64,000 nt of DNA from Shouchella clausii (GTDB lineage: Bacteria > Bacillota > Bacilli > Bacillales > Bacillaceae_D), in assembly GCF_002250115.1 (NCBI RefSeq), contig NZ_CP019985.1:124001-188000 (forward strand), written 5' to 3'. Shown piece after piece: positions 1 through 64,000 of the stretch. The translations under genes were made by a program, and so were the position numbers. The notes beneath the pieces are model-generated. The model ran no database searches. It saw nothing but the letters and a program-made list of their open reading frames with translations, and was not told the origin of the DNA. Numbering within the stretch: the stretch's first letter is position 1; each line of letters starts with the position of its first letter.

Positions 1-536
1 ACAACTGTATTTCCATAAACCAATGCCGGAGCGATTTTCCAAATAGGGATTGCCACAGGAAAGTTCCAAGGGGTAATAATGCCAACTACGCCCAAAGGCG
101 TCCGTTTTGTAAACATTAGCGCCTCTTTATCGGAAGCTGGAATCACTTCCCCCTCTTTTCTCATCCCTTCCGCTGCATAATACCGTAAGATCGCTATCCC
201 ACGTTGAGTTTCACCAATTGCTTCGGGCAACGTTTTTCCCATTTCTTTTGTTAACGTTTCAGCAATGTCATCAACATTTTTTTCTAATTCATTTGCGACA
301 CTAGCTAATAGTTGGCCCCGTTGGTATTGCCCGGTTTTACGCCAGCCGACTTTCGCTTCAGTCGCCGATTGAATCGCCTCATCGACTTCTTCAGTTGTAG
401 AAGATTGGAGTTGGCCAACCGTTTCATTTTTGTTTGCTGGATTCACACTATCCATTACTTGTCCGCTCGTACTGTCTCTCCATTCGCCGTTGATATAATT
501 TTGAAATACTTCTACTGTTTGTGTAAATTTCGCCAC
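1..536 (-). CDS. aldehyde dehydrogenase, partial (alpha-ketoglutaric semialdehyde dehydrogenase-like)
   Basis: Only the first 178 codons lie in the window; the gene runs off the left edge. Translation from a GTG at 536 (AGGGGTG lies 7 nt upstream) gives an N-terminal ALDH region with the QNYINGEW opening and the TPWNFP motif that supplies the oxyanion-hole Asn. The catalytic Cys and Glu would be outside the window. Neighbours are a keto-deoxy-acid aldolase, an FAH-type dehydratase and a sugar-acid dehydratase, so a role oxidising alpha-ketoglutaric semialdehyde to alpha-ketoglutarate is the natural inference. ALDH family is certain from sequence; substrate is inferred from context only. Confidence 0.85.
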   Translation of the reverse strand, partial: MAKFTQTVEVFQNYINGEWRDSTSGQVMDSVNPANKNETVGQLQSSTTEEVDEAIQSATEAKVGWRKTGQYQRGQLLASVANELEKNVDDIAETLTKEMGKTLPEAIGETQRGIAILRYYAAEGMRKEGEVIPASDKEALMFTKRTPLGVVGIITPWNFPVAIPIWKIAPALVYGNTV

Positions 537-586
537 TTATACGCACCCCTGTCTGATTTCATTTAACTTACTCGAATTGCAATCAA

Positions 587-1495
587 TCAGTCTTCTTTCC
601 ATTTACGATTGATGTTATCGACGATTCTTTCTACTTCTGACCTTGTATTGGCGTTAATTAAATGAAAAGGTTTCTTATGATAGACACGTTCACCGTTAAA
701 CCATCTATAGGACACCGCCTCTTTAATCGTTGAAAAGAATGAGTGATTTATATCATATAGTTGCATAGCTTCGGCTATTAGGTTTTGGTAATGATTCACT
801 GCTTCGAAATGTTGCTGTTCCATCGCTTTCTTTAGCTTGACGGAGATTTCCGGAAATACGACAGCTGTACTATTAATACTTCCGTTGGTGCCGATCATCA
901 TACCAGGTAATAAATGATCATCAAAACCTGTTAAAATTACAAATTCAGTGTTTTTAGGTCTAACGTTTTCAATTAATTTTCTGTATCTGCCTATGTCACT
1001 AACCGTTTCTTTTATTCCTTTTAAATTGTCATGTCTTTCTAGTAACTCAGGAATAATGTTTACTGGGATCTCTTGTGATGAAAGCATCGGCACATTATAG
1101 AGATAGGCATCCATTTTAATGGATTGAATAATTTCGCTGAAATAATCGATCAGTTGTGCTTCACTTAATGGCCAATAAAAGGGATTAACAATTAAAACTG
1201 CATCCGCTCCTGCTTTTTCAGCTTTTATCGCTAAATCTACCGCCTCTTCAACAACATTGCTTCCGACATTTACCATACACTTAACCCGCTTGTTGATATA
1301 GGGGATGACATGATCAATATAATCGCTCTTTTGTTGGTGCGTCATTGAAGTGAACTCACCGCTGCTCCCTAATAAGAGAAGTCCATCTACCTCTTTTTCA
1401 ATCAGAATATCAATTAGTCGGAAATTCGTTTCTTTATCTACTGAGCCATTTTCATCAAAAAACGTAACAAGTGGAGGAATGATGCCTTGCAACAA
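587..1495 (-). CDS. DapA/NAL-family aldolase or dehydratase acting on a 2-keto-3-deoxy sugar acid
   Basis: About 302 residues with the full (beta/alpha)8 DHDPS-family pattern: GLLLLGSSGEF near residues 38-48, a LYNVP tyrosine near 133 and the Schiff-base lysine in LKGIKETVSD near 162. Family members cleave or dehydrate 2-keto-3-deoxy acids (YjhH/YagE-type aldolases yield pyruvate and glycolaldehyde from pentonate intermediates). An upstream GTG at 1504 also opens the frame, but the GAGG motif sits 8 nt before a TTG at 1495, so I prefer that start. It follows the FAH-family gene by about 20 nt and is probably cotranscribed with it. Family sure; exact substrate unknown. Confidence 0.85.
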   Translation of the reverse strand: MLQGIIPPLVTFFDENGSVDKETNFRLIDILIEKEVDGLLLLGSSGEFTSMTHQQKSDYIDHVIPYINKRVKCMVNVGSNVVEEAVDLAIKAEKAGADAVLIVNPFYWPLSEAQLIDYFSEIIQSIKMDAYLYNVPMLSSQEIPVNIIPELLERHDNLKGIKETVSDIGRYRKLIENVRPKNTEFVILTGFDDHLLPGMMIGTNGSINSTAVVFPEISVKLKKAMEQQHFEAVNHYQNLIAEAMQLYDINHSFFSTIKEAVSYRWFNGERVYHKKPFHLINANTRSEVERIVDNINRKWKED

Positions 1496-1515
1496 CGTAA
1501 TCACCTCAGACTTCT

Positions 1516-2388
1516 TTATTTTTGAAAGGAACCGACATAATTCTTTAATGTGCCGATGGGTGTAGAGCTAATCTCAATCACATCCCCTACCGCTAATGTG
1601 AAATCGTTATCGGGAACAATACACGTGCCCGTCAATAAGACCGTTCCAGGTACGATGTCATTGTCGCGTATTAGAAACTCTACTAATTCCTCTAGTTTTC
1701 TTTTTAATTGACTCACACTTGCTGACCCCTGGAAAACAACCTCGTGCTCCCTGCTAATCGTACACATAATCGAAAGCTCATATGGATTTTCAATGCCAGT
1801 TGGCATAAGAATGGCTGGGCCAATGGAACAAGATTTTTTCCACACTTTCGCCTGTGGCAAATATAAAGGATTTTCCCCCTCAATATCTCTGCAACTCATA
1901 TCATTTCCTAATGTATAACCAATGATCTCTTCCCCTTCGCCAATAACTAAGCCTAGTTCAGGTTCAGGAATTTGCCAGTTTGAATCACTTCGGATCAATA
2001 ACTCTTTATTTGGACCTTGGGTGCGCCGTGCAGTCGATTTTAAAAAGATCTCAGGGCGCTCAGCGTCGTACACTTTATCGTAAAACGTTAATACATCGAG
2101 CTTTCCATTCGTTGCTTCGTAATTTCGGGCCTCTCTGCTTTTCATGTATGTTACTCCTGAAGCCCATACCTCATCTGCCTCTATTGGGATCTCCAAGGCC
2201 GTTTCTTCAATTGATACCGGAGCCAGGCTGTTCTCTTTAATATACATTTCTGCTGTTTTCGCATTTTCTTTAAGATAATAATAAAAATTCACATAGTTAT
2301 TGAAAGGGACGACATACATTTCAGAAAATGTCTGTCCAATCGCAGAATGGACAATATGTTCTTGATCTTTAAATCGAATGAATTTCAT
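1516..2388 (-). CDS. fumarylacetoacetate hydrolase-family protein, probable 2-keto-3-deoxy-pentonate dehydratase
   Basis: 290 residues. The C-terminal two thirds are an FAH fold with the metal-ligand segment PEPELGLVIG and the GNDMSCRDIEGENPLYLPQAK segment typical of 2-dehydro-3-deoxy-D-arabinonate dehydratases (KdaD/XylX group). These dehydrate 2-keto-3-deoxy-pentonate to alpha-ketoglutaric semialdehyde, the substrate expected for the ALDH at the left edge. ATG start at 2388 with AAGGAG about 11 nt upstream. It sits between the IclR gene and the aldolase gene on the same strand. The FAH family is clear; the Weimberg-type role is inferred from the neighbours. Confidence 0.82.
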   Translation of the reverse strand: MKFIRFKDQEHIVHSAIGQTFSEMYVVPFNNYVNFYYYLKENAKTAEMYIKENSLAPVSIEETALEIPIEADEVWASGVTYMKSREARNYEATNGKLDVLTFYDKVYDAERPEIFLKSTARRTQGPNKELLIRSDSNWQIPEPELGLVIGEGEEIIGYTLGNDMSCRDIEGENPLYLPQAKVWKKSCSIGPAILMPTGIENPYELSIMCTISREHEVVFQGSASVSQLKRKLEELVEFLIRDNDIVPGTVLLTGTCIVPDNDFTLAVGDVIEISSTPIGTLKNYVGSFQK

Positions 2389-2514
2389 ATAGAGTTAGTC
2401 TCCTTTTTGGATAGATTGTTTAGCCGATTTTCAAATTCGAACCTGCTCACAGCATGATAACGCATTCATTTTTTTAGTCACTAACCGGAATGCATATGAA
2501 AGCCGTCTTCTTTC

Positions 2515-2558
2515 AATCCAAGAAAATGGTCTTGAACTAAAACCATTATTCTTGGATT
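2515..2558. repeat. imperfect inverted repeat between regulator and catabolic genes
   Basis: The arms AATCCAAGAAAATGGT (2515-2530) and ACCATTATTCTTGGATT (2542-2558) pair with one bulged base around an 11-nt loop. It lies between the stop of the IclR gene and the start of the FAH-family gene. No T run follows on the minus strand, so it is not a convincing terminator. It could be a processing or attenuation element, or a binding site. Confidence 0.5.
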
Positions 2559-2572
2559 CTCACAAATTCGTT

Positions 2573-3355
2573 CTATTGAGGCCCAGGTCCCACAGGTTTT
2601 AAAAATCCTGCATGAAGAGAAATTCTCTTGGCCAAGTCTACAATCTCCCGTTCTGCTTCTTTTTGTTTCTTTTCCCAACTTGTTGTTAGCATCGTTACAC
2701 TAACAGCGGCAATGACTTCATCCTCTTGATTCTTTACTGGGGCAGCAATACAGAAAAAATTTTCTACAGCTTCTTGATATTCCTTGATATAGCCCTGTTC
2801 ATTTAGTAGGGCGATTTGTGCCCATAGCTCCTCTACTGTTTTGATGGTGTATGGCGTTTTAGCCTCAAGGCTTCTTCCCTCATACAGGTCCTTCATTTCG
2901 TTAAACGTATATTTGGAAAGGAGAACTTTTCCCATCGCGGTTGCATGAGCAGGAAATTTCATTCCTGGATCAGTGGCGACCCTTACTGGGGAACTCCCCT
3001 CTTTCTTTGCCAAATATAAAATATCGACACCATCCAAAATCGAAAGCTGAACCGTTTCATCTAAATTATTGACAGTATTCGCAGCCTCCTCCGAAAACGT
3101 GCCAATTAAATCAAATTGACTCGAGTACAAAGCACTAAATACACCAAATCTCATTCCAAGGGAATACGTATCATCCTTCCCTTTCTTCACCCAGCCGAGC
3201 GTTTCGAGTGTGTTTAGTAATGAATAAAGTGAGCTTTTATTAATATTTAATTCATTGGAGAGATCAATTAACCGATATTGATTGGGCCGATAGGCAATAA
3301 GATTTAAAATGTTATCTGCCCTCCCAATCGCGGGAACCCAATATTTTTTCTCCAT
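2573..3355 (-). CDS. IclR-family transcriptional regulator
   Basis: 260 residues from the ATG at 3355. The reading frame stays open further upstream, but AGAAGGG lies 8 nt before this ATG and the IclR domain begins right after it. N-terminal winged HTH at about residues 8-68 (LIDLSNELNINKSSLYSLLNTLETLGWV), then the IclR effector domain with the typical HATAMGKVLLS segment and ISLHAGF near the end. It is oriented with the ALDH/aldolase/FAH genes and divergent from the dehydratase gene; the intervening DNA holds two tandem palindromes. Likely a local repressor or activator of the sugar-acid locus; the inducer is unknown. Confidence 0.9.
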   Translation of the reverse strand: MEKKYWVPAIGRADNILNLIAYRPNQYRLIDLSNELNINKSSLYSLLNTLETLGWVKKGKDDTYSLGMRFGVFSALYSSQFDLIGTFSEEAANTVNNLDETVQLSILDGVDILYLAKKEGSSPVRVATDPGMKFPAHATAMGKVLLSKYTFNEMKDLYEGRSLEAKTPYTIKTVEELWAQIALLNEQGYIKEYQEAVENFFCIAAPVKNQEDEVIAAVSVTMLTTSWEKKQKEAEREIVDLAKRISLHAGFLKPVGPGPQ

Positions 3356-3572
3356 AGCGACAAACCCTTCTATTTTGTTTAATATAATAAACTCGGTTTT
3401 CTTATTAAAACCTAACATGATCATTTCAAGTAGTCAATATCGTATTTTTATTTAGAGGCAATTGTCCATTCAAGTCGGTTTCATAAGATAGGCCGCACCG
3501 TTGAGATAGCCATCCATCTAACGTTCACGTTTTTTTTAATTGAAAAAAATCTATTTCCAACTCATAAATTGT

Positions 3573-3625
3573 ATGATATCATCAAATTAGTTTTATACAA
3601 CAAACTAGGTTTCTTATACAAAACC
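3573..3625. promoter_or_regulatory. palindrome cluster, candidate IclR operator
   Basis: Three short palindromes follow each other in the divergent intergenic region: ATGATATCAT (3573-3582), then two 18-bp sites AGTTTTATACAACAAACT (3589-3606) and GGTTTCTTATACAAAACC (3608-3625). The last two share the form (A/G)GTTT-N8-AAAC(T/C) with a TATACAA core and are one base apart. Tandem 18-bp dyads between an IclR gene and its likely target are what an IclR operator would look like. Binding is inferred, not shown. Confidence 0.5.
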
Positions 3626-3737
3626 AAAGTAACGACGTTTTTAGCTGTATAAAGATGAATGGAGCCATTAACGAAGGATGAATGAGCAAAAACACCTAGT
3701 TGAGCAAAACTTTAAGGGGGTGAATTTCCGATTAAGT

Positions 3738-3751
3738 TGAAAGCGCTTTAT
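3738..3751 (+). promoter_or_regulatory. cre-like site (CcpA)
   Basis: TGAAAGCGCTTTAT matches the Bacillus cre consensus TGWAARCGYTWNCW at 13 of 14 positions. It lies about 130 nt upstream of the dehydratase start, where carbon catabolite repression of a sugar-acid operon would be expected. The match is seen; CcpA binding is inferred. Confidence 0.55.
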
Positions 3752-3876
3752 TAAAATTCAGCTTTATAGGTGGTTCTCGAAGCAATGATAAGACGTTTTA
3801 TAAGGGTAGTTGGCTTGATAAAAATGATTGCTTTCATTTCGTTGAAAGGAATAATCTCAATCATGGAGGAAAACAT

Positions 3877-5859
3877 ATGTCCTTGCATTTAATATTTGGC
3901 GATGAGGATGTCTCTCTTTACAACATTCAGACTCATGCAAAAGGAGCGGATGGCTCACTCCCCCTTACATCCGAGATGTTGTTACATTCACCAAGTGGCG
4001 ACCTTTTTGGACTATCTCAAAACGTTGGTATGGGATGGGCGCCTTCCCGTCTCCTTGGAAAACAAATTTTAATCCTAGGCACTCAAGGTGGAATCAGGCA
4101 TGAAAATGGCGCTCCGATTGCCTTAGGCTATCATACTGGCCACTGGGAAATAGGCCTGCTCATGAAGGAAGCGGCGGAAGAAATTCGCAGACAAGGAGGC
4201 GTCCCTTTTGCCGGATTCGTTAGTGACCCATGTGATGGCCGTTCCCAAGGAACGACTGGCATGTTTGATTCCCTGCCGTTTCGAAACGACGCAGCGATTG
4301 TATATCGAAGGCTAATTCGCTCGTTGCCAACGCGCCGTGCCGTTATTGGCGTTGCGACATGCGATAAAGGCCTTCCGGCAATGATGGTCGCTTTAGCGTC
4401 CATGCATGACTTGCCAACTATTATTGTTCCAGGAGGTGTCACGCTTCCGCCTACAAACGGTGAAGACGCAGGCAAAATTCAAACGATTGGAGCACGATAC
4501 GCCAATAACGAAATCACCTTACAAGAAGCTGCCGATCTCGGGTGCCGTGCTTGTGCGACACCGGGAGGAGGATGCCAATTCCTTGGAACAGCTGGCACCT
4601 CTCAAGTCGTTGCCGAAGCGATGGGTATCGCGTTGCCTCACTCGGCACTGGCGCCATCTGGCCAGCCGATCTGGATGGAGATGGCTAGACAATCAGCCCG
4701 TGCAGCATTAGAGATGGAGAAAAAAGGGCTATCAACTAAAGACATTATGACGGATAAAGCGATTGAAAATGCGATGGTTGTTCACGCGGCTTTTGGCGGT
4801 TCAACCAATTTACTCCTTCATATCCCAGCCATTGCCCACGCCGCTAATTGCAAGATACCTACTGTCGAGGACTGGACAAGAATCAATAAAAAAATCCCTC
4901 GCCTCGTTGATGTCCTGCCAAATGGGCCTGTTGGCCACACGACTGTTAAGGTATTTCTCGCAGGTGGTGTTCCTGAGGTTATGCTGCATTTAAGAAAATT
5001 AGGCGTACTGCATGAAGATGTACAAACTGTGACTGGAGAAACTCTTGGTGCAAACCTTGATTGGTGGGAAAAATCCGAAAGACGCGCTCTAATGAAAAAA
5101 CAGTTGCTCGAAACAGACGGGATTGATCCAGACGATATTATCATGGACCCAATCAAAGCAAAAGAAAGAGGCCTAACTTCTACGGTTACATTCCCGAAAG
5201 GAAATATTGCGCCTGAAGGATCTGTCATTAAATCGACTTCTATTGATCCTTCCGTGGTAGGAGAAGACGGAATTTATAGACATACCGGGAAAGCGAAAGT
5301 CTTTACTTCAGAAAAGTCTGCTATAAAGGCAATTAAACATGGAAGCATTGAAGCAGGGGACATCATGGTTGTGATGGGCGGCGGCCCTTCCGGAACGGGG
5401 ATGGAAGAAACCTATCAACTAACATCGGCATTAAAACATTTGTCTTATGGAAAACATGTTTCCTTGATTACAGATGCCCGTTTTTCAGGTGTTTCTACTG
5501 GCGCATGCATTGGACATATCGGACCTGAGGCATTGGCAGGCGGACCAATTGGAAAATTACGCGATGGAGATGTGATTGAAATCATCGTTGACCGCAATGA
5601 GTTAGTAGGTTCTGTCAATTTCATTGGAACGGAAAATGAGCGGCTTTCTTTGGCCGATGCAAGTCAAGTACTGAAAGAACGCTCCCTCCATCCAGACCTT
5701 CAACCGAATCCAGATCTGCCAGACGACACGCGTTTATGGGCTGCGCTCCAATCCGTAAGTGGAGGAACTTGGCGAGGAAATATTTACGATACAGATCGAA
5801 TCATTGAAGTTCTAAAAGCTGGGGTAAAAGCGTTAGAGGAAGAACAAATAAACGTCTAA
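3877..5859 (+). CDS. YjhG/YagF-type sugar-acid (D-xylonate) dehydratase
   Basis: 660 residues of the IlvD/Edd dehydratase superfamily. Cluster-ligand-like cysteines appear in [29 protein letters not shown] and [16 protein letters not shown]; the C-terminal half holds the conserved ITDARFSG and [14 protein letters not shown] motifs. Length and the [14 protein letters not shown] segment fit the YjhG/YagF subfamily, whose Escherichia coli members dehydrate D-xylonate, rather than IlvD. ATG at 3877 with GGAGG 7 nt upstream. Flanked by cre-like sites and followed by a GntP permease. The dehydratase class is secure; xylonate versus another aldonate is inferred. Confidence 0.88.
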
Positions 5860-5886
5860 ATGGCACACAGGTTAAAACGTGCGTAA

Positions 5887-5921
5887 AATTTCCCCCATTG
5901 TGCTTCATAAATGGGGGATTT
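5887..5921 (+). terminator. hairpin between dehydratase and permease genes
   Basis: A stem TCCCCCATT/AATGGGGGA (5891-5899 with 5910-5918), extended by A/T pairs, closes a 10-nt loop; only a short T stretch follows. It may be a partial terminator separating the dehydratase and permease transcripts. Confidence 0.55.
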
Positions 5922-5933
5922 ATTGAAAGCGTT

Positions 5934-5947
5934 TTCCGTATAGGGCG
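5934..5947 (+). promoter_or_regulatory. cre-like site upstream of the GntP permease gene
   Basis: TGAAAGCGTTTTCC matches the cre consensus at 13 of 14 positions and lies 87 nt before the permease start, directly after the hairpin. It suggests that permease expression is separately catabolite controlled. Confidence 0.5.
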
Positions 5948-6033
5948 TTCTTCAATGAACGGCGCTTTCGGATAGTAGACAATCCAAGTATGTTGAAAGC
6001 ACACGAATACTTATTCATTTTTGGAGGTTTAGG

Positions 6034-7476
6034 ATGCCATTATTTATCGTAGCAGTTGGAATTGTCTTGTTACTCATTTTGATTACTGGATTCAAGTTAA
6101 ATACATTTGTTTCCTTAATTATTGTCGCTTTTATCGTAGCGTTGGCACTAGGCATGCCTTTAGAAAATGTAGTGTCCTCCATTGAAGGCGGATTAGGAGG
6201 TACACTTGGCCATATCGCGTTAATATTTGGGCTCGGTGCTATGCTTGGCAGGTTAATTGCGGACGCAGGGGGTGCCCAGCGTATCGCCATGACGTTAATT
6301 AACAAGTTTGGAGAAAAGAGAATTCAGTGGGCCGTTGTCGTTGCTTCGTTCATTGTAGGCATTGCCCTATTTTTTGAGGTTGGCTTAGTATTATTAATTC
6401 CAATTGTGTTTTCGATTGCAAAAGAACTAAAAATTTCTATTTTATACTTAGGCATTCCTATGGCCGCCGCTTTATTAGCAACGCATAGTTTCTTACCGCC
6501 GCACCCAGGACCGACCGTAATAGCTGGCGAATATGGGGCAGATCTTGGCGTCGTTTTACTCTACGGGATTATGATTGCCATACCAACTGTCATTATAGCT
6601 GGCCCTCTCTTTACTAAGGTTGCTAAAAAAATTGCACCGGATGCATTCAACAAAACAGGGAATATAGACTCGTTAGGAGAACAAAAAACATTCACACTCG
6701 AACAAACGCCTGGATTTGGTATTAGTGTCTTAACTGCGATGTTCCCTGTTTTATTAATGGCTATTTCTACAATCGTCGATCTCGTCCAGAACTCAGTAGG
6801 ATTTGAGGATAATACGATCATAGAGATCATTCGCCTTGTCGGAAACCCTTCGTCTGCCATGTTACTATCTTTATTGCTTGCATTTTATACAATGGGGATA
6901 GCAAGAAAGATCCCAATCAAACAAGTGATGGATTCATGTTCATCATCAATTGCAGCGATTGGGATGATGCTATTAATTATTGGAGGCGGAGGCGCCTTTA
7001 AGCAAGTACTCATTGATGGCGGTGTCGGAGATTATGTAGCCGAACTATTTAAAGACACGTCCATGTCCCCTCTTTTATTTGCTTGGCTCGTTGCGGCAAT
7101 CTTGCGTATATCTTTAGGTTCAGCCACCGTTGCGGCTATATCTACAGCGGGATTAGTTGTGCCAATGCTAGCCCAATACGATGTCAATTTAGCCTTGGTC
7201 ACTCTTGCAACTGGAGCAGGCAGCTCGATTTGCTCCCATGTGAATGATGCCGGATTTTGGATGATCAAAGAATACTTTGGGTTAAGCATGAAAGAAACAT
7301 TTTCAACATGGACGATCTTATCGACAATTACTTCTGTCGTTGGATTAGGGTTTATTTTATTATTCGATGCATCCTTCATCATCGCAGGAATAGCCATCGT
7401 TCTTATTAGTGTGGCAGCCATATACTTCAGCACCATGACTCCAGTAAAAGATAAAAGAAAGGCGTTAGGGGCATAG
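6034..7476 (+). CDS. GntP-family gluconate/sugar-acid:H+ permease
   Basis: 480 residues, almost entirely hydrophobic, with 12-14 predicted membrane segments. GntP-family signatures are visible: [20 protein letters not shown] near residue 70, [12 protein letters not shown] near 110, [21 protein letters not shown] near 150, and [20 protein letters not shown] near 405. Family members import gluconate and related aldonates by proton symport. ATG at 6034 with GGAGG 7 nt upstream. It lies downstream of the dehydratase, so it probably imports the aldonate that this locus degrades. The substrate is not deducible from sequence alone. Confidence 0.9.
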
Positions 7477-7496
7477 AGTCGTAGACTCGTGCTCCC
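7468..7496 (+). terminator. rho-independent terminator of the permease gene
   Basis: A hairpin overlaps the stop codon: inner stem GAGTC-GTA-GACTC, outer imperfect pairing GGGGCA with TGCTCCC, followed by TCTTTTCTTTT. Confidence 0.6.
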
Positions 7497-7597
7497 TCTT
7501 TTCTTTTGATGAAGCTTGCCTTCTACTTCCGTTTTCGACTGGCTCGCCCTGCTCGTGCCGAGCAGTTTTGCGGGAGAGGCATGGACGCCTTTCAAAT

Positions 7598-8004
7598 TCA
7601 ATAGTGTTGCTCATTCTTTTTTTCGAGCAAGCCGTACCTTTTTTCGGCCTGCTCCGGGTTTTCGTAAACGGCGATTTTCGAATCAATAAGCGCCAGATTT
7701 TTCTTCAGTGCTTCCATCTGCTTTACGACTTGTTGACGATGGTCGGCGAGCATTGTTTTTCGTTCTTCAATCGTCTGCAAGCCCTCCGCACACCAATCGG
7801 CGTACTGCTTGATGTCTTTGATCTTCATTCCCGTATCCTTTAAACAGCATACCATAGCTACCCAGTTGAGATCCGTGTCAGTAAATACCCGGTTGCCGGA
7901 TTTATCCCTTCCGATAAAAGGCATTAGACCTTCTTTATCATAGAAACGTAGGGTGTGAGCGGACAGCCAAACTTGCTCGCGACCTCGTTAATGGAGTAAG
8001 TCAA
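7598..8004 (-). pseudogene. MerR-family regulator, frameshifted
   Basis: Starting from a TTG at 8004 (AAGGGGTG upstream) the frame reads an N-terminal MerR HTH (MTYSINEVASKFG), then loses register near 7960. The other frame continues with LSAHTLRFYDKEGLMPFIGRD and then a normal MerR body ending near 7598, including VFTDTDLNWVAMVCCLKDTGMKIKDIKQY. One missing base in the GGCTGTCC stretch explains the break. The downstream part alone (108 codons from 7924) lacks most of the recognition helices, so the protein is probably non-functional unless this is a sequencing error. It is divergent from a broken SDR gene with a typical MerR promoter between them. Confidence 0.8.
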
Positions 8005-8021
8005 TTTTTTTATTTCACCCC

Positions 8022-8052
8022 TTGACTTAGAGTTAACTCGAAGTACTACACT
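8022..8052 (+). promoter_or_regulatory. MerR-type promoter with 19-bp spacer and dyad operator
   Basis: The -35 box TTGACT (8022-8027) and the -10 box TACACT (8047-8052) are separated by 19 bp, the long spacer characteristic of MerR-activated promoters. The spacer holds the near-perfect palindrome CTTAGAGTTAACTCGAAG (8026-8043). It faces the SDR gene at 8117. The operator looks intact even though both flanking genes are broken. Confidence 0.75.
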
Positions 8053-8116
8053 CACTATAGACCACTGCTAACAAGAGTTCAAGTGGTCTCATAATAATCA
8101 GAAGGAGAATGGGACT

Positions 8117-8616
8117 ATGATTTCAACGCATAAGGTTGCACTCGTAACGGGAGGCAGCCGAGGGCTTGGCCGAAATGCCGCTATCGCTCTTTCCCGTAAA
8201 GGGATTGACGTGATTATCACGTATCATACTTGCAAGGACGAGGCGGACAAAGTTGTTCAAGAAATAGAAAACAGTGGACGAAAAGCGGCAGCGATCCAGT
8301 TAGATACCGGCAACGTATCCTCATTGGACGCATTTGTTTCCCGGCTGTCCGCAGTTCTGCACGAAAGATGGCTAAAGAATGGGGAAAGCGAGGCATTCGG
8401 GTCAACGTGGTCGCCCCCGGTGCGATCGCGACCGATTTTGGCGGAGGAGCGGTAAGGGACAATCCGCAGATGAATGAACATGTCGCCTCTAATATCGCAC
8501 TAGGCAGGGTTGGAGAAGCCGACGATATCGGTGGGGTTATCGCTTCCTTGTGCACAGAGGAGTTCGGCTGGGTGAATGGGACTCGCCTCGAAGTATCTGG
8601 CGGGCAGATGCTTTAA
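8117..8616 (+). pseudogene. short-chain dehydrogenase/reductase remnant with internal deletion
   Basis: The N-terminal 75 or so codons encode an SDR Rossmann start (VALVTGGSRGLGRNAA) up to about SRLSAVLHE. The sequence then jumps, out of frame, to KMAKEWGKRGIRVNVVAPGAIATDF and runs to a normal SDR C-terminus (GWVNGTRLEVSGGQML). The middle, including the NNAG motif and the Ser-Tyr-Lys catalytic residues, is missing, roughly 70 codons. The junction is near 8365. AAGGAG precedes the ATG. The deletion abolishes catalysis, so this is a pseudogene; MerR/SDR pairs of this kind are common in bacilli. Confidence 0.85.
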
Positions 8617-8688
8617 TTGAACAAGGTATTCGTTGTAAGTAGGCAAAAAACAAATTACCACTTGGTAACACTTTCTTCAGGCATTAAT

Positions 8689-8724
8689 AAAACGCCTCTG
8701 AGAACTGAATCTCAAAGGCGTTTT
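8689..8724. terminator. bidirectional hairpin terminator
   Basis: AAAACGCCTCTGAGA and TCTCAAAGGCGTTTT form a stem (one side has small mismatches) with A and T runs on the outer sides, so it can end transcription from the SDR remnant and from the opposite strand. Confidence 0.75.
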
Positions 8725-8885
8725 GTCTAGTGGCATCGGCGTTCGCTTTATTTTCGTTCGAATTTCTTGAAATACAAACCCTTTTCCGCTGGTTCTTTTC
8801 AGAATGGGATAAAATCACTATCCCAATGATCATCTGTTAGGACATCCCCGTGTACATACGCTTTTCTTTTCCTCTTTAATTGTCC

Positions 8886-8935
8886 AAAAAAGCCTGCCGA
8901 CTACCTCAGCAAAACGGAGTCTTTGTCGACAGGCT
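8886..8935 (-). terminator. terminator of the lipoprotein gene
   Basis: AGCCTGCCGAC (8891-8901) pairs with GTCGACAGGCT (8925-8935) with one mismatch; on the minus strand the stem is followed by TTTTT. It is 48 nt past the stop of the lipoprotein gene. Confidence 0.7.
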
Positions 8936-8982
8936 GAAGCGGCCCCGATTTAAAATACGGCCCAATGGGTGATCCTCATTTC

Positions 8983-9588
8983 TTATTCTTCTCGTCCAAA
9001 AGCCTTTGTATCAATGTTTTTCTCATCAAGAAATTCTTCTATTTTTTTCTGTTCTTTTCCATTCACTACACCACTTTGATCGAGTAGTGATTCAAAGTCC
9101 ATTTCCAAAAAATTTCCTTCACTAATGTCGTCAATCAGATTATTCAGTGCATCATTTAATTCATAAAGGTATTGATTGGACGCTGTCATGTACTGACTAA
9201 TTCTTTCAGCCTCTTCTTGATACCCTTCAGGCAACGTATTATTTAAAATATAATTAGAGAAATTCTCATCGTTTTCTTTTATGAGCTTGTTAATTTCGTT
9301 AAATGCATCCAAATCACGTTTAGTTAATTGTTCAGCTGCATCGATCATCTCCTCGAATGGATCGCTTGCATGATATAAATCTTCGCTGCTGTCTAAATAC
9401 AGTTTTATGCTTTGTTTGATTTCTTCTTCGTCAATGAAGTCATTGTTTTTTTCAGAAGTGAAAATCGTACTCGGTATTTCTACGTCGCTTGTGCTAGGTG
9501 TTGCATCCTCAGTAGCATCGATATTTTCTTCTTGCGAACATGCAGCCAACACAAAAATGATGAAGAAGCTAATAACGATTCTTTTCAT
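8983..9588 (-). CDS. hypothetical lipoprotein
   Basis: 201 residues. A clear lipoprotein signal (MKRIVISFFIIFVLAAC, lipidated Cys17) is followed by an acidic, helix-rich region with no domain I recognise. It should be anchored to the outer face of the membrane. It lies just downstream of rlmCD on the same strand (34 nt gap) and has its own terminator. The acidic composition is common in alkaliphile surface proteins. Function unknown. Confidence 0.75.
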   Translation of the reverse strand: MKRIVISFFIIFVLAACSQEENIDATEDATPSTSDVEIPSTIFTSEKNNDFIDEEEIKQSIKLYLDSSEDLYHASDPFEEMIDAAEQLTKRDLDAFNEINKLIKENDENFSNYILNNTLPEGYQEEAERISQYMTASNQYLYELNDALNNLIDDISEGNFLEMDFESLLDQSGVVNGKEQKKIEEFLDEKNIDTKAFGREE

Positions 9589-9622
9589 TCATTTCTCCCT
9601 CCATTTTTCTCCTGATTTCTTG

Positions 9623-11002
9623 TTACGAATTTATTACTAAGCTCGCTACAGCTTCTACGTGTGTGGTCTGCGGAAACATATCAACTGGCGTCACTTCTTC
9701 TGTCTTAAAGCCGCCATCTTCGAGAATGCGCAAATCACGGGCCAATGTCCCTGGGTTGCAGGATACATACACAATGCGTTTTGGCTTCATTTCAATCATT
9801 GTCCGCAGCAATGCTTCGTCGCAGCCTTTTCGCGGTGGGTCGACGACAATGACGTCGGCGTCGATGCCTTGGTCATGCCAGCGAGGAATGACTTCTTCCG
9901 ATTCGCCGACGGCGAATGTGGCATTGGTGATCTGGTTGAGTTTGGCGTTGCGCTTGGCGTCTTTAATTGCTTCGGGGACAATTTCGACTCCGTAGACATG
10001 ACGCGCTTTTTTGGCTAAAAACAGCGAAATCGTGCCAATGCCGCAGTACGCATCGATAACGGTTTCGTTTCCTGTTAAGTCAGCGTATTCGAGCGCTTTG
10101 CTGTAGAGGCGGTTCGTTTGTTCAGGGTTGACTTGGTAAAAAGAGCGGGCTGAGATTGCAAATTGAATACCGTTTATTTCATCATACAAATAGTGCTCGC
10201 CCCAGAGCACTTCTGTTTGCTGGCCGAATATGACATTTGTCCGTTTGTTGTTGATGTTTTGGACGATGGATACGACGCCTGGCACATGCTTTCGAATGCC
10301 GGAAATGAACGCTTCTTTGTGAGGCAGCTTCTTTTCTTTTGTGACGAGTACAACCATGACTTGCCCAGTCGTTTTTCCGTAACGGGCGACAATATGGCGC
10401 AATACGCCTTGATGGCTTTGTTCCTGGTAGGCGGGGATGCGCAGCTCTTTGGCAAGCTGTTTGACTGTCTGCACAACAATGTCATTTTCTTTATGTTGGA
10501 TGATGCATTGATCCATATCTACGATGGAGTGGCTCCGTTTCGCATAAAAACCGGCAACGAGATCGCCTTGTTGGAAAGCGACTGGCACTTGCGATTTATT
10601 GCGGTAGCGCCATGGATCGTCCATGCCAATGACAGGGCGGACAGGTACGTTGGGAAGTTTGGCGACTCGGTCCATGACATCTTTTACTTGTTTTTGCTTA
10701 TAAGCTAGTTGGGCGCTGTAATCCATATGTTGGATTTGGCAGCCTCCACATTTATAGAAAATCGGGCAAGGCGGCTCAACGCGATGCTCGCTTTTTGTTT
10801 GGACTTGGAGCAACCGTCCATAGCCATAGCCCGCTTTTGTTTTCACCACTTTAATGTCGACTGTTTCGCCAGGAAGTGCCTGAGGGATAAAGAGGGCGTA
10901 GCCGTTTACTTTCGCTACGCCTGCTCCTTCATGGGTCAAATCTTCTATTGTAACGGTGAGCGTTTCGTTTTTTTGTACAGGTGGTGCTTGTTTTTTCATC
11001 AT
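9623..11002 (-). CDS. rlmCD: 23S rRNA (uracil-5-)-methyltransferase RlmCD (RumA family)
   Basis: 459 residues. TRAM domain at about residues 9-68, then an iron-sulfur cysteine cluster ([15 protein letters not shown] with a further Cys near 165), and a SAM-dependent methyltransferase domain with [19 protein letters not shown] near 315 and the catalytic-loop [12 protein letters not shown] near 415. Bacillus subtilis YefA/RlmCD methylates U747 and U1939 of 23S rRNA. It is next to dgkB in B. subtilis too; here only the flavodoxin gene intervenes. Start at 11002 is a double ATG with AAGGA 9 nt upstream. Confidence 0.92.
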
Positions 11003-11073
11003 TAAAATACGTCCTTTGCAAACATTCCTTTTCCTCGCCTCATTGTACCATGAAGTTTGCTAGGGACAAAGCG

Positions 11074-11532
11074 CTAAACCGTTTGGCGTTGCTTAAGTGC
11101 GGTGATAAATGTGTTTGCAAATGAACGACATGCTGCTCGTTCTTCGTCTGTATTCGGGTCAAATTCGATTTCAAGCCCTTTGGCCGTGACGGTTGCGCCG
11201 CCATTTTTCAAAATCGATTCAAATGTATGGACCGCTTCACAAAAAGCAGGGTAAACGCGGTCCCCTGAACCGAAAACAGCGGCAATGACGCCTGTTAAGT
11301 CTAGTTCAGCTAACTCTTCGGCAAAATCTTCAGCTTCATAGGGCAAGTCGCCGTCTCCCCATGTATAACTACCGATCAATACTCCGTCGTAATTCAATAG
11401 TTCCGAAGCGTTATAGCCGTCCATTTCCTCCATATCAATTTCAACACCGTTTGTAGCTAATTCTGCTTTGATCAGTTCAGCCATATCTTCCGTATTTCCA
11501 GACATGCTGGCAAATACAATCAATACGCGCAT
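11074..11532 (-). CDS. flavodoxin
   Basis: 152 residues from the ATG at 11532 (GGGAG 8 nt upstream; the longer open frame has no better start and would run through the Fur box). FMN phosphate-binding loop SMSGNTEDMA at about residues 9-18, and the aromatic-flanked GSYTWGDGDLP and VFGSGDRVYPAFCEA loops that clasp the isoalloxazine. Flavodoxins replace ferredoxin under iron starvation; a Fur box lies about 40 nt upstream, which fits. It is inserted between rlmCD and dgkB. Confidence 0.92.
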   Translation of the reverse strand: MRVLIVFASMSGNTEDMAELIKAELATNGVEIDMEEMDGYNASELLNYDGVLIGSYTWGDGDLPYEAEDFAEELAELDLTGVIAAVFGSGDRVYPAFCEAVHTFESILKNGGATVTAKGLEIEFDPNTDEERAACRSFANTFITALKQRQTV

Positions 11533-11574
11533 GAAAGTCTCTCTCCCTTCCCATTCCTCACATTTATAATAAAT

Positions 11575-11593
11575 GATATTGATAATCATTTTC
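11575..11593 (-). promoter_or_regulatory. Fur box upstream of flavodoxin gene
   Basis: GATATTGATAATCATTTTC matches the classical 19-bp Fur consensus GATAATGATAATCATTATC at 17 of 19 positions. It is about 40 nt upstream of the flavodoxin start, so iron repression is likely. Confidence 0.8.
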
Positions 11594-11683
11594 AATGAAA
11601 AAACAGGGAACAATTCTCTAAAAATCCAGGTAACTTGTTTTTTTGCGAGGGAGCCTCCTTAAGAAAACAAACAAAAACACAGC

Positions 11684-11708
11684 TTCTAAAAGAAAGAAGC
11701 TGCGTTTT
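11684..11708 (-). terminator. terminator of dgkB
   Basis: AAAACACAGCTTCT pairs with AAGAAGCTGCGTTTT around a short A-rich loop directly after the dgkB stop; on the minus strand a T-rich tail (TTTTTGTTTGTTTTC) follows. Confidence 0.75.
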
Positions 11709-11710
11709 CA

Positions 11711-12619
11711 CTAGTTTCGTTTGCGGTCTTTCGGCATAAGCATCTGGAAATGGTGATACAAATTTTCAAATTCGGCCGGCAAGACGCCGCCTCTTTCGCC
11801 GTCGAGGTTCAGCTTCATTTCATCGTCTCCCATGACCGATACTTTAATGCGGTTCGCTTTCACGTACATTAATTTCGGGTGGTTAATATGCTCGCCCCGG
11901 AGTGCAAGCGATGCCAAATGGACAAACTCAGGAAACGATGTCTTTTTGACAATGATAAAATCAAACAACCCATCTTGAATGGAAGCGGCTGGGCATAATT
12001 TTTCAAAACCACCGACGGAGTTTGTATTGGCGATCAAAAACATCATGATTTCGTCTTCAAACTGTTTGCCATCATATTCGACCTTGACAAAAGTCGGCTT
12101 GACTTGTGGCAATTTTTCCAGCCCTTTAATGTAATAAGCGAGCTGGCCAACGATTGTCTTTAGCTTTGCCGGAACTTCATATGTCAACTCGGTTAACGTT
12201 CCTGCGGCAGCGATATTGGTAAAATACTTCTGGTTCATGCGGCCAATGTCAATCGGCTCAAAGTGGCCTTCACACAAAACGTCGCATGCTTTTTCAATAT
12301 CTCGAGAAATGCCAAGCGCCCGGGCGAAATCATTGGTCGTCCCTGCTGGGATAATGCCGAGCATTGGGCGTTTCTCCAGTCCCGCTAGTCCGTTAACGAC
12401 TTCAAAAATCGTCCCATCTCCTCCAGCAGCAATGACGAGATCAAAGCCCCGTTCTCCTGCTTGGCGGGCAGCCCGTGTCGCGCAGCCTTCCTCTGCTGTC
12501 GTCGCGTGTGCTGACGTTTCATAACCCGCCTTCTCCAGGCGTTCTAATATGTAGGCTAAGTTCTTTCTTAGTTGCTCACGGCCAGAACTTGGATTATAAA
12601 TTAATCGTGCCCGTTTCAT
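11711..12619 (-). CDS. dgkB: diacylglycerol kinase DgkB
   Basis: 302 residues from the ATG at 12619 (AGGGA 6 nt upstream; an in-frame TTG nine codons earlier is less likely). Phosphate-binding loop of the DAGK/sphingosine-kinase fold, IAAGGDGTIFEVVNGL near residues 63-78, plus GIIPAGTTNDFARAL near 98 and the INLDGE-like LNLDGERGG near 280. It phosphorylates diacylglycerol released during lipoteichoic acid synthesis, recycling it to phosphatidic acid at the membrane. Position next to gatCAB and rlmCD matches B. subtilis yerQ/dgkB. Confidence 0.92.
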   Translation of the reverse strand: MKRARLIYNPSSGREQLRKNLAYILERLEKAGYETSAHATTAEEGCATRAARQAGERGFDLVIAAGGDGTIFEVVNGLAGLEKRPMLGIIPAGTTNDFARALGISRDIEKACDVLCEGHFEPIDIGRMNQKYFTNIAAAGTLTELTYEVPAKLKTIVGQLAYYIKGLEKLPQVKPTFVKVEYDGKQFEDEIMMFLIANTNSVGGFEKLCPAASIQDGLFDFIIVKKTSFPEFVHLASLALRGEHINHPKLMYVKANRIKVSVMGDDEMKLNLDGERGGVLPAEFENLYHHFQMLMPKDRKRN

Positions 12620-12785
12620 AACGATCCCTACTTTACTTTTTTGCAATCATGTCATTCTTCTATTGTACTAAAAACAATAGCGAGAATGGGCGTAAGACCT
12701 ACTCAATTTTGTGAAAAATAACGGCAAGCAACACTTTCTATCTTTTCCCGTTTCTCGCGCTAGTAAACGCTGAGTTCATAAAAAA

Positions 12786-12820
12786 GCAAGAGAACGGCTT
12801 GTGTTCAGCTGTTCTCTTGC
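12786..12820 (-). terminator. terminator of the gatCAB operon
   Basis: GCAAGAGAAC (12786 on) pairs with GTTCTCTTGC (to 12820); on the minus strand the stem is followed by TTTTTT. It lies 8 nt past the gatB stop. Confidence 0.85.
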
Positions 12821-12827
12821 ATGTTCC

Positions 12828-14258
12828 TTAGCGCTTGTCCATTTCTTCAAGCAAGAGTTTGTTAACCAATTGCGGATTGGCTTTTCCTTTTGTCGCTTTC
12901 ATCATTTGGCCGACAAGGAAGCCAAGCGCGCGGTCTTTTCCATTTTTGTAGTCTTCAATCGATTGTGCATTGGCATCAAGCACTTCAGCAACGATTTTGC
13001 GTAGTTCGCCTTCATCGGAAATTTGCACGAGCCCTTTGTCTTTAACAATTTGTTCAGGGTCGCCGCCATTTTCGATCAACTCTTTAAACACTTTTTTAGC
13101 GATTTTTGAAGAAATCGTTCCAGTTGTAATCAGCTTAATCATGCCGGCAAGCCCTGCTGGCGTAAGGGCTGAATCTTGCAGCTCTTTCTGCTCGGCGTTC
13201 AAGTAGGCGAGCACTTCACCCATCAGCCAGTTGGAAGCCAGTTTGGCGTCAGCGCCTTCGCGAATCGTCTCCTCAAAGAAATCGGACATTTCTTTTGTGA
13301 GCGTAAGCACATGGGCATCATAAGCAGGCAAGCCGAGTTCGTTTACATAGCGGTCTTTGCGGGCATCTGGAAGTTCAGGAATTTCCGACCGGACACGCTC
13401 TTTCCAATTGTCATCTATGTACAGATTGACAAGATCTGGTTCAGGGAAATAGCGATAGTCGTCCGAGCCTTCTTTAACACGCATTAAAATTGTTTTATTG
13501 CCAGCTTCATCATAACGGCGCGTTTCTTGTTCGATCACGCCGCCTGAAAGAAGCACTTGTTCTTGGCGTTTTTCTTCGTACTCTAGCCCTTTGCGGACAA
13601 AATTAAACGAGTTTAAGTTTTTCAACTCTGTTTTTGTGCCGAATGCTTCTTGGCCGATTGGGCGCAATGAAATATTGGCATCGCATCGTAAAGAGCCTTC
13701 TTCCATTTTACAGTCGGATACGCCTGTATATTGAATAATCGCTTTTAGTTTTTCTAAATACGCATAGGCCTCTTCAGGCGTACGGATATCCGGCTCAGAG
13801 ACAATTTCCACTAGCGGCGTGCCTTGGCGGTTATAATCGACAAGAGAATGCCCGTCTGTGCCATGCGTCAGCTTGCCGGCATCTTCTTCTAAATGAAGGC
13901 GCGTAATACCAATGCGCTTCTTCTTGCCGCCGACTTCAATTTCGATCCAGCCATGTTCGCCGATCGGCTTGTCAAATTGCGAAATTTGATATGCCTTTGG
14001 ATTGTCTGGATAAAAGTAATTTTTGCGGTCAAATTTTGTATCAGTCGCAATTTGGCAATTGAGGGCCATCGCTGCTTTCATCGCAAAATCAACCGCACGC
14101 TTGTTTAATACCGGCAATACGCCAGGATAGCCAAGATCAATGACACTCGTGTTTGTATTCGGTTCAGCACCAAAATGGTTGGGGCTAGACGAAAAGATTT
14201 TTGAGTCTGTCTTCAGTTCCACGTGCACTTCAAGTCCAATAATCGTTTCAAAATTCAT
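12828..14258 (-). CDS. gatB: Asp-tRNA(Asn)/Glu-tRNA(Gln) amidotransferase subunit B
   Basis: 476 residues from the ATG at 14258, the same length as B. subtilis GatB; GGGGGG lies 8 nt upstream. The N-terminal cradle domain starts with [14 protein letters not shown] and contains [17 protein letters not shown] and the [20 protein letters not shown] segment; the C-terminal tail domain (YqeY-like, from about residue 325) binds tRNA. GatB phosphorylates the mischarged Glu or Asp and accepts ammonia from GatA. Third gene of gatCAB, 15 nt after gatA. Confidence 0.97.
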
Positions 14259-14273
14259 GTCCAAGTCCCCCCT

Positions 14274-15725
14274 TTACAATGAAGGTTTCTCTTTAGAGAA
14301 GTTCGTTGCTTTTTCATAGACATCGGCAACACGGTAAATCGTTGCCTCGTCAAAGTGTTTGCCGATGATTTGCAAGCCGAGCGGCAAGCCGTCTTTGAAA
14401 CCGCACGGGAGCGAAAGCGCTGGCACACCGGCAAGATTGACTGGTATCGTTAAAATGTCATTGGCGTACATCGTTAATGGGTCATCGGTTTTGGCGCCAA
14501 TTTTAAACGCTGGGGTTGGCGCAGTTGGCCCAATGATCACGTCATAATTGGCAAAGACATCATCAAAGTCTTTTTTAATCAGTGTGCGGACTTGCTGGGC
14601 TTTTTTATAGTAGGCGTCATAATAACCTGAGCTAAGGGCAAACGTCCCGAGCATGATCCGCCGTTTCACTTCATCACCGAAGCCTTCAGCCCGTGTATTC
14701 TTGTACATATCGAGTAAGTTGTCGGCATTGTCAGTGCGGTAGCCATAACGAACGCCATCAAAACGGGCTAAGTTAGCAGACGCTTCTGAAGACGCAATGA
14801 CATAATAAGCTGCAAGAGCGTATTTCGAGTATGGCAGGGAAACTTCTTCCCAAACAGCGCCTTCTTTTTCCAATACGTTAAGGGCATCGAACACGGCTTT
14901 GCGCATTTCTTCCGATACGCCATCGCCAATGTACTCCGACGGTACGGCAATGCGAAGCCCTTTTATTTCGCCTGTAAGCGACTCTCTGTATGGCGGAACC
15001 GGCAAGTCAGCGGATGTCGAATCAGACGGGCAGTGGCCGGCAATCGCCTCAAGCAAATACGCGTTGTCCTCGACCGTGCGTGTAATCGGCCCAATTTGGT
15101 CAAGGGAAGAGGCAAAAGCAACAAGGCCATAACGGGACACGCGCCCATATGTAGGTTTTAAGCCGACAACGCCGCAATAAGCAGCCGGTTGGCGAATCGA
15201 GCCGCCTGTATCAGATCCTAAAGCAAATGGGACTTCCCCTGCGGCTACTGCTGCAGCGGAGCCGCCACTTGAACCGCCTGGCACATAATCGGTATTCCAC
15301 GGGTTTGTCGTCACTTGGAATGCCGAGTTTTCATTCGAAGAGCCCATCGCAAACTCGTCCATGTTGATTTTCCCAATCGTGACTGTTTCTGCTCCACGGA
15401 GTTTCGTCACAACCGTCGCGTCATAAATGGGATCGAAGTTTTCTAAGATTTTGCTTGAGCACGTTGTCCGCAAGCCTTTCGTGACAATATTGTCTTTAAT
15501 GCCAATCGGCATGCCAAACAACACGCCTTTTTCGCTTGCGTCTACTTCGTCAAGCTTCTTAGCGAGACCACGCGCCCGTTCTTCGTCAAGCGTTAAAAAC
15601 GCCTTTACTTTTGAATCAACGTCAGCAATACGCTTGTAAGAAGTATCGACAAGGTCAGAGACGTTGATTTCTTTTGCAGCAAGCAACTCATGCAGTTTTG
15701 TTAACGAATGATCAAATAATGACAT
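14274..15725 (-). CDS. gatA: Asp-tRNA(Asn)/Glu-tRNA(Gln) amidotransferase subunit A
   Basis: 483 residues of the amidase-signature family. The Ser-cisSer-Lys triad is complete: Lys77 in GIKDN, Ser152 in [12 protein letters not shown] and Ser176 in [11 protein letters not shown]. It hydrolyses glutamine and passes ammonia to GatB. AGGAGG lies just upstream of the ATG at 15725. Middle gene of the gatCAB operon. Confidence 0.97.
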
Positions 15726-15752
15726 GCTTGTCCTCCTGTCTATGCTTCAATC

Positions 15753-16040
15753 TTAAAATACCGACGGAACCCGGATTTGGCCATCTTCATGGTCTGGTGC
15801 ATTTTTCAGCACTTCTTTCACATCAAGGCCTTTTTCCGGTTTATCTTCACGTAGGACATTATGCATTTGCAACACATGTGTCGTAGGCACGACGCCTTCT
15901 GTATCGACTTCATTCAGTTGTTCTGCAGCAGTAATGATGTCTTCAAGTTGGTTGCGGAATGTTTCAGCCTCTTCTTCCGTAATGGCAAGCCGGGCCAAAT
16001 GGGCTACATGTTTCACTTGTTCTTTCGAAATTCTTGACAT
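15753..16040 (-). CDS. gatC: Asp-tRNA(Asn)/Glu-tRNA(Gln) amidotransferase subunit C
   Basis: 95 residues, normal length. Typical start [20 protein letters not shown] and the [13 protein letters not shown]-like tail ([12 protein letters not shown], then [15 protein letters not shown]). GatC is a belt-like stabiliser at the GatA/GatB interface. First gene of the operon; GGAGGTGTC precedes the ATG. No riboswitch or T-box was recognised upstream. Confidence 0.95.
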
Positions 16041-16209
16041 TTTGACACCTCCAAAACGGACTTGTTGACAATATGATTAATGATACCAAATTGCTGCAAG
16101 GCAAGCAACTTAGGCGGTATGACGGATAGGTATGTATGAAACAGGCTTCGCTTAGATGGGCATAAGTGAACATAAGTATCCACTTTCACACCTATGCCCT
16201 TATTACGAC

Positions 16210-16695
16210 TCACTCAGCTTGACTTGCGGCCAACTTCCGGCCAATGACATTCGCTGAAACTGGTTCCTTGCCAATCTCTCTCGCCCAAACAGACAATTGG
16301 CCAATATGATGGATTTCGTGGGCAATGATATGGCGCATGACGATGCCCCATGTGTCATCGCACACCTTGCCATTTCCTCCCTTTTCAACATAACGGTTCT
16401 CTTCCATTTTCTCATCCCAGCGGTCTACAAACGCCTTTACTTCCACATGGTATGCTTGGTCAAGCGCGCGCACTTTCGCCAAACTTTTAAAGGAATCAAA
16501 GTCTTCCTCTGGGTTGGGCTTTCCTTGCAAGTCGCGAATCCAACTCCATTCCACATCGACAATATGGAGCAACGTTCTTAAAATGCTGCCCACCCCTCCT
16601 GTCCGCTCAGCAAGCAGCTCTTTTTCGCTAAGTTGTTCACACCACTCATACCACTCACGACGAACTTGCCAATTGTATTCAAAAAACGGTTTCAT
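16210..16695 (-). CDS. DinB/YfiT-family metal-dependent four-helix protein
   Basis: 161 residues from the ATG at 16695 (AGGGGTG 5 nt upstream). DinB-fold with the three-histidine metal site: one His in TLLHIVDVEWSWI near residue 44 and two in HIIAHEIHHIGQLSVW near 128. Relatives include bacillithiol transferases and many uncharacterised DinB proteins; Trp-rich helices match. No neighbour indicates a substrate. Family is well supported, function is not. Confidence 0.85.
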   Translation of the reverse strand: MKPFFEYNWQVRREWYEWCEQLSEKELLAERTGGVGSILRTLLHIVDVEWSWIRDLQGKPNPEEDFDSFKSLAKVRALDQAYHVEVKAFVDRWDEKMEENRYVEKGGNGKVCDDTWGIVMRHIIAHEIHHIGQLSVWAREIGKEPVSANVIGRKLAASQAE

Positions 16696-16729
16696 TGTTT
16701 CACCCCTGAATCTCATGTCTTGCCATGCT

Positions 16730-17698
16730 TTATTTTATCTCAAACTCCGCCGCAAGCGTGAAACTAGAATCGATCCCGTGTGCCCATACTTCTTTTACCG
16801 CTCTGTACTTACCTGGGCTAAGTCCCCCAATTTCAATGTCGTCACGGTGCTCGCCACCGATTGGCAATTCGACGCCAATTTCAATAAAAGCCATTTCTAG
16901 CGGCACCGTTCGCCACTCTTGGCCAACTTGTTTTTCAATCGTATAATCGACACCTAAAGATAATGGGACAGGGCCTTCGTTATGCAAAACAAGTGTTGCC
17001 GATGAATCACTAGCTGAATAAACGCTTTCGGTAAATGCCAGTGTCGCATTCGCTTCAGGAATCGGGACATAGATATAAGACAGTTTGGTATCTTCTACTT
17101 CGCCACCAGCATTTAACATTTCAACGCTCAATAAATAGGCTGCATTCTCTTTTTCAGGCAGCGTGTTCTCATAGATTTCGGTTCCGCTCGACTTTACCTT
17201 GTCTACATAAATGATGTCTTCATCAATTAAGGCGCTTTTCGCAATTCCATCCCGTTCCGTCAACTGAACGCGGACATCACGCTCTACCGGTTCTCCGTCC
17301 ATTGTATGGCCAAAAAAGATAATTTCAAGTTTGCTGCCGGCTTGTTGGGTTCCTGAAGTAAGGCCATATCCTCTTATTGGGCGATTTTCTTCTTGTGAAA
17401 ACCAAACGCCAGTTGGCAAATCATATTCCGTTTGCTGCCAAACCTCCTCTTTAATGTCAAATAAATCGGTAAAAGTAGCATCTACAGCAAGCGTATCGGT
17501 TAAACCATCGCCGATTTTAGACGGCAATTCGCCATGCCCTTTTGCCCAAGTTGCTTCATCATCAAGATGAGTCTGTTGATTGGAATTAGACGGTGAGTCT
17601 GCTCCCTGTATATTCGCTGTGTCTTGGCCGCAACTAACAAGTGTGACTGCCACACTTGTCGATATAGCGGCAAGCACAATGTTTCGAAAACGGTTCAT
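16730..17698 (-). CDS. lipoprotein with C-terminal bacterial Ig-like domain
   Basis: 322 residues. Lipoprotein signal with the lipidated Cys23 in VTLVSCG, a long middle region of beta-rich character, and a C-terminal domain with VLHNEGPVPLSLGVDYTIEKQVGQEW and LSPGKYRAVKEVW, the pattern of the extracytoplasmic Ig-like domain found in many Bacillus lipoproteins. ATG at 17698 with AAAGGAG upstream. It follows the coiled-coil gene and precedes the DinB gene; no functional link is evident. Confidence 0.75.
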   Translation of the reverse strand: MNRFRNIVLAAISTSVAVTLVSCGQDTANIQGADSPSNSNQQTHLDDEATWAKGHGELPSKIGDGLTDTLAVDATFTDLFDIKEEVWQQTEYDLPTGVWFSQEENRPIRGYGLTSGTQQAGSKLEIIFFGHTMDGEPVERDVRVQLTERDGIAKSALIDEDIIYVDKVKSSGTEIYENTLPEKENAAYLLSVEMLNAGGEVEDTKLSYIYVPIPEANATLAFTESVYSASDSSATLVLHNEGPVPLSLGVDYTIEKQVGQEWRTVPLEMAFIEIGVELPIGGEHRDDIEIGGLSPGKYRAVKEVWAHGIDSSFTLAAEFEIK

Positions 17699-17865
17699 GC
17701 CCGTTCACGCTCCTTTATTCTATTATACATATAAATGAGAAAAAGAGGGGGTCCAGCAGGTCACGATTAGGTGGCGTGAAAAGAAGAATGGAAAGGAAGA
17801 AAAGGAAAAATACTTGTGAAAGGATAAGAGGAAAACGTTCAAGAGGCATAAAGGAGTAAAGCCGC

Positions 17866-18204
17866 TTACTTTGTCCGCTCTTTAATAGCGTCAGCAATAG
17901 CAGTTAATGCTGCAGCTGTTTTCATTTGGCTGTCTTCGACTTTAGAAAGGCGGGCATTTGTTTCCAATTGAGCAGTCTCTAAGTTGCCAATGCGGCGATT
18001 CATTACGACATGCTCTTCTTTCATTTCATCAAAACGTTTGTCCATATCGTTTTTCATGTTATCAAAGCGTTTGTCCATTTCCGAAAAGCGACTCTCCACT
18101 TGGTCAAAACGGGTTTCCATGTCATTTTTCATGTCAATCATCACTTTTCTCATCTCTGTGACTAGGGAAAACAACTGGTCAAAATCACGGTCATTTGTCG
18201 TCAT
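17866..18204 (-). CDS. small coiled-coil protein
   Basis: 112 residues from the ATG at 18204 (GGGAGGTG upstream; the frame is open further but has no site). Nearly the whole chain is heptad-like, with short internal repeats of the type MKNDMETRFDQVESRF / MDKRFDNMKNDM / MDKRFDEMKEE. It should form a long soluble coiled coil. Similar DUF1640-like or phage-type coiled-coil proteins are common; no specific function can be given. Confidence 0.7.
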   Translation of the reverse strand: MTTNDRDFDQLFSLVTEMRKVMIDMKNDMETRFDQVESRFSEMDKRFDNMKNDMDKRFDEMKEEHVVMNRRIGNLETAQLETNARLSKVEDSQMKTAAALTAIADAIKERTK

Positions 18205-18325
18205 TTTGTGATTACACCTCCCATTTTTTATCATTATAACCGAGGAAAGCGTAAAAAAGAAAGGCTTAATTCCGCGTTTTTGCCATTTGCCAAAAACATA
18301 TCTCCCCCAAAAAAGTTGGACAAAA

Positions 18326-18354
18326 AACAAGGCAAACCACGGGCTTGCCTTGTT
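18326..18354 (-). terminator. terminator of nupNOPQ
   Basis: AACAAGGCAA (18326-18335) pairs with TTGCCTTGTT (18345-18354); on the minus strand TTTTTTG follows. It lies downstream of the nupQ stop. Confidence 0.8.
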
Positions 18355-18411
18355 CAGTCTGTAAACATATCTACAAACGCTTTTTAACAGCGAGAGTGAT
18401 CGTGCATTCTT

Positions 18412-19365
18412 TTAGCGCGATCCTTTTATATAAGGCTTGCCTAACGCTTTTGGACCTTCTGCCCGGCCAACAAAACCGGCAAGGGCTAAAATCGTCAGCA
18501 CGTAAGGGGCAATTAGCAAAAATACAGGCGGCACATCAGAAAGAAACGGCAGCTGTTGGCCGACTACACCAAGTGCTTGGGCCAGTCCAAAGAACAACGT
18601 TGCGCCAATTACGCCAAGAGGGTGCCATTTGCCAAAGATTAACGCCGCCAGTGCCATAAATCCTTGGCCTGTGATCGTAGTTGCTGAAAAATTACCGCTA
18701 AACGTCGCTGCAAAAACAGCGCCGCCAAGGCCGGCAAACACGCCCGACAACATGACGCCGATATAGCGCATCTTGATTACTCGTATGCCCATTGTGTCCG
18801 CGGCCTGTGGATGTTCGCCGACAGAGCGGAGACGCAAGCCAAACGGCCGATAATAAATGACATAATAAACGAGAAAGGCAAGTCCAAACGCAAGAAAGGA
18901 TGTTGCATACACATTTGAAAAAAACAACGGTCCGATGACAGGAATGTCACTTAAACCTGGAATGTTAAAACGGTAAAACCGGTTTTCGATATAAGCGGTT
19001 TGCCCGCTGCCGTAAAGCAAATTGATAATATAGACCGAAAGGCCAACTGCAAGAAAGTTCAAGGCAACGCCACTTACGACTTGGTCTGCTTGGAAATGGA
19101 TCGAGGCGACTGCATGAAACAATGAAAACAGCGCGCCGACCACAGCAGCGACAAGCAACCCGATCCAAACAGATAGAGCACCTACCCCTGCCGCTTCGAG
19201 AGTGAGCGTTGTGACGATGACAGAAAATGCCCCTATCACCATCAACCCTTCTAGGCCAATGTTGACGACGCCTGAACGTTCACTAAACAAGCCGCCTAGA
19301 GCAGCAAGCATTAAAGGGGCAGCAGAATAAATCGTCGTTGAAACAATTAGCGCGAGCACATCCAT
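18412..19365 (-). CDS. nupQ: nucleoside ABC transporter permease NupQ
   Basis: 317 residues with 8-9 hydrophobic segments and the branched-chain/BMP-type permease signature (GLEGLMVIGAFSVI near residue 37, GVFAGLGGAVFAA near 208). It is last in a four-gene set with the order lipoprotein, double ATPase, permease, permease, like B. subtilis nupNOPQ (guanosine uptake). The start ATG at 19365 is 2 nt from the nupP stop. Substrate is inferred from homology and gene order. Confidence 0.88.
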   Translation of the reverse strand: MDVLALIVSTTIYSAAPLMLAALGGLFSERSGVVNIGLEGLMVIGAFSVIVTTLTLEAAGVGALSVWIGLLVAAVVGALFSLFHAVASIHFQADQVVSGVALNFLAVGLSVYIINLLYGSGQTAYIENRFYRFNIPGLSDIPVIGPLFFSNVYATSFLAFGLAFLVYYVIYYRPFGLRLRSVGEHPQAADTMGIRVIKMRYIGVMLSGVFAGLGGAVFAATFSGNFSATTITGQGFMALAALIFGKWHPLGVIGATLFFGLAQALGVVGQQLPFLSDVPPVFLLIAPYVLTILALAGFVGRAEGPKALGKPYIKGSR

Positions 19366-19367
19366 CG

Positions 19368-20450
19368 TTACTTATCCCCCTTTTTCCGCTTCAGAAGCAT
19401 CAGGCGAACAACATAGCTTGAAGCGACAAAGAAAATAATCAGTGCAATGACGATGCTAATCAGTTCTGTCGGCACATTGGTTTGCTGGTTCATTGTCAAT
19501 GCGCCTGTTTTCAAGCCTCCGAATAAAAAGGCAGACAAGAACACGCCAAGCGCTGTATTGGTACCTAGTAGTGCAACGGCAATGCCTTCAAAACCAACGC
19601 CTGTAAAGCCTGAAAGAATGCTCATGTATCCAAAAGTTCCTAAGCCTTCTGCCGCTCCTGCCAGTCCGGCAAATGCGCCAGAAATAGCCATCGAAAGAAT
19701 AATATTGCGGCTAACATTCATTCCTGCATAAGTGGAAGCATTTGCATTTAAACCAACTGCGCGAAGCTCATAGCCCGCTGTCGTTTTCCATAAAAAGAAC
19801 CACATAAACAAACACGCGGCCACTGCGATTAAAAAGCCATAGTGCAGCCGTGAATATTCCGTAAGAGACTGAAAGAATGGCGAAGCCAATGAGGCAGAAG
19901 GATAAATGCTTTCTGTCCGCTCGCCAGGTATAAGCAAGTAAGTGCGAATGATCGCATTGGCGGTATACAATGCAATATAGTTCATCATAATGCTGACAAT
20001 GACTTCATGGACATGAAGCTTTGCTTTTAAGATGCCGGGAACAAGTGCCCACAGCGCCCCGGCTACCGCCGCAGCGGCAATAGAAAGTGGGAGGTGGATG
20101 GCCATCGGCGCTTCAAAAGCGGCTCCAACGTAAACAGAGGCAAGCCAACCGACAATCAGTTGCCCTTCCACGCCAATGTTAAACAGCCCTGTCCGGTAAG
20201 CAAATGCAACAGCGAGTCCCCCTAATATAAGCGGTGTCATCGTCCGAATCATTTCGCCAAAATAATAGCTGCTGCCAAAAATACCTGCTACCAATGCCCC
20301 ATACGCTTCAATCGGATTATGGCCCGTGATGACCATCACGATGGCGCCGACAAGCAGCCCGAGCAGGATGGCAAGAAGGGGAATGGCGACATGCATAGCT
20401 TTTCCGGCCAGCAATTTATTCAAGTTCACTTGCTTCCACTCCTTTTTCAC
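19368..20450 (-). CDS. nupP: nucleoside ABC transporter permease NupP
   Basis: 360 residues with about 9 membrane segments and the permease motif GLFNIGVEGQLIVGW near residue 92. It begins inside the end of nupO (35-nt overlap), with GGAGG 5 nt before the GTG at 20450; a second GTG at 20429, preceded by AAGGAG, is also possible. Overlap and spacing show translational coupling with nupO and nupQ. Confidence 0.88.
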   Translation of the reverse strand: MKKEWKQVNLNKLLAGKAMHVAIPLLAILLGLLVGAIVMVITGHNPIEAYGALVAGIFGSSYYFGEMIRTMTPLILGGLAVAFAYRTGLFNIGVEGQLIVGWLASVYVGAAFEAPMAIHLPLSIAAAAVAGALWALVPGILKAKLHVHEVIVSIMMNYIALYTANAIIRTYLLIPGERTESIYPSASLASPFFQSLTEYSRLHYGFLIAVAACLFMWFFLWKTTAGYELRAVGLNANASTYAGMNVSRNIILSMAISGAFAGLAGAAEGLGTFGYMSILSGFTGVGFEGIAVALLGTNTALGVFLSAFLFGGLKTGALTMNQQTNVPTELISIVIALIIFFVASSYVVRLMLLKRKKGDK

Positions 20451-21954
20451 GGCTGCCTCCAGCCATTAACAGGCCGAGCTCCTTTTCATTTGTTTGGTCG
20501 GCTTCCACGATATCGACAATCTGGCCTTTGTGGATCACGGCAATCCGGTCGCTCACGCTAAGAATTTCATCAAGTTCAAGGGACATGAGCAATACTGCTC
20601 TGCCTTTGTCACGTTCTTTCACAAGACGTTCATGGATCGTTTCAATCGCACCGACATCCAGACCTCTTGTTGGCTGTGCCGCAATCAACAGGTCTGGAGA
20701 ACGGTCTACTTCACGGGCAATAATCGCTTTTTGTTGGTTGCCCCCAGACAAGGCTCTTGCCGCCGTTTCAACAGAAGGCGTCCGTACATCGTAGTCTGCG
20801 ACTAATTCTTTTGATTTTGCCTTGATGGCTTCCGCGTTCAGCAGACCATTTCGCGAGTATGGCGCTTGGTAATACGTCTGCAGCACCATGTTTTCTTGAA
20901 CGCTGAAGTCAAGGACAAGGCCAAGTTTATGGCGGTCTTCAGGAATATGACCGACGCCCGCTTCCGTTACTTTGCGGGGGCTGAGATCAGCAACGTTTTG
21001 TCCGTTTAACCGAATTTCTCCTTTTTCTACCGGGAGCAAACCGGCAATCGCTGCGATTAACTCCGATTGGCCGTTCCCTTCAATGCCAGCAAGACCGACA
21101 ATCTCGCCGGCGCGAATTGTTAAATCAAGCTGTTGGACCATTTCCACGCCACGGCCGTCTTTGACATAAAGATTTTTTACTTCAAGTACAGTATCTTTTG
21201 GCACAGCCGGCGTTTTTTGTACATGGAAATTGACTTCACGGCCAACCATCATTTCTGCTAGCTCGGCTGTTGTCGCGCTTGCCACTTCGACGGTGCCAAT
21301 CCCGCGGCCGCGTCGAATGACGGTACAAACGTCGCAAATTTGTTTGATTTCTTTTAGCTTATGTGTAATTAAAATGATGGATTTGCCTTCTTCAGTCAGC
21401 TTTTTCATAATGTCCATCAATTCTTTGATTTCTTGGGGCGTCAGCACGGCCGTCGGTTCGTCAAAAATGAGGATGTCCGCGCCACGATACAGCGTTTTTA
21501 AAATTTCAATCCGTTGCTGCATGCCGACTGAAATATCTTTGACCAATGCATCAGGATCGACGGCAAGGCCATACTGGGCAGACAGGGCTGCAATTTCCTT
21601 GCTCGCTTTTTTCTTATTGATGCGGCCGCCTTTTGTCGGTTCCATGCCGAGAATGATATTTTCCGTAACCGTAAACGAATCAACGAGCATAAAGTGCTGA
21701 TGGACCATGCCAATTCCAAGTTTGCCAGCAACATTTGGGCTTGTGATCGCTACTTTTTCGCCCCGGACTTTGATTTCTCCTTGCTCTGGCTGATAAAGGC
21801 CAAACAAAATGTTCATTAGTGTCGACTTTCCAGCGCCATTTTCCCCTAAAAGGGCATGGATTTCCCCTTTTTTCAAGCGAAGATTGACGTTATCATTCGC
21901 TACAATGCCTGGGAATTCTTTGCGGATGCCGTTCATCTCAATGACATATTCCAT
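20416..21954 (-). CDS. nupO: nucleoside ABC transporter ATP-binding protein NupO
   Basis: 512 residues with two ABC cassettes, as usual for this family. The first has a canonical Walker A (GENGAGKST), the HQHF Q-loop and signature ISVGMQQRIEILK; the second has a modified P-loop (GIEGNGQSELIAAI) and the signature ALSGGNQQKAIIAREV. It energises the NupPQ channel on the cytoplasmic side. Encoded between nupN and nupP. Confidence 0.92.
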   Translation of the reverse strand: MEYVIEMNGIRKEFPGIVANDNVNLRLKKGEIHALLGENGAGKSTLMNILFGLYQPEQGEIKVRGEKVAITSPNVAGKLGIGMVHQHFMLVDSFTVTENIILGMEPTKGGRINKKKASKEIAALSAQYGLAVDPDALVKDISVGMQQRIEILKTLYRGADILIFDEPTAVLTPQEIKELMDIMKKLTEEGKSIILITHKLKEIKQICDVCTVIRRGRGIGTVEVASATTAELAEMMVGREVNFHVQKTPAVPKDTVLEVKNLYVKDGRGVEMVQQLDLTIRAGEIVGLAGIEGNGQSELIAAIAGLLPVEKGEIRLNGQNVADLSPRKVTEAGVGHIPEDRHKLGLVLDFSVQENMVLQTYYQAPYSRNGLLNAEAIKAKSKELVADYDVRTPSVETAARALSGGNQQKAIIAREVDRSPDLLIAAQPTRGLDVGAIETIHERLVKERDKGRAVLLMSLELDEILSVSDRIAVIHKGQIVDIVEADQTNEKELGLLMAGGSREKGVEASELE

Positions 21955-21989
21955 AGGATCAAACGCTCCTTTAATGAACTAAAAAGAAA

Positions 21990-22010
21990 GGCTAGTTTTT
22001 CACACTAGCC
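21990..22010 (-). terminator. intra-operon hairpin between nupN and nupO
   Basis: GGCTAGT/ACTAGCC (7-bp stem, 7-nt loop) followed on the minus strand by TTTCTTTTT. It lies between the binding-protein gene and the ATPase gene, a common arrangement that gives more binding protein than channel. Confidence 0.65.
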
Positions 22011-22024
22011 CATCTTGATTTCGT

Positions 22025-23119
22025 TTATCCGGCAAATTCATTAAACTCGTCATCGGTTTTTGGCACTTCCAGCTCACCGTCAAGAATTTGCTGCATGTAA
22101 TCGTCCATGCTTTCGATGATTTCAGGGCTTAAGTTATCGCCAGTCGTCGCGTAATCAATTCCATCATCTTCAATTCCGTATTCAAGGATTTCGCCACCAG
22201 GGAAGTTGCCGTCCATCGTTTGCTGTGTCACATCTTGGACCGCCGTATCAACACGTTTGATCATCGACGTAAGTGTAACGGATTGGTCGCCCTCATAGAC
22301 GCCTTCTTCATATTGGTCTTTATCAACGCCGATCGCCCATACTTGTTCGCCATTTTTGACACGGTTAATCGCTTCTGTAAACAGGCCGTTCCCTGTGTTC
22401 CCCGCTGAATGGTAAATGACATCTGCGCCTGTCGTATACATCGTGTTGGCAAGCTGCTGTCCTTTTTGCGGGTCAGTAAATACCTCCGCATATTGGACAA
22501 TCACTTCTGCATCAGGGTTCACCGCATGAACGCCTGCTTTAAAGCCGTTTTCAAACTTCTTAATTAACTCGCTTTCAACGCCGCCGATAAAGCCGACTTT
22601 ATTCGTTTCCGTTTGCAAGCCTGCCGCAACGCCCACTAAGAAGGAGCCTTCATGCTCTTTAAATGTAATATTTGCTACGTTGCTTAATGGATCGCCATTG
22701 TCATCTGTTACGACTGAGTCAATGATCGCTAATTGTGCATCTTCGTTTTGCTGCGCCACTGTTTTGACAGCATCCGCCATTAGAAAGCCGATCGCCCAGC
22801 TAATGTCCGTGTTTTCCCGTGTAAGAGCGCGCAAATTCGGTTCAAAGTCTTGGGCCGTGCTTGACTGTACGTAGTCATAGTTTTTGCCTTCTTCCAACCC
22901 GTTGGCTTCGCCAAACGCTTTCAAGCCTTCCCAAGAAAATTGGTTGAACGATTTATCGTCAATGCCACTAACGTCTGTTACCATTTTCGCAGTAAAATCC
23001 GAACTTTCTCCTCCACCTTCTGAACCCGCATTGTTTTCCGAACCATCGCCTTGTCCACAAGCACCTAGCACAACAACCGATGCGAGACCAACCGATAATG
23101 CCTTGATCCATTTTTTCAC
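22025..23119 (-). CDS. nupN: nucleoside-binding lipoprotein NupN (BMP family)
   Basis: 364 residues. Lipoprotein signal (lipidated Cys21 in VVLGACG) followed by a Med/PnrA-like periplasmic-binding fold: MVTDVSGIDDKSFNQFSWEGL at about residue 46, DKVGFIGG-type core (NKVGFIGGVES) and YHSAGNTGNGLFTEA near 240. It captures nucleosides outside the membrane for NupOPQ. GTG start at 23119 with AGGAGG 10 nt upstream. First gene of the operon. Confidence 0.9.
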   Translation of the reverse strand: MKKWIKALSVGLASVVVLGACGQGDGSENNAGSEGGGESSDFTAKMVTDVSGIDDKSFNQFSWEGLKAFGEANGLEEGKNYDYVQSSTAQDFEPNLRALTRENTDISWAIGFLMADAVKTVAQQNEDAQLAIIDSVVTDDNGDPLSNVANITFKEHEGSFLVGVAAGLQTETNKVGFIGGVESELIKKFENGFKAGVHAVNPDAEVIVQYAEVFTDPQKGQQLANTMYTTGADVIYHSAGNTGNGLFTEAINRVKNGEQVWAIGVDKDQYEEGVYEGDQSVTLTSMIKRVDTAVQDVTQQTMDGNFPGGEILEYGIEDDGIDYATTGDNLSPEIIESMDDYMQQILDGELEVPKTDDEFNEFAG

Positions 23120-23246
23120 GTGAGAATATCCTCCTATAATGACTTCCAGCTTCTGCTGAAAGCGTTTTTCTTCATGTGGCTCGGAATAACGGCAACGTCA
23201 TTCCTTTTTTGCCAGCAAACATACTATAGCATAAAATCATCGTATA

Positions 23247-23259
23247 AAAAACGAACATT
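23247..23259. promoter_or_regulatory. candidate single PurBox upstream of nupN
   Basis: AAAAACGAACATT matches the B. subtilis PurR box AWWWCCGAACWWT at 12 of 13 positions and lies upstream of a purine nucleoside transporter operon. PurR sites usually come as inverted pairs and I found only one, so this is weak. Confidence 0.3.
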
Positions 23260-23268
23260 TTTAGCATT

Positions 23269-24423
23269 TTAGTTGATAATGTGAATAAACGGCTCCCGGT
23301 CTGGATGATACGAGACAATGCTCTCGAGTGAACCGGAAAGCGCTGAAATGTTTACATCTACTGGTATGTTTTCATAGTATTCTTCGACTTGGCCGGCAAT
23401 GTATTGTGTTAAGGCGACAACTTCCGTCTTGCCTTTATATTGGATATTAACGTCAACATTGAGCTTTACCATTTGATTGTCTTCATAACGTGCTCTGCCA
23501 ACGACGCCGACATTATTTGCGAAGAAGGCTTGCACATCGGTACGGAATTGGGCAAAGCGGTCCGCATCGTCACGATGGTCTTCATTGGCTGCAGGTGAAG
23601 GGAAATGGACATGCTCTTGGTTAATATCTACCCAGTGAGGGTTTTCTCCTGGTTCAAATGTGCCTACTTTAAAAAAATGGCCCGCATTGACAGCATCCTT
23701 AGGCTGTTGGCTAAATAGCGCCACGACAATCGGCACGTCGCTCAAGTCTTCCTCCGAGTCGACGCCTTCACGCATCCGATTGACAATCGTTTCAGCAAAC
23801 TCCATTCCTTTTTCCTCTTGGACAGCAGCGCTGATCGGTACAGAATCTGACTTTCCGTCATGGGTAAATTCGTATTCGCTATATAGCGATAAACCGAGGG
23901 CCACACCGCCTGTTGAATAGTCGCCTTCATCATTTACATTCATGTAGTTTTGCTCGAGTACGTTCGCTAGCACCCAAGGGCTGTTTTTCTCTTGTTCCAT
24001 CGGGTCATCCCCTCCGCCCAAAGGTGGATTTAGCCCATTCGGATTTTCTTCTTCATCGTAGCGAAGCAACCATGACTTTACCGTATCGCGAGAAAGATGG
24101 GTGCCCTCCTGAAAAAAGTAATCGTTTGGATCGAACCGTTCTTTGGCAATGTCCTCCAGTCCCAGCTCAAGCCAATCCAAGTCTTTGCGGCTATAACCTA
24201 AATCAAGGCCATAGCCACGCGTTTGTCCATGCACATATGCCCCATCTTGCAGGACGCTTGCATAATAGTTCTCCTCTGACGGTACCGACGGGACAACGGT
24301 TAACGATTCATCCGCTTCCGAAACATCAGGCGTATTGGCTTCATCATCCTCTTCGCCGCCAAAGAAATTGCAGCCGGAGAGGAGAACAGCGCTTGCCAAA
24401 CCAAGTATCCCCACACGCTTCAT
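23269..24423 (-). CDS. CamS-family sex-pheromone lipoprotein (YerH)
   Basis: 384 residues. Lipoprotein signal with Cys18 in LLSGC, acidic linker, then the CamS domain. In enterococci and staphylococci CamS signal peptides are processed to pheromones; in bacilli the role is unknown. Directly downstream of ligA (16 nt), as in B. subtilis pcrB-pcrA-ligA-yerH, which supports the call. Confidence 0.85.
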   Translation of the reverse strand: MKRVGILGLASAVLLSGCNFFGGEEDDEANTPDVSEADESLTVVPSVPSEENYYASVLQDGAYVHGQTRGYGLDLGYSRKDLDWLELGLEDIAKERFDPNDYFFQEGTHLSRDTVKSWLLRYDEEENPNGLNPPLGGGDDPMEQEKNSPWVLANVLEQNYMNVNDEGDYSTGGVALGLSLYSEYEFTHDGKSDSVPISAAVQEEKGMEFAETIVNRMREGVDSEEDLSDVPIVVALFSQQPKDAVNAGHFFKVGTFEPGENPHWVDINQEHVHFPSPAANEDHRDDADRFAQFRTDVQAFFANNVGVVGRARYEDNQMVKLNVDVNIQYKGKTEVVALTQYIAGQVEEYYENIPVDVNISALSGSLESIVSYHPDREPFIHIIN

Positions 24424-24439
24424 CTTTCAATCCCCCTTG

Positions 24440-28727
<4,288 letters not shown>

Positions 28728-28730
28728 CGC

Positions 28731-29429
28731 CTACCTGCATTTATGTTCCTTGACGGCCTCCACCGTCTTAAGCGCTTCTTTAAGATTTTCATAAAGCCCA
28801 TTGCCGACAACGACAACATCAGCATATGCTGCTATCTCAGAGGCATCTGCTGCATTTTTTATCCCGCCTCCATAGATGAGCTTTGTCTTTTCCAATACTG
28901 CGCTTGCCCGTTTGACGACATCAATCGGACCTTTTTTGCCGCTGTATTCCAAATAGAAAAAAGGATAGCGGTACATATGCTCTGCCAGCCGTGCGTAAGC
29001 AACGACATCTTCTATATCCAAGTCAGTCTGGGCATTCGCATGTTTGGCCACTCGTGCTTCTCCATTTAAAACACAGTAGCCTTCCAACAGCAGTTCTTGC
29101 CAATTAATGAGTTCGCCATATTCTTTGACAGCCTGGTGATGGTGGCCAATGACCCAGCTAACATGTTGGCTGTTCATGACGGATGGAATCAAATAATAAT
29201 CGAACCCTGGCGTAATCGCTTCAAGGTCCGATACTTCAAGCGCACATGTCACTGGAAACCGGCGAATGCGAGCAAAAAGAGACAACGTGTTATCCAATGT
29301 GACATTGTCCGTTCCGCCAACAATAACCGCATCAGTGCCTGACTCGCAAACGGCTTCAAGCGCTTCATCGGTTATTTCCTTGTTTGGATCAAGTTTAAAA
29401 ACATGCGCCCATTCATCATAATTTTTCAT
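28731..29429 (-). CDS. pcrB: heptaprenylglyceryl phosphate synthase PcrB
   Basis: 232 residues with a TIM-barrel fold; sn-glycerol-1-phosphate binding segments FKLDPNKEIT near residue 10, YLEYSGKKGP near 160 and IYGGGIKNAADA near 190. Bacillales PcrB transfers a heptaprenyl chain to glycerol-1-phosphate to make an archaeal-type ether lipid precursor. First gene of pcrB-pcrA-ligA-camS; the start ATG at 29429 has only a weak site (AAGGCG). Confidence 0.95.
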   Translation of the reverse strand: MKNYDEWAHVFKLDPNKEITDEALEAVCESGTDAVIVGGTDNVTLDNTLSLFARIRRFPVTCALEVSDLEAITPGFDYYLIPSVMNSQHVSWVIGHHHQAVKEYGELINWQELLLEGYCVLNGEARVAKHANAQTDLDIEDVVAYARLAEHMYRYPFFYLEYSGKKGPIDVVKRASAVLEKTKLIYGGGIKNAADASEIAAYADVVVVGNGLYENLKEALKTVEAVKEHKCR

Positions 29430-29647
29430 GTTAAGCGCCTTAACCGCAGGCGCGCCCCTCCTTTATTGATAATCAACAAACACTTATCCTCTAAAAAATG
29501 CAAAACATACAAACCGGCATGCCACATACCGAGTATACGTACGTTCGTTCTGTCTGTCATTATAGCAAAGTTCCTACTCGTTGTCCCGTATCCATCTGTT
29601 GAAAAAATAAGGGATTTCGCTGAAAGTTGCCGCCTAGATGATTACAC

Positions 29648-29727
29648 AAAAAAAGACCTCCGCCCGTGAGGCGCAGGTTAAATGTAGGGGGTCTATATCG
29701 ACCAGACGTGTATCGTAGCACGTTATC
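29648..29727 (-). ncRNA. candidate Fur-controlled small RNA (FsrA-like in layout)
   Basis: A complete transcription unit with no coding frame: promoter TTGACA-17 bp-TATCAT (29759 to 29731) overlapped by a Fur box, a transcript of about 80 nt, and an intrinsic terminator. The terminator stem is ACCT-G-CGCC / GGCG-G-AGGT around TCACG (29656-29678), followed by seven T. Upstream of it are a C-rich single-stranded stretch (GACCCCCTACATTT) and possible small stems (ACGTG/CACGT, GGTC/GACC). B. subtilis FsrA is a Fur-repressed RNA of similar size with C-rich loops that silences iron-using proteins. Homology to FsrA was not tested; the analogy is inferred from layout. Confidence 0.65.
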
Positions 29728-29730
29728 TAA

Positions 29731-29759
29731 ATGATAACGAAAATCATTATCAATGTCAA
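29731..29759 (-). promoter_or_regulatory. sigma-A promoter overlapped by Fur box
   Basis: On the minus strand TTGACA (29754-29759) and TATCAT (29731-29736) have an ideal 17-bp spacer. The Fur-like 19-mer GATAACGAAAATCATTATC (29733-29751, 17 of 19 to consensus) covers the spacer and part of the -10 box. It points away from the siderophore genes, towards the small-RNA terminator. Confidence 0.75.
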
Positions 29760-29863
29760 CGAAAATTCGCTAAAAATATTGCTTCTTTCTGTTATGTATC
29801 GTTTTGCCCGCGCAATCCCTGTTCACCCGCTTCAACGAGCGGTTTGGTCGCCATTATTTATAA

Positions 29864-29896
29864 AGACAACCAGCACTATGCGAGTGCTGGTTGTCT
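29864..29896. terminator. 14-bp perfect hairpin, first of a duplicated pair
   Basis: AGACAACCAGCACT and AGTGCTGGTTGTCT pair perfectly around ATGCG. On the minus strand only TTT follows, so termination strength is uncertain. A nearly identical 29-nt copy (one mismatch) occurs at 30083-30111, on the other side of a dispersed repeat. Confidence 0.7.
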
Positions 29897-30057
29897 CAGA
29901 CTGTAGACAAACGCTCGCATACTTCGTCGTTTGCCTCACTCATCTGCTTTGAAACGGTCGTTTCATGCGCAAGAAAACCGTTGCTCATGAACCCACGTTC
30001 TATTCGCATCTTCCCTCGGCTGCACTCCTCGTCTGACAAGCGTTTTCTATCAGTCTG
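29897..30057. repeat. dispersed intergenic repeat, copy A
   Basis: 161 nt bounded by CAGACTG and CAGTCTG, with imperfect terminal inverted repeats of about 19 nt (14 matches). An internal stem CAAACG/CGTTTG lies near its left end. About 80 percent of it can be aligned by eye with copy B at 37400-37523, and its left part with copy C (62840) and copy D (39441). No open frame is conserved. It is flanked by two near-identical hairpins. Confidence 0.75.
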
Positions 30058-30082
30058 CCTGTTGTTGTGGCCAACACCAGGG

Positions 30083-30107
30083 AACCAGCACTATGCCAGT
30101 GCTGGTT
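30083..30107. terminator. second hairpin of the pair, overlapping the end of the ATPase gene
   Basis: AACCAGCACT and AGTGCTGGTT pair around ATGCC. The right arm is the last coding part of the siderophore ATPase gene and its stop codon (30091-30093) lies at the loop side of the stem, so the hairpin constrains the C-terminal residues QPALA. Confidence 0.7.
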
Positions 30108-30918
30108 GTCTTTCGTCCTGCTGCTGGTGTTGGTCTTTTAACAGATCATACGTCAAACAAACAGGTTTGCCTGTCCGTGGGTCCATGACGATGTTGGCAT
30201 CAATGTGGAAAACATCGCGGAGCACGTCTTGGCACATTACATCTGCTGGCGCGCCTTCTTTCATAATTTTCCCGGCGCGGATCGATACCATGTAATCGGC
30301 AAAGCGTGCTGCATGGTTTAAATCATGGATGACCATCACGATCGTACGCTGTTGTTCTTTGTTTAGTCGTTCCAATACTTGCAGCACTTCGAGTTGATGG
30401 GCCAAGTCCAAATAAGTCGTTGGCTCATCAAGCAAAAGAATATCCGTTTCTTGTGCAAGGGCCATTGCAATCCATACACGCTGGCGCTGGCCGCCAGAAA
30501 GGGCCTCGATTGGCCGGTCCGCGTATTCGCTCATATTGGTTTGTTCTAACGCCCAGTCGATCATGGAGCGGTCATGGTCCTTCAATTGGCCAAACCCGCG
30601 CTGATGAGGATAACGCCCATATGCAACCAGCTCAGAAACGGTTAGCCCGCTTGGCGCTTCAGGAGACTGTGGCAATACCGCCATCTTTTTGGCGATTTCT
30701 TTTGTTGACTGTTTATGAATCGATTTCCCGTCTAAATAAACGGCTCCTCTGGAAGCTTGGAGAATACGGGAAATCGTTTTTAAAATCGTCGATTTGCCAC
30801 AGCCGTTCGGCCCGACAATCGTCGTAATTTTTCCATCTGGAATTTGCAAATGCAAGTCATTGACAATCTCTCTTTTTTCATAAGCAATCGAAAGCTTTTC
30901 AGTCACTAAACGTGGCAT
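30091..30918 (-). CDS. ferric siderophore ABC transporter ATP-binding protein (FecE/YusV type)
   Basis: 275 residues. Walker A GPNGCGKST at about 36-44, Q-loop LPQSP, signature LSGGQRQRVWIAMALAQ near 140, Walker B DILLLDEPTTYLD and the H-loop VIHDLNHAARFA. Closest by eye to YusV-like ATPases that serve several siderophore permeases in bacilli. Third gene of the operon, 16 nt after the second permease. The last codons form one arm of a hairpin. Powers uptake of ferric siderophores. Confidence 0.92.
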   Translation of the reverse strand: MPRLVTEKLSIAYEKREIVNDLHLQIPDGKITTIVGPNGCGKSTILKTISRILQASRGAVYLDGKSIHKQSTKEIAKKMAVLPQSPEAPSGLTVSELVAYGRYPHQRGFGQLKDHDRSMIDWALEQTNMSEYADRPIEALSGGQRQRVWIAMALAQETDILLLDEPTTYLDLAHQLEVLQVLERLNKEQQRTIVMVIHDLNHAARFADYMVSIRAGKIMKEGAPADVMCQDVLRDVFHIDANIVMDPRTGKPVCLTYDLLKDQHQQQDERQPALA

Positions 30919-30934
30919 TGGACTTCCTCCTTGT

Positions 30935-31948
30935 TTATCGGGTTTTCATCAACAAATATAAAAAGTATGGCGCTCCAAGAATGGCAATCACAATGCCGAC
31001 TGGGATTTCCGAAGGAGCCAGGATGTTGCGTCCAATCATATCCGCAGTAAGCAAAATCAATGCCCCCATTAAGGCCGCAGCCGGGATAAGCACTTGGTGT
31101 TTCGGCCCGACGAGGCGACGTGCAATATGGGGAGCGACTAAACCTAAAAAGGAAATGCCACCGCCAACAGCTACGGACACAGCAGCAAGGCTAACAGCTA
31201 AGACAAGAAGCGTTCGCCGTTCTTTCTCTATCGGGACGCCTAATGACACCGCCGACTGAGTGCCGATTTGTAAAACATTTAGCGTTCTCGCTTTAAAAAG
31301 CGTAATCGGAATCAAAAGGATGATCCATGGCAAGACTGCCCATACGTGGGGCCACGTCGTTCCCCAAATGTTCCCTGTTAACCAAATCGTTGCCTGCATA
31401 AAATCATTCGGTTCCATCCGCAATTGAATCACGATCAGCAAGGCGCTAAATGCTGCATTTAAACCAATCCCCACCAACACTAACCGCACTGGCGTAATGC
31501 CTTTTTTCCAAGCCAGTATATAAATGAGGAAAGCAGCAAGCAGCGCACCGCTTAGCGCAAATAACGGCATCACCAAAAGGTTTGCACTGCCAAGGCCCGT
31601 TAAAGAACCTTGTACAAAAAAGATAAATAAGACAACAGCGAGGCCTGCACCTGTATTGATCCCCAAAATACCTGGATCAGCCAGTTCATTTTGGGAAATG
31701 CTTTGTAAAATCGCGCCAGAAACAGCAAGACCTGCGCCAACCAAAAGGGCTATTACCATTCGCGGCAAACGAAACTGAAACAGGACGAGCTCATCTCGGG
31801 CAGAGCCGTAGCCAAACAGCGTTTTCGCAACCGCATCGGGACTGATCCGAATCGCGCCTGTCTGTAAGCTGACTAAAAACACGACGACAATGGCCAAAAG
31901 CAGAATCGCCAGCACCGCGATTGGGCGTTTTTTCAATGCTTGCTTCAC
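30935..31948 (-). CDS. ferric siderophore ABC transporter permease (FecCD family, second)
   Basis: 337 residues, about 9-10 membrane segments, FecCD family: GAGLAVSGAILQSISQNELADPGILGINTGAG near residue 76 and GGGISFLGLVAPHIARRLVG near 263, the latter including the EAA-like loop that docks the ATPase. GTG start at 31948 with GGGAGG upstream overlaps the stop of the first permease gene by 4 nt. Substrate type (hydroxamate or catecholate) cannot be told. Confidence 0.92.
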   Translation of the reverse strand: MKQALKKRPIAVLAILLLAIVVVFLVSLQTGAIRISPDAVAKTLFGYGSARDELVLFQFRLPRMVIALLVGAGLAVSGAILQSISQNELADPGILGINTGAGLAVVLFIFFVQGSLTGLGSANLLVMPLFALSGALLAAFLIYILAWKKGITPVRLVLVGIGLNAAFSALLIVIQLRMEPNDFMQATIWLTGNIWGTTWPHVWAVLPWIILLIPITLFKARTLNVLQIGTQSAVSLGVPIEKERRTLLVLAVSLAAVSVAVGGGISFLGLVAPHIARRLVGPKHQVLIPAAALMGALILLTADMIGRNILAPSEIPVGIVIAILGAPYFLYLLMKTR

Positions 31949-32997
31949 GAAAGCCCCCTCCCTTCACGCCTTGCAAGGTAAAGGAAAAACGGTACGCCGA
32001 TTAACGCGGTCATTGCACCGACTGGCGTTTCATAGGGGGCATTTACCAACCTAGCGGCTAAGTCCGCCAGCACTAAAAGCAATGCTCCTAATACAGCAGA
32101 GCATGGAATAATATAACGGTAGTCGACGCCAACTAAGCCTCTAGTAATATGGGGGATCACTAAGCCGACAAATCCAATCGATCCTGCGACTGCCACACCG
32201 GCGCCTGTCAATAACAAGACAGCTACAACACCGAGCGTCTTAACAAGAAAAATCCGCTGGCCAAGCCCTCGCGCTACATCTTCGCCGAGGCTAAGCACCG
32301 TCACCGACTTTGATAAAGCAAGGGCAAGGAGCAAACCGATCATGGCGACTGGCACAATCAATTTAATGTTGGTCCAGTTCATACCAGATAAACCACCAGC
32401 AAACCAAAAGCTTATATCTTGAGCGACGTCAAAATGAATAGCAATGCCTGAGGAAATTGCGCTTAGAAATGCGCCGACCGTCACGCCAGCTAGCGCTAAC
32501 TTGGCCGGAGTCAAGCCCCCTCGTGCCAGTGACCCGATTGCGAACACAAACGCAGCACCAGCGCCTGCGCCGATAAAAGAGGCAACCATTAAATGAAAGC
32601 CAGAGACATGCGCAGCAAAAGCAAACATAATCGCAATCGCTAACGCCGCCCCATCCATGACGCCCATAATCGACGGTTCTGCGAGGGCATTGCGCGTCAT
32701 CCCTTGCATGATAGCGCCTGAGACAGCAAGAAAACTGCCGACTAGCGCCGCCCCTAAAGCCCGGGGAAGGCGGATCTCTTGGATAATTTGATGTTCGGTC
32801 AATCCGGGTTCAAAAGAGAAAACCGCCTGCCAAACGGTTTTAAAATCTATTTGCGCTGCCCCATAAGAAATGGAGAGAACAAGCGCAAACACAAGAAACC
32901 CCAATCCAATAACGAGGACGCTTACTGCCGCTAACGGCTTAGAACGTGCCTTCGCTTTTTCTAAATCTTGTTGTGCTTCCTTAGCATGTGTGCTCAT
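31945..32997 (-). CDS. ferric siderophore ABC transporter permease (FecCD family, first)
   Basis: 350 residues from the ATG at 32997. The frame is open for 91 more codons upstream, but that stretch contains the Fur box and a terminator, so the shorter start is right; AAAGGG is 12 nt upstream. FecCD signatures: GSFLAVSGAIMQGMTRNALAEPSIMGVMDGAA and AGSIGFVGLVIPHITRGLVGVDYR. A charged N-terminal extension of about 25 residues precedes the first membrane segment. No substrate-binding protein gene adjoins the operon. Confidence 0.92.
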   Translation of the reverse strand: MSTHAKEAQQDLEKAKARSKPLAAVSVLVIGLGFLVFALVLSISYGAAQIDFKTVWQAVFSFEPGLTEHQIIQEIRLPRALGAALVGSFLAVSGAIMQGMTRNALAEPSIMGVMDGAALAIAIMFAFAAHVSGFHLMVASFIGAGAGAAFVFAIGSLARGGLTPAKLALAGVTVGAFLSAISSGIAIHFDVAQDISFWFAGGLSGMNWTNIKLIVPVAMIGLLLALALSKSVTVLSLGEDVARGLGQRIFLVKTLGVVAVLLLTGAGVAVAGSIGFVGLVIPHITRGLVGVDYRYIIPCSAVLGALLLVLADLAARLVNAPYETPVGAMTALIGVPFFLYLARREGRGLS

Positions 32998-33039
32998 TTT
33001 ACGTTTTTTCCCTTTAACGTTCGATCCGTCGTTTTTGAT

Positions 33040-33058
33040 GGTATTGATAATCATTATC
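33040..33058 (-). promoter_or_regulatory. Fur box of the siderophore permease operon
   Basis: GGTATTGATAATCATTATC matches the 19-bp Fur consensus at 17 of 19 positions and lies about 43 nt upstream of the first permease start. Iron repression of the operon is the expected consequence. Confidence 0.85.
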
Positions 33059-33088
33059 ATACCATGGACGATCAAGCGGGTAAACAAA

Positions 33089-33111
33089 AAAACCAGCATT
33101 TTGCTGGTTTT
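33089..33111 (-). terminator. rho-independent terminator upstream of the siderophore operon
   Basis: AAAACCAGCA-TTT-TGCTGGTTTT, followed on the minus strand by a run of seven T. The only plausible gene it could end on this strand is the small ORF at 33228-33350. Confidence 0.8.
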
Positions 33112-33227
33112 AGAAAACTTTTTATCCATTAAAACGGCATGCAGCCAAGAAAAAGTCGAATGATTCAGCTTCCGTTCTTCTGGGTTTTCGTATTGGACGA
33201 AACAGCCATTTAACGAAAAGCCGCTAT

Positions 33228-33350
33228 TTATATAAACAACACCTTGCAAAGGGCAATTAGCCCGCCCCATAAAGGAATGCTAAGAGCAAGAGCCCAGCCT
33301 GCGCCTACAACCATATTCTCGCCAACTTCGTATTGAATATCCTCCTCCAA
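33228..33350 (-). CDS. small single-pass membrane protein (40 residues)
   Basis: A frame below usual length cut-offs: TTG start at 33350 with AAGGAGG 8 nt upstream, stop TAA at 33228-33230. The product has an acidic N-terminus (MEEDIQYEVGENM), one hydrophobic helix (AGWALALSIPLWGGLIALC) and ends KVLFI. A strong terminator lies 117 nt downstream on the same strand. Good site, start, helix and terminator make it likely real; no family is recognised. Confidence 0.5.
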   Translation of the reverse strand: MEEDIQYEVGENMVVGAGWALALSIPLWGGLIALCKVLFI

Positions 33351-33607
33351 CCTCGACGCCTCCTTTTTATCTTGCTGCTTTCAGCATAAGGGCTATGCAT
33401 GTAGCCAGCATTAAGCAATCGTAAAGATTCTGTAATCCTTATCAGCAGGAGACTTTCACTAAAGCTGGCGTCTTTTTCGAAATGTTTTTGCCTCATATGC
33501 TACACTTACAATAGCCTGTTGGATCATACGTTTCTTTTCGCTAAACAGGCTTGTTTTTCCTTCGGCTCTTTGTTGATCCATACATAATTCGATTTAGGAG
33601 GCAAATG

Positions 33608-33904
33608 ATGTCAGCAAACAAACGAAAAGAACGGCCGTCATTCCTTATGATGGTCTATATGTGGCTCTTTATTTTAGTGGCGGTTGTCAACATTACCGGA
33701 ATTGCATCAACGAAGTTATATGAAAGCATTTTTCCTTTTTTTATTGTGTCTCTCTTAAATATTTTCCTTGCTGCTCTGCTCATCTTGCAAGCATTAAAAA
33801 CAACGAGCAAAAGCGAACGAAGGCTCTCCATTATTTACTTGATTGGCGTTGCCGTTCTAGCCGCCGTCACGTTTTTCCGCTTTTTGTTTATGCAATCAAG
33901 CTAA
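33608..33904 (+). CDS. small membrane protein
   Basis: 98 residues from the second of two adjacent ATGs (33608; GGAGG 6 nt upstream). Basic N-terminus (MSANKRKERPS) followed by three hydrophobic helices (LFILVAVVNITGIA, FFIVSLLNIFLAALLIL, LIGVAVLAAVTFFRFLF). No family recognised. Convergent with the aldose epimerase gene, with which it shares a hairpin. Confidence 0.7.
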   Translation: MSANKRKERPSFLMMVYMWLFILVAVVNITGIASTKLYESIFPFFIVSLLNIFLAALLILQALKTTSKSERRLSIIYLIGVAVLAAVTFFRFLFMQSS

Positions 33905-33911
33905 CAGTGAA

Positions 33912-33939
33912 GCAATCGCGCCTCTGTTTGCGCGATTGC
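33912..33939. terminator. hairpin between convergent genes
   Basis: GCAATCGCGC/GCGCGATTGC, a perfect 10-bp GC-rich stem with an 8-nt loop, fills the gap between two convergent stops. T runs are weak, so termination is likely but modest. Confidence 0.6.
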
Positions 33940-34821
33940 TCAATAAATCTTGATCTGATAGGATGCTTTAAACGATTCATTGGCACCAATTTGTTGGATG
34001 CCCTTTTTCTCCGCTAATCGCCCTGTTGTATCAACCGTATCGGCAACCCCAAACCATGGCTCAATACAAACAAAAGGTGCGCTCGTTTTTTCTTCCGGAT
34101 TGTATGCTGACCAAATTCCCACATAAGGAAAACGAGGAAAAGAGACAACAACTTTTTCTTCAGGGCGTTGTTTTGGATAAAGAGCGACTTCGTCAAGATG
34201 GCTGTAGACGAGTGCGTCATGTTGAAAGAGCGAGTCAGTAAGCCCGATATTTTTCAGCTCTGGCACAATTTCCGGTTTTTGGACCAAACCATTAGAAAGC
34301 GCATAACGTTCGATTTGCTTGCCTTCTGCCGCTTTAAAGGAAAGCTCATACTCTGTGAATGTTTCTTCTGAGCGAAAGGGAATCTTAAAAGCAGGATGCC
34401 CACCGATTGAAAAATACATCTCCTCCTCATTGTCATTGACGACTTCCCAGCCTACGGTGAGCGTATGTCCGTTTAACTGGTACGATAGATAAACCGTAAA
34501 TTCAAAAGGGTACACATCGGCAAACTGACCAGATGACTCAAACCGGAATACGGCTTTGTCGCTTTGCAAATCGTCAGTAACAAACATTTGGTCGCGTAAA
34601 AATCCATGTTGGCTCAGTTGATAAGACTTCCCGTTGTATGTATACGCGCCCTCTTTTAAACGGCCAACAATTGGAAACAATATAGGCGCGATCCGCCCCC
34701 AGTACGTTGGGTCTCCGCTCCACATTACTTCCCTGCTTTGTTCTTTATGCCAAATGCTCCGAATTTCCGCACCTTTATTTGCAATTTCAACCGTTAATTT
34801 GTCATTCTCAATTATGATCAC
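33940..34821 (-). CDS. aldose 1-epimerase-family protein
   Basis: 293 residues from a GTG at 34821 (AGGAGG 7-8 nt upstream; an upstream in-frame extension lacks a site). Galactose-mutarotase fold with ILFPIVGRLKEG near residue 50, the catalytic-type HGFLRD and GGHPAFKIPF segments, and a C-terminal CIEPWFGVADT containing the conserved Glu. Belongs to the LacX/YphB-like branch rather than classical GalM. Converts alpha and beta anomers of an unknown aldose. Confidence 0.85.
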   Translation of the reverse strand: MIIIENDKLTVEIANKGAEIRSIWHKEQSREVMWSGDPTYWGRIAPILFPIVGRLKEGAYTYNGKSYQLSQHGFLRDQMFVTDDLQSDKAVFRFESSGQFADVYPFEFTVYLSYQLNGHTLTVGWEVVNDNEEEMYFSIGGHPAFKIPFRSEETFTEYELSFKAAEGKQIERYALSNGLVQKPEIVPELKNIGLTDSLFQHDALVYSHLDEVALYPKQRPEEKVVVSFPRFPYVGIWSAYNPEEKTSAPFVCIEPWFGVADTVDTTGRLAEKKGIQQIGANESFKASYQIKIY

Positions 34822-34932
34822 ATATAGCCCTCCTATCCTTTCTCTCTTGTAGTATGACGGAATGGACTGAAAATGCAACTAGTACCGTCCTTTGCAGGAT
34901 TAATCAAACTAACCTTCGAATAAAATACAAAA

Positions 34933-34946
34933 TGAAAGCGCATTCA
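34933..34946 (+). promoter_or_regulatory. cre-like site upstream of acylase gene
   Basis: TGAAAGCGCATTCA matches the cre consensus at 13 of 14 positions and lies 20 nt before the acylase start, close enough to block transcription. CcpA control is inferred. Confidence 0.45.
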
Positions 34947-34966
34947 AAAGAGAGGGGGGGAATTTG

Positions 34967-37366
34967 ATGGAGTCAACACCATCAGCTGGCCAAGCGCCAA
35001 AAAAACGGCAAATCCTATTTATTTCTGGAGCAGCGATTTTGGTCATTTTGCTTGCAACTCTATTATGGGCGTACATGCAAATCAAAAAACCGCTGCCGCA
35101 AACGACAGGAGAACTCGTCGTCAATGGATTAAATGCTCCTGTCAACGTCTATCGGGATGCGCAAGGCGTTCCTCATATTGAAGCCCAATCGGACGATGAT
35201 TTATATTTTAGCCAAGGCTACATTACCGCCCAAGATCGCCTGTTCCAAATGGATTTAAGCAGAAGGCAGGCGTCGGGACAGCTTGCTGAAGTAATGGGAG
35301 AAACCTTTGTTGACTCAGATGTTTTCTTTCGGACATTCGGCTTGCGCCGGGCCGCTGAGGCATCGGCATCTGCCTATGACGCTGAAACGTATCAGTATTT
35401 AGAAGCTTACGCTGATGGCGTTAATGCTTTTATCGAACACGCTCAGGCAACTGGCACACTTCCACTTGAATTCCGTTTGGCCGGCTATGAGCCTGAACAA
35501 TGGGACCCGATTGACTCGTTAACGATAGGGAAATATATGGCATACGACTTAGGCGGCAATTGGCAAAGCCAAGCGTTCCATTACTGGCTAAGCCAACATG
35601 TGAGTGAAGAGGAAGCACTCGATTTGCTTCCTAGCTATCCAGCAGAAGGGCCTGCTGTTCTTGACTTGGCACAAACGATTGACATGGATGTCGAAGCGGC
35701 GTTTGCCAACATTGGCTCTAAACTGCCACACCCTTTTAACGGCAGCAACAATTGGGTGCTTTCAGGGGAACGGACAGCGTCTGGCATGCCGCTGTTGGCT
35801 GATGACCCTCACTTAGGATTGGGGGCACCTAGCATTTGGTATGAAACCCATTTGACATCGCCGACTGTGAACGTTACAGGCGTCATTTTCGCTGGCGTCC
35901 CTGGCATTATTCTTGGCTCAAATGAAACAATTGCCTGGGGTGTCACCAATGTCGGCCCTGACGTACAACAGCTCTATTTTGAACAGCGCCACCCTGAAAA
36001 CCGAAATGAATTTCTCTATGACGGGGAGTGGTATAAAGCCGAAGTCATCGCAGAAGAGATTAAAATTGCTGACGCAGAGCCTTTTTACCATGATGTGGTT
36101 TTAACGAAACATGGCCCGATCCTATCGGAATATGCACATGTAGAAAACGAATCCGAGTATGCGTTATCTTTGCGCTGGACTGGACACGATCCGACGACGG
36201 AACTAAAAGCTGTACTAGATTTCAACCGCGCCGATAATTGGGACCAGTTTAAAGAAGCATTAACCCATTTTCATGCGCCCGCACAAAACTTTGTGTTCGC
36301 TAGCACGGATGGCACAATCGCGTACCGAGCCAATGGCCTAATTCCAATCCGCGCAAACGCCGATGATGCATTATTGCCAGCGCCTGGCTGGGACCCGGCT
36401 TATGAATGGGAAGGGTATATTCCTTGGGATGAGTTGCCAACAATCGTCAATCCTGAATCAGGAATCATTGCCACCGCTAATAACAAAATTGCTGGAGATG
36501 ACTATCCTTACCACATTTCCCACACATGGGCCCAACCTTACCGGCAACAGCGAATTATGGAGGTGCTCGCAGCAAAAGACAACCATACCGTAACCGACAT
36601 GCAAGCATTGCAAATGGACGTCGCCAATTTGCAAGCAACCAACTTGCTTCCTCTTCTGACAGAAGCGTTACCAGCTGAGGGACTGCGCGCTATTGACGAG
36701 GAGGGGTTAAATGTTCTGGCGGACTGGAACCAATTTGACGAGCGCGAAGAAGCTGGACCGCTATTGTTCCATTTTTGGATGGAAGAAATCGAGAATCTGT
36801 TGTTTGCCGATAAAATTCCTGCTGAAATCAACGAGCTTTTTTACGGCCGGGCTGGTGTTGTCGATGAATTGCTAAGACGTGCAGCAACTGGTGAACCAGG
36901 TCCATGGGTAGAAAACGCTGGCGGTTTTGAAACAGTCGTCCTTCAAAGTTACCAAGCGGCAATAGACAAAGCCGCTCGTATACAAGGGAACAAGCCAGCA
37001 AAGTGGCGCTGGGGTGACTTTCACCAAGTTGAATTTAGCCATCCAATGGCAGCGATCACACCGTTGAATTACTTATTTGATCGGGATCCTCTTCCAGCAG
37101 ACGGCAGCCATATTACGACGATGGCGGCAGGCTACAACCGCGAAACGGGCCTTGTCAACCACGGCGCCGGTTGGCGTGGCGTATTTGATTTAAGCGACAT
37201 TGACCATACGTACCACATCGTCGCTCCTGGACAGTCTGGCCACGTCACAAGCGAGACATACCGCTCGCAAATGGAAGCTTGGACAGAGGGCCATTATCAT
37301 ACGACATCGATTCATCCGGCAACGTATAAGAACAACAGCGACAAACTCGAATTACGCCCCCAGTAA
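34967..37366 (+). CDS. penicillin acylase-family Ntn hydrolase, membrane-anchored
   Basis: 799 residues from the ATG at 34967 (GAGGGGGG 6 nt upstream). One N-terminal membrane helix (about 17-38) without a lipobox, then the penicillin/AHL acylase fold: PHIEAQSDDDLYFSQGYITAQDRLFQMDL in the alpha part, the processing site with nucleophile Ser260 in NGSNNWVLSG, PLLADDPHLGL and the TNVGPDVQQLY loop. Precursors self-cleave before the Ser. Substrates of such enzymes range from beta-lactams to acyl-homoserine lactones and peptides; none can be assigned here. Confidence 0.9.
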   Translation: MESTPSAGQAPKKRQILFISGAAILVILLATLLWAYMQIKKPLPQTTGELVVNGLNAPVNVYRDAQGVPHIEAQSDDDLYFSQGYITAQDRLFQMDLSRRQASGQLAEVMGETFVDSDVFFRTFGLRRAAEASASAYDAETYQYLEAYADGVNAFIEHAQATGTLPLEFRLAGYEPEQWDPIDSLTIGKYMAYDLGGNWQSQAFHYWLSQHVSEEEALDLLPSYPAEGPAVLDLAQTIDMDVEAAFANIGSKLPHPFNGSNNWVLSGERTASGMPLLADDPHLGLGAPSIWYETHLTSPTVNVTGVIFAGVPGIILGSNETIAWGVTNVGPDVQQLYFEQRHPENRNEFLYDGEWYKAEVIAEEIKIADAEPFYHDVVLTKHGPILSEYAHVENESEYALSLRWTGHDPTTELKAVLDFNRADNWDQFKEALTHFHAPAQNFVFASTDGTIAYRANGLIPIRANADDALLPAPGWDPAYEWEGYIPWDELPTIVNPESGIIATANNKIAGDDYPYHISHTWAQPYRQQRIMEVLAAKDNHTVTDMQALQMDVANLQATNLLPLLTEALPAEGLRAIDEEGLNVLADWNQFDEREEAGPLLFHFWMEEIENLLFADKIPAEINELFYGRAGVVDELLRRAATGEPGPWVENAGGFETVVLQSYQAAIDKAARIQGNKPAKWRWGDFHQVEFSHPMAAITPLNYLFDRDPLPADGSHITTMAAGYNRETGLVNHGAGWRGVFDLSDIDHTYHIVAPGQSGHVTSETYRSQMEAWTEGHYHTTSIHPATYKNNSDKLELRPQ

Positions 37367-37372
37367 CAACAG

Positions 37373-37398
37373 GAAGGACTGGCGTTCTGGCCAGTCCT
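37373..37398. terminator. hairpin after the acylase gene, first of a duplicated pair
   Basis: GAAGGACTGG...CCAGTCCTTC forms a perfect stem with a short loop. A copy differing only in the loop (2 of 32 positions) lies at 37553-37584. No strong T run follows. Confidence 0.65.
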
Positions 37399-37399
37399 T

Positions 37400-37523
37400 C
37401 AGACTGCAGACAAACGCTCGCATACTTCGTCGTTTGTCTCAGTCATATGTTCATGAACACCCGTTCTATTCACATCTTCCATCGCCTACACTCCTCGTCT
37501 GACAAGCGTTTTCTTTCAGTCTG
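37400..37523. repeat. dispersed intergenic repeat, copy B
   Basis: 124 nt bounded by CAGACTG and CAGTCTG, with near-terminal inverted repeats ending in AAACGCT/AGCGTTT. The internal stem GACAAACG/CGTTTGTC is perfect. It is shorter than copy A by an internal 37-nt stretch and sits between two near-identical hairpins. Confidence 0.75.
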
Positions 37524-37552
37524 AGTGCGGTTATCGACTTTGTCGACAACCT

Positions 37553-37607
37553 GAAGGACTGGCATACTGGCCAGTCCTTCAGACAAATGCTCCCATACTT
37601 CGTGTTT
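37553..37607. repeat. second hairpin copy plus truncated repeat end
   Basis: The duplicated hairpin (GAAGGACTGG/CCAGTCCTTC) is followed at 37580 by a degenerate copy of the first 28 nt or so of the dispersed repeat (CAGACAAATGCTCCCATACT), which runs up to the adeC stop. So the unit hairpin plus repeat start occurs twice in a row. Confidence 0.6.
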
Positions 37608-39338
37608 TTATTGTTCTACAAAGGCAAACGCGTTGACATCAAACAGCCCTTTTGACGTCAGTTTAAGTGCAGGGATGACTGGGAGTGCAAGGAAAGCCAA
37701 TGTTAAAAACGGATCGATTTGCTCTTTATAGCCGAGATGGACGAGTGATTGCTGGAGCTCATTGAGCTGTTGTTTGACTGTTTCCGCTGAAGCCGTTGAC
37801 ATCAAGCCGCCCAGTTTGAGAGGCATTGCCGCAAGCACGTTGTTTTCCTTTACGACGGCCATTCCACCCCCTAAGCCAGCAACATGGTGAATGGCATGGT
37901 ACAAACTTTCATCATCTCCCCCTACAGCGATGAGGTTATGGGAATCATGGGCTACAGTCGCGGCAATCGCCCCCTCTGAAAAAGGAAAGCCCTTTACAAT
38001 GGCAAGTCCGATATGTCCCGTCGCCTGATGGCGTTCCACGACTGCAAGCTTTAGCCATTCGCCGCCAGGTTGAAAAATACCATTTTCCGCTGGAACGGAC
38101 GCCATCGCTTTTTTCGTCACAATCGAGCCGAGCGTCGTTTCAATAACAGGGGTCGATTGTGGGTTTTTCAATTTCAGCGTTAAGTCCTCTCGTGCAAATG
38201 GAGAAATATGGACACTGTTCAATAATCGCTCTGGCACGGGGTAAGGAGCGCGGATCGGGCTCGTTAGTTCGCCTTTTTCGGCTACGAGCATGCCCTTTGC
38301 ATACACGGCATCGACTTGAAACGTGGAAAGGTCTGACACGAACAGAAACGACGCTTCTTTTCCAGGAGCAATGGCCCCTTTATCATCAAGTTGAAAGCAT
38401 TCAGCTGCATTTAAGGTGCCGATTTGGATCGCTTGGAGTGGCTCCATGCCGAGTTCAATCGCCTTGCGGACATTAAAGTCAACACTGCCTTCTTTCAGCA
38501 AGTCATCTAGATGCTTATCATCTGTCGCAAAGGCAAACCGCCGCGCATTAGCTGCTGTAACGGCTGGCAAGAGCGCCTCGATATCACGTGCAGCCGTCCC
38601 TTCACGCATCAGCACATAAAATCCACGCTGGACTCGTGCTTTTGCTTCCTCAGCAGTTACAGCTTCGTGGTCATTGTGAATGCCAGCTGTCCGATATGCA
38701 TTTAATGCCTCGCTATTTAGCCCTGCTGCATGGCCATCAATGGGGCGCCCCTTCGCTCTCGCCATTGCGATTTTTTCAAGCATGTCGTCATCGCCATTTA
38801 AAACTGCCGGGTAGTCCATTACTTCTCCTAGCCCGTATACGCCTTCGTTCGCAAAAAGCAAGCGCGCATCTTCGGCAGAAAGGGAGGCGCCATTTTCCTC
38901 AAAGGATGCGGCAGGCACACTTGAAGGAACGGCCATTTTGATATCAAGAGGCAAGTCTTTAGCTGCTTCAACCATGTATGTCACCGCTTCTACACCAGCA
39001 ACATTGGCAAGTTCATGAGGATCGGCAATCGCCGTAAGCACGCCTTTTGGAACAAGGACACTAGCAAAATCTTCAGGGCGAACCATCGCCGATTCAATAT
39101 GGACGTGGCCATCAATAAGCGGAGGGCATACATATTTGCCTTGGGCATCAATCACTGTTTTGCCTTCTTTATAATCGCCAATGCCAACAATATGGCCATC
39201 TGTGATTGCGATAGAAGCTTCATAGATGGTTAACGTATAAACATCAATCAGTTTGCCGTTAATGACCAAAATATCAGCCGGCTCCTGTTTGCTTGCTGCG
39301 GCAAGCCGTTTTTTGTAGGTAGCGTGATGGCGGTCCAT
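37608..39338 (-). CDS. adeC: adenine deaminase
   Basis: 576 residues, normal for AdeC. Amidohydrolase start with the HVHIESAMV metal motif near residue 78, [15 protein letters not shown] near 170, [14 protein letters not shown] near 204, and a C-terminal domain with [18 protein letters not shown]. Converts adenine to hypoxanthine and ammonia in purine salvage. ATG at 39338 with AAAAGGAG upstream. Lies next to yerC and yerA, the latter a paralogue. Confidence 0.93.
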
Positions 39339-39410
39339 TCTCGTTCTCCTTTTGTTTTTAACGTCTATTGTAGCCGATCTCCCCTATTTGTGCTATCAAA
39401 AAACAAGAAA

Positions 39411-39438
39411 AAGAACGATCCTAAAAAGAATCGTTCTT
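39411..39438 (-). terminator. terminator of yerC
   Basis: AAGAACGAT pairs with ATCGTTCTT around an A-rich loop; on the minus strand a T-rich tail (TTTTTCTTGTTTTTTG) follows. Confidence 0.8.
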
Positions 39439-39440
39439 AG

Positions 39441-39469
39441 CCTGTAGACAAACATTTTGCCTCGCTCAT
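39441..39469. repeat. dispersed intergenic repeat, truncated copy D
   Basis: CCTGTAGACAAAC, then a gap relative to copy A, then TTGCCTCGCTCAT. It lies between the yerC stop and the yerC terminator, the same position relative to a hairpin as the other copies. Confidence 0.5.
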
Positions 39470-39480
39470 AGGAGATGGCG

Positions 39481-39789
39481 TCAATCTTGCGGCTCTTCCT
39501 GGGCTTCAATCCGGTCAAGCGCCATCCGGTAGCTATCGTTGCCGTAATTTAGACAGCGTTTAACTCGGGAAATGGTCGCTGTGCTAGCCCCAGTCTCTGT
39601 CTCAATTTTGTGGTACGTATAACCATCACGCAACATCCGAGCAACTTCTAGCCTTTGCGCAAGTGACTGGATTTCATTAATGGTGCAAAGATCGTCAAAA
39701 AACTCATACGCTTCTTCTAAATTTTTGAGAGACAAAATCGATTTAAAGAGCTGATCTAGTTCTTTGCCCCGTAATTTGTTGATCTGCAA
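39481..39789 (-). CDS. yerC: YerC/TrpR-like DNA-binding protein
   Basis: 102 residues with an unmistakable YerC sequence (MQINKLRGKELDQLFKSIL at the start; LCTINEIQSLAQRLEVARML and the HTH GASTATISRVKRCLNYG). TrpR superfamily; in B. subtilis its target is not well defined. TTG start at 39789, AAGGTG 9 nt upstream. Located between adeC and yerA; the yerA-yerC neighbourhood is conserved with B. subtilis. Confidence 0.93.
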   Translation of the reverse strand: MQINKLRGKELDQLFKSILSLKNLEEAYEFFDDLCTINEIQSLAQRLEVARMLRDGYTYHKIETETGASTATISRVKRCLNYGNDSYRMALDRIEAQEEPQD

Positions 39790-39872
39790 GCAATGTCACA
39801 CCTTTCGAGTATTGTGCAATCTCTACGATGCGTGTCTTTTTTAAAGTTTTAAAGCACCAAAGTAATTCTATT

Positions 39873-41618
39873 TTAACGCATTATCGCCGGAAATAGTATT
39901 CCTTTCTTCCGAACATCGTAGATCCCCCGTTGCGTTACCCGAATATAAGGCAAATGCGTAGCTGAAAAAAACTGCAAACTATACATTGGATCTTCAAATT
40001 TGTAGCCCCGTTCCCGCAGGAGGCTAACAAACGACTGTTCTTCTGCCATAATTTCTTCCATCGGCGCAGCGGACATCATGCCAAGAAGAGGCAAGCGGAC
40101 ACGGCTGATCACTTCCTCATTCTCAACAAGAATGAGCCCGCCCCCTTGTGCTTTCAACTCATTAAACGCCTGGATCATGGCTGAGATCGATTTGCCGATC
40201 AAAATGATATCGCCTGTATAAGAGTAAGAACTGGCCATGCCCATAACCGCCGTGGCAAACCCTTTTAATGTTGTCGTCACAAGCCATTTGCCCTGCTTGT
40301 CGACCATCGCAAAAAACGATTCATCATGGTCTGTCGCTAACTCCGTTGCCGCCGTTTCCAGAGTCGTTTGATAAGGCTTTAAAATAACCGCGTTTGTCAT
40401 TTCAATCCCCATTGGCATCGAAAAATGGAGCTCATCTTCACCTAGACTCCAGTCAATGTGAATCGGACCAATCCCATAGTCGCCCCACTCAAATGGCGCT
40501 GTTTCTTTTCCTTGTGGAGTGCCATCTCTTAACACCCACTGCCCTTTAGCCAAAACGCTTTTAGGCATTGGATCGTCCATACTTTCGAGAAAGTTCAAAT
40601 GGGCAATGCGGCCTGGAGCGATCATGCCGAGTTTATGGTCGATATTATAATAACGGGCGACATAATAGGTAGCCATGCCGTATGCATCAACAGGATCAAG
40701 GCCGGCTTCCAGGGCAATTTTAATACATTGGTTCATTACACCATCTTTATAGAACGACGGCGGTGAACCATCAGTCGTCATCAAGCAACGCCCAAAATAA
40801 TCGACGCCTAGCTCCTTCATTTCCTTGAACAAGCGAGGCAAATCAGGGCGGATCGAGGAATAGCGCAGCGAAACGGTGTACCCGAGGTCCAAACGGCGCA
40901 CAACTTCTTCGCCCGTAATCGCTTCGTGGTCGCACGTCACGCCAAGAAGCGCCATTTGCGACAGCGTCTTTTCAGAAGCTCCTGGCAAGTGGCCTTCGAT
41001 TGGCTTCCGCAGCCTTGTTGTTTCCTGCATCCAATGCAATGTCGTGTCATCGCCTTGCAGCACTTTCGGCCATGACGTCAGTTCCCCTCCTTGCACCACC
41101 AAATGGTGTTCAAGCCAAGCCTTCATTTTTGAATTGGAAAACATTTCATCTTTGATTAACTCTGTTTGTGAATCGTAGCGCGCCCACCAGTACATCGTTG
41201 TCGGCAATTCTTCCAGTTTCTCGATCAAGGAAAGCGCTTTCTTTTTTTCCAAGTTCAAAAAATAAACCAAGTTGTCATTGATAAGTGTCGTTGTCCCACG
41301 CTCAGAAGCATATTTTGCCAAACTGTATGGATTATACAGTTGAAATGGATGGGCATGGTGCTCAATATAACCAGGAACAATGTATTCGCCTGTACAATCA
41401 ACCACTTCCGCATCGCCTATCTGCTCTGGCAAGCTTTTGCCAACATAAACAATTTGGTCATCCGCAATCCAAATATTTGCTTTCAGCCATCTTCTTCTGG
41501 CATGGTTTAAATACGTAGCATTTTTTAAGACTATTGTTGGCGGGCGCTCCCCTTTTACAACACTTAGATGTTCCCGCAGCCTTGTTTTCGTCCAGCGGTG
41601 AATCCGCTCCGTGCTCAT
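39873..41618 (-). CDS. yerA: YerA, adenine deaminase-related amidohydrolase
   Basis: 581 residues from the ATG at 41618 (GAGTGA just upstream; a GTG three codons earlier is possible). Adenine-deaminase-like: the metal motif appears as EHHAHPFQLYNP near residue 90, EGHLPGASEKTLSQ near 190, and CDHEAITGEE; the C-terminal domain is conserved. Unlike AdeC it lacks the HVHIES form. B. subtilis YerA has similar length and is next to yerC and purD. Activity on adenine is unproven for this branch. Confidence 0.88.
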   Translation of the reverse strand: MSTERIHRWTKTRLREHLSVVKGERPPTIVLKNATYLNHARRRWLKANIWIADDQIVYVGKSLPEQIGDAEVVDCTGEYIVPGYIEHHAHPFQLYNPYSLAKYASERGTTTLINDNLVYFLNLEKKKALSLIEKLEELPTTMYWWARYDSQTELIKDEMFSNSKMKAWLEHHLVVQGGELTSWPKVLQGDDTTLHWMQETTRLRKPIEGHLPGASEKTLSQMALLGVTCDHEAITGEEVVRRLDLGYTVSLRYSSIRPDLPRLFKEMKELGVDYFGRCLMTTDGSPPSFYKDGVMNQCIKIALEAGLDPVDAYGMATYYVARYYNIDHKLGMIAPGRIAHLNFLESMDDPMPKSVLAKGQWVLRDGTPQGKETAPFEWGDYGIGPIHIDWSLGEDELHFSMPMGIEMTNAVILKPYQTTLETAATELATDHDESFFAMVDKQGKWLVTTTLKGFATAVMGMASSYSYTGDIILIGKSISAMIQAFNELKAQGGGLILVENEEVISRVRLPLLGMMSAAPMEEIMAEEQSFVSLLRERGYKFEDPMYSLQFFSATHLPYIRVTQRGIYDVRKKGILFPAIMR

Positions 41619-41860
41619 CGTTATCACTCATTTCATCTCGTCAATCTTAGTTTTATTTTACCATATTAAGAACAGCATTTGATTGTTAAATGTGACATTT
41701 CTTCACATCTTTTTTGCTATCGGCTATTTGTGATCCTTTGTCTACTTAACATTCAAACACACTTCTACCACTATATATCCGCCATTCTCCTTTTATGTCA
41801 ATTTCTTTATTGAAAAGGAACTTTAAGACAAGCAATTAGCAGGCTTCGTTACACAGAGCA

Positions 41861-41893
41861 AAAAGCCCTTGGTAGAACAAGCCAACCAAGGGC
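41861..41893 (-). terminator. terminator of the cfr-like gene
   Basis: GCCCTTGGT (41865-41873) pairs with ACCAAGGGC (41885-41893); on the minus strand TTTTT follows. Apart from this hairpin I see nothing in the 41619-41929 gap. Confidence 0.85.
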
Positions 41894-41929
41894 CAGGACG
41901 AGGAGCGGCTCCCTCATGCTTGAAGGAAT

Positions 41930-42982
41930 TCACCTTTTTTTCGCCTGATACTGACCATATAATTGGCCGCAGGCGGCATCAATTTCTCTTCCAAATTGAC
42001 TCCGAATCGTTACAGGGATTCGAGCTGATTTTACGACACGGTAAAAAGTTTGCAGTTTCTCTTCTATGGTTTGGCCATAGTCTTCAGGCGTACCAACAGT
42101 CGGATTGTAGCGAATCAAATTGACATGATAGAGATGGGGATAGCGATTGTTTAGAATCCGTTTAACAAGTGCTTTCGCATGCTTCTCCGAATCATTGACT
42201 CCCCGAAGCATGACGTAAGCAATATAAACTTTTCTCCCTGTCTCGTGAATATGCTGATCCAATACATTCATTACCTGGTCTAACGGGTACTTGTTGTTAA
42301 TCGGCATCAACTTGCTGCGCTGATCATGGAAAGGAGAGTGCAGCGAAAACGTTAGGTTCACCTGAGGAAAACTGCTAGTCATTCTTTGGATGTTTGGTAT
42401 GATGCCAACAGTAGAGACCGTTATTCTTCTAGGGCTTAATGCAAATAGTTGCCGATCGACAAGCACATACAAAGCATCAAATATCCTTACATTGGCTAGC
42501 GCTTCGCCCATGCCCATAAAAGAGACACTATCTAAGGAATGCCCCTTTAGATAAAAATAGAGCAACTGGTCTGTAATCTCGTCTGCTGATAAGTTTTGTT
42601 TTAACCCAATGGCCCCTGTCGAACAAAACGTACACCCTAACCCACAGCCACATTGAGAAGAAATGCAAAACGACTCCCACCCTGCTTCATAATGCATTCT
42701 TACTGCTTCCACTTGGTTGTTTCCCGCTACTTTTAGCAACACTTTAGTGACTTGTTGAGACGTTGTTTCTAGCACTGGCTCCACTGTAAGAATAGAAGGT
42801 CCAAATTCGTTTAAGAGCGCTTCCCTCAGTGCTTTTGGCAATGTGGTCATTTTTTCAAACTCACCAATACGGTGTTTAAAAATCGCTTCTGTAATCTGTT
42901 TATACCGGTACGTCGGTTCATTTAAAGCATTCAAAAAATGTTTTAATCGTTCGTATTTCGTCGCATGATTGACAACTTTCAT
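41930..42982 (-). CDS. clcD: Cfr-type 23S rRNA (adenine(2503)-C(8))-methyltransferase
   Basis: 350 residues from the ATG at 42982 (Cfr has 349). Radical-SAM motif CGCGLGCTFC with Cys113, Cys117 and Cys120; the second catalytic Cys of the RlmN/Cfr family is in IDAACGQLYG near residue 338. The protein shares long stretches with Cfr (AGWESFCISSQCGC, SFMGMGEALAN, FALSPRR, VNLTFSLHSP, KLMPIN), more than with RlmN. Cfr methylates A2503 at C8 and confers resistance to phenicols, lincosamides, oxazolidinones, pleuromutilins and streptogramin A. Cfr-like genes of Bacillales, including one from this species group, were reported functional; the symbol is from memory. Regulation is described at its leader. 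Confidence 0.88.
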   Translation of the reverse strand: MKVVNHATKYERLKHFLNALNEPTYRYKQITEAIFKHRIGEFEKMTTLPKALREALLNEFGPSILTVEPVLETTSQQVTKVLLKVAGNNQVEAVRMHYEAGWESFCISSQCGCGLGCTFCSTGAIGLKQNLSADEITDQLLYFYLKGHSLDSVSFMGMGEALANVRIFDALYVLVDRQLFALSPRRITVSTVGIIPNIQRMTSSFPQVNLTFSLHSPFHDQRSKLMPINNKYPLDQVMNVLDQHIHETGRKVYIAYVMLRGVNDSEKHAKALVKRILNNRYPHLYHVNLIRYNPTVGTPEDYGQTIEEKLQTFYRVVKSARIPVTIRSQFGREIDAACGQLYGQYQAKKR

Positions 42983-42991
42983 TTTGTGCGC

Positions 42992-43026
42992 GCCTCCTAA
43001 TAGATAAAATTTCAATATTAGGAGGC
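42992..43026 (-). promoter_or_regulatory. stem that sequesters the cfr-like gene Shine-Dalgarno
   Basis: On the minus strand GCCTCCTAATA (43026 to 43016) pairs perfectly over 11 bp with TATTAGGAGGC (43002 to 42992) across a 13-nt loop. The second arm contains the AGGAGG site of the methyltransferase gene, whose ATG is 10 nt further on. In this fold initiation should be blocked. The first arm contains the stop codon of a 12-codon leader frame. Confidence 0.8.
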
Positions 43027-43056
43027 TTTTTCATGTACGGGCACCGCTTGTTTCAT
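43018..43056 (-). CDS. 12-residue leader peptide of the cfr-like gene
   Basis: ATG at 43056 preceded by AGGTGA; encodes MKQAVPVHEKAS and stops TAA at 43018-43020, inside the first arm of the stem that hides the methyltransferase ribosome binding site. A ribosome stalled on the last codons would break the stem, as in the leaders of erm and cat genes. The short frame, site and overlap are seen; drug-dependent stalling is inferred. Confidence 0.65.
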   Translation of the reverse strand: MKQAVPVHEKAS

Positions 43057-43079
43057 GCTTCACCTACTTTCATGCATAG

Positions 43080-43108
43080 AAAAAGACACCGATTTAGAAA
43101 CCGGTGTC
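43080..43108 (-). terminator. intrinsic terminator inside the cfr-like leader
   Basis: GACACCG (43085-43091) pairs with CGGTGTC (43102-43108) around a 10-nt loop and is followed on the minus strand by TTTTTC. It lies between the 27-codon upstream frame and the 12-codon leader, so it may act as a transcription attenuator; otherwise it ends a short independent transcript. Confidence 0.7.
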
Positions 43109-43205
43109 TCATTACATCGCTCGATATAACAAAAGTAGCTTGTTTATAGAGCCCATTCATCTTAATCCTATATGAAAATGAATAGCACTCCACATCGCTA
43201 CTTTC

Positions 43206-43289
43206 TTATTTAGAAGGCACGCTACTTCCGGTCACTGTTTTTATCGTATGAAGTTTATTTATCCCATCATTCATAAAAACAGTAGCCAT
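43206..43289 (-). CDS. 27-residue upstream ORF in the cfr-like leader
   Basis: ATG at 43289 with AAAGGAGG 7-8 nt upstream, stop TAA at 43206-43208. The peptide starts MATVFMNDGINKL and ends TGSSVPSK; no family is recognised. Downstream, AAAGTAGC (43204 to 43197) can pair with GCTACTTT (43139 to 43132), forming a long stem before the terminator. A possible -10 box TAATAT is at 43322-43327 with a poor -35. Candidate sensor ORF of the leader. Confidence 0.5.
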   Translation of the reverse strand: MATVFMNDGINKLHTIKTVTGSSVPSK

Positions 43290-43382
43290 TGTATGTTGCC
43301 TCCTTTCATTTGTTAGGTGCTATATTAACATGTTATCTGTTCTTTTGCCACAATTTTTTGGTTGTTATGCTCACATTGAAAA

Positions 43383-43405
43383 AACAGAGGGCAATGCCCC
43401 CTGTT
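43383..43405 (-). terminator. terminator of the opuA operon
   Basis: AACAGAGGGC and GCCCCCTGTT (one internal mismatch) with a 3-nt loop, followed on the minus strand by a T run. It separates the transporter operon from the cfr-like leader. Confidence 0.85.
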
Positions 43406-43414
43406 CCACGTTTG

Positions 43415-44347
43415 TTATTCAGCTTTCAAATCTTCAATGGAATCAATATCCATATAACTTGGCACTGCGAGGCCGATGCGTGGCTCGCCGTCAAGGTTGA
43501 CGCCTAAATCGTCGACTTTGCTTTCATCAAAGAAGCTGCCGTGTGTAATTGGCAACCATGCAGCAACACTTGCATCTTGGTCGCCAGATTCAAGCGATTT
43601 CCACATTGGCCCGTTTTCAACGACACTCAGTTCGACATCATAGCCAACTTGCTCAAGGGCAAGGGCAAGCACATTGGAAGAAGCTACTTCTGAATCCCAG
43701 TTTACGAGTACAAGGGAGAATGATTCTCCATCGACTGTCTCAACGCCGTCAATCCATTCATCGACTTTTTCTTGGTTGTTATCAACCCACTCTTGAGCAG
43801 CATCCGCTGGATCAGCGCCTTCATGCACAGCCAGCATGACTTCGTTCATGTCATCCTCGCTCCAGAAGAAATTATCAACGACTTGATAGCCTTCAGGCTT
43901 CTCGCTTTCCAAACCTTGGCGTGCAATCGTATGAATCTCTTCTGTACCGCCGAATGAACCTTCTGGATCATCCAAGTATTTTAAGTCATAGGCAGCAAAC
44001 TTCCAATGTGGATTCCATGCGGTTACAACGATTGGCTCATGTTTTTGGATGGCCGTATCCAACGCTTGTGCCATGGAAGAAGAGCTGGACGTTTGCAAAG
44101 TCAAGTTCGTCAAGTCATAATCTTCAATCGCCCGCTCCGCTGCTTGGGAAACGCCTGCGCCTGGGTCAATTCCTGTAATGACCGATAGATCATTATGAAT
44201 ATCTTCTTTAGAAATCATGCCTTCATCCGTAGAGCCAACTGGATTAGAGTCTGAACCGTTGCCGTTGTCATCACCATTCCCACAAGCCGCAAGTGTTACG
44301 GCAAGGGCCAATCCTGTTGCTGTCATCGTAACGTGTTTAATATTCAT
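43415..44347 (-). CDS. opuAC: glycine betaine/compatible solute-binding lipoprotein (OpuAC-like)
   Basis: 310 residues. Lipoprotein signal with Cys22 in LAACGNG, then the betaine-binding fold: GIDPGAGVSQAAERAIEDYDL near 60, WNPHWKFAAYDLKYLDDPEG near 110 (aromatic residues that form the cage for trimethylammonium groups). Delivers the solute to the OpuAB/OpuAA channel. Third gene of the operon, preceded by a hairpin. Confidence 0.9.
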   Translation of the reverse strand: MNIKHVTMTATGLALAVTLAACGNGDDNGNGSDSNPVGSTDEGMISKEDIHNDLSVITGIDPGAGVSQAAERAIEDYDLTNLTLQTSSSSSMAQALDTAIQKHEPIVVTAWNPHWKFAAYDLKYLDDPEGSFGGTEEIHTIARQGLESEKPEGYQVVDNFFWSEDDMNEVMLAVHEGADPADAAQEWVDNNQEKVDEWIDGVETVDGESFSLVLVNWDSEVASSNVLALALEQVGYDVELSVVENGPMWKSLESGDQDASVAAWLPITHGSFFDESKVDDLGVNLDGEPRIGLAVPSYMDIDSIEDLKAE

Positions 44348-44378
44348 TTCATTACCCCCTGAATTTAAATCTATAGTG

Positions 44379-44401
44379 AAAAGAGCGGTTGCCGCTCTTT
44401 T
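44379..44401 (-). terminator. intra-operon hairpin between permease and binding-protein genes
   Basis: AAAAGAGCGG-TTG-CCGCTCTTTT with TTTT on the minus strand. It lies just after the permease stop, so it may reduce read-through to the binding-protein gene or stabilise the upstream message. Confidence 0.65.
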
Positions 44402-44406
44402 GCTAC

Positions 44407-45243
44407 TTATTCGCTTTGTTTTTTGTTAAAACTTTGCGTTAAACGGTCGAGAATAATCGCCAATATAACGATCGCAATACCAGCTTCAAAGCCATTGCCA
44501 ATATTATTTTGTCCAACTGCGCTATAAACAACCTGGCCTATTCCAGTTGCCCCGATCATTGCCGCGATCACAACCATAGAAAGGGCAAGCATTGTGCTTT
44601 GGTTAATCCCAGCCATGATCGTTCCCCGAGCCATTGGCAGTTGCACTTTAAATAGTTTTTGCGTGCCTGTTGAACCGAATGCGTCTGCTGCTTCAATTAA
44701 TTCTGTTGAAACTTGGCGAATACCTAGGTTCGTCATGCGGACAGTCGGCGGCATGGCAAATATGACAGAAGCGACAACGCCAGGAACCATGCCGATGCCA
44801 AAGAAAGCAACAGCCGGGATCAAATAAACAAATGCTGGCATCGTCTGCATAAAATCAAGTACTGGTTTAATAATGGCTTCTGTCCGGTCGTTTTTCGCCA
44901 TTAAAATGCCAACTGGAACACCGATGACGACTGAGATCAAGCAAGCTGTTAAGACGAGTGCCAACGTATCAAGCATGCCGTTCCAAAAACCAAGGCTGTC
45001 AATTAACAACAGGCCGAGGATCACAAAAACGGTCAAGCCCCATTTGCGGTTCGTCCAATACGTAAGCGCGCCGATAATAAGAACAAACAGCCAACTTGGC
45101 GGCAAGGCGATGACCCAGTAAATCCCGTCCATGACCTTTTCAATCGTAAAATCAATGCCATTAAACAACCAAGCAGCATGCTGCAGCCATTCTACAAACG
45201 CTTCAACCCAACTACCTAGTTCCAGACGGGGTAGAAAATCCAT
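44407..45243 (-). CDS. opuAB: glycine betaine ABC transporter permease (OpuAB-like)
   Basis: 278 residues from the ATG at 45243 (GAGG 9 nt upstream). Six to seven membrane segments and a binding-protein-dependent permease loop (ELIEAADAFGSTGTQKLFKVQLPMA near 185). Overlaps the end of the ATPase gene by 32 nt, indicating translational coupling. Imports betaine-type osmoprotectants together with OpuAA and OpuAC. Confidence 0.9.
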   Translation of the reverse strand: MDFLPRLELGSWVEAFVEWLQHAAWLFNGIDFTIEKVMDGIYWVIALPPSWLFVLIIGALTYWTNRKWGLTVFVILGLLLIDSLGFWNGMLDTLALVLTACLISVVIGVPVGILMAKNDRTEAIIKPVLDFMQTMPAFVYLIPAVAFFGIGMVPGVVASVIFAMPPTVRMTNLGIRQVSTELIEAADAFGSTGTQKLFKVQLPMARGTIMAGINQSTMLALSMVVIAAMIGATGIGQVVYSAVGQNNIGNGFEAGIAIVILAIILDRLTQSFNKKQSE

Positions 45244-46438
45244 TAAAATCAACCTCACTTCCCGATAACGCCCCAAGAACGGCGCTTCTTACAATAATGC
45301 CTTGTAGCTTGTTGCCTTTAATGACAACAAGAGGCACGGAACTGCTCGCAAGCTGCTCCATCAATTCATTAATTGGCGTGTCCAATTCGACTTTCGGCAC
45401 ATCTGTCACAATAATGCTGTCAATGCTATTAATATTTTGTTTGATTAACTCCGAAACATCGCTCGCATGGACGATTCCAACTAGCTCCCTATTCCGTTTC
45501 GTTACATAAATGCTAGAAATTTTCGCATCGCGCATCCGTTGCAAGGCAACACGCGGTCCGTCTTTTTCCAAATTAATCGTTTCTGGACGGATCATGACAT
45601 TTTCCGCTGTAAATACTTTTGAGCGGTCCACATCCTCCACAAACCGCTCAACATAATCATTTTCCGGTTGTGTGAGAATTTCTTCAGGCGTGCCAATTTG
45701 CACGACCGAACCGTCTTTCATAATCATGATGCGATCACCGATACGGAGCGCCTCATCCAAGTCATGGGTAATAAAAATGATCGTTTTGTTCATCGTTTCT
45801 TGCAAATCTAATAATTCGTCTTGCATATCTTTCCGAATGAGCGGATCAAGCGCAGAAAACGCTTCGTCCATTAACAGGACATCCGGATCATTGGCAAGGG
45901 CACGTGCAAGCCCTACACGTTGCTGCATTCCGCCAGAAAGTTGCGAAGGATAACTATTTTCGTATCCTTTTAAACCAACAAGTTCAAGCGACGATATCGC
46001 TTTTTCACGGCGCACCTGCTTCTCAATGCCTTGCACTTCAAGGCCATACTCCACGTTTTCAATCAACGTCCTTGTTGGAAACAAGCCAAACTTCTGAAAG
46101 ACCATGCTCATCTTTTTGCGCCTAACTTCCCGAAGGCTTTTCCCATCCATCTTAGCGAGGTCCTCACCGTCAATCCAAACACTTCCTGATGTCGGTTCAA
46201 TCAAACGGTTCAGCAGCCGCACAATTGTTGACTTACCGCTGCCGGAAAGCCCCATAATAACAAAAATTTCACCGTCTTCGACTTCAAAACTTGCTTGGTT
46301 AACACCAACCGTGTGGCCAGTTTCTTTTAATATGTCCGCTTTGGATTTTCCTTGTGCCAACATGTCCAGAGCCCGTTTCGGTTTTTTCCCAAATACTTTT
46401 GTCAAGCCCTCAACCCTAATTTTTGACAAGTTTTCCAC
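45212..46438 (-). CDS. opuAA: glycine betaine ABC transporter ATP-binding protein (OpuAA-like)
   Basis: 408 residues. The N-terminal segment ALDMLAQGKSKADILKETGHTVGVNQASFEV is diagnostic of OpuAA/ProV. Walker A GLSGSGKST, signature QLSGGMQQRVGLARALA, Walker B DVLLMDEAFSALD, and two C-terminal CBS domains from about 280. CBS domains sense ionic strength in relatives. GTG at 46438 opens the frame, but the TTG at 46429 has better spacing from GAGGTG. First gene of the operon, divergent from a GbsR-type regulator. Confidence 0.92.
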   Translation of the reverse strand: MENLSKIRVEGLTKVFGKKPKRALDMLAQGKSKADILKETGHTVGVNQASFEVEDGEIFVIMGLSGSGKSTIVRLLNRLIEPTSGSVWIDGEDLAKMDGKSLREVRRKKMSMVFQKFGLFPTRTLIENVEYGLEVQGIEKQVRREKAISSLELVGLKGYENSYPSQLSGGMQQRVGLARALANDPDVLLMDEAFSALDPLIRKDMQDELLDLQETMNKTIIFITHDLDEALRIGDRIMIMKDGSVVQIGTPEEILTQPENDYVERFVEDVDRSKVFTAENVMIRPETINLEKDGPRVALQRMRDAKISSIYVTKRNRELVGIVHASDVSELIKQNINSIDSIIVTDVPKVELDTPINELMEQLASSSVPLVVIKGNKLQGIIVRSAVLGALSGSEVDFNGFSTPSGTR

Positions 46439-46678
46439 CTCTTCACTTCAGTCGTGCTGCTTTAGACCTTGTAACTATACCTTATTTACAATTTTTTAAT
46501 CAAACATGATATATCATTCTTTTAGTCGATATTTTTCATACAGTTTAAACTGTACGAAAGCAATGGTCGGTTTCCTTCTATTTGCTCGCTGATGCTGGCA
46601 GATGCTGTACTTTGTCATGCTATCACCTGTTTTTGAACTTTGTTACACTCTCTATAAGCAGGCCACTGGAGGAATGAC

Positions 46679-47224
46679 ATGGAGAAGGCAAACGAGCATA
46701 GCAACGGCGTTGACGAGCAACTTCAGGAAATCAGAGAACAGTTTATCCATGAGCTTTCGACCAATTTTCATCTATATGGCATTAACGAATCAGTCGGTCG
46801 TCTTTATGGTACGCTATTATTTGAAAACGATACTTTAACGCTTGATGAAATGAGCCGGCGCCTAGGGATGAGCAAAACAAGCATGAGCACTGGCATTAGA
46901 CAGCTTGTTGATGCCAATATGGCGCGGAAAGTGTGGAAGAAAGGCGTCCGCAAAGACCTTTATATTGGAGAAGAAGATTGGTACGCTTCTTTTATCGCGA
47001 TTTTTTCGAAAAAATGGCGCCAAGGAATTGAAAACAACAAAAAAGCAAGCGTGCAAATGGAAAAACGCTTGCTTGCATTACAGAAAGAAGCCCCCGAACA
47101 AGCAGAAGTCATCGCTTCCGACTTAAAAAAAATCGCCCATGCCAAAGCATATTACGACTGGCTCGACCGCTTTATCGACTTTTTAGAGAGCGGCGAGATT
47201 TTTGAGCATTTGGAGAAGAACTAA
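46679..47224 (+). CDS. GbsR/OpcR-type MarR-like transcriptional regulator
   Basis: 181 residues. MarR-type winged helix at about 25-95 (GINESVGRLYGTLLFENDTLTLDEMSRRLGMSKTSMSTGIRQL), then a long helical C-terminus. GbsR and OpcR repress glycine betaine synthesis or uptake genes in B. subtilis. It is divergent from the opuA-like operon, which it probably controls. ATG at 46679 with GGAGG 6-7 nt upstream. Confidence 0.87.
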   Translation: MEKANEHSNGVDEQLQEIREQFIHELSTNFHLYGINESVGRLYGTLLFENDTLTLDEMSRRLGMSKTSMSTGIRQLVDANMARKVWKKGVRKDLYIGEEDWYASFIAIFSKKWRQGIENNKKASVQMEKRLLALQKEAPEQAEVIASDLKKIAHAKAYYDWLDRFIDFLESGEIFEHLEKN

Positions 47225-47227
47225 TCG

Positions 47228-47273
47228 AAAGCCCGCCTTCACACTTGTTCCATACTAAGCAAAGGCGGGTTTA
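47228..47273. terminator. bidirectional hairpin terminator
   Basis: AAGCCCGCCTT pairs with AAGGCGGGTTT, closing a 22-nt loop, between the stop of the regulator gene and the end of the small AimP-like frame on the other strand. Confidence 0.7.
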
Positions 47274-47342
47274 GGTCTTAACTCAAAAATTTAATTGATT
47301 TAATTGCAAAAAAGGATTACATAGAAACTTGCATAGTTATAT

Positions 47343-47474
47343 TCAAGGAGAGGGTATAATAACTAAACCTCCTCCACCCATAGCCCCTATTCCAAAAAGG
47401 ATCAGAAGAAAACAGTAGGGATTTCTTAAAATGAATGCACCCGTTTTTGCTAATTTACAGTTAATTCTTTTCAT
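47343..47474 (-). CDS. AimP-like secreted peptide precursor (43 residues)
   Basis: A short frame directly downstream of the AimR-like gene: ATG at 47474, GGGGGA 6 nt upstream, stop TGA at 47343-47345. Product: basic N-terminus (MKRINCKLAK), one hydrophobic stretch (YCFLLILFGIGAMG) and a short C-terminal tail (GGGGLVIIPSP). Size, position and architecture fit the Phr/AimP pro-peptides exported and trimmed to a short C-terminal signal. It does not end in the usual xxxRGA form, so the mature peptide is unknown. Confidence 0.6.
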   Translation of the reverse strand: MKRINCKLAKTGAFILRNPYCFLLILFGIGAMGGGGLVIIPSP

Positions 47475-47490
47475 TTGTATCCCCCATCTC

Positions 47491-48573
47491 TCAAACTAAT
47501 TGATTGATCTTCTTCTTTACCAATTCAACCATATAAAAATCGTTTTTAGTGAAACCTTCCATTGCATCTAAAAGCAGCGGCACGCTTTTTTGGGCTAGAC
47601 CTTTATAATAAATTAGAAAAGGTGTCATTTCTCCCTTATCTTCTAAATTTTTTATTACTGTTAATGCCCGCTGTATATCGCCCCTTACTAAGTATTGATG
47701 GGCTTGTTCTTCGGGTTTAACATTCGTTATGTCAAATACTTCTCCCATTGCATTGCGCATAAAAGGGACGTACTCACTAACCAACATTTCATTGTATTTA
47801 GCAGCTTTAGCTCTTTTTGCAAACATCACTGCTTGTTGCCCATATTCAGCACAGAGCTTGTTCTGTTTATTAACCATAACCAAAGCTAAACCGTGGTTTG
47901 CTGAACACATAAAAATATCTGGTGTTGTTTCATTGACGAGAACAGCTAAAAAGTTTCTTTCTGCAGACTCAATGTCACCTTCTCGATAAAGATTGATGCT
48001 ACCTAACAATAAAGAAAGGCGACTAGCTAGAACGGTTTTCATAAAACTAGGCTGAAGCTGAGCAAATAAGGTCTTGGAGCGGCTTTCTAGTAACTTGCTA
48101 CTGTTTATAATACCCATTTTGTATAAGTTATTAAACTCAATAAATTCTAAACGAATACGAACCAACGGATTATTCGTGTAAGCAAACAAAGATCTAGCCG
48201 ACTCAAACATTTGCTCTTCATTCTCTTTCCCTTGCAAAAAATTATTTATCAGTTCGTATACTAGAATCCACTCTCTTAATAATTCATCCTCTTTATGGGT
48301 ATGTATCAATCTCTCCAACATATCTAATTGGTAATAGCTTGCCGCATACTCAAACGCATCCCGGACATGCTGCAGCTTCTTTGCTGATGCCGCATATACA
48401 TTCATAAGGGGAATGAACTCGTCAGGCATTAAATGTTTTGCAATAAGGAGGACTTCTTCAAACGAGTACTCATCACTACTTGCTAGTTCTTTCATGCGTG
48501 CTTCGTTTAATAAAGGATCTGACCACCCTTTTTGGCGCATAAGTGTGCCAGCTTTTTCTTTTACTTCAAGCAA
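47491..48573 (-). CDS. AimR-like (arbitrium-type) TPR peptide receptor/regulator
   Basis: 360 residues; AimR of phage SPbeta has 386. It aligns by eye over its length: a small N-terminal region in the place of the AimR HTH (residues 1-60), then FEYAASYYQLDMLERLI matching the ALEYADANMFFEIEDVLI segment of AimR, helical TPR-like repeats, and EEQAHQYLVRGDIQRA...FLIYYKGLAQ near the end. AimR binds DNA and is switched off by its AimP peptide. TTG start at 48573 with AAGGGA 6 nt upstream. No phage genes adjoin; toxin genes lie upstream. Assignment is by pattern, without search. Confidence 0.65.
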   Translation of the reverse strand: MLEVKEKAGTLMRQKGWSDPLLNEARMKELASSDEYSFEEVLLIAKHLMPDEFIPLMNVYAASAKKLQHVRDAFEYAASYYQLDMLERLIHTHKEDELLREWILVYELINNFLQGKENEEQMFESARSLFAYTNNPLVRIRLEFIEFNNLYKMGIINSSKLLESRSKTLFAQLQPSFMKTVLASRLSLLLGSINLYREGDIESAERNFLAVLVNETTPDIFMCSANHGLALVMVNKQNKLCAEYGQQAVMFAKRAKAAKYNEMLVSEYVPFMRNAMGEVFDITNVKPEEQAHQYLVRGDIQRALTVIKNLEDKGEMTPFLIYYKGLAQKSVPLLLDAMEGFTKNDFYMVELVKKKINQLV

Positions 48574-48948
48574 TGTTTATCCCTTCTCCCGAAATAAAGT
48601 TCCATACTAGTGCTATCCTAGTACTTTTGAACGAATAAGACAACAGGCTTGGCCATTTTCCCAATATGCTTTTTGTTAAAAAATGGTTTGAAGAGAGTAT
48701 CGGTAGGTGGTTGGGAAAATGGATGGCTTGATTGTTGAAAACGCTAAAATATTCTTTATAAGCACGTTGTATATGGAAAATAGTTATAGTAGAAGTTAGT
48801 GCTGTGAGGTTATGAAACTTCTAGGCACTCTATAGTGGCCTTATCTTCTATAAGACCTATACCAACCTGAAGAGCTAAAATAGTAAGCATGTTTGAACGA
48901 GGAATCGGACGAAATTGTTCTACGTCTACTTATGGTTTTTGGAGTCCC
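48574..48948. other. intergenic region upstream of the AimR-like gene
   Basis: 375 nt, AT-rich, without a convincing frame on either strand. It should contain the AimR-like promoter. The only dyad-like stretch noted is ACTAGTGCTATCCTAGT near 48607-48624. Otherwise nothing recognised. Confidence 0.5.
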
Positions 48949-49461
48949 TTACATTATTCCTAATGCATCCTTTAGTAAATTCCTTTCATATTCCAACATA
49001 CCACTTACTAAAATTCCACAAACCGTTTTGTTATTGTCTAGAGCAAATCCAATATTATCATTTTGTACAATTGACACAATAGCATTTTCCGAGAATGATA
49101 TTAATATACTATCAGGTCCTATATAGACACTTAGTTTTCCATTTTCATCAATGTATGTCTTATTATTATATTTTTCAACCTGAAAAACAGGCATTCCTTT
49201 AATCAAAGTTATATTCCTAAAATCAAAGTTCAATTCAGTATTGTCTACATTCTCACTTAAAGTTAGTGTAATGGAGAGAATATTCCCCGTATGTTTCCCT
49301 AACCCTATTTCAATTAAAGATTTCTTAAAATCCCCAGTTCTCCAATATATTGTTGGTTCCTTTGATATATCCCAAGTACCGAATTCTACATTAATCGGTG
49401 TATAACCATCATATTCAATATTTGCAGACTGACATTCTTTGTATTCTGTAACTTTTAACAT
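48949..49461 (-). CDS. hypothetical protein, possible immunity protein
   Basis: 170 residues from the second ATG (49461; AGGAG 8 nt upstream). Beta-rich, AT-rich codon use, no signal or membrane helix. No family recognised. It is the last frame downstream of an LXG toxin locus, a place where immunity genes accumulate, so immunity is a fair guess and no more. Lower GC than the flanking core genes. Confidence 0.6.
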   Translation of the reverse strand: MLKVTEYKECQSANIEYDGYTPINVEFGTWDISKEPTIYWRTGDFKKSLIEIGLGKHTGNILSITLTLSENVDNTELNFDFRNITLIKGMPVFQVEKYNNKTYIDENGKLSVYIGPDSILISFSENAIVSIVQNDNIGFALDNNKTVCGILVSGMLEYERNLLKDALGIM

Positions 49462-49652
49462 AAACATGTCTCCTTCTAAGGCTTATATACTGCATGCTTT
49501 ATTACTGGTAGTACCCGTCTCCACATGGCTTACTAGATACAAGCTCTCAATTGCCTACCTGGGGTAAAGGCTATAGTGTGCTTTTATACGCCTACCATTC
49601 CCCTGCATAATTAGCTCCCATTTAAATAAACTATAGGGGGCTGTCATATTTG

Positions 49653-50075
49653 TTACTTTATTACGACGCTTGGAGCGGATGTTGTTAGTATCTCAATTAC
49701 GTCATTTGGTGTTAAAAACACATAATGTTTTAACTGACTTGGTTCATAAATACCTGAGCTTTCATCAAAAAACCAATTTATATACTCAGAGTTTATGACT
49801 TTAAATAAAGTCCATTCGCTATAAAAATCTGTACCATATTGTTGATCTAAGTAATTTAATTTTCTAAGCAAAGAGCCTTCATCTGTATTTCTATAGGATA
49901 ATACACCTTTTTCAAATTTAACTACCATTTTCTTTTTATCTTTTTCATCGCTGAATTCTAATACGATCCCTTCTTTATTATCAATAAAAGTGTCATTGTA
50001 TAACCTTGAGGGTATTCCAGTTGTTGGTACCCACCTTTCCCAATGTTCCAATACTCTTCCTCCTATCATCTTCAA
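49653..50075 (-). CDS. hypothetical protein, possible immunity protein
   Basis: 140 residues. TTG start at 50075 with AAGGG 7 nt upstream (an ATG two codons later also possible). Cytosolic, Trp/Tyr-rich with a VFLTPNDVIEILTTSAPSVVIK tail; no family recognised. It lies between the orphan toxin/immunity cassette and another unknown gene, in AT-rich DNA. The gaps on both sides contain similar degenerate sequence (around 49558-49600 and 51012-51050), suggesting past cassette duplication. Confidence 0.6.
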   Translation of the reverse strand: MKMIGGRVLEHWERWVPTTGIPSRLYNDTFIDNKEGIVLEFSDEKDKKKMVVKFEKGVLSYRNTDEGSLLRKLNYLDQQYGTDFYSEWTLFKVINSEYINWFFDESSGIYEPSQLKHYVFLTPNDVIEILTTSAPSVVIK

Positions 50076-50167
50076 CTTATTTCCCTTACTCTTCTGCCAC
50101 TTACTAGGTAGCCCCTAAAAAAAGAAACCTTAAAAGGTATTGAACCAATCAAGGTTTCATTATAAAA

Positions 50168-50469
50168 CTATTTTAGTTTATCTATCTGACTTGAGAGATA
50201 AACTCCTTGGTACTTGACTCTGCCCTCTTCATCCACAAACTCAACTTCATAGGCTTTATTAGGTGTGTCATAAACCATAATTATAGTGCCTATATCCCCT
50301 TTTTTTGTCCCCTTGTTAGGGTTATCTTCTTTAATCTTAACAGATTCGTATACTTCAAAATTTTAGGTCTTGATTTATTAATATACTCATAAAAGTCTTT
50401 TAAATGACTATATAGTTCTATATTCCCCATACCTTTCCAAGGAATAATAGGTGCATTTAGATCAACCAA
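50168..50469 (-). pseudogene. DUF4926-type immunity protein, frameshifted
   Basis: From a TTG at 50469 (AGGGGGG 7 nt upstream) the frame reads MVDLNAPIIPWKGMGNIEL to INKSRPKI, then register is lost at a T run near 50360. The other frame continues FEVYESVKIKEDNPNKG, then KKGDIGTIIMVYDTPNKAYEVEFVDEEG and stops at 50168. The second part is a DUF4926 domain, common among toxin-immunity proteins. One missing T explains the break. It begins 1 nt after the orphan toxin stop, as a cognate immunity gene would. Confidence 0.75.
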
Positions 50470-50470
50470 T

Positions 50471-50992
50471 TTATTTCCCCCCTGTGAAGATAATCGTTGC
50501 TTTCTCTGCTCCATCAGTTAAATAATTATTTGGACTTCCATCAACAACCTTAATAATACCTTGGTCACTCGTACTTATTTTTACATACGGGTTATTCCCA
50601 TGTCTTCCTCCACCCGGTGATACTTGTACTTGAACTTGAGTAATATTTCGACCACTACCGAGATTATTTATCTTAATAATTTCAGCTCCTGAAGATGACC
50701 TTTTTGATTTTTCTATTACTATATCATATCCATTATCTCTTAACATTTGGGCTATCTTATCCGTTGATTTACCCTTAAATACGTTAGGGTTGGATTTTAT
50801 CGCATTAACAGTTACTCTACCTTGCGATGATATAACATTACCCGTCCCCTTCCCCCCAGTCTTCACCTTCCTCGCTTTCGACAAGTCATATACTACTTCT
50901 CCCACTTTCGCTGGCTTCACTAAAATAAACGTTGTTACCAGGGCCTTCTCCCCGAACGAAGCTTCTGGGTCAGCCAGCGTGATGAAGTCGTC
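50471..50992 (-). pseudogene. orphan LXG toxin C-terminal cassette
   Basis: The frame is open from before 50992 to the stop at 50471 but has no ATG; only an internal GTG (50920) could start it. Its first 45 codons (DFITLADPEASFGEKAL, FILVKPAKVG, YDLSKARKVKTGGKG) are nearly identical to residues about 430-475 of the full LXG protein at 51494-53296. After that a different toxin domain follows (NVFKGKSTDKIAQMLRDNGY, QVSPGGGRHGNNPYVKISTS, then EKATIIFTGGK). The LXG N-terminus is absent, so it is a non-secreted spare toxin end. The toxin family is not identified. Confidence 0.75.
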
Positions 50993-51130
50993 TAAATGAA
51001 AGGTTGTTCTGCTGGGGTAAAGACTATGACGTGATTTTAGTACACCTGACCGTCCGAGTGTCTACATGATTTAAATAAAAAACCTTGAAAAGCATTTAGC
51101 CAATCAAGGTCAAAATTGAAATAGTAATTA

Positions 51131-51469
51131 TTATTTGGATCGTTCTCTTTCCCAAACCTTCTTTCCGTCTGGTAAAAATACTGCACTTGGGGGATCATCA
51201 TAGAGAGAAATTTCAACCAATGAACCTTTCTCTTGTATTAACCAGTTATATACACTACCTTTGTTACTACTAGGATGAGATAAGATTTTACTTACTATAA
51301 ATACAGCAGCATCATATTCTGTATAATCTATATCATCCTCATCTAATCCATTGTCTGTTTCGAAAACTGTATCTAGTTCGCCAATAATTCTTAATCCATT
51401 TTCCCATTCTAGTATTATATCACTATCTTCAAAATTTATTAAAGTTCCGATTAAAGAGTCATACCCCAT
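51131..51469 (-). CDS. probable immunity protein for the LXG toxin
   Basis: 112 residues from the ATG at 51469 (GAGGG 5 nt upstream). Acidic, beta-rich, no membrane segment; no family recognised with confidence. It starts about 24 nt after the toxin gene stop on the same strand, the standard place for the cognate immunity gene. Function is inferred from position. Confidence 0.65.
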
Positions 51470-51493
51470 ACGCACCCTCGTTTCTTTTGTTTT

Positions 51494-53296
51494 TTATGGT
51501 CTTGATGGTACTATATGAGCACCGTCTTTTCCATAATGTATTAATCCTTTAGTAGTCGTATGATATTTACCAGTATTACGATCATAGTATTTCCCGATTG
51601 GTTCACCAAAGTCTACTCTTTCTTTATTACCGTTTGGTAGTAGATGACCTTTTCCAGCAAACTTATCAAGCAATTCTTGTGCTTTTTTATTATCGCCATA
51701 GAAGATACTTTTGTGTTTTCCATTTGCAAGTTCTTGTTTGTAATTTGGAGTATGAGGAATATGCTTCTCTTGTGCACCTGGCTTTACTTTAACTGAAAAT
51801 CCATTAACTTCTCTATACGGTCCGCTAGGTACTGATTTCTTGCCAATAGAAGGCGCACCATTCCCCTTCCCCCCAGTCTTCACCTTCCTCGCTTTCGACA
51901 AGTCGTAGATGACTCCTCCCACTTTCGCTGGCTTCACTAAGATAAACGTCGTTGCCAGGGCTTTCTCCCCGAACGAAGCTTCTGGGTCGGCGAGCGTGAG
52001 GAAGTCACCGAAGAAAAAGTCGGCTACCGGATCTAGAAAAGTCCTGATGTTGTTCTTATACGCGATCCCGTCGGCGCCAACACGGGCATCCTTCGTCGGC
52101 CCGGGATAACGCCCGTCTTTGTATACTTCCTCGTCGACCTCGGTTATGAGGGGACCGTCGCCGGGAGGGTTGTTTTCAAGGTACGCTTGCATGGCTGCGA
52201 CTTCTTCCTCGGTTAAAACAGACCGCCCTGTGGCAGCCACTTCCGAAACGGCCGTTTGAATCGCTTGGGTACGGAGCTGGGCTTGGTACCATTGGTATTG
52301 GATTGGCACCAGCTGTTTCAGTTGCCTTGTCAGGATCGCGGGCGAGACCGTCGCGTTTGCAGGCAGGCGCGATAGGCGCGCAAACAACGGGAAATACGCC
52401 GGGGTAACGGCATGGGTTTCTCCCATCGCTGGCGCTCGGCACGCTTGTAGCGCCTGTTCATTGCTTAGGATGGCACTGACAGGGAAATGGTTCAAGTAAT
52501 ACCAGTTAGCTGCTTTCAGGCTACCGTATAGCGGGGCGTAGGCGCCTGTATACAGAAATTCTAGCGGCAACACGTCTTGGTACAGATCCCCCTCACGGCC
52601 TTCGATATGGCTTCGGTCTAGTGGGGCCATTTGGAGCGCTTGTGTCACGACATTTTGATACAGCTCTTCCATATTGGCATCGATCTCCGCCTGCGTTTCT
52701 GGGGAGGCGATCACGCCGCCACTGGTCCAGTTGGCTACTTGGCTGACGACAGTCGTCAGTTCTTGCAAGGTGCTTTTTGCGCTTGCGAGCACCGTGTCGT
52801 TGGCTTCGTCCAAGTTGCCAAGCCTTTCCGCCGTTATACGGACATGGTCTTTGCCTTGTTGGGCGTAGCGCAAGACCGGTTCCATCGAGAACGGTGGCAG
52901 TGGCAACAGGTCGGCGATGGAAGCGCGAATCGATTCAATCGCTGTCGCGTCTGCGATCGCATAGCGCTCGACTCGGTCCAGGCCGTTTTTGACATCGGCG
53001 AGAAATTCTTCCCGGATCAGGGCGGAGCTGCTTTCAAAGTTGAGCAAATTCGAGCGGATTTGCTTCAATTGTTCGATGTATTGGCCGATGAAAAGCTGGA
53101 ACGCTGCCAATACAGGGAGATGGAGCGTCGCAAAATGGTCTTTGATTGCTTCGCCGCCTTCGCCTTGCAGGGAATCAAGGTGAATGATCTTCTGGATGCT
53201 GGCCTGCAAGCGTTCGAGCTGTGCTTGATCGTGAAGCTTTCGTTCCACAATTTCGTCAAGTGCATCGAGTACTTCTTGTACGTCAAGTGTGTTCAT
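51494..53296 (-). CDS. LXG-domain polymorphic toxin with type-50 toxin end
   Basis: 600 residues. N-terminal LXG domain (about 1-220, helical, secreted through the type VII ESX/Yuk system), a middle region, the linker FILVKPAKVGGVIYDLSKAR near 455, and a C-terminal domain with EKHIPHTPNYKQELANGKH, KERVDFGEPIGKYYDRNTG and the ending KGLIHYGKDGAHIVPSRP. That end is the polymorphic toxin type 50 family, presumed nuclease-like. Downstream of two small LXG partner genes and upstream of an immunity-like gene. The N-terminal two thirds is GC-rich, the toxin end AT-rich, pointing to module exchange. Confidence 0.88.
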   Translation of the reverse strand: MNTLDVQEVLDALDEIVERKLHDQAQLERLQASIQKIIHLDSLQGEGGEAIKDHFATLHLPVLAAFQLFIGQYIEQLKQIRSNLLNFESSSALIREEFLADVKNGLDRVERYAIADATAIESIRASIADLLPLPPFSMEPVLRYAQQGKDHVRITAERLGNLDEANDTVLASAKSTLQELTTVVSQVANWTSGGVIASPETQAEIDANMEELYQNVVTQALQMAPLDRSHIEGREGDLYQDVLPLEFLYTGAYAPLYGSLKAANWYYLNHFPVSAILSNEQALQACRAPAMGETHAVTPAYFPLFARLSRLPANATVSPAILTRQLKQLVPIQYQWYQAQLRTQAIQTAVSEVAATGRSVLTEEEVAAMQAYLENNPPGDGPLITEVDEEVYKDGRYPGPTKDARVGADGIAYKNNIRTFLDPVADFFFGDFLTLADPEASFGEKALATTFILVKPAKVGGVIYDLSKARKVKTGGKGNGAPSIGKKSVPSGPYREVNGFSVKVKPGAQEKHIPHTPNYKQELANGKHKSIFYGDNKKAQELLDKFAGKGHLLPNGNKERVDFGEPIGKYYDRNTGKYHTTTKGLIHYGKDGAHIVPSRP

Positions 53297-53315
53297 CCGT
53301 CTATTCCTTTCTCTA

Positions 53316-53579
53316 TTATCGGCGGCTTGCCAGCATCTCGTCCACGACTCCGTACGTTTGAACCAGTTCTTTTGTTTCTGCTTGTACGTTTTTCACCACG
53401 TCTAAGTAGCGATTTAATTGTTCAGCATACCCGCTTTCTACTTCCAGCAATGAATGGAGAAACGCCATCGAAGACGTATGAATCCCAGGCTCGTCGGCCG
53501 AAACGGAAAAGCTGGCCTGTTCGCCTGTTTCGCTTAAAGCGCTGAGCACGTCGTCTTCGTCGATTTTGATTTCCGGCAT
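53316..53579 (-). CDS. YwqI-like (DUF5344) LXG partner protein
   Basis: 87 residues, small helical protein with a WXG100-like size (SSMAFLHSLLEVESGYAEQLNRYLDVVKNVQAETKEL). Proteins of this kind are encoded just before LXG toxins in bacilli and bind the LXG domain for type VII export. It lies 19 nt upstream of the LXG gene. Family from size, position and pattern. Confidence 0.75.
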   Translation of the reverse strand: MPEIKIDEDDVLSALSETGEQASFSVSADEPGIHTSSMAFLHSLLEVESGYAEQLNRYLDVVKNVQAETKELVQTYGVVDEMLASRR

Positions 53580-53591
53580 CTTGTTCCCTCC

Positions 53592-53975
53592 TTATTTCGT
53601 CGCTTTTAATGTTTGGAGCGATTGTTGCTTTGTTTCGATCGCGACTTGACAAGAAGACACCATTGTTTGGTGACGACTCGTTTCCATTTCAATTGCGCGC
53701 ATCAGTTGTTCTGTTTCGTCTTGTACGTTCGTGTAAGCCAGTTGCATATGGCGGCGAATATCATCGTGCGCCGATTCGGTTTGGCCGCGCCACGCATCAT
53801 GTTCTAGCTCTGGTTCGCTTCCCCATTTTTTATGATGATGAAGAGAAGCTTGTTCGGAAGCGAGCGCTTGTTTGGCCGCCCGCAACCGCTCCAATTGCGC
53901 TTCTGTCTGGAAAAGTTGCGCCCGCATCTGGCTAATTTCATGGTGGAGCTTGGCTATTTCGGTCTGATCGGCCAT
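53592..53975 (-). CDS. YwqH-like (DUF5082) LXG partner protein
   Basis: 127 residues, almost all coiled coil (EIAKLHHEISQMRAQLFQTEAQLERLRAAK, then ETEQLMRAIEMETSRHQ). First gene of the LXG operon, 12 nt before the YwqI-like gene, as in B. subtilis ywqHIJ. Likely chaperone or co-secreted partner. Confidence 0.75.
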   Translation of the reverse strand: MADQTEIAKLHHEISQMRAQLFQTEAQLERLRAAKQALASEQASLHHHKKWGSEPELEHDAWRGQTESAHDDIRRHMQLAYTNVQDETEQLMRAIEMETSRHQTMVSSCQVAIETKQQSLQTLKATK

Positions 53976-54295
53976 CGGCCATCCTCCCCCCTGGTGGTTT
54001 CATCCTTCCATCTTAAAAAAATGGCTATTCATTCCATTTCATTTTAAAACAACTGTTTGAAATCGTCTATCAATTTTATAGAAAAAGCGTTTTTATCAGC
54101 CATAAATGGGGGCGCTGCGATTGAATTAAAATAACAACGCGCCCAAACTAGGACTGCATTTCTATATTCCGCTCTGAACTAAGAATAATCTCATCGTTTT
54201 AGGACAAAGCTTCTGTTCATTTTTCCACAAATTTGTTAGACTTAAAAAACTCGCACTTTTTTAACGATACATCGTTCAGGAGGTTCTGTATAACA
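53976..54295. other. divergent intergenic region upstream of the LXG operon
   Basis: 320 nt between the LXG operon and a small membrane-protein gene. It must hold both promoters; I see AT-rich DNA but no clear operator, RNA or repeat. Confidence 0.4.
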
Positions 54296-54508
54296 GTGAA
54301 AATAGTAGATTACTTGTTTAGGTTGTTAATTGTAACCTTTTGCTTGTTATCGCTTACTCTTTCAACGCCTTTAGCCTCAACCTTCTTTGTGGCGATTTTG
54401 TTTTTATATTTTGTGTTCTTGTTTTTTAAGGAAAAGGATCGGAACTGGCGCTATTTGAATTTGGTTTTAAGTTATTTCTTTCTATTTTTGGTGTTGCTTT
54501 TCACTTAA
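54296..54508 (+). CDS. small membrane protein (70 residues)
   Basis: GTG at 54296; AGGAGG lies 12 nt upstream, a little far. The product has two or three strongly hydrophobic helices (YLFRLLIVTFCLLSLTL, STFFVAILFLYFVFLFF, LVLSYFFLFLVLLF) and a short basic loop FKEKDRNW. The frame is open further upstream but with no site. No family recognised. Confidence 0.5.
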   Translation: MKIVDYLFRLLIVTFCLLSLTLSTPLASTFFVAILFLYFVFLFFKEKDRNWRYLNLVLSYFFLFLVLLFT

Positions 54509-54533
54509 AGAACCGCTCTGTCAAAGATATAAA

Positions 54534-54575
54534 AAAACGGCCTCTTCCTCTTTGCAACAGGATTCAGCCGTTTTT
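54534..54575. terminator. bidirectional hairpin terminator
   Basis: AAAACGGC pairs with GCCGTTTT across a 26-nt loop, between convergent genes, with A and T runs on the outer sides. Confidence 0.65.
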
Positions 54576-54589
54576 AAACGTATTTTTGC

Positions 54590-55648
54590 TTAGAGTGCTT
54601 TTCTTTCCATAAGCCGAATGCCAATTCCTGTTACGGTTAATCCGATAAACAACAGCACGGATGTCGGCAATAAAAATTCGGCTAGGCTTGCGCCTTGGTA
54701 TGTGGCTCCTTTCATCATATCTAGCGCATGCCTAATTGGGCTCAAATATGAGAGGGCATGCATCGTTTCTGATTGGACAATTTCTAGTGGCCAGAAGGCG
54801 CCACCAATCATAGCAAATACGGTTGCGACAAGGGGAATGACGGCATTTAGCTGCTGGCTTGAACGGACAATGCCGCTAAGCAGTAAGCCAATCGCCATAA
54901 TCGCAAACACGTATGGGATAAGAACAAGCGACAATTTCCAGAAGCCGCCATAATAGTCGTAACCGAAAACAACGTTAAACAGGACGAGTGAAAGGAAGAT
55001 TTGCACGTAAGCAAGCAAAAATGAAAATAAAAGATTGCCAGCATATAAAGCTGTTTTGGAAGCTGGCGCTAAAATGAGCCGGTTCCAAATCCCCTCTTCT
55101 TTTTGCCTGAGCAAACTCATGATCGAAAAGCTCATTGTAAAAATAGCAAAGTAGAGTGCAAAACCGAATAGCGCTTGCAACGAACGGTCAAAATTCGTTC
55201 CTTCTTGCATCGGCTCCGTTTTAATAGCAAAGCTTCCTTCGTCGACTATATCCGTTACGCCTGCCTTGGCTAAGCGTTTGTTTGCATAATAATGGTTAAG
55301 TTCCGCTTGCGTAAGTGGAACAAACGTCGAGCCTTTATAGGCGGCATGAAGCGTATAGTCGAGTTCCCCTGCCTCAATCACGCCGTCTGCCTGCTGCTTG
55401 CTCAGAAGCTGCATTGCCTCTTCTTCGGAAACGATACGCACATTCCAGTTGTTTTCTCCCCAATCCGTTGCTAAGTCCTTTAATTCTGGTTTGCTTAATT
55501 CCGTTGAAAACACATGCACGACTTGCGCGTTGCTTCCGCTCGTGCCCCCTGCAATAAGCGCAAAGATGATCGTGAGCCCAAGCATAAATACCAATTCAAC
55601 TGGGTTGCGGATGACATCTCGAATCAATTGGTAAAGGACAGCTTTCAC
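54590..55648 (-). CDS. ABC-2 type permease (LnrN-like)
   Basis: 352 residues from the GTG at 55648 (AGGAGG 9 nt upstream), overlapping the previous gene by 4 nt. One N-terminal membrane helix, a large extracellular domain, then five helices at 175-345: the ABC-2 permease plan. Last of the five-gene set kinase, regulator, ATPase, permease, permease, like B. subtilis lnrJK-lnrLMN (yfiJKLMN), which resists linearmycins. Confidence 0.85.
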   Translation of the reverse strand: MKAVLYQLIRDVIRNPVELVFMLGLTIIFALIAGGTSGSNAQVVHVFSTELSKPELKDLATDWGENNWNVRIVSEEEAMQLLSKQQADGVIEAGELDYTLHAAYKGSTFVPLTQAELNHYYANKRLAKAGVTDIVDEGSFAIKTEPMQEGTNFDRSLQALFGFALYFAIFTMSFSIMSLLRQKEEGIWNRLILAPASKTALYAGNLLFSFLLAYVQIFLSLVLFNVVFGYDYYGGFWKLSLVLIPYVFAIMAIGLLLSGIVRSSQQLNAVIPLVATVFAMIGGAFWPLEIVQSETMHALSYLSPIRHALDMMKGATYQGASLAEFLLPTSVLLFIGLTVTGIGIRLMERKAL

Positions 55649-56871
55649 GATTCCGCACCTCCTTGCCGCGGAAAAAACAGCCAAGCGATTGCAAAACATA
55701 GACATGAAAATCCAGAAAGCATAAGAATAGCTGGACGTATCTCTTCAAGAGCCGCCCCTTGAGCTGCTTGTAAAAAGGCAGTTAGCGCACGGCCATTTGG
55801 CGTCCATTGGCTTAGCTGCGCCAATAAAGGCGACAAGTCGCTGACTGGAAAAAAGCTGCCGCCGACAGACGCAAAAATGGTGATGATAAAAAACATAAAT
55901 TGGTTTGCGACTTTTTCAGAGCGAAAGCGAAACTGAATCGCGGTGATGAGCAACGCGACGCTGGCGACAGCGATGCCAAGCATGAGCGAAATGAGCAATA
56001 CCGCAGGCCAATTGCCAATTTCGATTCGAAATAAAGCCAAGTTGACGGCAAAGATTAACATCAATTGAATGAGTACAAGGAAAACGGTCGTCACGCCTTT
56101 GCCAACTAAATATCCTACTTGTGAGACATTGGCGAGAATGAGCCTAGCGTAAACCGATGTTTTCTTTTCCATATACGCATGAGAAGCCATAAATCCGGCT
56201 GTGTAGAACACAAACATGACGCCCATCGCAAACATGTAATATTCAAATGCCGATATAGGCTGACTGCCTTGGTAAATAACGTCTCCAATTCCTTCTAACA
56301 TACTTGATTCAAGACCGGCGTTTGCTAAAGCTGTCTGTGCATAAAATTGGTCGATAAACTGTTTCATAATCGCCTCGACAATGGCTGCTTGCTGCGGCTC
56401 GTCTGTATTGGCATAAAAAGTGAACGCACCAGTCGATTCTCCGCCCCCGAGAAATTGCTGTTCCCATATTTGCGCCCGGGAGCCTTCGCCAATATGCAGA
56501 ACGCCAGCATAATCCTTGTCCCTTGCTTCACTGAGCTCATTTTCATAATGAAACGTAATGCTGTCCAAGTCTTCTGTGCTCTCAACGGTTTCAATCAATA
56601 ATTCTGGAACAGACAGCTGTTCAGCTAAGCCTAAAACGGCTGTTTTTTCTTGGGCAGGCCAATCATCCAGCTCGTCAGAAAAACGCTGTACCGCGTCCGC
56701 AAGTGTCTCATCTGAAACGATAGCGACGTCGATTTTTTCTGGCATGCCTGTAAACGCGTCTCCTAGGGCAAAACCAAGAATGAGAATAAGCACGAGAGGC
56801 ATGAACAACATCGTGACCAGCGCGCCTTTGTCCATTAAAAGCTGTTTTGCGTCTTTTCCTATATAAAACAT
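55645..56871 (-). CDS. ABC-2 type permease (LnrM-like)
   Basis: 408 residues with the same plan as its neighbour: N-terminal helix, extracellular domain of about 180 residues, five C-terminal helices with the FASVGGSFFPVSDLSP turn. ATG at 56871. Forms a heterodimeric channel with the next permease. 9 nt after the ATPase stop. Confidence 0.87.
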   Translation of the reverse strand: MFYIGKDAKQLLMDKGALVTMLFMPLVLILILGFALGDAFTGMPEKIDVAIVSDETLADAVQRFSDELDDWPAQEKTAVLGLAEQLSVPELLIETVESTEDLDSITFHYENELSEARDKDYAGVLHIGEGSRAQIWEQQFLGGGESTGAFTFYANTDEPQQAAIVEAIMKQFIDQFYAQTALANAGLESSMLEGIGDVIYQGSQPISAFEYYMFAMGVMFVFYTAGFMASHAYMEKKTSVYARLILANVSQVGYLVGKGVTTVFLVLIQLMLIFAVNLALFRIEIGNWPAVLLISLMLGIAVASVALLITAIQFRFRSEKVANQFMFFIITIFASVGGSFFPVSDLSPLLAQLSQWTPNGRALTAFLQAAQGAALEEIRPAILMLSGFSCLCFAIAWLFFPRQGGAES

Positions 56872-56880
56872 ATATGCCCC

Positions 56881-57810
56881 CTAATCCCGCAACGACCGGC
56901 CAGTTAAGTGCAAAAATACATCTTCTAGCGTCGGCTGCTTGATATGGATGCCTTTTACAGTAGTCCCGCTGTCTTCAACCATATGCAAAAGCATTGGAAA
57001 CAAATTGTTTTTTGCTGAAACGATGCGGTAGCCTTCGTCTGTCTCCTTTAATGCCTGCACGTATTCATGGCTGGCTAGCTGTTCTTTTAATTCCGCCGTT
57101 TTTACGGCAACTGTTAGCTCATAAGTCGATTGAGGGCTAATAATCCGCTTGATTTCGCTTTGTGTGCCTTCTGCAATGACAGAGCCACGGTCGACAATAT
57201 AAATGCGGTTGCACAAAAACTCGACTTCTTCCATGTAATGGCTTGTATATAAAATAGTCAGCCCTTTATGTTCCTGGAGATCTTTAATAAAATCCAGCAA
57301 ATGCCGGCGCGAATGTGGATCAATGCCTACCGTTGGTTCATCTAATATTAAATACTCAGGCTTGTGGATGAGGGCCACGGCTAAATTTAAACGTCGTTTC
57401 ATTCCCCCTGAGAACGTCCGCACAGGTTCTTTTTTTCGGTTTGTCAATTCCATCAAATCCAGTAATTCGGCTACCCGCTGTTTTAAAGCAGCTTTTTCAA
57501 GTTTATAGAGCTTCCCGAAAAACAATAAATTCTCTTCCGCCGATAATTCTTGAAACAGGGCGATTTCCTGAGGCACCACACCAATTCGGTTACGAAATGG
57601 CTTCAACTGGTTTGCGACTGGCTTGCCTTCAAACCGGATCTCCCCTGCTGTCGGCTTTGTTAGTGTCGTCAACATGTCAATTAACGTCGATTTGCCCGCT
57701 CCGTTTGGACCAAGGAGGCCAACCGCTTCCCCTTGCCGTACATGGAGATGGACATTTTTTACTGCTTCTACTGCAGCAAAGCTCTTTGAAACCCCTTCTA
57801 GTTCCAGCAT
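56881..57810 (-). CDS. ABC transporter ATP-binding protein (LnrL-like)
   Basis: 309 residues. Walker A GPNGAGKST near 35, signature TFSGGMKRRLNLAVAL near 134, Walker B EYLILDEPTVGIDPHSRR, H-loop TSHYMEEVE; a C-terminal extension of about 80 residues typical of drug-export ATPases (CcmA/DrrA type). Powers the two ABC-2 permeases; export of membrane-active antibiotics is inferred from the Lnr-like operon. Confidence 0.9.
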   Translation of the reverse strand: MLELEGVSKSFAAVEAVKNVHLHVRQGEAVGLLGPNGAGKSTLIDMLTTLTKPTAGEIRFEGKPVANQLKPFRNRIGVVPQEIALFQELSAEENLLFFGKLYKLEKAALKQRVAELLDLMELTNRKKEPVRTFSGGMKRRLNLAVALIHKPEYLILDEPTVGIDPHSRRHLLDFIKDLQEHKGLTILYTSHYMEEVEFLCNRIYIVDRGSVIAEGTQSEIKRIISPQSTYELTVAVKTAELKEQLASHEYVQALKETDEGYRIVSAKNNLFPMLLHMVEDSGTTVKGIHIKQPTLEDVFLHLTGRSLRD

Positions 57811-57929
57811 TCTTTTCCCTCCCTTGTCACTATTATCATACGCGTGCTGCTTCGTTATATCGATTCACTGCGGTCATAAAGTGCTTATCCCCTAGCATGA
57901 CTTAAGTCATCTTTTTGGAGACAAGGGGC

Positions 57930-57974
57930 AACAAGCCGTGCTTATGCCCATTTCGGCTTTTTGCACGGCTTGTT
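57930..57974 (-). terminator. hairpin after the response-regulator gene
   Basis: AACAAGCCGTGC pairs perfectly with GCACGGCTTGTT across a 21-nt loop and overlaps the response-regulator stop. No T run follows on the minus strand, so it may only attenuate read-through into the transporter genes. Confidence 0.55.
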
Positions 57975-58605
57975 AAATATCATGTTTGACTGCAAAAATG
58001 GCTAGCTGTGTCCGGTCACGCACCCCTAGTTTGATAAACAATTGGCTTATGTAATTTTTAACTGTCCCTACACTTAAATAAAGTTCAGCAGCGATTTCCG
58101 CATTGTTGCGGCCCTGCCCCACTAGGCGAATGATCTCTTTTTCCCGCTCAGCTAAAGGTGGAATCTGTTCTTTCTCCTGCGGAGCTGAGTGCTGCAGAAG
58201 CTTTGGCATGACCTTTGCCGCCACTTGGCCATCTAAGACGAGTTCGCCTAAAAGTGCCTTTTCAATCGTAGCAAACAAACTTTCCATATCGGCATCTTTT
58301 AATATATAGCCCTTTGCTCCAGCTTTAAGTGCCTCAATCGCATAACGTTCATCAATAAACGTCGTTAACATAACGATTTTCACATTTGGATCCCGTTCAA
58401 TCAGCCGCTTTGTCGCTTCAATGCCTGTCATCACAGGCATACGCACATCCATTAGCACAAGGTCAATGACATGGCGGCCAGCTAAATCAACAGCCTCTTG
58501 CCCATTCTCAGCTTCAATCACTTGATAACGTTGACGATGCTCGATCATCATTTTCAAACCTTGGCGGACAATTTGTTGGTCTTCAGCTAAAAGAATCGTT
58601 TTCAA
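57973..58605 (-). CDS. NarL/LuxR-family response regulator (LnrK-like)
   Basis: 210 residues. Receiver domain with the phospho-acceptor Asp53 in LVLMDVRMP and KAGAKGYILKD near 105; LuxR-type HTH at about 148-205 (LAEREKEIIRLVGQGRNNAEIAAELYLSVGTVKNYISQLF). TTG start at 58605 overlaps the kinase gene end. Likely activates the downstream ABC exporter genes. Confidence 0.9.
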   Translation of the reverse strand: MKTILLAEDQQIVRQGLKMMIEHRQRYQVIEAENGQEAVDLAGRHVIDLVLMDVRMPVMTGIEATKRLIERDPNVKIVMLTTFIDERYAIEALKAGAKGYILKDADMESLFATIEKALLGELVLDGQVAAKVMPKLLQHSAPQEKEQIPPLAEREKEIIRLVGQGRNNAEIAAELYLSVGTVKNYISQLFIKLGVRDRTQLAIFAVKHDI

Positions 58606-59695
58606 TTGCCGTCGTCCTTTCTATCGGAAAAGCACCTTCTACTATAAACATCCCGTCTTCATTGCTTGCCCGAAACCAGCCATGCAACTGTTCAAATCGA
58701 TTGCGCAACTGCGTCAGCCCAAATCCTTCACGAACCGCTTCTGGCTTTGCTTCATTTTTTAATGTCGCTACATACGTCCGTTTGCCGACAACTGCTAAGT
58801 GGACATCAATCTCTTTGGCATAAGAATGACGCATGGCATTCGTCAATCCTTCTTGGACAAATCGGTACAACGCCACGTTCTGTTCCTCTGAGAGCGGCAC
58901 AGACAGAGCTCCGGCTTCTGTTGTAAACGTGACGCGAACATGGCCCTCTGCCTCTAACTTGCGAATGAGGCGAATAATCATCGCTACGCCCCGCTCTTCT
59001 TCACTTTCCAGTGCTCTAACTGCACTGCGCATTTCTGCGAGCGCTGTCCGGGCGGTTTGTTTTGCCTCTGCGATTACCGGATCTTGGACCTTCATCTCTG
59101 CGACTTGCAGCTGCATCATTAGCGCTGTAAGCTGATGGCCGACGGAGTCATGAACGTCTCTGGCAATCCGTGTACGTTCCCGCTGCTTCGCGGCATCTTC
59201 ATGTTCAAGAAAACGGCGACGCAGTTGTTTCTGCTCGTATTGGAGTTCATCTATTTTTTCTTGTTGCTGGTGGTTTTGCCTGTGCCATAAGGCAAATTGC
59301 CACATCATATAAAACAAAATAACCGTAGTCAGTAGCCAGACAAACGTAGCCGCTATACCCGTTGGGCTACATAAAATCGACGCAGCCACTAAAGCGCTTG
59401 GCAAGGCGCCTGCCTGCCATTGTCCACTACTTGTTCGTGCAAATGGATAAACAGCCAGCAATATTGGCACGAGCCAAGCTGCGTCCATTCCAGCTAACAA
59501 TATGTATACGCACGCTATGGCTGTCAGCAAACTATATAGCCACATGGGGCGCCGCCATAGCGGTTCTGAAAGCAGGCCGCCTAATATCAATCCACTTGTA
59601 AGCCAAAACAGCGGTTCAACAAGTTGCGTCTTGTCACTGAGCGGCCAAATGACAATTCCTGCAAAAATAAAGGCAACGCGCACCCAATACGCCAC
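58583..59695 (-). CDS. sensor histidine kinase (LnrJ-like, HisKA_3)
   Basis: 370 residues from the GTG at 59695 (AGGAGG 8 nt upstream). Five to six N-terminal membrane helices with short loops (intramembrane-sensing type), then the phospho-acceptor His182 in RIARDVHDSVGHQLTALMMQLQ and a HATPase_c domain (EGLTNAMRHS, GFGLTQLRNRFEQL). Cognate to the next regulator; probably senses membrane-active compounds. Confidence 0.88.
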   Translation of the reverse strand: MAYWVRVAFIFAGIVIWPLSDKTQLVEPLFWLTSGLILGGLLSEPLWRRPMWLYSLLTAIACVYILLAGMDAAWLVPILLAVYPFARTSSGQWQAGALPSALVAASILCSPTGIAATFVWLLTTVILFYMMWQFALWHRQNHQQQEKIDELQYEQKQLRRRFLEHEDAAKQRERTRIARDVHDSVGHQLTALMMQLQVAEMKVQDPVIAEAKQTARTALAEMRSAVRALESEEERGVAMIIRLIRKLEAEGHVRVTFTTEAGALSVPLSEEQNVALYRFVQEGLTNAMRHSYAKEIDVHLAVVGKRTYVATLKNEAKPEAVREGFGLTQLRNRFEQLHGWFRASNEDGMFIVEGAFPIERTTAIENDSFS

Positions 59696-59711
59696 GGCGC
59701 ACACCTCCTAG

Positions 59712-60227
59712 TTAATCGCCATTTGGTAAATGCTTGTAGTACAAATTCGTCCCTCGTAAGCCCCCATAAGGATTTTGGGCAAATTGGGGAATCGTCCCTG
59801 CAAACGTATAGCCACTTGTTTTGTACAATACATTCGAGGGCGCTCCTTCTTCCGTATCTAGGATGAGCAACGTCCGGTTATGTTCCATTGCTGTTTTTTC
59901 GGCAACGGCTAGCAATTTCCGGCCTATTCCTTGCCGCCTCGCTTTGTTAGCGACCATGAGCTTGGCTATCTCGGCACGGTGGCGGCCATTCGCTTTGTCG
60001 ACGAGGTGAAGTTGAATCGTTCCCATTACGCTATCATTTGCTAAGGCCACCCACACATGGGTATGCTCTGAGAGTTGAAGCGATTGCCAATACGCTTCTG
60101 CCTCTTGTTTTTCCATAGGGGCGATAAAGCCAATCGAAGCTCCGCCGTCTACAGTGTCTACCATCAGTTCAGCCAACTGACCAATATAGCGATCTATACT
60201 TTCTAGTTTGCTGATTTTAACACTCAT
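59712..60227 (-). CDS. GNAT-family N-acetyltransferase
   Basis: 171 residues from the ATG at 60227. GNAT core with VALANDSVMGTIQLHL, the acetyl-CoA loop VANKARRQGIGRKLLAVAE near 105, and LDTEEGAPSNVLYKTSGYTFAGTIPQFA towards the end. No substrate can be given. Same strand as the Lnr-like operon, 16 nt upstream of the kinase start, so perhaps cotranscribed with it. Confidence 0.85.
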   Translation of the reverse strand: MSVKISKLESIDRYIGQLAELMVDTVDGGASIGFIAPMEKQEAEAYWQSLQLSEHTHVWVALANDSVMGTIQLHLVDKANGRHRAEIAKLMVANKARRQGIGRKLLAVAEKTAMEHNRTLLILDTEEGAPSNVLYKTSGYTFAGTIPQFAQNPYGGLRGTNLYYKHLPNGD

Positions 60228-60304
60228 CCTACCCCATCCTTCTCTATCCTTACCGTTATTATAACGTAGCTGTTGCATTTTTGCTTAAAGATCTCTATTT
60301 AAGC

Positions 60305-60333
60305 TTGACATTGATAACGATTCTCAATATGAT
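60305..60333 (+). promoter_or_regulatory. sigma-A promoter overlapped by Fur-like box
   Basis: TTGACA (60305-60310) and TATGAT (60328-60333) with a 17-bp spacer. The spacer contains TGATAACGATTCTCA, two mismatches from the Fur core TGATAATNATTATCA; the 19-mer at 60307-60325 scores 14 of 19. It drives the siderophore-binding lipoprotein gene. Confidence 0.7.
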
Positions 60334-60369
60334 ACTTTATAGATCGAACAAGAGAGGACGTCTATTAAA

Positions 60370-61317
60370 ATGAAATCCCGCAATCTCGTTACAGCCTGTA
60401 TGGCTACCGCATTATTGCTTGGCGCCTGCCAAAGCGAAAACGACAACAATTCCGATGCTGGTTCTGCTTCCGAACCAAAGACGGTGACTGACGGAGTAGG
60501 CAATGAAGTCACGATTCCTAACAAGCCTGAGCGCATCATCGGCTCTTACTTAGAGGACCCTCTTGTTACACTTGGAGTGACCCCAGTCGTCCAATGGTCG
60601 GTTGCCAGCCGTGAATCCACTCAAGTGTATTTAGAAGAATACCTTGAAGGAATTGATCCAATTGATTCAGTGCTCCCCCTCGAAGCAGTCATGGATGCTG
60701 AACCGGATTTGATTTTTGCGCCAGGGGAGACTAGCTTGCAAAGCGGCGATTATGAACAATACAATTCAATTGCGCCTACTTATGTATTAGACCAGGAAAC
60801 GGCCGATGATTGGCGGGCGGCGTTAACAGAAATCGGTGAAGTGCTCGGTTTAGAAGATAAGGCAGCCGAGGCGCTTGCTACTTACGACGACCGTGTTGCT
60901 GAAGTAAAAGAGGCATTAAATGATAAAATAGGCGACAGCAAAGTTGCTGCTGTCTGGGTTATTGGCGGCGATTATTATGTCGTTGCGCCTGATGTAGCTA
61001 GTGGCGCCGTGCTCTTTGAAGACTTGGAGCTAGAACCGGCCAATGCAATCGCTAATCTGCCTGAAGATGCTGGCGCCCACTGGAATCCGATTTCACTTGA
61101 GGCATTGGCTGAACTTGACGCAGACTATCTTTTCCTTGTAGACGGCGACCCAGATACAATCAAGTCATTGAAATCAGAAGCGATCTGGTCCGGCATTCCA
61201 GCAGTTGAACAAGGCAACGTGTTTGAAGTTTCAGGTAAAAGTAGCTGGCTTTATAACGGCTACCAAGCCAATATGCAAACGATTGATTCCGTTTATGAAC
61301 ATATTATCGGTGAATAA
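60370..61317 (+). CDS. iron-siderophore ABC transporter substrate-binding lipoprotein
   Basis: 315 residues. Lipoprotein signal with Cys20 in LLLGAC, then the class III (FhuD/FeuA/BtuF) fold: TVTDGVGNEVTIPNKPERII near 36, MDAEPDLIFAP near 107, and a long connecting helix. Captures ferric siderophore. No permease adjoins; the FecCDE-type operon at 30-33 kb lacks a binding protein and is also Fur-boxed, so the two may work together. Own promoter and terminator. Confidence 0.9.
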   Translation: MKSRNLVTACMATALLLGACQSENDNNSDAGSASEPKTVTDGVGNEVTIPNKPERIIGSYLEDPLVTLGVTPVVQWSVASRESTQVYLEEYLEGIDPIDSVLPLEAVMDAEPDLIFAPGETSLQSGDYEQYNSIAPTYVLDQETADDWRAALTEIGEVLGLEDKAAEALATYDDRVAEVKEALNDKIGDSKVAAVWVIGGDYYVVAPDVASGAVLFEDLELEPANAIANLPEDAGAHWNPISLEALAELDADYLFLVDGDPDTIKSLKSEAIWSGIPAVEQGNVFEVSGKSSWLYNGYQANMQTIDSVYEHIIGE

Positions 61318-61331
61318 ACTTGAAATGGAAG

Positions 61332-61373
61332 AAGACTGGACGCTGTTTATCCAACAGAGACCCAGTCTTTTTT
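61332..61373 (+). terminator. terminator of the siderophore-binding protein gene
   Basis: AAGACTGG pairs with CCAGTCTT, followed by TTTTTT. Confidence 0.85.
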
Positions 61374-61456
61374 GGTGCTTATCAGCATTTGAAAGCAAAT
61401 TTCTCACTCATAGGAAAAATTGAACTATAACCTCAGGAACTGTCCGAAACTCCTAT

Positions 61457-62581
61457 TCATTTGGACAATCGAACAAGCGTCCGTTCCAAAAGCAATGATC
61501 GCTCCTGAAGGGAGTCGATTTCTACATACTCCTCTTCGCTATGAGGATTGCCGCCAACAGGGCCCATTCCGTCAATGGTTGGAATCCCTAATGCTGATGT
61601 AAACGAGGCATCTGATCCGCCTCCTGTCGCTGTTTCCGTTAACGTGAGATCTAGAGCTTGTGCTTCCTTTTGGATCAAGTTAAACAGATCGACCGTCTGC
61701 TCGTTCCGTTCCATTGGCGGTCTTGTAATCCCGCTTATTAATTCAACGGCTGTTCCCTCTACGGTAGGAGTCTTGCATATGCTCTGTATTTTTTTCTCCA
61801 AAACAGCTGCTTGTTCAAGCTTAGAAATGCGGATGTCTATGCTTGCTTCGGCATAGTCGGCGATTGTGTTGACGGATGTCCCGCCTTTTATTAGGCCGAC
61901 ATTGACATTTGTGCCCGCTTTTTGATCGGATAACCCGTGGAGGGCGACGATTTTATGCGCAAGCTCCTCAATCGCGCTTCGCCCATTTTCTGGTTCAATG
62001 CCTGCATGGGCAGCTTTTCCGTTCACTTTCATGACATAAGTGCCGCCGCCTCGCCTTGCTGTTACAAGGGAGCCGTCTTTTCGTGCTGGCTCCATGACGA
62101 GGACTGCTTTTTTGCCTTTTGCTTCGGCTTCAATGATCTTTCTTCCAGAAGGCGCGCCAATTTCCTCATCGCTCGTCAGCAAAATGGCGATGTTCTGTAA
62201 GGTGGAATCATGGTTTGCCGCTAGCGCAGAAACAGCCGAAAGCAATGTAACATGGCTAGCTTTCATATCGACTACCCCAGGCCCATAGGCACGGTTTCCT
62301 TTGATTGAAAAAGGGCGTTTGGCTGCTGTGCCTTTTGGAAAAACCGTATCTAAGTGGCAAAGCAGCAGAATGTTTGGATCACGTGCTTCTTGATGGGTGA
62401 TCGTCATGTGGTTCCCATAGGTGCTTTGTTCATGGACAATGGCTGAAAACCCTAATGCTTTGTATTGGTCATAAAGAAAAGAGCCTACTCGGTCGATTCC
62501 CTCTTTGTCGTAGGAACCGCTATCGATATTTACTAGTTTTTCAAGCAAATCTAGCATGTTTGCTTTGGTATAAGTGCCCAC
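61457..62581 (-). CDS. M20-family metallopeptidase (glutamate carboxypeptidase-like)
   Basis: 374 residues. Metal motifs LLCHLDTVFPKG near 73, YGPGVVDMKASHV near 106, SDEEIGAPSGR near 140 (catalytic Glu-Glu), a dimerisation domain, and TGGGSDASF near 320 with HSEEEYVEI at the end. Closest by pattern to carboxypeptidase G2-type enzymes that remove C-terminal Glu. GTG start at 62581, GGAGG 10 nt upstream. Substrate unknown. Confidence 0.88.
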   Translation of the reverse strand: MGTYTKANMLDLLEKLVNIDSGSYDKEGIDRVGSFLYDQYKALGFSAIVHEQSTYGNHMTITHQEARDPNILLLCHLDTVFPKGTAAKRPFSIKGNRAYGPGVVDMKASHVTLLSAVSALAANHDSTLQNIAILLTSDEEIGAPSGRKIIEAEAKGKKAVLVMEPARKDGSLVTARRGGGTYVMKVNGKAAHAGIEPENGRSAIEELAHKIVALHGLSDQKAGTNVNVGLIKGGTSVNTIADYAEASIDIRISKLEQAAVLEKKIQSICKTPTVEGTAVELISGITRPPMERNEQTVDLFNLIQKEAQALDLTLTETATGGGSDASFTSALGIPTIDGMGPVGGNPHSEEEYVEIDSLQERSLLLERTLVRLSK

Positions 62582-62806
62582 TCCCCGGATTCCTCCCTTA
62601 TATTACTAACATCGACGATCGGCTAATAGCCCATACGCCGTTGTGAAGCTAGACAAGAACTACAGCATCTCATGATCAATCGGTTTGCTGGCCCCTTCGC
62701 CTTTACATTCTTTAAAAACGATATGGATCCATTATAGCGAAAATAGGGCTCTTGCTCTAGCAAATCAGCACATTGTTTGCTCGATTGACAGGATAAATCC
62801 AAAAAA

Positions 62807-62840
62807 GACCAATGGCACTCATCCCCTAGCGCCATTGGTC
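62807..62840 (-). terminator. terminator of purD
   Basis: GACCAATGGC (62807-62816) pairs perfectly with GCCATTGGTC (62831-62840); on the minus strand TTTTTT follows. A dispersed repeat lies between it and the purD stop. Confidence 0.85.
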
Positions 62841-62960
62841 AGATTGTAGGCAAACGCTCGGTACGTTGGCGTTTGCACAAGTCTATGTTTCAAAGCAAGA
62901 GAACCGCTGTTCATGAACGCATGTCCGAGTCGATCGACTACACTTCTCGTCTAACAACGA
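62840..62960. repeat. dispersed intergenic repeat, copy C
   Basis: Begins CAGATTGTAGGCAAACGCTCGG directly at the edge of the purD terminator and shares TTCATGAACGCATG and ACTTCTCGTCT-like stretches with copies A and B, then decays. The internal stem here is GCAAACGC/GCGTTTGC: two pairs differ from copy B but base pairing is kept, which suggests selection on structure. The rest of 62582-62806 holds no gene. Confidence 0.6.
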
Positions 62961-62968
62961 TACTGTGG

Positions 62969-64000
62969 TTACTTCGCGGCTTCCATCGCTTTTACCGCAA
63001 TGTCTTTTCGGTAATACAAGCCGTCACTTTTAATTTCTTTCACTGCTTGATAAGCAGCCAATTGGGCATCGGCAATCGTATTTCCAGTGGCAGCAGTCAA
63101 CAAGACGCGCCCGCCATTGGTTTGCCAAACGTCCCCTTGCTTTGTTGTGCCTGCATGGAACACAAGCCCCTTCGTGGAAGCTGCTTCAATGCCAGCAATG
63201 GACACGCCTTTTTCATAGGCGCCAGGGTAACCGACACTCGCAAGGACGACGCCGACAACCGCTTCTTGTTTCCATTCAAGTTCTACCTGGTCTCCGTTTA
63301 GCAGTTTCACCATCACGTCAATTAAATCAGATTTTAGCCGTGGCAAGACGACTTGTGTTTCTGGATCGCCGAAGCGGGCGTTAAATTCGATTACTTTTGG
63401 CCCTTGGGCGGTCATCATCAAGCCAGCGTATAAAATGCCTGTAAATGGCCGGTCTTCTTTGACCATGGCGTCAGCCGTTGGTTGTAACACTTCCGCTACA
63501 GCGCGTTCCACGTCCGCTTGTTTGAATTGGGGAACAGGCGAATAGGCTCCCATTCCGCCTGTATTCGGGCCTTGATCGCCATCATAGGCGCGTTTATGGT
63601 CTTGGGCTCCGACCATTGGCACAACGGTATTGCCGCTCACAAACGCCATAAGCGATAGTTCCTCGCCCTCGAGGTATTCTTCGACGACGACTTGTGCGCC
63701 TGCTTCGCCAAACGCGCTTTCGACTAGCACATGGCGGAGGGCAGCGATTGCCTCTTCCTCTGTCAAAGCGACGGTGACGCCTTTGCCGGCAGCAAGGCCG
63801 TCAGCTTTTACGACAATCGGCGCGCCTTCTTGCATTACGTACGCTACTGCTTCCTCGTAATCGGAAAACGCTTTGGCTTTGCCAGTTGGAATGCCGTATT
63901 TTGTCATGATCTCTTTCGCAAACGACTTCGACCCTTCAAGGAGCGCCGCACTTTGGCGCGGGCCGAACACAGGCAGCCCTTCCTCTTCAAAACGGTCAAC
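62969..64000 (-). CDS. purD: phosphoribosylamine-glycine ligase, partial
   Basis: The gene enters from the right edge; about 343 codons of the C-terminal part are present. ATP-grasp body with FGPRQSAALLEGSKSFAKEIMTKYGIPT, PIVVKADGLAAGKGVTVA, VVEEYLEGEELSLMAFV and FNARFGDPETQVVLPRL, then the PurD C-terminal domain. Joins phosphoribosylamine and glycine in de novo purine synthesis. In B. subtilis purD is the last gene of the pur operon and precedes yerA, in line with the block here. Followed by a repeat and terminator. Confidence 0.96.
   Translation of the reverse strand, partial: VDRFEEEGLPVFGPRQSAALLEGSKSFAKEIMTKYGIPTGKAKAFSDYEEAVAYVMQEGAPIVVKADGLAAGKGVTVALTEEEAIAALRHVLVESAFGEAGAQVVVEEYLEGEELSLMAFVSGNTVVPMVGAQDHKRAYDGDQGPNTGGMGAYSPVPQFKQADVERAVAEVLQPTADAMVKEDRPFTGILYAGLMMTAQGPKVIEFNARFGDPETQVVLPRLKSDLIDVMVKLLNGDQVELEWKQEAVVGVVLASVGYPGAYEKGVSIAGIEAASTKGLVFHAGTTKQGDVWQTNGGRVLLTAATGNTIADAQLAAYQAVKEIKSDGLYYRKDIAVKAMEAAK

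What the first reader, a model, noticed from the sequence alone, without database searches (positions are those of the whole stretch)
42982..43330. Two-stage leader with a Shine-Dalgarno-trapping stem upstream of a cfr-like resistance gene
Seen: a 27-codon frame with a strong site (43289-43206), a pairable AAAGTAGC/GCTACTTT stem, an intrinsic terminator (43108-43080), a 12-codon frame MKQAVPVHEKAS (43056-43018), and an 11-bp perfect stem whose second arm holds AGGAGG of the methyltransferase gene and whose first arm holds the stop of the 12-codon frame. Known: drug-stalled ribosomes on short leaders unmask sites for erm and cat genes, or suppress terminators upstream of other ribosome-protection genes. 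Inferred: this gene is switched on by an antibiotic at both transcription and translation level. I know of no such two-stage leader described for cfr genes.
Basis: partly seen in the sequence, partly recalled or inferred. Interest (0 to 1): 0.88.

Follow-up and report, generated by a model that had tools for sequence, protein, structure and literature searches.

The report
Two-step antibiotic sensor before resistance gene
In a Shouchella bacterium the DNA ahead of a multidrug-resistance gene (a cfr homologue) encodes two tiny reading frames, a predicted transcription stop signal and a stretch complementary to the gene's ribosome-binding site, so the gene is predicted to stay silent until antibiotics stall ribosomes on those frames; leaders with such frames also sit before cfr genes in many related bacteria, which would likely explain why such genes look silent there.

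Summary
Comparison supports a two-stage leader.

Stage 1 is a vmlR-like transcription attenuator. The start of uORF1 pairs with its own later part (arm 2). A ribosome on codons 1-3 would free arm 2 to pair with the terminator's first strand. The same switch folds in 14 of 15 leaders tested, including mobile cfr(A).

Stage 2 is a cat/fexA-like translation attenuator. A Cfr homologue 80% identical keeps uORF2 (MIPVNDKAS*) and the trap, with one compensatory pair. A blind search for the trap in 398 genomes found 14: two before cfr, seven before catA, one before a fexA-like gene.

Induction is untested. A translation-level leader was already proposed for mobile cfr (PMC8752094); two-level control is known for tlrB and proposed for vmlR. 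A transcription stage in cfr leaders and a second frame were not found in ten paper searches.

The parts
43322..43330 (-). possible extended -10 promoter element (TGT TAATAT)
   Evidence: read by eye; the consensus scan did not list it; inference only
43299..43306 (-). Shine-Dalgarno AAAGGAGG of uORF1
   Evidence: sequence
43206..43289 (-). uORF1, 27 codons, MATVFMNDGINKLHTIKTVTGSSVPSK
   Evidence: resembles the start (M-x-TVF) and middle (IKTV-G) of the cfr(A)-type leader peptide, suggestive only
43272..43289 (-). arm 1, codons 1-6 of uORF1; pairs with arm 2
   Evidence: -15.3 kcal/mol duplex; 14.6 expected pairs without a ribosome; no substitution in S. rhizosphaerae
43228..43244 (-). arm 2 (ATAAAAACAGTGACCGG): pairs with arm 1, or, through GACCGG 43233-43228, with arm 3 as antiterminator
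43097..43110 (-). arm 3, first strand of the terminator; CCGGTT 43104-43099 pairs with arm 2
   Evidence: -9.5 kcal/mol duplex
43083..43110 (-). intrinsic terminator-like stem-loop, 12 pairs, followed by TTTCT
   Evidence: -16.4 kcal/mol; no substitution in S. rhizosphaerae
43061..43065 (-). Shine-Dalgarno AGGTG of uORF2
43018..43056 (-). uORF2, 12 codons, MKQAVPVHEKAS*; its last codons and stop are the anti-SD strand
   Evidence: counterpart MIPVNDKAS* in L097; AS*-ending frames before catA and fexA-like genes
43016..43026 (-). trap, anti-SD strand GCCTCCTAATA
42992..43002 (-). trap, SD strand TATTAGGAGGC (AGGAGG 42998-42993)
41930..42982 (-). cfr homologue, 350 aa, Cfr-family 23S rRNA A2503-C8 methyltransferase
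   Evidence: TIGR04432 619 bits, cut-off 550; 62% identical to mobile Cfr(A), 33% to the genome's own RlmN; CxxxCxxC and C338 kept

Best explanation
The leader carries two short upstream frames, a terminator-like hairpin and an 11-bp inverted repeat that contains the cfr ribosome-binding site, and it is predicted to work as a two-lock switch that antibiotics would open by stalling ribosomes. Lock 1 (transcription): when no ribosome is held on the start of uORF1, arm 1 (its first codons) pairs with arm 2, so the terminator forms and transcription likely ends before cfr. A ribosome stalled on codons 1-3 would cover arm 1, arm 2 would pair with the terminator's first strand, and RNA polymerase would read on. 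Lock 2 (translation): transcripts that read through still hide the cfr AGGAGG in the trap; a ribosome stalled with its P site at uORF2 codons 8-12 would cover the anti-SD strand and expose the site. Shown: sequence and comparisons; predicted by folding: the structures; inferred: stalling, drugs and induction. By analogy, lock 1 would answer to drugs that stop ribosomes near the start codon (lincosamides, pleuromutilins, as for vmlR) and lock 2 to phenicols (as for cat and fexA).
For: Elements and chance. Lock 1: without a ribosome arms 1:2 form 14.6 expected pairs and 2:3 none; with a ribosome at codon 1 or 3, 2:3 form 5.9 and 5.6. No shuffle of the intervening DNA gave a segment pairing as well with both partners, 0 of 300, best 0.96 of the observed score. 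13 of the 14 leaders, plus L097, switch the same way with a ribosome at codon 1; the exception is L098. They fall into about four lineages, so they are not 15 independent cases. Cognate arm 1:2 pair far better than arms swapped between lineages: median -13.4 against -4.8, 1 of 54 swaps reaching it; arm 2:3 -13.1 against -9.05, 4 of 54. Between this genome and S. rhizosphaerae arm 1, arm 2, terminator, uORF2 and trap have 0 substitutions, while 148 aligned sites upstream have 21 plus 27 indel columns. Lock 2: the relative at 80% identity (L097) keeps PVx[ED]KAS*, the trap and a U-A to A-U compensatory pair. Blind pattern search: 14 of 398 genomes, 0 of 398 for the reversed pattern; 10 of the 14 sites precede a gene of a named family, 2 cfr, 7 catA above cut-off, 1 FexA-like. 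Ribosomes at uORF2 codons 8-12 expose the SD (0.53-0.68 unpaired against 0.0).
Against: No expression data. The window's antiterminator is short (6 bp with a G-U, -9.5): no stronger than arms 2:3 swapped between lineages (median -9.05) and weaker than the -16.4 terminator, so it needs co-transcriptional timing; in the fold it works only for ribosomes on codons 1-3 (codon 5: 0.5 pairs, codon 8: none). I chose the arms by eye. uORF2 is three codons longer than the 9-codon cat-type frames, so a stall at codon 5 would not reach the stem (0.0). The AS* ending is partly forced because GCCTCCTAA is the complement of the site. Only 3 of 111 leaders, two of them nearly identical, have a separate second frame over the trap. 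uORF1 length is not conserved (27 versus 30 codons; only a 3-codon MKY* with a poor site in L097). Across all leaders the trap signal is modest: at -10 kcal/mol or better 10 of 109 cfr leaders against 22 of 179 controls.
Confidence: 0.74

Rival explanations
1. One-lock model: only the uORF2 trap is drug-responsive (a cat-type translation attenuator); the upstream terminator and 27-codon frame are a leaky stop or a small-protein gene with no regulated read-through.
For: Stage 2 has the cleanest match to known systems; uORF1 length varies; the antiterminator is short and no better than swapped arms.
Against: Only 26 nt separate terminator and uORF2 and no promoter-like site was listed there, so cfr needs read-through; the three-arm switch folds in 14 of 15 leaders tested; arms 1, 2 and terminator are unchanged in S. 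rhizosphaerae.
Confidence: 0.14
2. One-sensor model: a single stalled ribosome on uORF1 opens both locks, as in tlrB and as proposed for vmlR; uORF2 is only a spacer whose passing ribosomes give leaky expression.
For: tlrB and vmlR each use one frame (PMC6851288, PMC9226507, passages).
Against: The predicted folds of the leader show no pairing of uORF1 with the trap; uORF2 has its own site, and L097 keeps its end and frame; the same frame-plus-trap stands before catA genes.
Confidence: 0.07
3. The leader is not an antibiotic sensor: the trap only sets a low constitutive translation rate and the short frames are chance or spacer.
For: No expression data were found; the AS-stop ending is forced by the trap's complement.
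Against: Two frames with sites, both placed where a stalled ribosome would switch a fold; conservation with a compensatory change; company of catA and a fexA-like gene, whose attenuators are known (PMC5418344 Table 1).
Confidence: 0.05

Closest known systems
vmlR leader, Bacillus subtilis (PMC9226507, passages read)
   Same: uORF inside an anti-antiterminator hairpin, alternative antiterminator, intrinsic terminator, then a hairpin that partly sequesters the SD
   Different: one 3-codon uORF (MIN); the SD hairpin's role is only proposed there (its mutation did not raise leaky expression); controls an ABCF protein; here a second frame covers the trap
tlrB (yxjB) leader, B. subtilis (PMC6851288, passages read)
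   Same: 23S rRNA methyltransferase gene held by terminator plus SD-sequestering hairpin, opened by a drug-stalled ribosome
   Different: one 9-codon frame stalled by tylosin at RYR, uses NusG-dependent pausing; no two-frame layout
cat and fexA translation attenuators (PMC5418344 Table 1 and PMC12190993, passages; loci L137-L139, L143-L147 here)
   Same: short frame running into the anti-SD strand of a strong trap, GCCTCCTAA...TTAGGAGGC; frames such as MKKADKSAS*
   Different: any transcription stage in those loci was not analysed; the in-register frames tested are 9 codons, uORF2 here 12
leader of mobile cfr(A) (pSCFS1 in PMC8752094 Figure 6 legend; L126 here)
   Same: long uORF and an occluded ribosome-binding site upstream of cfr; same three-arm switch by fold in L126
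   Different: published model is translational with two overlapping uORFs and an alternative start; no terminator mentioned in what I read; no separate second frame over the trap in L126
ermB with two leader peptides (PMC8274638, start of abstract seen in a listing)
   Same: two leader peptides before a 23S rRNA methyltransferase
   Different: erythromycin-induced; its title calls it translational attenuation

Membership tests
Cfr 23S rRNA (A2503-C8) methyltransferases | match above the curated cut-off of TIGR04432, and better than RlmN | tested here: met
   619 bits against 550; RlmN model 276.5, below its 290 cut-off
Cfr 23S rRNA (A2503-C8) methyltransferases | C8 methylation of A2503 and PhLOPSA resistance | not testable with these tools
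   needs enzyme or susceptibility assay
vmlR/tlrB-type transcription attenuator | uORF with SD, and anti-antiterminator, antiterminator and terminator that exclude each other | tested here: met
   predicted folds with and without a ribosome; shuffles; but the window's arm 2:3 duplex is no better than swapped arms
vmlR/tlrB-type transcription attenuator | drug-dependent stalling and read-through | not testable with these tools
   no transcript data
vmlR/tlrB-type transcription attenuator | NusG-dependent pause site | not tested
   no call made for it
cat/fexA-type translation attenuator | short frame with own SD whose end overlaps a stable anti-SD strand | tested here: met
   same element before catA and fexA-like genes
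cat/fexA-type translation attenuator | 9-codon frame in which a stall at codon 5-6 reaches the stem (9 codons: PMC12190993 passage; stall position recalled, from no call) | tested here: not met
   window frame is 12 codons; P site at codons 5-6 leaves the SD fully paired. L097, 9 codons, does fit (0.52 at codon 5)
known riboswitch or other Rfam element | match at the gathering score | tested here: not met
   0 matches in the window

The most novel reading that the evidence does not exclude
Chromosomal cfr genes of the Bacillales share an ancient RNA attenuator, and in the Shouchella lineage it has been joined to a second, cat-type attenuator, making a two-sensor AND gate: one frame senses drugs that stop ribosomes near the start, the other senses phenicols, and cfr is fully made only when both locks open. 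The clinical, mobile cfr(A) descends from such a regulated gene and is losing parts of its leader.
Probability: 0.3. Interest if true: 0.88.

Novelty: new variant of a known kind. Interest (0 to 1): 0.74.

Why it matters
[quoted passage not shown] passage). A drug-opened leader would explain that silence and makes it directly testable: add the right drug and look. It would mean susceptibility tests without pre-exposure could miss cfr-type resistance in such bacteria. It also suggests a regulated ancestor for mobile cfr: its leader peptide is annotated as a 59-aa 'hypothetical protein', and plasmid copies differ in which parts of the leader remain.

Tried and rejected
Whole-alignment covariation of the 86 distinct Paenibacillaceae-type leaders: the trap columns were shifted by indels, 85.2% paired against a shuffled mean of 84.6% and maximum of 85.8%, so that count does not support the trap; I counted by motif per sequence instead (89 of 90, miss L048). 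The uORF hairpin (96.2% against a mean of 94.2%) and the alternative uORF:anti-SD helix (92.9% against 90.4%) exceeded all 500 shuffles, but related sequences can do so without structure. Sequence homology of window arm 2 to five other leaders: 13-16 of 22, shuffled maxima 15-16, so homology of uORF1 is suggestive only. Rfam: nothing. Plasmid search with the window leader: no match. Phages: no Cfr. The phylum search gave 1 of 398 genomes, its own.

Rows dropped: L080 (no start found), L117 and L125 (too little or misplaced upstream DNA), L124 (broken cfr), before the 111 leaders; L122 (start misplaced); L093 had no site. Of the 111, 90 are Paenibacillaceae-type by exclusion, 15 were tested for the switch, 6 (L091, L093, L094, L122, L127, L128) were left out of both. 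I saw no leader frame of this kind in mobile cfr(C) and cfr(D) (L128, L127). One search failed to place a start in 17 loci; one search mended that.

Full report
WHAT IS THERE. The window lies in a 4.5-Mb genome; a genome of the same genus with the near-identical locus is Shouchella rhizosphaerae. On the minus strand, after a gene for a binding protein of glycine-betaine/choline type (below the curated cut-off) and a terminator-like site, a leader of about 330 nt (transcription start not mapped) precedes a cfr homologue (42982-41930; TIGR04432 619 bits, cut-off 550).

MORE THAN CHANCE. The leader folds at z = -7.8. The trap's duplex was reached by 0 of 2000 dinucleotide shuffles. Measured the same way, 0 of 179 control ORFs with a site in the window and fetched loci reached -16 kcal/mol, against -18.6 here. 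Over all leaders the effect is smaller: 109 cfr leaders scored of 110, median -8.0 against -6.0; at -8 or better 59 of 109 against 41 of 179, but at -10 or better 10 of 109 against 22 of 179 (the score sees only part of the Paenibacillaceae-type stem).

HOW COMMON IS THE GENE. In the genus 2 of 13 genomes have cfr (the other matches are at RlmN level), in the family 2 of 41, in the class 29 of 398 at E <= 1e-90, and in a phylum draw 1 of 398, its own, at E <= 1e-110. A genome-contig scan kept the best 80 of 117 confirmed loci, mostly Paenibacillus, Cohnella and Brevibacillus; apart from S. rhizosphaerae (97%) they are 56-63% identical.

STAGE 1, TRANSCRIPTION. The first six codons of uORF1 (arm 1) pair with a later stretch of the same frame (arm 2, 43244-43228), and the end of arm 2 (GACCGG) can pair with CCGGTT in the terminator's first strand (arm 3). 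I folded the RNA as it would be before the terminator's second strand is made. Without a ribosome arms 1:2 hold 14.6 expected pairs and 2:3 none; with 31 nt blocked around codon 1 or 3, arms 2:3 hold 5.9 and 5.6; at codon 5 only 0.5 and at codon 8 none. The same test on thirteen other leaders, among them mobile cfr(A) (L126), gave the same switch with a ribosome at codon 1 in 12; L098 did not. L097, with a 3-codon uORF (MKY*) and a poor site, switches too (11.7 pairs 1:2 without, 10.5 pairs 2:3 with a ribosome at codon 1). So 14 of 15 in all, from about four lineages. The arms differ in sequence between lineages (ACTGTTTTT/AAAAACAGT, ATGTTTTCGC/GCGAAAACAT, GCGATATGAG/CTCATATCG) yet stay complementary; arm 1 and arm 2 swapped between lineages pair poorly. 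For arm 2:3 the contrast is weaker, because the CCGG core is shared: the window's own -9.5 is about the swapped median of -9.05. I picked the arms by eye; the only blind control is the shuffle test on the window, 0 of 300, best shuffle 0.96 of the observed score.

STAGE 2, TRANSLATION. uORF2 ends inside the anti-SD strand. In L097 the frame is MIPVNDKAS* and the trap GCCTCCTAAAAT/ATTTTAGGAGGC: the tenth pair has changed from U-A to A-U on both sides while the loop differs. In S. rhizosphaerae uORF2 and trap are unchanged. Blocking the RNA under a ribosome shows that a P site at codons 8-12 frees the AGGAGG (0.53-0.68 unpaired), codon 7 partly (0.28), codons 1-6 not at all. A separate second frame with a site that runs into the trap region was found in 3 of 111 leaders: the window, S. 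rhizosphaerae and L097; in three more (L020, L033, L045) the first frame ends close by.

WHAT STAGE 2 RESEMBLES. I searched 398 genomes of the class for GCCTCCTAA-N6-26-TTAGGAGGC. It occurs in 14, and the same pattern read backwards in none. Ten of the 14 sites stand just before a gene of a named family: 2 cfr, 7 type-A chloramphenicol acetyltransferase (all above the curated cut-off) and 1 exporter closest to FexA (699 bits, under that model's own cut-off of 900). Of the other four, L134, L136 and L141 have no long gene next to the site and L142 has an ORF of no known family; some look like terminators. In 8 of the 10 a short frame with a start codon runs into the trap and ends in AS*, for example MKKADKSAS*, MRKAVDIAS*, MKKAIDVAS* (the frame of L146 lacks a recognised site); in L137 and L147 no such frame was in register. 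cat and fexA attenuators are listed as controlled at translation, with chloramphenicol/florfenicol as drugs, in PMC5418344 Table 1. So stage 2 looks like a cat-type attenuator. It is not a textbook member: its frame is 12 codons, so a stall at codon 5 would not reach the stem. That drugs such as chloramphenicol prefer alanine, serine or threonine next to last in the chain is recalled, from no call; uORF2 has alanine at positions 4 and 11.

CFR LEADERS ELSEWHERE. Of 90 Paenibacillaceae-type leaders (86 distinct), 85 carry a 25-60 codon uORF of one family (M..EVVDDxVNRF..EAVH..PExYxSIDRCT), 89 a TCTCC...GGAGA motif pair over the cfr site, 66 both halves of an alternative helix between the uORF (GCCGGAG) and the anti-SD strand (CTCCGGC), and 39 a terminator-like hairpin by a simple motif, so a transcription stage is not seen in all. 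In L085 both halves of the alternative helix have changed together, GCTGGAG and CTCCAGC.

MOBILE CFR. On Lysinibacillus plasmid pFN9D the 59-aa 'hypothetical protein' WP_013356267.1 before cfr(A) is the frame of this leader; 16 relatives found are all hypothetical or unnamed. The predicted terminator there is weaker (-6.1 kcal/mol) than in six relatives from whole genomes (-10.6 to -15.3). Among plasmids, 181 records hold a Cfr at E <= 1e-60, 42 of them under 60% identity; 134 match some of this leader, 90 at least 80% of it. The body of the leader is in 92 records, its uORF start in 44, its anti-SD part in 56. If all these lie among the 92, at least 48 lack one or the other; the overlap of records was not listed. 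Three shortened examples are aligned with L126. What these losses do is not tested here and is referred.

WHAT IS IN PRINT. In what they showed I found no account of a terminator or of two-level control in a cfr leader. PMC8752094 (section 11 part 1 and passages) proposes for pSCFS1 two overlapping uORFs and an occluded site, and cites Schwarz 2000 (not held) and Kehrenberg 2007 (not looked up) for regulatory elements. tlrB (PMC6851288) is a two-level leader by experiment, with one frame; vmlR (PMC9226507) has a proven transcription attenuator with one frame, and its SD hairpin is proposed as a further layer (passages). PMC8274638 reports two leader peptides for ermB (start of abstract in a listing only). 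The library holds open-licence papers only, so absence here is not proof of absence.

VERDICT. A real and well-supported regulatory leader. Each lock is of a known kind; the pairing of a vmlR-like and a cat-like lock with separate frames, in front of cfr, is a new variant. Shown: sequence, comparisons, company of phenicol genes. Predicted by folding: the structures. Inferred: stalling, drugs, induction.

Noticed in passing
L018-L096, L102-L123 (upstream of cfr): A conserved leader frame (EVVDDxVNRF...PExYxSIDRCT) precedes cfr in 85 of 90 Paenibacillaceae-type leaders, with an SD-pairing motif in 89; in some (e.g. L020, L079, L123) what looks by eye like an ABCF 3' end lies just upstream.
   Followed up: partly
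L126:1161-1340, L131: Protein WP_013356267.1, annotated 'hypothetical protein' on cfr(A) plasmids, is the frame of the cfr leader.
   Followed up: partly
plasmid records; L131-L133: Mobile cfr(A) leaders come in several forms lacking different parts (body 92 records, uORF start 44, anti-SD part 56).
   Followed up: partly
   Followed up: partly
L030/L059, L088/L089, L095/L096: Three genomes hold two cfr loci each.
   Followed up: no
window 37608-39338 and 39873-41627: Two adenine-deaminase-like proteins (the first by eye; the second 196 bits, below the TIGR01178 cut-off) flank a small gene at 39481-39789 that looks TrpR/YerC-like by eye.
   Followed up: no
window 43415-46438 and 46679-47224: Glycine-betaine/choline-type ABC transporter genes upstream of cfr, with a divergent regulator-like gene; the binding protein's family (below cut-off), the rest by eye.
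   Followed up: no
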